Positions 1 through 32,183 of a stretch of DNA of 32,183 nt are shown here, piece after piece (positions within the stretch are counted from its first letter, which is position 1; every line of letters begins with the position of its first letter). The stretch lies in contig NZ_PDDM01000042.1 of assembly GCF_002914585.1 (NCBI RefSeq), forward strand, positions 1 through 32,183. Direction: 5' to 3'. The notes beneath the pieces were generated by a model. That model did not search any database. It was not told the origin of the DNA and saw only the letters and a list, made by a program, of their open reading frames with translations. Made by a program: the position numbers and the translations under genes. The stretch comes from Pseudanabaena sp. BC1403 (GTDB taxonomy: Bacteria > Cyanobacteriota > Cyanobacteriia > Pseudanabaenales > Pseudanabaenaceae).

Positions 1-19
1 TCTGATATTGCTGTTTCAT
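1..19 (-). CDS. Possible 5' end of a gene cut by the window edge
   Basis: On the minus strand an ATG at 19-17 opens a frame (Met-Lys-Gln-Gln-Tyr-Gln) that stays open to the window edge. An AGGAG-like ribosome-binding site lies upstream (complement of 35-39), but 15 bases away, which is farther than usual. It would be the third gene of the minus-strand run that includes the CBS protein. Too little is visible to name a product, and the start could be chance. Confidence 0.25.
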
Positions 20-72
20 TTGTTACGGTTTCATCTCCTGATTAATATCTAATTTACCTTCCCCTACCCTTT

Positions 73-768
73 TTATGCAACAACGCCCATATCATCTGTA
101 TGTTCATGAAATGAAACATCCGTATAACCGAGATGTCGAATTATACTGTCATAGTTATTTTCTGACTGTTTTTTGACATTATCGATAATGTCTTTGAAAA
201 CTGTAGGTTCTTTTGATTCAGTCTTTTTAGGTGATGCATCTGATCTAGTCTTTTTGGGTGGTGCATCGGGAGTTGGAATATTCGTATATGTTCCCCACAA
301 TCTACGAAGTCCAGCCTCTACTATTAGTAATTTAGAAAGAATATACAAAGAAACTATTGGGTGTTTTAAATCGTCTAGTGTTACGATTCCTACTATTGTT
401 TTATCTCTTTTTACGAAGAACCATCTGTAACGGCGAAGATACTCAAATGCTTTTTCTAAAGAGTCAGACTCAGGATTGTTAAGATCGATTACCTTGGCTT
501 GAGACATTTTAGGAATATCAGTAATGTCGCCAATAAATTCATATGTTTTGGAAAAACTTCCTAGAGAGTTTCTTTCTAGATATCCCAATATTTTTTGTCC
601 TTGAATTACAGGAACTACATCAAAATCTTTAGCTTTCATCTCAGCCAATACTTCGATAATTGGCTGATTTGTTTTAACTTTAGTTAAATCTTTGTTCATA
701 GTCGCAAAGTACTCAATACGGATAGCTTCTTCAGCAAATTTCTTGAGGTCACGAAAATCTTTAAGCAT
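73..768 (-). CDS. CBS-domain-pair protein
   Basis: A soluble protein of about 231 residues with two CBS motifs. The first spans roughly residues 20-75 (FATMNKDLTKV, then VVPVIQGQKILGYLERNSL). The second spans roughly 85-140 (AKVIDLNNP, then WFFVKRDKTIVGIVTLDDL). CBS pairs bind adenosyl ligands and act as energy or nucleotide sensors; no catalytic domain is attached. The C-terminal 80 residues are low in complexity and Lys/Pro/Ser-rich (two PKKT-type repeats), probably a linker and tail. I chose ATG at 768 because AGGTG sits 6 bases upstream; a GTG at 777 would add three residues. The gene follows the upstream small gene by about 14 bases, so the two are likely co-transcribed. The ligand is unknown. 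Confidence 0.85.
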   Translation of the reverse strand: MLKDFRDLKKFAEEAIRIEYFATMNKDLTKVKTNQPIIEVLAEMKAKDFDVVPVIQGQKILGYLERNSLGSFSKTYEFIGDITDIPKMSQAKVIDLNNPESDSLEKAFEYLRRYRWFFVKRDKTIVGIVTLDDLKHPIVSLYILSKLLIVEAGLRRLWGTYTNIPTPDAPPKKTRSDASPKKTESKEPTVFKDIIDNVKKQSENNYDSIIRHLGYTDVSFHEHTDDMGVVA

Positions 769-782
769 ATAAATCACCTAAA

Positions 783-1082
783 TTAAGTTTTATTTTCATT
801 CAACACATCTTCTAAATCTTGCTGCATTAGCCGTGCAAGACGCTTGCTTGGCGTTTTCTCTATTTCCATTACGAGTTGTACTGCCTGTTCATGCCATTCT
901 TCCTCTAGATTGGGACAAGAAAATTCATCACGAGGTTTATCCATCCTCGCCATAGCCGATATAAAGCCTGATTTTGCTGGCAAGTTACGCTCAACTAGGC
1001 ATTCAGCGCCGCAGATATTACATTCTAATGATTTATAAGCGTTTGGCTCAGTAATAAAGAAGCCATATCCTTGAGTTTTCAT
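783..1082 (-). CDS. Small Cys-rich hypothetical protein
   Basis: A 99-residue protein of unknown function. Near the N-terminus it has Cys21-x2-Cys24-x3-Cys28 and a further Cys56 in the context EFSCPN. These could bind a metal, but the spacing is not a standard zinc ribbon. The C-terminal half is helical and charged (EEEWHEQAVQLVMEIE). The ATG at 1082 has a GGGGGA ribosome-binding site a few bases upstream. It is the first gene of a probable two-gene operon with the CBS protein, whose ribosome-binding site begins just after this gene's stop. I do not recognise the family; a CBS-linked regulatory partner is only inferred from position. Confidence 0.7.
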   Translation of the reverse strand: MKTQGYGFFITEPNAYKSLECNICGAECLVERNLPAKSGFISAMARMDKPRDEFSCPNLEEEWHEQAVQLVMEIEKTPSKRLARLMQQDLEDVLNENKT

Positions 1083-1278
1083 ATATCCCCCTTGATTGAG
1101 ACTTGGAGTTTAGTCATAACAATATACCTATACCTCATCAAAATCGTCTTGTATAGTAAGGAATGTTTTTACATTTGATGAGCGTACACAAAACAAACTA
1201 TGTGGCGATCTCTGTTTGATTAATTTTTGAAAAGAGCGATCTCGATTCACTTCATAGCCTTAAATTTTTCTGAACATC
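1083..1278. other. Spacer between small Cys-rich gene and DUF5615 gene
   Basis: This 196-base AT-rich spacer should hold the promoter of the Cys-rich/CBS operon. No convincing gene or strong hairpin is visible. One short minus-strand frame (about 1130-1190) reads like protein but has no start. Confidence 0.4.
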
Positions 1279-1635
1279 TCAAGACAAAGCCCTAGCAAAT
1301 CTAACCTGTTTCTCAGTAACTACAACAAAACTATCCGCTAACTGCCCCGCATAATTTTCTAATAAACTTTGCAAAACATTGATTTTGTTAGCATTACGCT
1401 CATCCTCAAGCCTAAGCAAAACCACCCCATGATGTAGTCTTCGTTCCCGATAAACCTTTTCACCAAAATCCTTATCACAAGAAATCAAAATCCAATTCTC
1501 ATCCCAAGCCTTTTGTAGAATTTCATCATCATCAGTCCCTCTTGCCTCCTCATAAACCGAGAAAACCTCATGATTTTGACTGCGTAACCAACGCGCAACC
1601 ACAACACCCGTATTTTCATCCACCAAAAACCGCAC
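1279..1635 (-). CDS. DUF5615 PIN-like toxin
   Basis: A 118-residue protein of the DUF5615 PIN-like group, the presumed RNase toxin of a VapBC-like pair. Acidic residues typical of the fold are visible: LVDEN at residues 4-8, TDDDEIL near 34-40 and SCDKDFGE near 52-59. The start is GTG at 1635, directly abutting the TAG stop of the upstream DUF433 gene with no spacer, so translation is almost certainly coupled. Length and order (antitoxin first) match the usual pairing. Toxicity is inferred from family and context; DUF5615 proteins are less well characterised than canonical VapC. Confidence 0.85.
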   Translation of the reverse strand: MRFLVDENTGVVVARWLRSQNHEVFSVYEEARGTDDDEILQKAWDENWILISCDKDFGEKVYRERRLHHGVVLLRLEDERNANKINVLQSLLENYAGQLADSFVVVTEKQVRFARALS

Positions 1636-1920
1636 CTAAGCAATCTCCGCCAAAGGCATAAAACTTGCACTTTCCAAAGCACGAGACGCAAACAGCAAAC
1701 AAGCCCTAATATCCGCCTCAACCAAACCTTCATACTCTTCCAAAATCTCCGTCACAGTTGCACCATGAGCCAGCAGATTTAGAATGTACTCAACAGATAA
1801 CCGAGTCCCTCTAATGACTGGCTTTCCCACCATCACTCTAGGACTAGAAGAGATCCGATTTAACAAATCTTGTTCTTTCATATTTTCTAAGAATCTTGCC
1901 TGATTTATCACAACCATCAT
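1636..1920 (-). CDS. DUF433 antitoxin
   Basis: A DUF433 protein of up to 94 residues, the DNA-binding antitoxin partner of the DUF5615 protein. The signature is clear: RVMVGKPVIRGTRLSVEYIL, then HGATVTEILEEYEGL and ADIRACLLFASRAL, a winged-helix-like core. DUF433 proteins usually begin near residue 14 here (MKEQDLLNRIS, ATG at 1881), so the first 13 residues may not be translated; neither start has a strong ribosome-binding site. It probably neutralises the toxin and represses the operon, as in related pairs. Confidence 0.85.
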   Translation of the reverse strand: MMVVINQARFLENMKEQDLLNRISSSPRVMVGKPVIRGTRLSVEYILNLLAHGATVTEILEEYEGLVEADIRACLLFASRALESASFMPLAEIA

Positions 1921-1979
1921 AACTAAGAAAATAAAATTGCGGCGAAATCTTCAAAATCACTATCAGGACTCAACTACTT

Positions 1980-2213
1980 TCATGAGACATCATTCAAAGC
2001 ATCGCTAAAAACCCTTTGCTGCTGTTCACCCATTTGCAAATTACAAAGCATTAGAACTTGTTCATCAGGCAAAGTATCTATGGGAATCTCATTAATAGTG
2101 CGATCGATCCATTCAATCAGCATTTCTTCAATCCCTTGTCGATTGAGCGCAGCAATTTCCTTAACTTTTTTTGCCAACGGTTCGGGAAGTTCTAAGGCGA
2201 TCGACTCAGACAT
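1980..2213 (-). CDS. Small antitoxin-like hypothetical protein
   Basis: A 77-residue acidic protein beginning SESIALELPEPLAKKVKEIA, a pattern common to small cyanobacterial proteins that precede toxin genes (a beta-strand, then helices as in ribbon-helix-helix proteins). The middle reads ALNRQGIEEMLIEWIDRTI and the tail LPDEQVLMLCNLQMGEQQQ. The usual downstream toxin or HNH partner is absent; the next gene, about 60 bases on, is the DUF433 antitoxin of another module. It may be an orphan antitoxin, or it may regulate the neighbouring pair. The role is inferred from sequence style and position only. Confidence 0.65.
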   Translation of the reverse strand: MSESIALELPEPLAKKVKEIAALNRQGIEEMLIEWIDRTINEIPIDTLPDEQVLMLCNLQMGEQQQRVFSDALNDVS

Positions 2214-2431
2214 ATTGCCTCATAGACAACACTAAATTTTGATTGATAAAATACAGTATAACTCCATCGAATCACCTTGCTTATCAAGATGGCTTGTTAG
2301 GAATAGGCTTAGCAGCTCTATTCGATTGTTTAGGCGATCGCTATTTGTTTAATTTTTTGCATAGGCGATCGTTGTTTAGTTAACGCATGAGATGTAACTA
2401 TTGATAGAAACCATGAGGCTAAGCTAGAGGA

Positions 2432-3526
2432 ATGTCAAAACAATTATCCGAACCATCTTGGCGATCGCATTTATTTTGGATAATTGTGGGACTATTTGGG
2501 CTAGTGATTATTTTGGAATTTTCCACACCTCCCGAATATGTCATGGGTTATCTCTACATCAGCCCAATCCTCATCGCCAATTCGCAATTGGGTCGCCGTA
2601 GCACTTTGCAACTCACCTTAGTAGCCGTAATTCTCACCCTATTAAATATATGGATTCCCAAACAAGGAGAAGTGCAAATCTCGATGATTGTGAATCGGCT
2701 AGTCACGATTTTGGCATTAATCGTAACTAGTTTCTTAAGCGATCGCGATCGACAAACACAACAAATTTTGGTGCAGCAACAGGCAAAACTTCAATCCCAA
2801 GAAAAAATCATGAATGTCCGCGAAGACTTTGCTTACACTTTGACCCATGATTTGCGAACTCCGTTACTTGGTGCGATCGAAACGCTTCAAGCTTTTGACC
2901 GCGAACAGTTTGGGACTATTCATACTAAACAAAAAACTGTAGTAGCAACGATGATCCGTAGTCATCAGAATAGTTTGAGATTAGTGGAAACCCTCCTTGA
3001 TGTCTATCGCAATGAAACGGAAGGTTTGCAATTACAATTAGAGCCAATTAATCTCGCAATATTAGCGGAAGATGTAGCAACCTCGCTTTTGAGACTATCT
3101 ACAAGCCGCAGCGTTTATCTGAATCTGCATTATGGAGAGTCGGAATTTCGCAAATTCCTGTGGGTGAATGGTGATGCTTTCCAATTACGGCGAGTTTTTA
3201 CAAATTTACTAACCAATGCGATTAATCATTCTCCGCGAGGCGCAAAAGTAGAAGTTGTGCTAGAAATCCAATCTTCATATCAGGTTGTACAGGTACTCGA
3301 TGTTGGCTCAGGTATTAAGATTGATGAAAAGCCATACTTATTTGATCGGTTTTATCAAGGACAAAGCGATCGCTTAGCTACTGGTTCTGGACTGGGTTTA
3401 TATCTAACCCGCCAAATTATCGAAGCTCATGGCGGTACAATTTGGGCAGAAAATCGTATTCCCCATGGCGCAATATTCGGCTTTCGTTTACCCACTTTGC
3501 CCTATTCATCGCATGACATTACCTAA
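2432..3526 (+). CDS. Membrane sensor histidine kinase
   Basis: A 364-residue two-component kinase. The N-terminus has about four hydrophobic segments (near residues 14-30, 37-50, 59-75 and 84-102) with no large periplasmic loop, so the signal is probably sensed in the membrane. A short coiled linker leads to the HisKA box THDLRTPL with phospho-accepting His139. The ATPase domain shows the N box NLLTNAINHS, G1 DVGSGI, the F box LFDRFYQG and G2 GSGLGLY. The response regulator gene begins about 63 bases downstream and is the likely partner. AGAGGA lies almost directly against the ATG, an unusually short spacing. The stimulus is unknown. Confidence 0.93.
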   Translation: MSKQLSEPSWRSHLFWIIVGLFGLVIILEFSTPPEYVMGYLYISPILIANSQLGRRSTLQLTLVAVILTLLNIWIPKQGEVQISMIVNRLVTILALIVTSFLSDRDRQTQQILVQQQAKLQSQEKIMNVREDFAYTLTHDLRTPLLGAIETLQAFDREQFGTIHTKQKTVVATMIRSHQNSLRLVETLLDVYRNETEGLQLQLEPINLAILAEDVATSLLRLSTSRSVYLNLHYGESEFRKFLWVNGDAFQLRRVFTNLLTNAINHSPRGAKVEVVLEIQSSYQVVQVLDVGSGIKIDEKPYLFDRFYQGQSDRLATGSGLGLYLTRQIIEAHGGTIWAENRIPHGAIFGFRLPTLPYSSHDIT

Positions 3527-3534
3527 ACGACAGG

Positions 3535-3559
3535 ATAGATGGCACAGAGCGCCATCTAT
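3535..3559 (+). repeat. Hairpin between kinase and regulator genes
   Basis: Perfect 9-base arms (3535-3543 and 3551-3559, ATAGATGGC and its complement) enclose a 7-base loop. No T-run follows, so it is not a standard terminator; it may tune mRNA between kinase and regulator. Its layout matches the hairpin at 30616-30640 position for position, with paired changes in the stem. Confidence 0.75.
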
Positions 3560-3589
3560 GCCTGCCATAACGAAGTTTATTGAAAAAAA

Positions 3590-4249
3590 ATGACCTTAGA
3601 TCACCTTAAAATCCTGTTAGTTGAAGACGATGAACTATTTCGCCTTGGTTTACAAGTGCGTTTGCAACAGGAAACCAAAATCGCGGTTTTAGCAGAGGCT
3701 AACGATGGAGAAACGGCGATCGATCTTGCCAAACAGCAACCCTTTGATCTTGTCCTGCTTGATATCGGTTTGCCAGGGCTTGGTGGGCTAGAGACCTGTC
3801 GCCAACTCAAGCTCAATCATCCGAACTTACCGATTTTAGTACTCACTTCACGCAATGAGCGATCGCTAATCTCGCGTTTAGTTACCGCAGGCGCACAGGG
3901 CTATTGCCTCAAAGGGGTTGCTGCTGAGACCTTAATTCTTGCCATGCGATCGGTGATCGCAGGAGCATCTTGGTGGGATGCCGCTGCAACTGCTGAAATC
4001 CATAATATTTTTCAAAATCAATCTTCCGAGATTACACCTGAGAATTTATCTGGGTCAAAAGTTGATACTTTGACGCGACGCGAAAAAGAAATTCTCCTTT
4101 TGATGTCTGAGCAGAAAACCAATCAAGAGATTGCCGATCTGCTTTACATCTCATCAGGAACAGTGCGGGTACATATTCATACGATTTTGCATAAATTAGA
4201 AGTAAGCGATCGCAAACAAGCGATCGCCATTCACAATAATCATTTATAA
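3590..4249 (+). CDS. NarL/FixJ-family response regulator
   Basis: A 219-residue DNA-binding response regulator. The receiver domain occupies about residues 5-122, with the acidic pocket VEDDE (11-15), phospho-acceptor Asp58 in VLLDIGLP, the conserved Thr/Ser in LVLTSR and a Lys in YCLKG. A LuxR-type helix-turn-helix follows at about 155-215 (TLTRREKEILLLM, then TNQEIADLLYISSGTVRVHI). It is the likely partner of the kinase just upstream. The sugar dehydrogenase gene starts 17 bases after the stop and may belong to the same transcript. Target genes are unknown. Confidence 0.93.
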   Translation: MTLDHLKILLVEDDELFRLGLQVRLQQETKIAVLAEANDGETAIDLAKQQPFDLVLLDIGLPGLGGLETCRQLKLNHPNLPILVLTSRNERSLISRLVTAGAQGYCLKGVAAETLILAMRSVIAGASWWDAAATAEIHNIFQNQSSEITPENLSGSKVDTLTRREKEILLLMSEQKTNQEIADLLYISSGTVRVHIHTILHKLEVSDRKQAIAIHNNHL

Positions 4250-4266
4250 ATTACCAACCAAAAGCG

Positions 4267-5466
4267 ATGAAGAATTTACACCGTCCGTTCACCCTTTTAA
4301 TTGGCGCGATTGCGCTGATCGTAGGAAGTTGTACTGTCCCAGAAACAAACAATCCATCAATTGTTGCGCAACCTACAACATCGGCGACCGCCACTAACAA
4401 AGAACTTACTCCAAACAGTTTCAAGCAAGTTACGGTAGCCAAAGATTTAGAGAGACCTTGGGGAATGGCATGGTTGCCCGATGGCGCGATTCTAATTACC
4501 GAGCGAGTGGGTCGAGTCAAAATTTTCCGAAATGGATCATTAGAGCAAATTGCGATCGCTGAAATCCCCAATTTATTTGTGTCTGGACAAGCAGGTTTGA
4601 TGGATATCTCACTCCATCCACGCTTTGCTCAAAATAACTTGGTGTATCTCACATACTCCAGTGGCAATTTCCAATCTAATCACACCAGTATTTTGAGAGC
4701 AAAATTTGATGGTAAAGCTCTGGTGGAACCACAAGTTATTTTTGAGGTGAAACCTTCAAAATCAGGGAATCAACACTTCGGTTCGCGTATTGTTTGGCTG
4801 CCAGATGACACAATGCTGATTGCGATCGGTGATGGAGGCAATCCTCCATTACAACTGGATGGTGAGTTGATTCGCAATCAAGCCCAAAAGCTAAATAGTC
4901 AGCTTGGTAAAGTCCTACGACTTAAAGATGACGGCTCTATTCCATCTGATAATCCCTTTGTGAAAACTGCTAGTGCTAATCCAGCGATTTGGAGTTATGG
5001 ACATCGCAATATTCAAGGGTTATTTGCTGATCCCATCTCCAAGCAAGTATGGTCAACCGAGCATGGTTCAAGGGGTGGTGATGAACTAAACCTCATCGAA
5101 GCTGGGAAAAACTATGGCTGGCCAGTTGTAACCTTTAGCCAAGAATACACAGGAGGTAAAATTTCCAAGGAAGTATCTCGCCCCAATATGGTCGATCCTA
5201 AATTGGTGTGGACTCCTGCGATCGCACCATCGGGTCTGTTACTATATCGTGGCAATATCTTCCCAAATTGGGAAGGTAATTTGTTTGCTGGTGGATTAGT
5301 ATCTAAATCAGTTGTGCGCATCAAAATCGAAGGTAATAAAACAATAGTTCAAGAAACTATTCCTGTCGGTCAGCGAGTAAGAGATGTCCGTCAAGGAAAA
5401 GATGGATTTATCTATATTCTGACCGATGAACAATCAGGGCAACTTATTCGCCTTGAACCAATGTAG
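4267..5466 (+). CDS. PQQ-type sugar dehydrogenase, lipoprotein
   Basis: A 399-residue protein of the glucose/sorbosone dehydrogenase (YliI/Asd-like) six-bladed beta-propeller family, which oxidises aldose sugars with PQQ outside the cytoplasm. The N-terminus is a lipoprotein signal: hydrophobic residues 9-20, then the lipobox VGSC with Cys22. Family motifs are clear: ERPWGMAWLPDGAILITER (62-80), NQHFGSRIVWLPD with the likely active-site His170, SYGHRNIQGL, and EHGSRGGDELNLIEAGKNYG. Cyanobacteria generally make no PQQ, so cofactor use here is uncertain. Its placement 17 bases after the response regulator suggests co-regulation. The natural sugar cannot be read from sequence. Confidence 0.92.
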   Translation: MKNLHRPFTLLIGAIALIVGSCTVPETNNPSIVAQPTTSATATNKELTPNSFKQVTVAKDLERPWGMAWLPDGAILITERVGRVKIFRNGSLEQIAIAEIPNLFVSGQAGLMDISLHPRFAQNNLVYLTYSSGNFQSNHTSILRAKFDGKALVEPQVIFEVKPSKSGNQHFGSRIVWLPDDTMLIAIGDGGNPPLQLDGELIRNQAQKLNSQLGKVLRLKDDGSIPSDNPFVKTASANPAIWSYGHRNIQGLFADPISKQVWSTEHGSRGGDELNLIEAGKNYGWPVVTFSQEYTGGKISKEVSRPNMVDPKLVWTPAIAPSGLLLYRGNIFPNWEGNLFAGGLVSKSVVRIKIEGNKTIVQETIPVGQRVRDVRQGKDGFIYILTDEQSGQLIRLEPM

Positions 5467-5618
5467 TCGCGATCGCATTGTTTAAGTAAGAGTAGCCAAA
5501 AGCTGAAAGTCCTAACTAAAACACAAAAAGGATATTTAGGCGAATTCGCTTAAAGTGCGTACAATAGGAAAACCTAGATTAAGCAACTGCATTTTCCTGT
5601 AATCAACATCCGCATATT

Positions 5619-6998
5619 ATGGCAACGCAGACAGATATCGAAATTGAGAATGCAAACCCAATCCTAGAGTTGGGGCATGTCAATGTACAAACTATCCGAG
5701 AACTAATTGCTGACTCAATCAACAAAGAACCAGCTAAAAATGCAACTAAAGAAGAATTACTACAAGAAGTTAAGCAGTTAGTTGACACGCAAGTTTTGTC
5801 AAGAGATCTGATCAATGCAGTTATCCGCGAACATAAATTTGCTGGCAAAGTATCCGTGTGTTTAGGAATGCCCCTTGAATATAAAAGCTTGACTAAGCAA
5901 CAACTAGATAGACTACTACGCCATAACCAAGACAACGATCCCTTTACAACGGAACTACACCCACAGTTAACCCAAAAGCCCTCATTTAATAGCGCTGAGT
6001 GGCTGAGTGACACCAAGCTGAGGCTAGAGTTTACCTATGCAGGTAAATCATACGAACTTGAAGATAATTACCAATTGAGGAAAATCACTCCCACAAAGCG
6101 TATTGATGCCTATATTAGACTTCTAGACAGAACATTTTTAGTTGAAACTCGTGCCAGCATTCGCGAAACTAAACTGCTACACGCATCAATTTCTCGCTTG
6201 CTTGGAATAGAAGTAGCAGCAATGACATTTTCAGATAATGACATGGCTTTTCTTAAGCGCGAACTAATTGCTAAATCCAGAGCGTCAAAATACAAACTTT
6301 TTGGAGGTGATCTTGATACTGTTTATGTGTCTGCATCTCCGACCCTTGATGACTTAGAGAGCTCTGAGGAATTCAGAGAAAAATTTAGCGATGGCGAGTT
6401 ACGTGAAACACGCCTTGAGTTTTTTTATACCAAACATTCAGGGCATTTAACAAAAGTATCCTTACATATTAGCCATCAAGGAAATATTTGGTTTATGAGC
6501 GATGTTGCAGAGGAAGTAATTGAATACGTTTTATTGGCAGTCAGAAAAATCAAGTTTCTTCCTCCCATAAGCAAATTACGGCGATCGACGAAAGAGAATC
6601 CAGAAATCAACGAGCAAATTGAAACTTTACTGTATGCCATTCGTGCTAATGGTTATGGTAGTCACTTTAGCCCGCGCATTTATCAAACATTAGGAATACA
6701 AGTACAAGAGCGATCATGGATAGAAAGTATTTCAAAGCTAGTACAGGCAGGCTTTTTATCTGAGAGCTTTGAGCTATGCTGCCCTGCTTGCCATGAAACT
6801 ATTGCAATCTATCAAAGCTACAAAGATCTTCCTTTAGATCGTGAAATTTCTTGTGATCACTGTGGACATAATTTTACAGTTTCCGAGAGCGATATTTTTC
6901 TGACCTATGCTTTTAAAGAAGATCTCATTACTCAGCCTTATATTTCGGTAATTGAGCACATATTTCCGACCATTGTGGAGGAAAGCTTCGCTAAATGA
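5619..6998 (+). CDS. Unknown protein with C-terminal zinc ribbon, paired with a PD-(D/E)XK nuclease
   Basis: A 459-residue protein I cannot assign to a family. The first 110 residues look helical (LLQEVKQLVDTQVLSRDLI). Residues 130-310 are mixed alpha/beta, containing DAYIRLLDRTFLVETRAS and a charged central part. Residues 385-416 form a four-cysteine knuckle, Cys388-x2-Cys391 and Cys412-x2-Cys415 (CPAC, CDHC), a typical zinc ribbon for nucleic-acid or protein binding. There is no signal peptide or membrane segment. Its TGA stop overlaps the ATG of the following nuclease gene (ATGA at 6995-6998), so the two are translated as a unit. A role as recognition or regulatory subunit of a nuclease system is inferred from this coupling only. 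Confidence 0.75.
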   Translation: MATQTDIEIENANPILELGHVNVQTIRELIADSINKEPAKNATKEELLQEVKQLVDTQVLSRDLINAVIREHKFAGKVSVCLGMPLEYKSLTKQQLDRLLRHNQDNDPFTTELHPQLTQKPSFNSAEWLSDTKLRLEFTYAGKSYELEDNYQLRKITPTKRIDAYIRLLDRTFLVETRASIRETKLLHASISRLLGIEVAAMTFSDNDMAFLKRELIAKSRASKYKLFGGDLDTVYVSASPTLDDLESSEEFREKFSDGELRETRLEFFYTKHSGHLTKVSLHISHQGNIWFMSDVAEEVIEYVLLAVRKIKFLPPISKLRRSTKENPEINEQIETLLYAIRANGYGSHFSPRIYQTLGIQVQERSWIESISKLVQAGFLSESFELCCPACHETIAIYQSYKDLPLDREISCDHCGHNFTVSESDIFLTYAFKEDLITQPYISVIEHIFPTIVEESFAK

Positions 6999-7578
6999 AC
7001 GAGTCGCAACATAATTTTAGTTTCCGTGAAAATATCAACTTTATCCCGATATCTTAATAGATGAAGCATTACATCAGGTCAGAGACTATCTCCAGATTTT
7101 ATTAGGGCGTGCCAATCAGCCAGAAACGGGAGATAACATTGGACTCATCCTCGAATCACTAGCACGAATCCTCCTAGAATCTCCATATCTTAGTTGTAAT
7201 AAGATGCGGCGAAATTGTAAAGCAGGAGAAATAGATTTAGATTTTAAAGTTAGAAAGATAACTGCAACACTTTTTGCAGAGTTTGACTATCTGCTGATTG
7301 TGGAATGTAAAAATTGGAGTAAAAAAGCTGGCGCACCAGATTTAAGGATATTTTGCAGCAAAATGCGAGAAGTTGGAGCAAAAGTTAGTATTTTCTTCTC
7401 CAAGCAAGGAATTACAAGAGATGCAAAAACAGTAATTCGAGACGCTTGGCTAGTAGATAAAATCATAGTGCTGGTATTTGATTCAAAAGATCTTGATCGA
7501 ATCATTAACCAGTCAGAAAATCTCTACACCATACTGCACGATAAGTATATTTCTGTTCGTACCTCTTCTAAAGAGTAG
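6995..7578 (+). pseudogene. PD-(D/E)XK restriction-endonuclease-like gene, frameshifted
   Basis: The ATG at 6995 opens a frame that stops after 20 codons (TAA at 7055-7057). The +1 frame from 7030 is open to the TAG at 7576-7578 and reads as one good protein: LIDEALHQVRDYLQILLG, GDNIGLILESLARILLES, then RRNCKAGEIDLDFKV and FDYLLIVECKNW. Adding one A in the A-run at 7029-7032 joins both parts into about 194 residues. Asp in GEID and Glu/Lys in ECK (about residues 81, 104 and 106 after repair) form a PD-(D/E)XK core. Only the last 124 residues (ATG at 7204) can be translated without a shift; that piece keeps the catalytic motif but loses the N-terminal helices. It could be a mutation, a sequencing error in the A-run or programmed slippage. 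Confidence 0.75.
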
Positions 7579-7581
7579 AGT

Positions 7582-9027
7582 CTAAAAATCAAAGTAGATA
7601 AATGGTAGTTTCTTGTCGGGGCTGAGGATGCTGACTAGAAAAAGGCTGACGGGGACTAGAAATAATTTCACTTGCCAATTTAACTGCCACTTGGCGCGAT
7701 CACATTGATAGGCAACTAGAGAACACATACATAGACCAAATAGTAATAACGCGATCTGTCCTGCTGTAATACCGAGAGATTCCACATAGATTTTTACACC
7801 GAACTGAGGATCGCTCTCGTAGCCCCAGAGCCTTTGCAAAAACATATTTGTATCAGCTAAATTCGGTAAGCGGAACGGAATCCAGCCTAAAAACACTACC
7901 AACTGTGTGATCACAACTGCCAAGAGTCTCATTGGCAAAGGCTTCCAGATTTTATGCAAATCTTCAAATACGCTGCAAACTTCCATCCAGAGGCGATGTA
8001 CTACCAGCGCCGCACCATGCCAGACACCCCAAATAATGAAGCCCCAGTTTGCGCCATGCCAAATCCCAACTACGAGCATGATAATCATCAAATTTAGGCA
8101 AGTCCGCCAAAGCCCCCCCCTAGAACCACCCAAAGGAATATACAGATAATTTCGCATCCATGCACCGAGGGTCATGTGCCAACGCCGCCAAAAGTCAGAA
8201 ATACTTGCTGAGAAATAAGGGAAATCGAAATTTTGAGGCAACTTGAAACCTAATAACAAAGCGCTACCTCTTGCCATATCGATATAGCCGCTAAAGTCAC
8301 AGTAAATTTGAATGCCATAGGCGAATAGAGCTAACCAGAGATCGATACTGCCTGCACGTTCAGTATTCCGAAAACTAAGATCGACTAGTCTTGCCAGATT
8401 GTCCGCGATGATGCCTTTTTTGACGGCTCCACAGGCAAATAGCCATACACCTTCGGCAATATCAGGCAACACGGGACGCGATCGCGTGATTAGTTGAGGT
8501 GCAAATTCTTGATAGCGGGTAATGGGACCAGATAGTAGTTTGGCAAAAAATAACTTATAAGCTGCAAAATTTAGAAAATCCTTAGCGGGACTATTACCGC
8601 GATAGGTATCAACTAGGTATGCAATTAACTCAAATACAAAAAAGCTGAGCGTGATCGGCGGTACGATGTTTGTCTTCGCCCAGATCGCTAGCGAACTGCC
8701 CACTGGCAAACCCGTAATATTGCCGATCGCCGTTGCGACAAAAGGAATATATTTAAACCCAAATAGCAGTAGCACATCAAAAAATATCCCCACAAAAAGC
8801 AGCCACTGCTTCAGAAATTTGTCGCCTTTGCGAATTTCTCCTCCCAACCAAAAATTAATCGCCAGCATCACCAACAACAGCCAAACATATTGCCTCTGGA
8901 TAAATGAGTAAAACATTAAGCTTGCTGTCAAAATAATTAACAAGCGTGCTTGCACATTTGGTAAGAGCCAATAAATAACCGTAACGATGAGCAGGAATAA
9001 AGCATAATCAAGGGACAAAAAGTCCAT
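7582..9027 (-). CDS. AlgI-like MBOAT O-acyltransferase
   Basis: A polytopic membrane protein of the MBOAT family, related to alginate O-acetyltransferase AlgI, which moves acyl groups across the membrane onto exported polysaccharides or other acceptors. It has about ten or more hydrophobic segments. Hallmarks (numbered from an upstream ATG at 9084) include LLSGPITRYQEF near 184, YCDFSGYIDMARG near 261, FWRRWHMTLGAWMRNYLY near 298 and IWHGANWG with conserved His343, plus a second VWHGAA at 356. I prefer ATG at 9027 because AlgI relatives begin with the pattern seen there (MDFLSLDYALFLL); the upstream ATG adds 19 residues. No AlgJ/AlgX-type SGNH partner is adjacent. It converges with the nuclease gene with 3 bases between stops and no terminator. 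Confidence 0.92.
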   Translation of the reverse strand: MDFLSLDYALFLLIVTVIYWLLPNVQARLLIILTASLMFYSFIQRQYVWLLLVMLAINFWLGGEIRKGDKFLKQWLLFVGIFFDVLLLFGFKYIPFVATAIGNITGLPVGSSLAIWAKTNIVPPITLSFFVFELIAYLVDTYRGNSPAKDFLNFAAYKLFFAKLLSGPITRYQEFAPQLITRSRPVLPDIAEGVWLFACGAVKKGIIADNLARLVDLSFRNTERAGSIDLWLALFAYGIQIYCDFSGYIDMARGSALLLGFKLPQNFDFPYFSASISDFWRRWHMTLGAWMRNYLYIPLGGSRGGLWRTCLNLMIIMLVVGIWHGANWGFIIWGVWHGAALVVHRLWMEVCSVFEDLHKIWKPLPMRLLAVVITQLVVFLGWIPFRLPNLADTNMFLQRLWGYESDPQFGVKIYVESLGITAGQIALLLFGLCMCSLVAYQCDRAKWQLNWQVKLFLVPVSLFLVSILSPDKKLPFIYFDF

Positions 9028-9086
9028 TTTTATGCTGGTTAAATAATTCAAAAACTGGGAAAAATTGAAGACCAGAAAATCCATTG

Positions 9087-9449
9087 TTAGGAGACTACTT
9101 CAGGTTCAGGTAGGTTCAGCAGCGCCGATGGATCGTGAAGTGAGTCATCATCAATATGTTTGATGGGAACCCAGTCTGGCAAGGCGCAGCTAGCTTCTTC
9201 TACCTGTAATTGGACACAGGGAATTGTATCCGAAAGTATGGAGCTTGCCATCATACCTGTATGAATCTCAACATGTGCCGAGGCGATCGCCTCAAATATA
9301 AGATTTTGCCCAGGGAATACGACTCGCTCAAAATACCATTGAGGGACATCGGTGATCCGAGCTATTTGGATTTTGCTAGTAGCATTTACATAGGAGCAGA
9401 CAATCTTTTTGTCATGCAAACCAGCAGGTAACGGATCAAATATGGACAT
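9087..9449 (-). CDS. DUF1830 protein
   Basis: A 120-residue soluble protein with the cyanobacterial DUF1830 signature: KKIVCSYVNATSKIQIARI, then WYFERVVFPGQNLIFEA and a HVEIHTG segment (residues 14-65). The function of DUF1830 is unknown. The C-terminal half is acidic and less conserved. The gene lies directly upstream of the MBOAT acyltransferase on the same strand, only 2 bases from that gene's alternative first ATG, so the two probably share a transcript. A link between DUF1830 and acyl transfer would be new, but rests on adjacency alone. Confidence 0.85.
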   Translation of the reverse strand: MSIFDPLPAGLHDKKIVCSYVNATSKIQIARITDVPQWYFERVVFPGQNLIFEAIASAHVEIHTGMMASSILSDTIPCVQLQVEEASCALPDWVPIKHIDDDSLHDPSALLNLPEPEVVS

Positions 9450-9875
9450 AGTATTTTCATATTAAAGTTGTTTAAGCAAAAATTAACAAGATTTTTTGAA
9501 CATTAAACCAACCCAAGTTAGTCATGAACCCAAAAATATTCCTAATTAAACCAAATAAACCCTGCCGATATATTTGGAATTAACAAGAATACTAATCTTG
9601 CCATTTTACCCGTACATAAAGCTAACACTCAATACCAACTAGCGATTGTAAACACTACTACCAACTATCAATTCAGAGATCGCCAATTTGATCCCCGTTT
9701 GATCCCCAATTTATCGATCCCCATGATTACCGAACTGGCGAGAAAGTGAATATAATTAAGATATGTAAAGACTTAGCGGTGAATATCCAGCGATTCTCAA
9801 GGATGAAAATTGCGGTAAAAGCACCCAAAATAATAAAAACAATTAAGAAATAATTTAGATCAAAGATAAAATCCT
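9450..9875 (+). promoter_or_regulatory. 426-base leader of the radical SAM gene with repeated GATCCCC
   Basis: No gene is visible here. GATCCCC occurs three times within 33 bases (9690-9696, 9701-9707, 9716-9722), with starts 11 and 15 bases apart, and TACCAACTA occurs twice (9633-9641, 9659-9667). A possible -10 TATAAT lies at 9751-9756 with a weak -35 (TTACCG, 9727-9732). The GATCCCC cluster sits just upstream of the -35, so an activator or repressor site is plausible. The divergent DUF1830 gene starts at 9449, so its promoter is also in this spacer. I see no cobalamin-riboswitch core, but could not fold it. Confidence 0.4.
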
Positions 9876-11498
9876 ATGTCTACCACTGATTTCATAAAAG
9901 ATCCTCAAGATTTAGCTAGTGATATATCTGGTGTAGCCGTAGGCTGCGATCGCATTCTCTACATTCGTCTTCCATGCAACCCGATTTTCCCGATAGGCGT
10001 AGTTTATTTATCTGATCACATTCATAAGGTTGCACCCCATGTGCAACAAAATATTTTTGACTTAGGCACTGTGCCACCTCTTGATTTTTATGGGGCGCTA
10101 GATCGGGCGATCGACAAGTTTCAACCCAACTTATTAGTATTTTCATGGCGTGATATTCAGATTTATGCACCTGTGGGCGGACGTGGTGGCAATCCCCTTC
10201 AAAATGCCTTTGAGTTTTACTATGCCAAAAATCCTTTTAAAAAATTCCGTGGCGCTGTCAATGGACTACGCCTATTTACCTCCTATTACACCGAGCTTTG
10301 GCGCAACTCAAATTTAATCAAGCGCGGCTTAAGTCGAGCCAGACGATATCACCCTGAAGCCAAGGCGGTAATTGGTGGCGGTGCGGTCAGTGTTTTTTAT
10401 GAGCAATTAGGAAACGTCCTTCCCAAAGGAACAATCATCTCTGTTGGCGAGGGTGAATCTTTATTAGAGCGTTTAGTACAAGGTCGTGAAATCGAAGGCG
10501 ATCGCTGCTATGTGGCTGGTGAAACCAAGCCTCGCGCCAGATTAATCCATGAGCAGCCCGCACCGATTGAAAAAAGCGCCTGTAATTACGAATATATTGA
10601 ATCGATTTGGGAAGATTTCAACTATTATTTCCGCGATCGCGACTTTTATATTGGTGTGCAAACAAAGCGGGGATGTCCTCATAACTGTTGTTATTGCATT
10701 TATACGGTAATCGAGGGTAAGCAAGTTCGCATCAATCCCACCGATGAAGTAATCAAGGAAATGCGCCAACTTTACGATCGCGGCGTTCGTAATTTCTGGT
10801 TCACCGATGCTCAGTTTATTCCTGCGAAGAAGTTTATTGATGATGCTGTAGAACTTCTCGAAAAAGTCAAAGCATCGGGGATGACTGATATTCATTGGGC
10901 AGCCTATATCCGTGCTGACAATCTCACGCCTTATCTTTGTCAGTTAATGGTAGAGACAGGTATGAGCTATTTCGAGATCGGCATTACTAGCGGCTCTCAA
11001 GAACTTGTTCGTAAAATGCGCATGGGCTATAACCTCAAATCAGTTTTACAAAACTGTCGCGATCTCAGAGCCGCAGGTTTTAATGAATTAGTATCCGTTA
11101 ACTATTCTTTTAACGTGATCGATGAGACTCTAGAAACAGTACGTCAGACGATCGCCTATCACCGAGAATTGGAAGCTATTTTCGGTGCGGATAAAGTAGA
11201 ACCTGCGATCTTCTTCATTGGGTTACAACCACATACCCATTTGGAAGATTATGCTTTCAAAAACAACATTCTCAAGAAAGGCTATAACCCAATGAGCATG
11301 ATGCCTTGGACTGCCAAGAAGTTACTTTGGAATCCTGAACCTCTAGGTTCATTCTTTGGGGAAGTATGTCTAGAAGCATGGAAGCGTGATGATGATGACT
11401 TTGGGCGGACGGTAATGGATATTCTTGAAGAACGTCTAGGACGCGCACCATTGGAAGAAGCTCTCGCTGCTCCGATGAAAGAACTAGTAAATGCTTAA
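9876..11498 (+). CDS. B12-binding radical SAM protein
   Basis: A 540-residue cytoplasmic enzyme of the cobalamin-binding radical SAM class (BchE/PhpK-like layout). The N-terminal 220 residues resemble a B12-binding Rossmann domain: PIGVVYLSDHI at 39-49, then AVIGGGAVSVFYEQLG and SVGEGESLLERL at 164-200. The radical SAM domain begins with KRGCPHNCCYCIY, where Cys267, Cys271 and Cys274 form the CxxxCxxC 4Fe-4S site, followed by the strand FWFTDAQFIP and later FEIGITSGSQELVRKMRMG. The C-terminal 100 residues are family-specific. The family includes methylases and ring-forming enzymes of tetrapyrrole and natural-product pathways; the substrate cannot be read here. The gene stands alone with a long leader, suggesting its own regulation. 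Confidence 0.9.
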   Translation: MSTTDFIKDPQDLASDISGVAVGCDRILYIRLPCNPIFPIGVVYLSDHIHKVAPHVQQNIFDLGTVPPLDFYGALDRAIDKFQPNLLVFSWRDIQIYAPVGGRGGNPLQNAFEFYYAKNPFKKFRGAVNGLRLFTSYYTELWRNSNLIKRGLSRARRYHPEAKAVIGGGAVSVFYEQLGNVLPKGTIISVGEGESLLERLVQGREIEGDRCYVAGETKPRARLIHEQPAPIEKSACNYEYIESIWEDFNYYFRDRDFYIGVQTKRGCPHNCCYCIYTVIEGKQVRINPTDEVIKEMRQLYDRGVRNFWFTDAQFIPAKKFIDDAVELLEKVKASGMTDIHWAAYIRADNLTPYLCQLMVETGMSYFEIGITSGSQELVRKMRMGYNLKSVLQNCRDLRAAGFNELVSVNYSFNVIDETLETVRQTIAYHRELEAIFGADKVEPAIFFIGLQPHTHLEDYAFKNNILKKGYNPMSMMPWTAKKLLWNPEPLGSFFGEVCLEAWKRDDDDFGRTVMDILEERLGRAPLEEALAAPMKELVNA

Positions 11499-11512
11499 TA
11501 AAAGCGTAAATA

Positions 11513-11822
11513 AACCAAGAACTCAAGTTCTTGGCTAAAAGCTCAAGTCCACTGAAGTGGACTATGGAATACTGTTGATTAACTCGTTAAGGGACTTCCA
11601 CAAAATAATCGATCCCCAAAATATAGTGGTGGGCTGCGCCCGCCGCTATATTTTGGGGATTTATAAGGATCATTTTTTCTTTGGAGTTCCCTAAACCAAA
11701 ACCGAGAACTTTTTTAAAAGTGTTGCAAAGTACCACTTTTAAAAATTTCTCAGTTTTGGTTTGAGCATACTTAACCCGTTTCAACGGGTTTGAGCTTTTA
11801 GCCCGCACTTGAGTGCAGGGCT
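11513..11822 (+). repeat. Cluster of six intergenic hairpins
   Basis: The 366-base spacer 11499-11864 has no credible gene but six inverted repeats in a row: 11515-11534 (CCAAGAACT arms), 11546-11563 (AGTCCACT arms), 11612-11660 (23-base arms, TGC loop), 11693-11762 (about 29-base imperfect arms), 11773-11790 (AACCCGTT arms) and 11800-11822 (AGCCCGCACT arms, one bulge). In the third, the only two departures from perfect pairing are T opposite G (11627 and 11630), so the fold survives in plus-strand RNA but not in the minus strand. They may protect or terminate the radical SAM mRNA. They are not a CRISPR: stems differ and there are no equal spacers. Confidence 0.8.
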
Positions 11823-11831
11823 TTTCGGGCT

Positions 11832-11837
11832 TATAAT
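11832..11837 (+). promoter_or_regulatory. Possible -10 box of the Uma2 gene
   Basis: TATAAT lies 27 bases before the Uma2 ATG and just past the last hairpin. No clear -35 box is seen, so this is a weak call. Confidence 0.3.
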
Positions 11838-11864
11838 ATTCAATCAGCGCATGGAATAACATTT

Positions 11865-12446
11865 ATGGTTCAAGCCGCGATTCCCAAAGTCAAGTATCTA
11901 TCCTACGAAGAATACTATGCCTATGATGACGGCAGTGATATCCGCTATGAGCTAGAGGATGGAGAATTAGTTGCAATGCCCCCAGAATCAATTTTTAACT
12001 CTGATGTATCAATGCGATTATTGTTCGCATTAGGTAAATTTATTCCTGCCCATTTATTGAGATATAAAGAAGTTTCGATTGAGGTAAGTGGTCGTAGAGC
12101 TAAGGTCAGAATACCTGATCTGATAATTTTGGGCGAAGAATGTCGGATAGCTTTAGAGATGACGAAGAGAGGAACAATTACCCATGATATGCCGCCGCCA
12201 TTGGTGGTAATTGAGGTCGTATCTGCTGGACATGAAAATGAAGCAAGAGACTATCGTTTTAAGCGCTCTGAATATGCTGCGAGAGGAATTGCTGAGTATT
12301 GGATAGTCGATCCTGTACGTAGTCAGATTACGCTGCTATCTTGGGTTGAAGGCTTTTATGAAGAAGCTATTTATACAGGTGATGTAGTGATTAAAAGTGG
12401 CGTAATTCCTGATATTGAGATTGATTTGAGAGATATTCTGGGTTAA
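11865..12446 (+). CDS. Uma2-family (DUF820) endonuclease-like protein
   Basis: A 193-residue member of the Uma2/DUF820 group, PD-(D/E)XK-fold proteins that are very numerous in cyanobacteria. Family landmarks are present: LSYEEYYAYDDG and RYELEDGELVAMPPES near the N-terminus, RIPDLIILG near residue 84, PPPLVVIEVVSAG near 116, and RDYRFKRSEYAARGIAEYWIVDP with the catalytic-type E/D...K arrangement near 129-151. The cellular role of most Uma2 proteins is unknown; some sit in mobile elements. The GTPase gene starts 7 bases after the stop, so the two are probably co-transcribed. A possible -10 lies upstream at 11832. Confidence 0.92.
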   Translation: MVQAAIPKVKYLSYEEYYAYDDGSDIRYELEDGELVAMPPESIFNSDVSMRLLFALGKFIPAHLLRYKEVSIEVSGRRAKVRIPDLIILGEECRIALEMTKRGTITHDMPPPLVVIEVVSAGHENEARDYRFKRSEYAARGIAEYWIVDPVRSQITLLSWVEGFYEEAIYTGDVVIKSGVIPDIEIDLRDILG

Positions 12447-12453
12447 CTTTTTC

Positions 12454-13632
12454 ATGCAGGATTATCCACAACAGGTGCGCGATCGCCTAATCAATTATCG
12501 CAATTTATTTCAAAAAGAATTAACGGAATCTGAGCTAGTAGAAATATTAGCACTTGAAGAGAAGCTAGATAAAAGTGCGATCGCGATCGCACTTTTTGGC
12601 ATGGTATCACGGGGAAAGTCATCATTAATTAATGCTTTGCTGGGACAGAAGCTAAGCGAGACGGGCGCTACTCATGGCACAACTAAAGATGTTGCAGTGT
12701 ATGCGTGGAATGCTGGCGGAAAAATTCAACTGCGATTAATTGATACACAGGGGATTGATGAGATTGGTGGTGAAATAAGAGGAGAACTTGCCTTGGAATC
12801 AGCTAAACAAGCTGATTTAATTTTGTTTGTGATTGCTGGAGATATGACGCGGTTAGAACAAGAAGCGATCGCTAATCTCCAAAAATCCTATAAGCCAATT
12901 TTGTTGATTTTTAATAAAACTGATCTCTATCCTAAGTGCGATCGCCATGCCATTCATCAAGCATTACAGAATATAGAAATGCAGAAGCTGATCTCACCGC
13001 AAGAGATTGTCTTGACATCAGCAGAGCCGAAGCCTTTTAAGGTAAGGCTTCAATATAGTGATGGGCGCGATAGTCAAGAAGTTTGGGAACAGCCGAAGCC
13101 TGATATCCAATCTTTAAAAGAGCGAATTCTAGCTTTGCTAAATACGGAAGGGAAAGAACTGTTAGCCGTGAATGTATTGCGATCGCTTTTAGAAATCCAA
13201 AATGCGGTCACGCAAAGACATATCCAAAAATTACAAGCATCAACGGCGATCGCAGCTATGGTATTTATTGCCGAGGCAATCGGGATGTTGCTATCACCTT
13301 TGCGATGGGTCGATGGCTTGATTAGTGGTATTTTTACTGGCCTATTCGTGAGCTGGATGATCGGCAAATATCCGAGTCAGAAGAAGTATTTATGGTTAAT
13401 GGTGATTTTGGCGATCGCTGTTTTTGCTGGAGGTTTAGGCATTAATAACGAAGTTGCTCACTATATCCAAATTGTTGGGTCGGGCTTAAGTCTATTGTTG
13501 CTATTTAAGAGTCTCATCGCTGATATCGATCAGAGTCGAGCCTCTGGCAAGCTTGGTGCAAAAACATTAATCACCGAAATTATTCGAGATGTCCCCGAAG
13601 GCTCGATATTAAAACGATTTCGGAACATTTAG
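12454..13632 (+). CDS. Era/TrmE-like GTPase with C-terminal membrane segments
   Basis: A 392-residue GTPase. The G domain holds the P-loop GMVSRGKSS (49-57), a G2 Thr in THGTTKD, G3 DTQGID, G4 NKTD and a G5-like TSAEP, which places it near the Era/HSR1 group. After about residue 260 come several hydrophobic stretches (AAMVFIAEAIGMLL, GIFTGLFVSWMIG, LWLMVILAIAVFAGGLGI, SGLSLLLLFKSLI), so the protein is likely anchored in the plasma or thylakoid membrane with a cytoplasmic G domain. Comparable membrane GTPases are common in cyanobacteria with little known function. It follows the Uma2 gene by 7 bases. Its own stop is followed by a large GC-rich hairpin. Confidence 0.88.
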   Translation: MQDYPQQVRDRLINYRNLFQKELTESELVEILALEEKLDKSAIAIALFGMVSRGKSSLINALLGQKLSETGATHGTTKDVAVYAWNAGGKIQLRLIDTQGIDEIGGEIRGELALESAKQADLILFVIAGDMTRLEQEAIANLQKSYKPILLIFNKTDLYPKCDRHAIHQALQNIEMQKLISPQEIVLTSAEPKPFKVRLQYSDGRDSQEVWEQPKPDIQSLKERILALLNTEGKELLAVNVLRSLLEIQNAVTQRHIQKLQASTAIAAMVFIAEAIGMLLSPLRWVDGLISGIFTGLFVSWMIGKYPSQKKYLWLMVILAIAVFAGGLGINNEVAHYIQIVGSGLSLLLLFKSLIADIDQSRASGKLGAKTLITEIIRDVPEGSILKRFRNI

Positions 13633-13654
13633 TTCAGCTAAAGTAAATGTTCTC

Positions 13655-13723
13655 GCCCCCTAAATCCCCCAATTCTGGGGGACTTGAATCTGGTTCCCCC
13701 CAGAATTGGGGGGCTAGGGGGGC
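13655..13723. repeat. GC-rich nested inverted repeat after the GTPase gene
   Basis: The left block (13655-13681, C-run then AATTCTGGGGG) and right block (about 13695-13723) are imperfect inverse complements, so the whole forms one long hairpin; each block can also fold on itself through CCCCCAATTCTGGGGG. Such C/G-run hairpins recur in cyanobacterial spacers. It lies between convergent genes, and with the next hairpin may block read-through. Confidence 0.7.
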
Positions 13724-13746
13724 AGAATCAAAACTTCTCAAACACG

Positions 13747-13793
13747 CATTTAGAAATAAAGACAGCGCTAAGCGCTGTCTTTATTTCTAAATG
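13747..13793. terminator. Bidirectional terminator-like palindrome overlapping a stop codon
   Basis: Perfect 23-base arms (13747-13769 and 13771-13793) around one central base, with GACAGCGCT at the core and AT-rich outer parts ending in CATTTAGAAA. It separates the convergent GTPase and reductase-like genes. The right arm contains the reductase stop codon and last codon, so the palindrome constrains that C-terminus. Confidence 0.65.
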
Positions 13794-15070
13794 TTCCAAT
13801 CACGCCGAAAAGTAAACCAGTTCTTGAATTTCGCTTGCTGGCGACAATCACGATGGAGTTTTTCCCATTGTTCTGTAATCTGTAAATCTTGTAAAACAGC
13901 AATATTCTGGATTTTGACTTTTCCTTGCATGGCGATCGCGATCGCCTCAATCACTAACTTGGCGCGATCGCCAAACATACTTGCCCCATGTATTAGCCCT
14001 TTATGGTCGCAAATAATCTTGCATAAGCTATTCTCAGTAGAACTTTCCAAAATATATATGTCCTGCCCATACTTCTGTTTTGCAGATAATTCAGTCATCC
14101 CAATTTGAGCGACAGTTGGTGTTGTCAATACATCAACTGTCGTAGAAAAGCTAGGTGTGGAGACTGATCGCCAAAAATCAGTTTGTAAAGTTTGTTGCAT
14201 AATCTTGGCAATATCCTGATCGCTGTGGCATTGATAGACATGGCGATCGCTAGGAAAGTAAAACTCTTTTGGCGCTAAGGGCACTAAAAGACGATCGCAA
14301 TCTATCGTATGGTTGTCTAGCCAAATTCTTGTTCGACCATACTCAATCTGGCTTACCGCAGTCGTTTGAGTGTTGGTATAAATCTCGATCCCTTCAGCTT
14401 CTAGTTGAGCCTGCAAAGTACGGGCAATCGCCACATCCACATTTGGTAGAATATGAAGGTGAGCAGTAATTAAGCTTGTATGTACACCCAGAAAGTTTAT
14501 TGCTTGCGCGATCGCACAAGCATGGGAGTCATCACCTAAAACAGCGATCGAGTTAGGTAGATCTTCTAAATTTAGGAGCTGATTTGCGGTTAAGTAATTA
14601 TGTTCAGCAAGCCCAAAGATTTTCCGTTGTGGTGTGATGTCATGGGCGATCGCATAGGCTCGTGAACTGAGACTACGTTGAGAGAATGCTCTAGATCTCT
14701 CTGAGAAAGCGGTTTCGCTAACTTCTAAAATATGAGTGTTTTGTACTTTGCCTTGAAATTTACATTCCCCGACAATTACATCAACCCCATTTTTTTGCAG
14801 CATTTCTAATATTTCTGCCTGACAAAAATTATCGCGAATCGAGGATATCTGCTGAGCAAAAAGTTGCAAACGCTCAGATTTAGGGCAATCGCTGATCTTA
14901 TTTTTCAGTAACAGTAAAATATGATCAATCTGGGCAATATTTAGATAAGCATCTTTTACTTGATGATCCCATACCCAAGCAACTCTGGCTTCACGTTGAG
15001 CCGCGAGGCTAACCAATTTATGAGCATGAGCGCTCATGCCAATTACAACGAGGTCATAATCGACCGACAT
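13787..15070 (-). CDS. Pyridine nucleotide-disulphide oxidoreductase relative lacking the active site
   Basis: A protein of about 427 residues with the layout of the dihydrolipoamide dehydrogenase/mercuric reductase family but without its working parts. The FAD-binding start YDLVVIGMSAHAHKLVSLAA replaces GxGxxG, the redox CxxxxC is absent, and the second nucleotide site reads AVLGDDSHACAIAQAI instead of GxGxxG. The later segment VLTTPTVAQIGMTE and the dimerisation domain (KGLIHGASMFGDRAKLVIEA) remain well kept, so it is probably expressed and folded, as a structural or ligand-binding protein rather than a reductase. I chose ATG at 15070; a TTG at 15091 adds seven residues. It is divergent from the large histidine kinase with only 36 bases between starts, which suggests a functional link. 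Confidence 0.85.
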   Translation of the reverse strand: MSVDYDLVVIGMSAHAHKLVSLAAQREARVAWVWDHQVKDAYLNIAQIDHILLLLKNKISDCPKSERLQLFAQQISSIRDNFCQAEILEMLQKNGVDVIVGECKFQGKVQNTHILEVSETAFSERSRAFSQRSLSSRAYAIAHDITPQRKIFGLAEHNYLTANQLLNLEDLPNSIAVLGDDSHACAIAQAINFLGVHTSLITAHLHILPNVDVAIARTLQAQLEAEGIEIYTNTQTTAVSQIEYGRTRIWLDNHTIDCDRLLVPLAPKEFYFPSDRHVYQCHSDQDIAKIMQQTLQTDFWRSVSTPSFSTTVDVLTTPTVAQIGMTELSAKQKYGQDIYILESSTENSLCKIICDHKGLIHGASMFGDRAKLVIEAIAIAMQGKVKIQNIAVLQDLQITEQWEKLHRDCRQQAKFKNWFTFRRDWNI

Positions 15071-15106
15071 TCTAGACAAGCTCTTAATCAATTAACGACT
15101 AAACCA

Positions 15107-17512
15107 ATGCTAGTACAAAACAGCATTTATCTTGACCTTGCGATCGATCGCAACCCAATTATAGTTTCACCTAATATCTTGGTACTGGACGCAATTAGGC
15201 TGATGAATCAATTACTTGATTCATCACCGTCTAAGCAGCCTACCGATCAAATATTGCTTGAAGCCAGATCAAGCTGTGTGCTAGTAGTTGATGGAAGTAA
15301 GTTAATCGGGATTTTTTCTAAGTTGGATGTCATGCACCTAGTGCAGAAGCAAGTAAATCTCCAAAGCTTGAAGATTGTTGACGTGCTTTCGGATTGCCCA
15401 ATGGTAATTAGGCGATCGCAAATTCAAGATTTAGAGTCAATGCTCAACCTCTTGCACGGATCTCGATGCCGCCATCTACCTGTGCTTGATGACTTTGACA
15501 AAATAATTGGAGTTGCTACACAAGAAAGTATTCTCTTTGCAAAAAATAGACTAGCTGAAGATACTTTAGTTAATGTGGAAGCCCAAAAGCGAGCAGTTTT
15601 AAATGCAATTCCCGACCTAATTTATCGTATTAGTGCTGATGGCATTTACCTAGAATGCTTCTCAAGCAACTATGTCACTGATCTGCTCCCATCTGACTTT
15701 GATCCGATCAACAAACATTTCTCAGATGTACTGCCCAACGATTTAGCAAATCGCAAATTACATGCAATTGAACAGGCGATCGCTACTAATAAAATTCAGT
15801 CTTTTGAGCAGCAATGGAATATTAATGGACAAATACAATATGAAGAGGTGCAGATAGTTAAAGTAAACGATCAAGAAGTTTTAACAATTATTCGGAATAT
15901 TAGCGATCGCAAGCAGTCTGAAGAAGCACTACGCGAGTCGGAAATGCGGTTTAGAAGTGTATTTGACAATGCTGCGGTGGGAATTTCAGTAGCAGCACTT
16001 GATGGAAAACATCTGGCTGTCAACCAAGCTCTATGTCAGATGTTGGGATATACAGAGAATGAGCTACAAGTTTTGACCTTTCAAGAGATCACCCATCCTG
16101 ACGATCTGGAGATCGATCTCTATCACTATCAGAAACTACTTAGCAATGAGATTGATGGTTTTCATATTGAGAAACGATTTTGTCATAAAAATGGACAATT
16201 TATTTGGGGGTTGATGAGTGTTTCCATAGTTCGTGACCCTGAAAATCAGCCTATGTATGATATCGCGCTGATTCAAAATATCAATGAACTAAAAACTACT
16301 CAACAACAGCTATATAGACTCAATCAAGAATTAGAAACTAGAATTCAGCAAAGAACCGCCGATCTGGCTGAAAGTGAAAAGCGCAAACAAGAAATACTCA
16401 ATGCGATTCCCGATTTACTACTCCGTCTTAAACAAGATGGGACTTGCCTTGATTGTATGTTGCCAATTGTTCCAGACAAAGAAGCCTTTTTCCCAATCCA
16501 GCAAAATATTTCTGAAGTTTTATCGCCGACAGTTCTAGCTGAGCAACTCGAGGTATTCAATGAAGCAATTATCACAGGCGAGGTGCAAGTCTATGAACAC
16601 AAGCTCCAAAAATATGGCGAATGGGTTTATGAGGAAGTTCGGGTTAGTCCTTGTGGTGAAGATGAAGTCCTAGTATTAGTGAGAAATATCAGCGATCGCA
16701 AACGTGCGGAAGAAGCTCTCCAGTTGAGTAATGAAAAGCTGATCGCAACTAATAAAGAACTAGAACGGGTTACTAATCTTAAGGATGAGTTTCTTGCCGC
16801 AATGAGTCATGAGCTGCGGACTCCGCTCAATGCCATTTTAGGGATTTCCGAAGGCTTGCTGGAGCAGGCTTTTGGTGAACTGAATCAGCGTCAACAGGGT
16901 TCATTAAAAACAATTCAAAAAAGTGGTCAACATCTTTTGGAGTTAATTAACGATGTTCTCGATGTTGCCAAAATTGAAGCAGGGATGTTTACCCTAGATC
17001 TAACATCGGTCTCGGTACGCTATCTATGCGACAGTAGCCTTAGCTTTGTTAAACATCTAGCTAATCAAAAAAATATTCAATTAAATCTCATAATTCATGA
17101 TGATGTGCCAACAGCGATCGTGATTGATGAGCGTAGAATGCGACAGTTGCTAATTAACTTATTGAGTAATGCTGTCAAGTTCACCCAAAAAAATGGGACA
17201 GTCAATCTCGAAGCAAATTTAGCTAATGTTGCTATAGGTTTCTCAGGAGCAAATTCAGAAGAAAATTTTAAACCTGAGATTCGTTTTTCAGTGTCTGATA
17301 ATGGTATCGGTATCTCTGTGGAGGATATCAACAGACTATTTCAGCCCTTTGTGCAGATTCACAGCAGCCTCAGTCGTCAGTATGCAGGAACAGGGCTAGG
17401 TTTAAATTTAGTGAAGAAACTTGCTGAACTGCACGGCGGGCAAGTAAGCATTGAGAGTAAAGTCGGTGAAGGTAGTTGCTTTACTGTCAGCTTTCCCTAT
17501 GAAAGTAGCTAA
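15107..17512 (+). CDS. CBS-PAS sensor histidine kinase
   Basis: A soluble kinase of about 801 residues. Domains in order: two CBS motifs (about 10-90 and 95-150; SCVLVVDGSKLIGIFSKLDV, then HLPVLDDFDKIIGVA), a first PAS-like domain (VLNAIPDLIYRISADG, about 160-265), a classical PAS/PAC (FRSVFDNAAVGISVAALDG, about 285-400), a coiled coil, a third PAS-like domain resembling the first (LNAIPDLLLRLKQDG), then HisKA with His568 in AMSHELRTPL, and HATPase_c with NLLSNAVKFT, DNGIGIS and GTGLGLNL. There are no membrane segments or receiver domain. The frame extends upstream to 14960, but that part overlaps the divergent gene; ATG at 15107 begins the CBS homology. CBS plus PAS suggests sensing of an adenosine nucleotide and a cofactor or redox signal. 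The partner regulator is not adjacent. Confidence 0.9.
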   Translation: MLVQNSIYLDLAIDRNPIIVSPNILVLDAIRLMNQLLDSSPSKQPTDQILLEARSSCVLVVDGSKLIGIFSKLDVMHLVQKQVNLQSLKIVDVLSDCPMVIRRSQIQDLESMLNLLHGSRCRHLPVLDDFDKIIGVATQESILFAKNRLAEDTLVNVEAQKRAVLNAIPDLIYRISADGIYLECFSSNYVTDLLPSDFDPINKHFSDVLPNDLANRKLHAIEQAIATNKIQSFEQQWNINGQIQYEEVQIVKVNDQEVLTIIRNISDRKQSEEALRESEMRFRSVFDNAAVGISVAALDGKHLAVNQALCQMLGYTENELQVLTFQEITHPDDLEIDLYHYQKLLSNEIDGFHIEKRFCHKNGQFIWGLMSVSIVRDPENQPMYDIALIQNINELKTTQQQLYRLNQELETRIQQRTADLAESEKRKQEILNAIPDLLLRLKQDGTCLDCMLPIVPDKEAFFPIQQNISEVLSPTVLAEQLEVFNEAIITGEVQVYEHKLQKYGEWVYEEVRVSPCGEDEVLVLVRNISDRKRAEEALQLSNEKLIATNKELERVTNLKDEFLAAMSHELRTPLNAILGISEGLLEQAFGELNQRQQGSLKTIQKSGQHLLELINDVLDVAKIEAGMFTLDLTSVSVRYLCDSSLSFVKHLANQKNIQLNLIIHDDVPTAIVIDERRMRQLLINLLSNAVKFTQKNGTVNLEANLANVAIGFSGANSEENFKPEIRFSVSDNGIGISVEDINRLFQPFVQIHSSLSRQYAGTGLGLNLVKKLAELHGGQVSIESKVGEGSCFTVSFPYESS

Positions 17513-17554
17513 CACCAATATTCAAAATTGCGTTGCCATTTTGAACATTGGTGT
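17512..17554. repeat. Short inverted repeat (ACACCAAT...ATTGGTGT)
   Basis: Arms of 17 bases (17512-17528 and 17538-17554) with one mismatch that is GU-compatible in one strand, and the loop TGCGTTGCC. It resembles the first part of the 103-base repeats at 18430 and 20230 (CCAA, then CAAAAT, CGTT and CCATTTTG). It begins on the last base of the kinase stop codon. Confidence 0.65.
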
Positions 17555-17559
17555 ACAAA

Positions 17560-17596
17560 AAAGAGAGGTGCGTTGCTTCGCATCGCACCTCTCTTT
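17560..17596. terminator. Bidirectional hairpin between kinase and desaturase genes
   Basis: Perfect 13-base arms (17560-17572 and 17584-17596, AAAGAGAGGTGCG and its complement), with further TGC/GCA pairing inside after one T-T mismatch and a TTC triloop. An A-run precedes and a T-rich stretch follows, so it could terminate both convergent genes. Confidence 0.65.
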
Positions 17597-17601
17597 CTAA
17601 A

Positions 17602-18360
17602 TTATTTGTATTGAGATTGAAAAGGATAAAGCAACTGTTGCCAGTAGGTTTGAGGAATTATCTCATCAACTCCATAGGTTACGGGCATCTGGTTTTTTGG
17701 GACATAATATGTGCCAAAAAATAAATCGATAATTGGAAAGCCAGAAAAATTCTTGTCGCGAGCGACGAGATCATTGCTGTGATGCCAGTGATGAAAGTTA
17801 GGTGTTGCAATTATGTGATCGAGAATCGGGAACTGAAATTTTGTATTAGAGTGATTTAAAATCGGTAAAATTGCACTAAACACGAGATAAATTCCAAAAG
17901 TTTCCCTTGTGAATCCCAATAAAAATAGTGGTACTCCCACCGCAATATTCACAATGATCATTTCCAAAGGATGTAGACGAGCCGAAGCTAGCCAATCTAG
18001 TTCTGCACTACTATGATGAATTGCGTGAAATCGCCATAACCAAGGCACTGTATGCGCTAAGCGATGCACTACATAAAATGATAGCTGGGCAATAAAAAAA
18101 GCTTCAGCAAATTGAAGTAACACAGGTTGACTCCTGACCGCCAGTTGCAATGCTGGTGAAATTGCACCTCTAAAAAAGGTATATAGGAAGGCGGCAACTA
18201 GATATGTACCGATATTCACAAGAATGTGATTAAAGAAAAAATGGGCAACATCTGTGAGCCAACCTTGACGAAAGTGCTTTTGCTCTTTTCTCAATGGATA
18301 CAACCATTCAAGTATGCCGAATAAAATCCAAAGCACCAAAAAAGCAATAACAAATTTCAT
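17602..18360 (-). CDS. Sterol desaturase/fatty acid hydroxylase family protein
   Basis: A 252-residue integral membrane di-iron enzyme of the sterol desaturase/fatty acid hydroxylase superfamily, which includes carotenoid hydroxylases. The histidine clusters that bind the irons are present: HRLAH near residue 103, HAIHH near 116, and NFHHWHHSND near 192, plus LHPLE and LNHSN histidines between. Hydrophobic segments lie near 3-20, 43-65, 88-105 and 135-170. The hydroxylated substrate (lipid, carotenoid or sterol-like) cannot be told from sequence. It is alone on its strand, with a HIP1 site at its start and a long hairpin-rich spacer upstream. Confidence 0.93.
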   Translation of the reverse strand: MKFVIAFLVLWILFGILEWLYPLRKEQKHFRQGWLTDVAHFFFNHILVNIGTYLVAAFLYTFFRGAISPALQLAVRSQPVLLQFAEAFFIAQLSFYVVHRLAHTVPWLWRFHAIHHSSAELDWLASARLHPLEMIIVNIAVGVPLFLLGFTRETFGIYLVFSAILPILNHSNTKFQFPILDHIIATPNFHHWHHSNDLVARDKNFSGFPIIDLFFGTYYVPKNQMPVTYGVDEIIPQTYWQQLLYPFQSQYK

Positions 18361-18429
18361 GGCGATCGCTTAGTAATCTTTTCGTAATCTTTACTAGATA
18401 GACTCTCAATACCCAATCTAGGTTCACTT

Positions 18430-18532
18430 ATACCAAAACACAAAATGACGTTACCATTTTGTGTTTTTAAAACCCTTACAGGGTTTGTTGTTTAATTCAC
18501 AGAAGCGTCGGCACACTTTTGTGAATTGGTAT
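18430..18532. repeat. 103-base repeat copy 1 with ATACCAA/TTGGTAT ends
   Basis: This block starts ATACCAA and ends TTGGTAT. It contains an inner hairpin (AAAACACAAAATG...CATTTTGTGTTTT), the shared segment AAAACCCTTACAGG and a tail of the form TTCACAGAAG...TGTGAATTGGTAT. A second copy of exactly the same length lies at 20230-20332. The terminal inverted repeats and dispersed copies suggest a MITE-like element. Confidence 0.8.
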
Positions 18533-18556
18533 TACAGCAATTTTACAATCAAAACA

Positions 18557-18613
18557 AAATAATAAACTCCTTAAAAGTGTTGCTTTGCAACACTTTTAAG
18601 GAGTTTATTATTT
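18557..18613. terminator. Long perfect hairpin after the coiled-coil gene
   Basis: Perfect 27-base arms (18557-18583 and 18587-18613) around a TTT loop closed by GC pairs. It lies just downstream of the coiled-coil gene's stop and probably ends or protects its mRNA. Its TTAAAAGTGTTGC core recurs in the hairpin at 11693-11762. Confidence 0.7.
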
Positions 18614-18617
18614 CGGA

Positions 18618-19829
18618 TTAACGATGTTTGACCAGAAAAGAGGGCAAATCTACTTTTGAATTTGGGCGAAACGATCGCACTGGCGTTGGTTCTGGTAGAG
18701 ATTCAAGCGATCGCTCTGATCTGTAACCTTGATCATAGGAAGATCCACTAGTATTTTGAATCGGTTCCGTTAAGTGCCTAGCTGGTTTTTCGACTAGCAG
18801 ACGATCTAATGCACCACTAAGTTGAAGGGCATGGTGCTGATGACGTACTGATTGCTCCTTCCAATGTTGGATCGCCGCTTCATATTCAGATGCTTTGGAT
18901 GCTTGATGCAGAACTTGATTTTGCAATTCTTCGATTTGCTGTTCTAATTCTTGTACTCTTGTCAGATCGGTGACATATTCATTTTCAAGCCCTCTCAAGG
19001 ATTGCTGCAATTGTGCTCGATTAGAGAGATGTTGAATTAGTTCTTCTTCTAGTTGATCCCGTTGAGTTGAGACTTCTGATAGCTTAGTTTGAGCTAGCTC
19101 AAGGGTTTTAGTGGATTCTTTAAGCAAAACTTGAGTTGCCTCTAGCTCTGTAGTCAAGGTTCGCTGTGAAATATCTAGCTCTGTATTTTGATATTGCAGT
19201 TGATAAATCAACTCATCTTTGCTATTTATCTCTTGAATATATTTCTGGGTAACTTTCTGGGTTTCAATTTCTAAAGCGATCGCTAAACGATGTTGAAATT
19301 CTTCCTCTAGTTGCAAAAGATGGATTGCTAAGCGATCGCTTAAGTCTCGATCATCCGTGACTGGTGGGTGAGATTGCAACTTGGAAACTTGAATTTGCAG
19401 TTGTTCAAGTTGGTTGGTAAGTTCTGTGACTTGCCGATCTCGATCATGGCTAACACTAGTAATTTCCTGCTCAAGCTGATCAACATATTCACATTCAAAT
19501 TGGTGTTGCGATCGCAGATCTTCTAACTCTTTTTGGATGCGATCGCGATCGGCAGCTAATTCATTAGCCAAAGAATTAGGTTTGATAATTTCTGGGGTTT
19601 TGGACTCATTAGACTGCTGACCATCTAAAATCCAATCATCGGCAAAAGCATCAACGGCAAAAGAATCTATATCATCTAGATTATCTAGCAACATATTGGC
19701 GATCTCAGCAATCTCTTTTTCTTTTAGTCCATCACCACGTAAGAGCGCATCAAGGTCATCGTCATCATTAACGGTTGCGGCGCTAACCAAAACTTCTCGT
19801 AGTGCTGATTCGTGTTTCAATTCACTCAC
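18618..19829 (-). CDS. Large coiled-coil protein
   Basis: A protein of about 403 residues. An acidic N-terminal part (DDDDLDALLRGDG, then IANMLLDNLDDIDSFAVD) leads into a long coiled coil, roughly residues 85-340, with heptads rich in Leu, Glu and Gln (QLEQEITSVSHDRDRQVTEL, EELIQHLSNRAQLQQSLRGL). The C-terminus is Ser/Pro/Arg-rich and probably disordered, ending DLPSFLVKHR. There is no membrane segment. I prefer GTG at 19829 because GAGG lies 6 bases upstream; a TTG at 19871 would add 14 residues. It resembles filament-forming or scaffold coiled-coil proteins of cyanobacteria only in composition; the function is unknown. Confidence 0.8.
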   Translation of the reverse strand: MSELKHESALREVLVSAATVNDDDDLDALLRGDGLKEKEIAEIANMLLDNLDDIDSFAVDAFADDWILDGQQSNESKTPEIIKPNSLANELAADRDRIQKELEDLRSQHQFECEYVDQLEQEITSVSHDRDRQVTELTNQLEQLQIQVSKLQSHPPVTDDRDLSDRLAIHLLQLEEEFQHRLAIALEIETQKVTQKYIQEINSKDELIYQLQYQNTELDISQRTLTTELEATQVLLKESTKTLELAQTKLSEVSTQRDQLEEELIQHLSNRAQLQQSLRGLENEYVTDLTRVQELEQQIEELQNQVLHQASKASEYEAAIQHWKEQSVRHQHHALQLSGALDRLLVEKPARHLTEPIQNTSGSSYDQGYRSERSLESLPEPTPVRSFRPNSKVDLPSFLVKHR

Positions 19830-19987
19830 GGATAACCTCACCCACAATACCGAGGTATTTTTACAAGACAAACATTAACAGACTTTGTCAAGTTTGCAAT
19901 TTTTTTCCTATAATTCTGGTCATAAAGCTAGGTTTTAACAACAAAGGCTGATTTTTTCAGTGTTTATATAGCAATGTAAGAGATAGC

Positions 19988-20061
19988 TAGGACAAATCAA
20001 AACCCAAATTAATAAAGGCGGAGCTTTGCTCCGCCTTTATTAATTTGGGTTTTATGTCCTA
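19988..20061. repeat. Long palindrome with 26-base perfect core arms
   Basis: Core arms 19999-20024 and 20028-20053 are perfect complements (AAAACCCAAATTAATAAAGG on the left) around TTT. Outer arms TAGGACA/TGTCCTA (19988-19994, 20055-20061) extend the structure after a small bulge. It is followed directly by another palindrome. No gene overlaps it. Confidence 0.8.
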
Positions 20062-20106
20062 AGCAAAATTTGCATTTCTATAGCTATAGAAATGCAAATT
20101 TTGCTT
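20061..20106. repeat. Perfect 46-base palindrome without a loop
   Basis: The 46 bases are completely self-complementary about the centre 20083/20084 (central CTATAGCTATAG, flanked by AGCAAAATTTGCATTT and its complement). With no spacer it can form a cruciform or bind a dimeric protein. It shares one base with the palindrome to its left. Confidence 0.8.
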
Positions 20107-20115
20107 GCTGTTCTA

Positions 20116-20153
20116 ATACCAATTCACAAAAGTGTGATGACACTTTTGTGAAT
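20116..20153 (-). repeat. Partial inverted copy of the 103-base repeat end
   Basis: It begins ATACCAATTCACAAAAGTGT, the reverse complement of the right end of copy 1 (to 18532), then diverges into its own hairpin (arms 20122-20135 and 20140-20153, loop GATG). It looks like a rearranged or shortened family member. Confidence 0.7.
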
Positions 20154-20229
20154 AAAAAACTAAACCCTTGCTACAACTGTTTGCTGATCATCATTCATTT
20201 GTTACCCCCAAAAGTAAAATTGCTCGCTA

Positions 20230-20332
20230 ATACCAAAACACTAAGTGGCTTAGCCATTTTGTGTTTTTAAAACCCTTACAGGATTTGGGTTTTAATTTAC
20301 AGAAGTTTTGTCACACTTCCGTGAATTGGTAT
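20230..20332. repeat. 103-base repeat copy 2 with ATACCAA/TTGGTAT ends
   Basis: It aligns without gaps to 18430-18532 over 103 bases. It shares ATACCAAAACAC, CCATTTTGTGTTTTTAAAAC, CCTTACAGG and GTGAATTGGTAT, with scattered substitutions between. Differences in the inner stem (CTAAGTGGCTTAG) weaken the first hairpin relative to copy 1. Confidence 0.8.
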
Positions 20333-20363
20333 GAGTAGATCGACATGATCAATTACAAACCCC

Positions 20364-20406
20364 AATCCGTAAGATTTCGCTCCACAGGAGCGAAATCTTA
20401 CGGATT
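20364..20406. terminator. 20-base perfect hairpin downstream of trmD
   Basis: Arms 20364-20383 and 20387-20406 are exact complements (AATCCGTAAGATTTCGCTCC on the left) around ACA. It lies 37 bases past the trmD stop on the downstream side and could end its transcript, though no clean T-run follows. Together with the repeats to the left it fills the gene-free stretch 19830-20442. Confidence 0.6.
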
Positions 20407-20442
20407 TGAATAATTTGAATCTTGAGAAGAACATACAAAATG

Positions 20443-21111
20443 CTATAGCAAATCTGGACGACGTTGTTTAGTACGAAGGATTTGCTGTTCTTTTCTCCAT
20501 TCCGCAATCAGCTTGTGATTGCCCGATCGCAACACATCAGGAACCTCCCAACCACGAAATATGGGTGGTCGAGTGTATTGGGGATAATCTAGCAATCCAT
20601 CTTCAAAACTCTCAAACTTAAGGGAATCTTCTTTTCCCACAGTCCCAGGGCGTAGCCGCACCACTCCATTAATCAATGCCAGTGCAGGAATCTCACCACA
20701 GGTCAGTACAAAATCCCCAAGAGAAACCTCACGAGTCACTAAATGCTCGCATACCCGCTCGTCAACCCCCTCATAACTGCCACAAATGAGAACTAGCTGA
20801 TCGTAAGTTACTAACTCCTTAAATAGCTCCTGCTTCATCGGCTCACCCTGAGGAGTCAAATAAATAATTTCGCGCTTGGGCAAAATTGGCAATGACTCAA
20901 CCGCCGCAAAAATTGGATCGGGTTTCATCAACATGCCAACACCACCGCCATAGGGTTCATCATCGACACGATGGTGCTTGTCGGTGGTGAAATCTCTGGG
21001 ATTGGTAAGATATACATCGGCAATTTGATTTGCGATCGCCTTACCGAGCAAACTTGTCTGCAATGGCGACGCGAAAAATTCGGGGAACAGGGTGACAATA
21101 TCTATACGCAT
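20443..21111 (-). CDS. trmD: tRNA (guanine-N1)-methyltransferase TrmD
   Basis: A 222-residue SPOUT methyltransferase that makes m1G37 in tRNAs, using SAM, to prevent +1 frameshifting. The signature is complete: RIDIVTLFPEFF at the start, PYGGGVGMLMKPDP, YLTPQGEPM, LICGSYEGVDERV and GDFVLTCGEIPAL in the trefoil-knot SAM site, then RPGTVG and GLLDYPQYTRP carrying the catalytic Asp, and the C-terminal RSGNHKLIAEWR. It is slightly shorter than the E. coli enzyme but without gaps in motifs. Unlike the rimM-trmD-rplS operons of many bacteria it stands alone here, divergent from moeA with a hairpin between the starts. Confidence 0.98.
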   Translation of the reverse strand: MRIDIVTLFPEFFASPLQTSLLGKAIANQIADVYLTNPRDFTTDKHHRVDDEPYGGGVGMLMKPDPIFAAVESLPILPKREIIYLTPQGEPMKQELFKELVTYDQLVLICGSYEGVDERVCEHLVTREVSLGDFVLTCGEIPALALINGVVRLRPGTVGKEDSLKFESFEDGLLDYPQYTRPPIFRGWEVPDVLRSGNHKLIAEWRKEQQILRTKQRRPDLL

Positions 21112-21125
21112 AAATAAATTCTATA

Positions 21126-21156
21126 GTAGAGGGCAGCGCTACGTACTGCCCTCTAC
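21126..21156. repeat. Hairpin between divergent trmD and moeA
   Basis: Perfect 11-base arms (21126-21136 and 21146-21156, GTAGAGGGCAG and its complement) with a 9-base loop, placed in a 60-base divergent spacer. It must lie in the promoter or leader region of both genes. The symmetry could also serve a dimeric regulator. Confidence 0.65.
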
Positions 21157-21171
21157 GCTTATAAAATCGCG

Positions 21172-22425
21172 ATGCTGACTGTTGCTGAAACTGAAAAAAT
21201 AATTTTAGATCTGGTCAAACCTTTTGATCCTGAAATCGATAGTGAAATTTTGCCCTTGTCGAAAGTGCTAAATCGAATTCTTGCCGAAGACATTAGCAGT
21301 AAACTCGACTTTCCTCATTGGGACAATTCAGCGATGGATGGCTATGCTTTGTGCTATGCCGATTTAGATAATTTACAGGAATTAAAACTAGCGATCGCCT
21401 CGGATGAAATTCCCGCAGGTGTCGCGCGCTCCCAATCATTAAATCAAGGCGAATGTGTAAGAATTTTTACAGGCGGCATGTTGCCAGTCGGGGCAGATAC
21501 GATCATCATGCAAGAAGACACAGAACGCATCGATGATCTTTTGTATCTGAAAGTTAAACCTACTCAAGGCGAATATGTGCGCCGCAAAGGGGAATTTATT
21601 CAAGCTGGTACAAATCTGATTAAAGCAGGAACAAAATTAGGCGCGACAGAAATTGGAGCTTTAGCCTCAGCAAGATGTCAAAAAATCAAAGTTTATCGGC
21701 AACCGAAAATAGCAATTATCTCCACAGGCAATGAATTAGTTAGCCTTGATAGTTCCCAGTCGCTTCAGTTAGGACAGATTATTGATTCCAATCTATATGC
21801 ATTATCAACATTGGTTGAACAATCAGGAGCGATCGCCATTCCCTTCGGCATAGTACGCGATCATCCAGCCGAATTGGAATCCGTCATGCAAGAGGCGATC
21901 GCCTCAGCCGATATCGTCATTTCTACAGGTGGAGTTTCCGTTGGTGATTATGACTATATCGAAGAAATACTAGAAAAAATGGGTGCTGATATTCATGTGC
22001 GATCAGTAGCAATTAAACCAGGAAAACCTCTAACTGTCGCATCCATTTCACCCTTTCTTAATGTGAATAGAAGTGAGGATAAAATCCTCTATTTTGGAGT
22101 AGCTGGAAATCCTATTTCTTCAATGATGAGCTTTTGGCGCTTTATCCGAGGAACGATCGCAAAATTAAATGGAGCAAATGAAATCTACTGGTATCCACAA
22201 TTTATCAAAGCCTTCACAACAGAGGATTTACACTCACAAGGACGGCGCGAAACTTATCTTTGGGGAAACTTAACTTATCAAAAAGGAATGCCTATTTTTC
22301 AACCTGTAAGTAATTATAGTTCTGGGAATTTAATCAGTGCGATCGGTACAAATGCAATAGCAGTAATGCGGATAAATCAAACCTATGTAACTGCGGGAGA
22401 AGAAACTATTATTATGCTAATCTAA
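21172..22425 (+). CDS. moeA: Molybdopterin molybdotransferase MoeA
   Basis: A 417-residue enzyme that inserts molybdate into adenylylated molybdopterin, the last step of molybdenum cofactor synthesis. Motifs run in order: WDNSAMDGYAL near residue 50, RIFTGGMLPVGADTIIMQED near 100, ISTGNELV near 180, QIIDSNLYAL near 200, STGGVSVGDYDYI near 250 and the GNPISSMM loop near 330. Size and domain order match the family. In cyanobacteria the cofactor mainly serves nitrate reductase. No other moa/moe genes are adjacent. Confidence 0.97.
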   Translation: MLTVAETEKIILDLVKPFDPEIDSEILPLSKVLNRILAEDISSKLDFPHWDNSAMDGYALCYADLDNLQELKLAIASDEIPAGVARSQSLNQGECVRIFTGGMLPVGADTIIMQEDTERIDDLLYLKVKPTQGEYVRRKGEFIQAGTNLIKAGTKLGATEIGALASARCQKIKVYRQPKIAIISTGNELVSLDSSQSLQLGQIIDSNLYALSTLVEQSGAIAIPFGIVRDHPAELESVMQEAIASADIVISTGGVSVGDYDYIEEILEKMGADIHVRSVAIKPGKPLTVASISPFLNVNRSEDKILYFGVAGNPISSMMSFWRFIRGTIAKLNGANEIYWYPQFIKAFTTEDLHSQGRRETYLWGNLTYQKGMPIFQPVSNYSSGNLISAIGTNAIAVMRINQTYVTAGEETIIMLI

Positions 22426-22464
22426 TCATAATTTTCCATCATGTTACTAAATCATTGTTAACTG

Positions 22465-22470
22465 TATAAT
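22465..22470 (+). promoter_or_regulatory. Possible -10 box upstream of the sigma factor gene
   Basis: TATAAT lies 78 bases before the first ATG of the sigma factor gene, without a clear -35. A separate TTGACA occurs at 22515-22520, but has no good -10 at normal spacing. Confidence 0.3.
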
Positions 22471-22542
22471 TTAGGGGGCATGGGCAAAAGACAACGTAAC
22501 GAATCTATGTGTCATTGACAACTAACGGTATCAAGCACATGT

Positions 22543-23817
22543 ATGCAAAGTTTTCCTCTAATCTATAGGGCATATTTTATGGCTGCTTGCATCATTGAGG
22601 ATGTTCTTCTTATGCCAATAGATAAAAATAATTTAACTAAGGAAAATATAGTCGCACTTTTAAGTGGATATAGAATTTCTCCTTCTGAGACTTTGCAACA
22701 GCAGCTAGTTGAAATTCACATGGGTTTGATCCGTGAAACGATCGCTTCTCTACCAATAACATTAATTAACAAAAGAAATATTGGTGAGCGCCGATCCGCC
22801 GAGCGCCCTGACAGAGAAGAACGTCGAGTATCGAATCACAGAGTGGGGGAACGTAGATCTAGCGATCGCGAATTGCTCGAAGTGGGGAAACAAGGATTAA
22901 AGAAGGCTCTAATCCAATATAATCCTGATACAAACCCAAATTTTTCTGAATTTGCGCGATCTCATATTCATGAGCATCTAGAGAATTTTTTGCAAAGACA
23001 GTATCTCGACAATCGTAATGAACCTCAAGAGGTCGAAGAAGCTGATCCGCAAACTACGATCACCCGTAAACACGAAACGCTGGAAATTTTGCAAGCCTAT
23101 CGCGCTAACCCATCTATCAAGCTACGAAACAAACTTGTAAACCTAAATATTGGGTTGGTTCGTCGCGAAGCCTATCATTGGAAAAATCAATGCCAAGAAA
23201 GCTTTGAAGACTTGATGCAGGTTGGCTCGATTGGGTTAATTAATGCGATCGAGCGATTCGATGTTAGCAAAGGTAATGCCTTTAGCTCCTTTGCAGTGCC
23301 ATATATCAAAGGCGAAATCCAACATTATCTTCGCGATAAAAGCCCGACCGTACGAATGCCTCGCGCTTGGCTAACAACCTATAACCAAGGCTGTAAAATC
23401 ATCCGCAATAAACGTACTGAAACTGGACGCGAGCCGTCAAGCCAAGAAGTCGCCAACGAGCTAGGTATCACTGTTAATGAATGGTATGACATTAAACTTG
23501 CATGTCAAAACCGATCGCCAATTAGTCTTGACACACCGATCGATCAAAGTGAAGATAGCTCGACATCCATCGGAGATCTGGTTACTGATCAAAAATATCA
23601 AAGCTTTCAACTTGCTCAAGAAGATAATATTCGGCTCCAGCAAGCTCTCGATCTACTAGAAGATCGCACCCGTGAGGTTGTTGAGTTTGTATTCCTCAAA
23701 GAATTTACCCACCGTGAAGTTGCTGACACTCTAGGGATTAGCGCTGTCACTGTTTCACGGCAACTTAAGAAAGGCTTAATTGCCCTCAAAAAGATTTTGG
23801 CTACACCAATCGAATAA
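22543..23817 (+). CDS. SigF-type sigma factor with a duplicated sigma-2 region
   Basis: A 424-residue group 3 (SigF/B-like) sigma factor, much longer than the usual 250-260. The functional part is residues 175-424: sigma-2 (NLNIGLVRREAYHW, SFEDLMQVGSIGLINAIERF, NAFSSFAVPYIKGEIQHYLR), sigma-3 (VRMPRAWLTTYNQG to about 325) and sigma-4 (LEDRTREVVEFVFLKEFTHR, then ISAVTVSRQLKKGL). Residues 34-152 repeat the sigma-2 pattern in weaker form: LSGYRISPSETLQQQLVEIH, LLEVGKQGLKKALIQYNP, FSEFARSHIHEHLENFL. The copy is split by an Arg/Glu-rich insert with two GERRS units (81-110). In-frame ATGs at 22579 and 22612 are alternative starts. SigF controls motility and envelope genes in Synechocystis; the copy's function is unknown. 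Confidence 0.9.
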   Translation: MQSFPLIYRAYFMAACIIEDVLLMPIDKNNLTKENIVALLSGYRISPSETLQQQLVEIHMGLIRETIASLPITLINKRNIGERRSAERPDREERRVSNHRVGERRSSDRELLEVGKQGLKKALIQYNPDTNPNFSEFARSHIHEHLENFLQRQYLDNRNEPQEVEEADPQTTITRKHETLEILQAYRANPSIKLRNKLVNLNIGLVRREAYHWKNQCQESFEDLMQVGSIGLINAIERFDVSKGNAFSSFAVPYIKGEIQHYLRDKSPTVRMPRAWLTTYNQGCKIIRNKRTETGREPSSQEVANELGITVNEWYDIKLACQNRSPISLDTPIDQSEDSSTSIGDLVTDQKYQSFQLAQEDNIRLQQALDLLEDRTREVVEFVFLKEFTHREVADTLGISAVTVSRQLKKGLIALKKILATPIE

Positions 23818-23848
23818 AAAAGCACTCACCTAAGGTGAGTGCTTTTTT
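23816..23848. terminator. Rho-independent terminator, usable on both strands
   Basis: The stem AGCACTCACCT (23821-23831) pairs with 23833-23843 and is flanked by A5 on the left and T6 on the right. It begins at the sigma factor stop and also lies past the atpC stop, so it can end both convergent transcripts. Confidence 0.9.
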
Positions 23849-23877
23849 ATGAGGTTTTCGCAAAGCGACAACCTTAT

Positions 23878-24282
23878 TTAGATTGGAGTAGTCGCTTGTA
23901 CTCTAGCGCGAGCAAGACTCAGATTTTGCTCAGCTTGAATTTTGCCTTGCTTATCTTCAGCCTTAATACCAGCCAAAGCTTGCTCAGCATCTGCAAGTTT
24001 TTTACGCGCTTCTTCAGCATTGATCGTGCTGCCTAATTCGCCACTACGAACCAAAACGGTTACTTCGTTTTCTTCAACTTCAGCAAAGCCACCCGTAAGA
24101 GCGACCGCAGCCCAAGCTTTATCCTTACGAAAACGTAACACGCCAGTTTCAAGCGCCGAAATCAGAGGTGCGTGACCAGTTAAAATACCCAATTGCCCTG
24201 AAGAACTAGGTAAAATCACTTCCTCTGCGACAGTATCCAGAATCGTTTGATCTGGGGCAATTACTTTTACTGTTAGGGTCAT
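23878..24282 (-). CDS. atpC: ATP synthase F1 subunit epsilon
   Basis: A 134-residue central-stalk subunit of the F1F0 ATP synthase that links rotation to catalysis and restrains ATP hydrolysis. The N-terminal beta-sandwich is clear (LTVKVIAPDQTILDTVAEEV, then LGILTGHAPLISALETGVLRF, GGFAEVEENEVTVLV), followed by the two-helix C-terminus (AEEARKKLADAEQALAGI). It starts 3 bases after the atpB stop. Cyanobacteria keep beta and epsilon apart from the main atp operon, as seen here. Confidence 0.97.
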   Translation of the reverse strand: MTLTVKVIAPDQTILDTVAEEVILPSSSGQLGILTGHAPLISALETGVLRFRKDKAWAAVALTGGFAEVEENEVTVLVRSGELGSTINAEEARKKLADAEQALAGIKAEDKQGKIQAEQNLSLARARVQATTPI

Positions 24283-24285
24283 GAT

Positions 24286-25920
<1,635 letters not shown>

Positions 25921-26005
25921 ACAGCAATTCTCATTATAAAAATTGGGTTTGCTGCGCCTTCGGCGCAGCAAACCCAAAAATTGGCCTCATAATGTGAATT
26001 GCTGT
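25921..26005. repeat. 85-base MITE-like element with nested inverted repeats
   Basis: Outer ends of 17 bases (25921-25937 and 25989-26005, ACAGCAATTCTCATTAT against its complement with one mismatch) enclose an inner perfect hairpin (25943-25958 and 25962-25977, TTGGGTTTGCTGCGCC, TTC loop). The nested design resembles a small non-autonomous element. It ends 25 bases before the RibD_C-like ATG, so it may carry or replace that gene's promoter. Confidence 0.75.
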
Positions 26006-26030
26006 GCTGAAAAGGCTTAGATTTTCTGCT

Positions 26031-26543
26031 ATGAGTCAATTGATTTTGTATATTGCGTCGAGTCTAGATGGCTATATAGCGGCTACTGCTGGAGAGGTTG
26101 ACTGGCTATTTACTGATCAAGACTATGGCTATACCGATTTTATAGCGTCGATAGATCGCCTTTTGATGGGGCGCGTTACTTACGAGCAAATTCTAACTTT
26201 TGGCAACTATCCTTATTCTGGCAATCAAGGTTTTGTATTCTCTCGAACCATCCAACGAGATCGCGATGAAAATGTGAATTTTGTTGCTGGTGATCTGGTT
26301 AGCTTTGTTAAAAATTTAAAATTGCAAAATGGCAAAGATATTTGGCTAGTCGGGGGAGCCGCGATCGCTAAAACCTGTTTAGAAAATAATCTTGTCGATA
26401 AATTTATTCTGTCGATCCACCCCATAATTTTAGGCGAAGGCATCGCGTTGTTCCCGCCGCCTCTTCCAACTTTGTCTCTAAAGTTGGAGCATTGCCAGAC
26501 TTTTGATTCAGGATTAGTACAGCTTACTTATTGCAATGGTTAA
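26031..26543 (+). CDS. RibD C-terminal/dihydrofolate-reductase-like protein
   Basis: A 170-residue protein of the RibD_C/DHFR-fold family (YyaP/YwjB-like). Landmarks are LILYIASSLDGYIA at the start, GEVDWLF, IDRLLMGRVTYEQIL near residue 45, FVFSRT near 70, DIWLVGGAAIAKTCLENNLV near 105 and LSIHPIILGEGIALF near 130. Such proteins bind NADPH; a true folate or riboflavin role is not implied, and the substrate is unknown. ATG at 26031 fits the family start; an upstream GTG at 26004 lies inside the 85-base repeat and is unlikely. Its 3' end overlaps, on the other strand, the Uma2-like remnant. Confidence 0.88.
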   Translation: MSQLILYIASSLDGYIAATAGEVDWLFTDQDYGYTDFIASIDRLLMGRVTYEQILTFGNYPYSGNQGFVFSRTIQRDRDENVNFVAGDLVSFVKNLKLQNGKDIWLVGGAAIAKTCLENNLVDKFILSIHPIILGEGIALFPPPLPTLSLKLEHCQTFDSGLVQLTYCNG

Positions 26544-26667
26544 CTTCACTGATCGCTAAATCAGGTGCGCCATCTAAAAAGCCATCAGGTAATTCAGTCA
26601 AGCCTTTTAACTTGTCTCTAGGCACACAAGTATCACCATAGTATTTGCTAGAATCAAATATAGATTT
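26524..26667 (-). pseudogene. Remnant resembling a Uma2-family gene
   Basis: A minus-strand frame of 47 codons without a start reads KYYGDTCVPRDKLKGLTELP then DGFLDGAPDLAISEV before running into unrelated sequence and a stop. The part PDGFLDGAPDLAISEV matches the pattern around the catalytic strand of Uma2 proteins (LPxGFxxGAPDLAVEV). Both the N-terminal third and the nuclease C-terminus are missing. It is best seen as a decayed fragment trapped between two plus-strand modules; identity is moderate because the piece is short. Confidence 0.5.
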
Positions 26668-26680
26668 TTAAGGTTTAGCT

Positions 26681-26926
26681 ATGTCTGAAATCGCTATAAC
26701 TATAAACAAGAATACTCATGAGGTTCTTTTAAGACTTTCTCAACAGTCTGGTGATAATTTTCAAACTTTGCTGGATAAAGCAGTGGAGCAATATCGCAGA
26801 CAGTTGTTTCTTTTACAAGCGAATCAGGCTTTTACGGCTTTAAGAAAAGACGAGTTATTGTGGCAAGATGAGCTTAATGAGCGTCAGGAATGGGAGCAAA
26901 CTTTAGCTGACGGGATTGATGATTAA
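26681..26926 (+). CDS. Antitoxin of a MazEF-type pair
   Basis: An 81-residue protein upstream of and overlapping a MazF toxin. The N-terminus (ISEVLLRLSQQSG-like helix pattern: THEVLLRLSQQSGDNFQTLL) resembles a ribbon-helix-helix DNA-binding start, and the C-terminus (LLWQDELNERQEWEQTLADG) is acidic and probably wraps the toxin. Its TAA overlaps the toxin ATG by one base (TAATG), so synthesis is coupled. It does not look like classical AbrB-fold MazE. The role is inferred mainly from position and style. Confidence 0.85.
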   Translation: MSEIAITINKNTHEVLLRLSQQSGDNFQTLLDKAVEQYRRQLFLLQANQAFTALRKDELLWQDELNERQEWEQTLADGIDD

Positions 26927-27270
26927 TGCCTCAAAAGATTGCAAGGGGAGAGGTATGGTTAGCAGATCTTAATCCCGTGAGAGGTCACGAACAAGCGGGG
27001 AAGCGTCCTTGTTTGGTAGTTTCTGTAGATTTGTTCAATCAGGGATCTGCTGGATTAGTGGTTGTTGTTCCTATCACTTCAAAGGATAAATCAATTCCTT
27101 TTCATGTGGCGGTTAATCCTCCAGACGGAGGTTTGAAGGTGAAGAGTTTTATTAAGTGTGAAGATGTGCGATCGATTTCTGTAGAGAGGTTGGATAAGCG
27201 CTTAGGAGCTTTATCTACTCAGTCGTTTGCGGATGTAGAAGATCGATTACGCATTTTGATGGGTCTATAG
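26926..27270 (+). CDS. MazF/PemK-family endoribonuclease toxin
   Basis: A 114-residue toxin of the MazF/PemK family, a sequence-specific mRNA interferase. Core motifs are RGEVWLADLNPVRGHEQAGKR (loop with the catalytic Arg), PCLVVSVDLFN, VVVPITSK with the catalytic Thr/Ser, and VKSFIKCEDVRSISVERL, all at the expected places. Length matches the family. It is translated directly after its antitoxin through a TAATG overlap, and the complex probably represses the operon. The cleavage site cannot be predicted. Confidence 0.93.
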   Translation: MPQKIARGEVWLADLNPVRGHEQAGKRPCLVVSVDLFNQGSAGLVVVVPITSKDKSIPFHVAVNPPDGGLKVKSFIKCEDVRSISVERLDKRLGALSTQSFADVEDRLRILMGL

Positions 27271-27384
27271 TTACTCTTGATAAAATCTTATTTCAAGCGA
27301 TCGCATTCTAAGCAACACTCACCCCCTACCGAGCTAAAATTGCATCATAATCGCTATGTAGGCAATTCCAAAATCAGACAGGCT

Positions 27385-27522
27385 TTAATTTGCTAAACCT
27401 GCTGCATACTCGCGATCAATCTCATCTAACAATTGATCAAGCTTTCCAGAATCAAGATCGTCTTCTATTTGCTGATCCCATATTTGCTCGTGGTGATCTA
27501 TCCGCCATGTTGTTTTACTCAA
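27385..27522 (-). pseudogene. C-terminal fragment of an antitoxin-like protein
   Basis: The minus-strand frame ending at 27385 reads TWRIDHHEQIWDQQIEDDLD then KLDQLLDEIDREYAAGLAN, typical of the C-terminal half of small cyanobacterial antitoxin-like proteins. The N-terminal half is missing: upstream, the frame runs into the HEPN gene, whose stop lies at 27515-27517. It could still be translated from a TTG near 27522 by coupling to the HEPN gene, or from an ATG at 27573 inside that gene. I favour a truncated remnant left when the DUF262-HEPN island arrived. No toxin gene follows. Confidence 0.5.
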
Positions 27523-28054
27523 GCTTGCTTTTGATGTAATCAATAAATGGCAAACCCTTTTGATAAAGCTCATATACTTCCTTGGGTGTTTTATTCTCTA
27601 AGTTATATGCAGCAAAATTACTATGAACAAGTATATTTCTGAGATGACCGATTTCAAGAAATGCTTTGACAGTTTCTTCAAGCATGACGTTTGACTTTAT
27701 TTCAGTGTCAACGCTTTTCTTAAAGTCATCTCCAAACAGAGCAAAAAATGTATTAGCATTTTTCCCTGGCTTATCAGGATTATCTTTTTCGCCCCAAGAA
27801 AAGTAGGTATGGTATTGCATACTGATAGCTTTTTTCTTGAAAAAGTTAATTGCTTTTGTATTATTTCCTGTTTCTCTAGATATAAATTCAACAAGGATTG
27901 TTTGTATCAAATGTTCAAAATAACTGGCGGCAGATAACACGATAACTTTCGTAAAATACTTATTAACGTCACTGGATAGAGATATCTGTGAGCTATTGTC
28001 TAGAAACTCTACTATAGACTTGTATTCATCATTTAGTATTTCTACAGGATCCAT
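27515..28054 (-). CDS. HEPN-domain protein, predicted RNase
   Basis: A helical protein of about 179 residues with a HEPN domain. The diagnostic motif is RNILVH (Arg139 to His144 in this numbering), the Rx4H active site of HEPN RNases, followed by SNFAAY. Upstream helices ASYFEHLIQTILVEFIS fit the MAE_28990-like HEPN group that was predicted to act in defence. ATG at 28054 follows the DUF262 stop by one base, so the two are coupled; a start at 28084 would overlap that gene. HEPN proteins often act as toxins or as effectors cutting RNA. Which RNA is targeted is unknown. Confidence 0.8.
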   Translation of the reverse strand: MDPVEILNDEYKSIVEFLDNSSQISLSSDVNKYFTKVIVLSAASYFEHLIQTILVEFISRETGNNTKAINFFKKKAISMQYHTYFSWGEKDNPDKPGKNANTFFALFGDDFKKSVDTEIKSNVMLEETVKAFLEIGHLRNILVHSNFAAYNLENKTPKEVYELYQKGLPFIDYIKSKLE

Positions 28055-28055
28055 A

Positions 28056-29264
28056 TTATTTAAGTATCTCTTTTGCGAGAGCAATTCTAGATTTTACATT
28101 TCTCTCGCTAGCTGTATCTGATTGTGTGGCATCAATGAATGTATTGTGGTTCTTTAAAAGATTAACTTTTTCAAAATCTATCTCTTCTATCTCAATTTTT
28201 TTGCCTCTAAATGCTTCAGTGCAGCTTGCAACAAAAATTGACTCGAATACAGAAATATTGAATCTACCAGTTTTACTTTGAAAAAGTCCATAATTACGCT
28301 GAAAAAATCCATCATTAGAATTTGATGTTTTTTCTAAAAAGTTTGCGAAAAGTTTTTCAAGATATAGGATATTATCTTCTGGGAAAGATTTTGCTTTTAA
28401 TGAAAACTTGTTAAGAAACTTTGTCATTGATGGTTTGTATGACTCTCCATCAATAAGCATGGCAAATCCTCTCAAAAGGATCTCAATATCTCTCATATTC
28501 AAATCTGGCGTTGTTGATGGAAGTAGCCTTCTCCATTTGCTGTCTAGATTAATCTTGTAAAGCATGTCATAAAATTTCGAGTGGAAGAGACTAGTTCTTA
28601 TTTCTTGCGGTTTTAGATTGACTCCTCCAGAATTTAATCGGTTAAAAATCTCAAAAACAACAGAATGTTCATCGTCTGGCGCATTCTGCTTAATGATAAT
28701 ATTTCTTATAGTCCGTAACTCAAACGATAACCTATCTTCCTCATCAAGTGTGGAATAATTTAATCCATTAAATTTATTACTCTGATTAGGCTGTGAAGTT
28801 GGTAGTTTTAGATTGAAATCTGTAAAATATAGATTGTTACTTAGTATTGCGTCAGGAATACCTTTGTTTTCATCAAAAATCAGACGAAGCTCAAGGCGTT
28901 TTTCATTTCTAGGAAACCTCTTTTTCATAAAGTAATAGATAGTCATGTAGCGTTGCTGACCATCTATTACTATGAATCTGTTCCGAGCTTCTTCGTAAAG
29001 GAATATCTGTGGAATTGGTATGCCAATGATTATTGATTCAATTAACTTGGAAGCTCGTTTTATATCCCACACATAGTTTCTTTGGAAACCAGGGATTTTC
29101 ACTACTCCAGAACCAATGAAATCGAACAGCGTTTTTATATTAAAATCATTAGGTGAAGCTGAAACATCATACTCAGCAAAGCTAACATCATCAGATGAAT
29201 CTATAATGTCATCTTCTATGTCTATCCATGTTGATTCTGCTTCTTGCACTGTATTACTTTCCAT
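28056..29264 (-). CDS. DUF262 (GmrS-N/ParB-like) protein
   Basis: A 402-residue DUF262 protein. After an acidic N-terminus (residues 8-35) the ParB/Srx-like domain shows KIPGFQRNYVWD near 56-67, LIESIIIGIPIPQIFLYEE near 74, the hallmark DGQQR at 101-105, then FEIFNRLNSGGVNLKPQEIR near 205. DUF262 proteins hydrolyse nucleotides and drive type IV restriction (GmrSD) when joined to a DUF1524 HNH nuclease. No HNH domain is present here; instead a HEPN RNase gene follows directly, suggesting that DUF262 senses and HEPN acts. Codon use is AT-rich and the gene has no HIP1 site, unlike its neighbours, hinting at transfer. Confidence 0.88.
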   Translation of the reverse strand: MESNTVQEAESTWIDIEDDIIDSSDDVSFAEYDVSASPNDFNIKTLFDFIGSGVVKIPGFQRNYVWDIKRASKLIESIIIGIPIPQIFLYEEARNRFIVIDGQQRYMTIYYFMKKRFPRNEKRLELRLIFDENKGIPDAILSNNLYFTDFNLKLPTSQPNQSNKFNGLNYSTLDEEDRLSFELRTIRNIIIKQNAPDDEHSVVFEIFNRLNSGGVNLKPQEIRTSLFHSKFYDMLYKINLDSKWRRLLPSTTPDLNMRDIEILLRGFAMLIDGESYKPSMTKFLNKFSLKAKSFPEDNILYLEKLFANFLEKTSNSNDGFFQRNYGLFQSKTGRFNISVFESIFVASCTEAFRGKKIEIEEIDFEKVNLLKNHNTFIDATQSDTASERNVKSRIALAKEILK

Positions 29265-29442
29265 TTAGCTCGCCAATTATTCCTTTTAATATGCAACTAT
29301 ACAAGTATTTCATTGGATCGAGAAATGCTATCTCAAAACAAGGTATGGCACTCTAATCTAAAATACAAAACGTCTACATGGTCTTCCATCATAGTACAAA
29401 GTTAATACAAAAAGTAAGCTTTATCGAAACTAAACGTGATTA
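29265..29442 (-). promoter_or_regulatory. Upstream region of the DUF262-HEPN operon
   Basis: An AT-rich, gene-free stretch that should hold the promoter of the DUF262-HEPN operon. I cannot fix its -10/-35. GAG lies five bases from the DUF262 ATG as a weak ribosome-binding site. Confidence 0.3.
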
Positions 29443-29559
29443 TTAGGATCTAGTTTCTAGAAGGAAATCAAAACATTCAGCTAGAGACGCACCTTGCCAG
29501 GTTCCCGCATGACGCAACAAATCACTGGCTTTTTTATTTCCCTTTAGTGGCGAAACTGT
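29443..29559 (-). pseudogene. Remnant resembling a small antitoxin gene
   Basis: A minus-strand frame of 38 codons ends in TAA at 29443-29445 and reads PLKGNKKASDLLRHAGTWQG then SLAECFDFLLETRS. The AGTWxG...LxECxxxxxxTRS pattern is that of short cyanobacterial antitoxin-like proteins. There is no start codon at the usual place and an in-frame stop lies just upstream, so the gene is broken. It marks the upstream boundary of the DUF262-HEPN island, as the other antitoxin-like fragment marks its downstream end. Confidence 0.45.
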
Positions 29560-29589
29560 TTATTACTCACACTGCGATCGCCTAAAAGC

Positions 29590-29595
29590 TATAAT
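29590..29595 (+). promoter_or_regulatory. Possible -10 box of chlG
   Basis: TATAAT lies 29 bases before the chlG ATG, just after a HIP1 site. No good -35 is seen; the transcript leader would be very short. Confidence 0.35.
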
Positions 29596-29624
29596 CAACC
29601 GCAAGTCTATAAATTTTTGTAAAT

Positions 29625-30611
29625 ATGTCGTCTCCAACCCCTGACGTACCAGCGAGCGAGTCTCGCGAAGCCCGTACCCGCCAAATGCTCGGAATGAAAG
29701 GTGCGGACGTACAAGGCGCTTCAATCTGGAAGATCCGCCTGCAACTGATGAAACCGATTACATGGATACCCCTGATGTGGGGCGTACTCTGCGGCGCAGC
29801 TTCCTCTGGTGATTTTACTTGGTCGATTGAAAACGTATTTCGATCGCTACTTTGTATGCTCATGTCAGGGCCATTACTGACAGGCTATACCCAGACGATT
29901 AACGATTATTATGATCGCGAAATTGACGCAATTAACGAGCCATATCGTCCGATTCCCTCAGGAGCAATTTCCCTCAAACAAGTCATTGCGCAGATTTGGA
30001 TTTTGTGGCTAGCGGGCATTGCTGTAGCGGCAATCCTCGATGTCACCGCAGGTCATGCAGACTTTATCATGACGAAATTAGCGCTTGGTGGTTCATTGGT
30101 TGCCTATATCTACTCTGCGCCACCTTTGAAGCTCAAGCAAAATGGTTGGCTCGGAAACTATGCACTCGGAGCAAGCTATATCGCTCTACCTTGGTGGGCT
30201 GGTCATGCACTTTATGGGACTCTAAACTGGACTGTGGTAGCCGTTACCCTGTTCTATAGCCTTGCTGGTTTAGGCATCGCAGTCGTCAATGACTTCAAAA
30301 GCGTTGAAGGCGATCGCGAATTAGGATTGAAGTCTTTGCCAGTGATGTTTGGTGTGCAGAATGCGGCGTTGATATCGGCAACTGCGATCGATGTCTTCCA
30401 AATTGGCATCGCTGTCTATTTGGTCACTGTGGGCGAACAACTATTAGCCAGTTTAATCGTGTTGCTAGTAATTCCCCAGATTACATTTCAAGACATGTAT
30501 TTCTTGCGCGATCCGCTCAAGAATGACGTGAAATATCAAGCCAGTGCTCAACCATTCCTTGTGATTGGGATGTTAGTTGCTGGTATCGCCATGGGACATG
30601 CAGGTATCTAA
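29625..30611 (+). CDS. chlG: Chlorophyll synthase ChlG
   Basis: A 328-residue polytopic UbiA-family prenyltransferase that esterifies chlorophyllide a with phytyl (or geranylgeranyl) diphosphate, the last step of chlorophyll a synthesis, in the thylakoid membrane. The polyprenyl-diphosphate site is NDYYDREIDAINEPYRPIPS (about residues 92-111), with the second Asp-rich motif NDFKSVEGDRELGLKSLPV near 220. It has eight or more hydrophobic segments, and the N-terminal KPITWIPLMWGVLCG is typical of ChlG. It starts with ATG at 29625 without a clear ribosome-binding site. It stands alone, closed by a hairpin at 30616. Confidence 0.98.
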   Translation: MSSPTPDVPASESREARTRQMLGMKGADVQGASIWKIRLQLMKPITWIPLMWGVLCGAASSGDFTWSIENVFRSLLCMLMSGPLLTGYTQTINDYYDREIDAINEPYRPIPSGAISLKQVIAQIWILWLAGIAVAAILDVTAGHADFIMTKLALGGSLVAYIYSAPPLKLKQNGWLGNYALGASYIALPWWAGHALYGTLNWTVVAVTLFYSLAGLGIAVVNDFKSVEGDRELGLKSLPVMFGVQNAALISATAIDVFQIGIAVYLVTVGEQLLASLIVLLVIPQITFQDMYFLRDPLKNDVKYQASAQPFLVIGMLVAGIAMGHAGI

Positions 30612-30615
30612 AACA

Positions 30616-30640
30616 AAAGGTGGTGCAAAGCGCCACCTTT
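30616..30640 (+). repeat. Hairpin after chlG
   Basis: An 11-base stem (AAAGGTGGTGC with GCGCCACCTTT, one T-G pair) around an AAA loop, five bases past the chlG stop. No T-run follows. It corresponds base by base to the hairpin at 3535-3559, with stem pairs changed on both sides. Confidence 0.7.
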
Positions 30641-30747
30641 ACGTTTTAACGAAAATAGCTCCTACAGGGTGATTTAGAGATGATCAATCTTGTTTATCAT
30701 CTATATGCGAAGAGAACCGATACGTCAGCGAGAATTTGCCAATATTC

Positions 30748-32019
30748 ATGATTAAAAATAAAGTCCGAAGACAGCAATTGTCGAACAACCGATTAGATAA
30801 ATCATTGAGCAAGAGCTTAGTCGCTGTAATCGGTGCTTTGTTGGTTTCTTGCTCTGCAAATGCTCCTAAAAATGGCGGATTTGGTGCTGTTCCTGTACCG
30901 ATCGCCTCTGTAGAATCAGGGACAGTCACCGATAGCTCTGATTATGTCGCAAATTTACAATCGCGCCAATCAGTGACTCTGCAACCACGAGTCGATGGCT
31001 ATATTCAGGAGATTTATGTCAAGGCAGGCGATCGCGTAGAAGCTGGTGCGCCAATTTTACGAATTGATCCTACGAAACAGCAAGCCGTTGTTCAGCGATC
31101 GGTGGCAGCCGTGGCAACTTCTCAGGCAGATTTTGAAAGCGCTAGAGCGACGCTTGGCCAGTTACGTGCTCGCAAAGAATCAACTTTATCCAGCGTAGAT
31201 TTTAATGAAAAAGAGTACAAGCGCTATGCTGATTTAACCTCACAGGGTGCAACCGCTAGACAAAAGCTTGATGAAGTTTCTAATAATTTGAGAAATGCAA
31301 GAGCTGAACTTGGTCAGATCGATGCTCAGATTACTGCTCAACAAGCAAGTATTAACAGTGCAGCTACAAGGATTGAAGAAAATCGCGCTGGCGCTGTGCA
31401 GGAAGAAGTACAGCTAGATTTCTACACGGTAACAGCTCCTTTTGCGGGTATTGTTGGCGATATTCCCATTAAAGTTGGTGATAATGTTAATAGCACGACC
31501 CAACTAACGACTGTAACTCAAAATCAAGTATTAGAAGTTCAGATTTCGGTTCCCATTGAGAATGCACCTCGCTTAAAAATGGGAATGCCTGTGGAGTTGT
31601 TAGATGCTCAAGATAAGCCTCTAGTCAAAGGTAATGTCGCTTTTATCTCTCCGAATATCAATCCTCAAAGCCAATCGGTTTTGGTGAAAGCTAACTTCAA
31701 TAATGGAGCTAATCAACTAAAAGCTAATCAGTTTGTGAGAGCAAGATTGATTTGGGCTTCTCGTGCTGGTGTACTTGTGCCAACTTCGGCAATTTCCCGT
31801 CTTGGAGGTCAGGATTTTATCTTTGTTGCAGAGCCTAGTCCTACAGATGGAAAATCACTAATTGCTAATCAAAAACCAGTTAAGCTTGGGAAAATCACTG
31901 GCAATAAACAAGAGGTATTAGAAGGGTTAAATCCCAAAGATCAGATTGTCGTTGCAGGTATTCTCCAATTACAAAATGGAGCGCCGATCATGCCATTACC
32001 TGATGCTCCTAAGAAATAA
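30748..32019 (+). CDS. RND efflux periplasmic adaptor (HlyD/AcrA family)
   Basis: A lipoprotein adaptor of about 423 residues that links an inner-membrane RND pump to an outer-membrane channel. The N-terminus has a hydrophobic stretch (SLVAVIGALLVSC) with the lipid-attached Cys35. It then shows the lipoyl half QPRVDGYIQEIYVKAGDRVE, a long helical hairpin (about 105-210, ADFESARATLGQLRARKE), the second lipoyl half YTVTAPFAGIVGDIPIKVGD, and beta-barrel and membrane-proximal domains (VLVPTSAISRLGGQDFIFV). ATG at 30748 is preferred over TTG at 30736. The pump gene probably follows beyond the right edge. The exported compound is unknown. Confidence 0.93.
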   Translation: MIKNKVRRQQLSNNRLDKSLSKSLVAVIGALLVSCSANAPKNGGFGAVPVPIASVESGTVTDSSDYVANLQSRQSVTLQPRVDGYIQEIYVKAGDRVEAGAPILRIDPTKQQAVVQRSVAAVATSQADFESARATLGQLRARKESTLSSVDFNEKEYKRYADLTSQGATARQKLDEVSNNLRNARAELGQIDAQITAQQASINSAATRIEENRAGAVQEEVQLDFYTVTAPFAGIVGDIPIKVGDNVNSTTQLTTVTQNQVLEVQISVPIENAPRLKMGMPVELLDAQDKPLVKGNVAFISPNINPQSQSVLVKANFNNGANQLKANQFVRARLIWASRAGVLVPTSAISRLGGQDFIFVAEPSPTDGKSLIANQKPVKLGKITGNKQEVLEGLNPKDQIVVAGILQLQNGAPIMPLPDAPKK

Positions 32020-32048
32020 AAAAAGCCTCGCAGTGCGAGGCTTTTTTT
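32018..32048 (+). terminator. Rho-independent terminator after the adaptor gene
   Basis: The stem GCCTCGCA/TGCGAGGC is flanked by A7 and T7 and begins at the adaptor's stop codon. It implies that some transcripts end here and the next gene is expressed by read-through or from its own promoter. Confidence 0.92.
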
Positions 32049-32163
32049 ATTTCTTACAGCAAGTACCGATCAAACGAACCACAAGAGATTTTTTGAAACC
32101 CACATTCCGCTCCCAAAAAGAAGCGCAAAATAATTAGAATAGGAAAAAAGCAAGGATAGAAAC

Positions 32164-32170
32164 AGGAGGG
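32164..32170 (+). promoter_or_regulatory. Ribosome-binding site of the next gene
   Basis: AGGAGGG is a near-perfect Shine-Dalgarno sequence 13 bases from the window end, with no start codon after it inside the window. The next gene, probably the RND pump, should begin at or just past the edge. Confidence 0.5.
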
Positions 32171-32183
32171 AGATATCAGAAAC

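Follow-up and report, generated by a model that had tools for sequence, protein, structure and literature searches.

A SigF-type sigma factor of Pseudanabaena and related genera carries a degenerate second sigma-2 region ahead of its working half

The window, a stretch of 32,183 nucleotides from Pseudanabaena sp. BC1403, holds on its plus strand a single uninterrupted open reading frame of 424 aa (22543-23817) that, judged from its profile matches, is a SigF-type sigma factor of the group 3 family PRK07408. The whole protein scores 410.3 bits against this NCBIfam model, which has a cut-off of 261 (E 3.4e-123). As in an ordinary cyanobacterial SigF, regions 2, 3, and 4 are all present, and they make up a complete SigF in the C-terminal ~245 residues, where PF04542, PF04539, and PF04545 all match over their Pfam cut-offs; we refer to this part as the working half. 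An ordinary SigF, however, has one sigma-2 region in a model of 258 positions, whereas the window protein has an extra, degenerate sigma-2 in front (Table 1).

Table 1. Features of the long sigF gene in the window
Feature	Coordinates	Strand	Basis or remark
Long SigF gene from likely start	22612..23817	+	401 aa plus stop; annotated alternative start ATG 22543
N-terminal sigma-2 copy, part 1: N helix and region 2.1-like	22639..22755	+	Alignment, profile, predicted helices
Arg/Glu-rich insert, two GERRS units, predicted disordered, length variable within genus	22756..22863	+	
N-terminal sigma-2 copy, part 2: regions 2.2 to 2.4-like, polar residues of the working copy lost	22864..23004	+	Alignment, residue conservation
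Acidic linker, 26 residues	23005..23082	+	Alignment, conservation
SigF working sigma-2 domain	23083..23361	+	Pfam PF04542, conservation
SigF regions 3 and 4	23362..23814	+	Pfam PF04539, PF04545

The family placement of the gene was examined in a tree of 62 rows, which took 17 of the 36 long forms and in which the bootstrap had not settled. The long and short SigF copies of the window's family fall together (97/91), with the long forms as one group (96/96) and the short forms as another (100/100), and they lie with group A, the cyanobacterial SigF side of the tree. Paralogue group B is separate (100/100) and has no member from the window's family among the 62 rows. An assignment of the window gene to SigJ is not supported, as the tree sets it apart from group B, which is SigJ by our reading in a comparison without any named SigJ. 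Left out of this tree were two copies with broken frames from one genome (L129 and L146, from G274) and a second group B copy from another (L131, from G046). Passages of a study of Synechocystis report that its SigF is required for type IV pili and phototaxis (PMC2758279).

The ATG at 22612 is conserved, and 6 of the 25 genus rows carry an in-frame stop within the aligned stretch 5' of it; in the printed frames with such a stop, the frame opens after the first ATG and before the second. Given these stops, the true start is probably ATG 22612, which would put the annotated start 69 bases too early and leave residues 1-23 of the annotated frame probably untranslated. An artefact of the start codon or the assembly, or a merger of two open reading frames, is ruled out by the continuous frame, which is found in 25 of the 26 genus genomes (the remaining genome, G016, is 76% complete), and is also countered by purifying selection across the whole frame.

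About 45 bases upstream of the likely start (22505-22550) are conserved in most of 16 genus rows, while the sequence farther upstream is not. This stretch holds an imperfect inverted repeat (ATGTG...CACAT with TTGA...TCAA) and could be an operator or promoter. A structured leader RNA has no support (z from -0.71 to 0.90 in four folds), and promoter-like sites numbered 5 versus 3.4 expected and hence were not used as evidence. Of 15 named loci of the genus, one of them (L153) cut by a contig end, 14 have a homologue of the window's moeA upstream, and 12 have the gene at 23878 downstream. The neighbors are MoeA and TrmD by Pfam, and further neighbors read by eye as atpC and atpD; no conserved operon partner for the long sigF was recognised at the compared loci. 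Elsewhere in the window, the stretch 26681-27270 encodes a likely type II toxin-antitoxin pair, made up of an 81-aa open reading frame and, immediately after it, a protein that resembles PemK/MazF (Pfam PF02452, E 2.6e-32), and the minus strand holds at 18618-19871 a 417-aa frame that looks coiled-coil by eye and has no Pfam match at E 0.001.

Sequence comparison indicates that SigF region 2 is present a second time, in degenerate form, in the N-terminal ~130 residues, and we regard the architecture itself, a degenerate sigma-2 ahead of a complete SigF, as practically certain. A preliminary description of this DNA had matched residues 34-152 to residues 181-267 of the same protein; the repeat is recovered in our alignment at residues ~33-151 and ~176-265, with a score of 88 and a Gumbel p of 3e-8. 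Shuffled sequences gave a mean score of 27.8 (sd 4.6, maximum 48), and 0 of 1000 reached 88. The same test on 17 long forms gave 0/1000 in 14 cases, the exceptions being L062 (9/1000), L057 (287/1000), and L058 (996/1000). A profile built from 46 working sigma-2 copies matched 33 of the 36 N-terminal regions and none of 1800 shuffled regions (best shuffled E 14) at a threshold of E <= 1e-3, with the database size set to 100000 sequences. The three regions missed are those of L057 and L058, from one genus (g22), where no copy is left, and L062, from a second genus (g21), where it is weak. The shuffle tests and the profile with its shuffled controls rule out chance similarity.

The preliminary description had looked to a sigma-2 match of the N terminus alone for support, and such a match exists at the level of NCBIfam and of profiles, but not at the Pfam cut-off. 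Taken by itself, the N-terminal part matches PRK07408 in two stretches (E 3.7e-8) and TIGR02937 (E 0.0018), and an hhalign comparison of N-terminal regions (21 supplied, 19 used) with one Calothrix SigF gave an E of 2.1e-13. The Pfam gathering score for Sigma70_r2 was not reached: the N-terminal parts of the window protein and of L166 have no Pfam match, and that of L167 scores 15.0 bits against a cut-off of 24. A search of PDB sequences with the N-terminal region returned 78 chains at E up to 10, of which the best 60 are sigma factors by name, with SigB on top (8x6g_H, 1.1e-5).

Modelled alone from 21 sequences, the N-terminal domain is predicted to be helical (pTM 0.57), and its pLDDT blocks, insert and termini aside, are 72-89. 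Its best Foldseek match to the PDB has an E of 3.2e-3, with none below 0.001, and VIA-align gives Z values of 8.9-11.4 over 77-111 residues in the best 50 rows, values of intermediate weight among helical proteins, so that the case for the fold depends in part on the sequence profiles. The PDB fold matches listed are, by title, all sigma factors or RNA polymerase complexes holding them, and an unrelated fold, which would have counted against a tandem copy, was not seen in the predicted model. The degenerate tandem sigma-2 copy is borne out by sequence, profile, and predicted fold. The Arg/Glu-rich insert of the preliminary description, with its two GERRS units, is likewise present in the N-terminal copy, where its pLDDT blocks are 38-47; in the other aligned genera, it is absent or short, with a short rudiment in one (L063).

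A domain of this kind could, as the preliminary description had suggested alongside a decoy for an anti-sigma factor, inhibit its own protein in cis. The N-terminal sigma-2 and the charged loop would then pack on the working sigma-2 or sigma-4 and cover the surfaces that bind core or promoter, to be released by a signal or a protease. The domain is folded by prediction, is under selection, and is joined to the working half on the same chain by a 26-residue linker, all of which would suit autoinhibition, and passages on FliA/FlgM describe group 3 sigma factors in the free state as probably compact, with mutually packed domains (PMC4598750). However, the full-length model has a pTM of 0.34 and does not define the relative placement of the two halves, and the domain has been lost in g22 while the working half stays. 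We consider autoinhibition doubtful.

To compare the two copies residue by residue, we used 37 comparable positions that are at least 90% invariant among the 46 working copies, and 11 N-terminal copies, four from the 25 genus rows and seven from the 11 remaining long forms; not included were L062 (no profile match), L057 and L058 (no copy), and L061. At the 17 hydrophobic positions, the N-terminal copies are identical to the working ones in 69% of cases and still hydrophobic in 92%, versus an identity of 23% at the 20 polar positions (permutation p 1e-4), a test limited by the tendency of hydrophobic core positions to persist in any diverged homologue. Each of seven polar positions in region 2.3-2.4 is retained in 42 to 46 of the 46 working copies and in no N-terminal copy (9-11 have a residue at the site), and the region 2.2 Gln falls from 46/46 in working copies to 3/11, with Glu in its place in the N-terminal copy of four genus rows. 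We take these seven positions and the Gln to face promoter and clamp in sigma-70. Because the polar residues are lost in the 11 copies examined, the earlier term "-10-binding-like" holds for the fold and not for the residues of region 2.3-2.4.

These losses bear on a further proposal of the preliminary description, a second core contact, which is weakened because the region 2.2 Gln is mostly gone. In its broader form, this explanation would have the extra sigma-2 sit on the RNA polymerase clamp as a co-sigma, or the Arg-rich loop bind DNA. The sigma-2 fold and the Arg-rich loop found within the genus speak for it, as does the region 2.2-2.4 part, which is the best conserved stretch of the N-terminal copy in the genus. 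Against it stand the loss of the Gln in most N-terminal copies and of the seven polar residues in all of those examined, and the loop is not shared by the other aligned genera in full length. We judge a second polymerase or DNA contact very improbable.

The N-terminal sigma-2 is under purifying selection. Synonymous change is near saturation over all genus pairs. In the 10 that lie closest, out of 120 pairs, pooled dN/dS is 0.111 for the N-terminal sigma-2, 0.188 for the insert, and 0.099 for the linker, versus 0.018 for the working sigma-2 and 0.034 for regions 3-4. The N-terminal copy thus evolves about six times faster than its working counterpart.

The preliminary description had called for a survey of the long form, and this proved to be family-wide. 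Of the 38 genomes of the window's family, 37 have a gene that belongs to the long clade, and all 8 genera are represented, with G016 the one miss; in one of these 37 (G274, L129 on contig 147), the frame is broken by a frameshift inside the working sigma-2 in this assembly. The sample of the class comprised 388 genomes, and the 350 outside the family showed no long form among the matches listed. The frame survey gave non-family open frames of 341 aa or less among the matches listed, and outside frames of 401 aa (G031) and 341 aa (G180), considered as candidates, have one sigma-2 each. In a profile search, all 34 rows of at least 70 bits belong to the family, and the best outside row, among the matches listed, has 65.7. 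The N-terminal copies of two diverged family members (G106 and G116) did not rise above ordinary SigF in that search, and a strongly diverged copy elsewhere could therefore be missed. One sequence that is Pseudanabaenaceae by record title only (L221) is an ordinary short SigF, and an apparent free-standing N-terminal-domain protein (a 190-aa frame in G256) proved to be a long-form gene truncated where its contig (C219) ends.

Within the family, the copy is detectable by profile in 6 of the 8 genera. In g22 (L057 and L058), an extension of ~75-100 residues, acidic and Pro-rich by eye, has no recognisable sigma-2. As read from these sequences, g22 is a natural loss of the N-terminal sigma-2 domain in which the working half remains. 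This loss, together with the nearly unrecognisable copy in g21, the faster evolution of the N-terminal copy relative to the working half, and the varying insert, would be in keeping with a slowly decaying relic of a fusion, folded only to spare the working half from harm. On the other hand, a dN/dS of 0.11 in close pairs is a strong constraint for a relic, hydrophobic class is largely retained at conserved core positions, and the profile still detects the copy in most genera. A decaying relic therefore strikes us as unlikely.

The N-terminal copies form one group (96/99) in a tree of the same 11 copies used for the residue comparison, which carries a long-branch warning and an unsettled bootstrap, and their identities to the candidate donor groups are alike, with no donor singled out. 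Three genera (g17, g18, and g21) have a region 3.2/4.1-like stretch, KYxSFxLxxED, after the N-terminal sigma-2. Shuffles reached the score of this stub in 0/1000 (L066), 1/1000 (L064), and 0/1000 (L062) cases, in windows hand-chosen around the motif; the alignment revealed no such stub in the linker of the window gene. Because of the stub in three genera, two fuller SigF copies were probably joined in frame, and the ancestor was most likely such a pair in one frame, of which the first has since lost most of regions 3 and 4.

We propose that two SigF copies were joined in frame and that the C-terminal one performs the sigma work. The N-terminal copy has lost region 4, apart from the stub in three genera, as well as the polar positions conserved in region 2.3-2.4 and, in most cases, the Gln of region 2.2, while its predicted sigma-2 fold is kept under purifying selection. 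Most likely, though at less than even odds, this copy would act as a sigma-mimic docking domain in cis that offers a sigma-2-shaped surface to a SigF regulator, such as an anti-sigma factor, and the regulator would be held or diverted on the same chain as the working SigF. The architecture, the residue losses, the selection, and the distribution are observed and the fold is predicted, and together they suit a domain maintained for its shape rather than for DNA reading; from them we infer, tentatively, the protein binding, the partner, and the effect of a docking domain. We favor docking over autoinhibition, then a relic, and last a second polymerase or DNA contact. Docking draws support from the sigma-2 homology and predicted fold, from the loss of polar residues with the hydrophobic core kept, from the dN/dS, and from the fact that 33 of 36 long forms still have a copy the profile can detect. 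It is weakened because no partner was found, because g22 no longer has the copy and g21 has only a very weak one, because of the rapid evolution of the N-terminal copy, and because the SigF literature passages, including those of PMC2758279, name neither an anti-sigma factor for cyanobacterial SigF nor a dedicated regulator of its activity.

Adjoining the long sigF, no anti-sigma-like gene was recognised in searches that outside the genus extended to a minority of the neighboring frames. Eight matches to PF13581 in the genome exceed the cut-off, and four of these lie in small frames (147-170 aa); PF13581 is a broad family, and its control was positive in 12 of 14 genomes. RsbW-like candidates for an anti-sigma factor thus exist, as candidates and no more. 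A more far-reaching version, in which SigF would bring its own counter-regulator, a fused second SigF that no longer recognises promoters but as an in-cis mimic captures, or is read by, the anti-sigma machinery and makes output self-adjusting, seems to us doubtful.

Extra sigma-like modules have precedents. RsoA of Bacillus is a sigma-2-like co-sigma that works in trans with a partner supplying region 4; it resembles the present case as an extra sigma-2-like module working with a sigma factor, but in the window protein the module is joined, in one chain, to a sigma factor that is itself complete. Passages of PMC4598750 describe PhyR of alphaproteobacteria as a sigma-factor mimic, whose sigma-like domain has no sigma activity of its own, and a sigma surface offered to a regulator may be the common principle. 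PhyR, however, combines sigma2- and sigma4-like parts with a receiver domain and works in trans, whereas here a sigma-2 copy is fused to a whole sigma factor, and a Pfam search of the full protein, read up to E 10, shows no receiver domain. Sigma modules are also repeated inside one protein in the cyanobacterial family A.5 (e.g., r1_2*r3*r2*r3*r4), according to passages of a 2024 survey (PMC11119718), but there region 3 repeats in SigB-type proteins, whereas in the SigF-type window protein region 2 repeats, with the repeat below the Pfam cut-off. That survey defines domains by Pfam names, and since the N-terminal copies tested all lie below the Pfam cut-off, a Pfam-based survey would miss such a copy. 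Among the best matches in open-licence PubMed Central, no description of a double-sigma-2 SigF was found, and the supplements of PMC11119718 may hold an entry; the component is known, and the architecture is one for which we found no description.

Our results point to a sigma factor that is seemingly doubled, with one half probably converted from DNA reading to regulation, and intermediate stages of this doubled SigF survive in sister genera. If true, the counter-regulator reading would be the PhyR principle built into a sigma factor, and a built-in docking domain, if true, would make the control of SigF testable by simple truncation.
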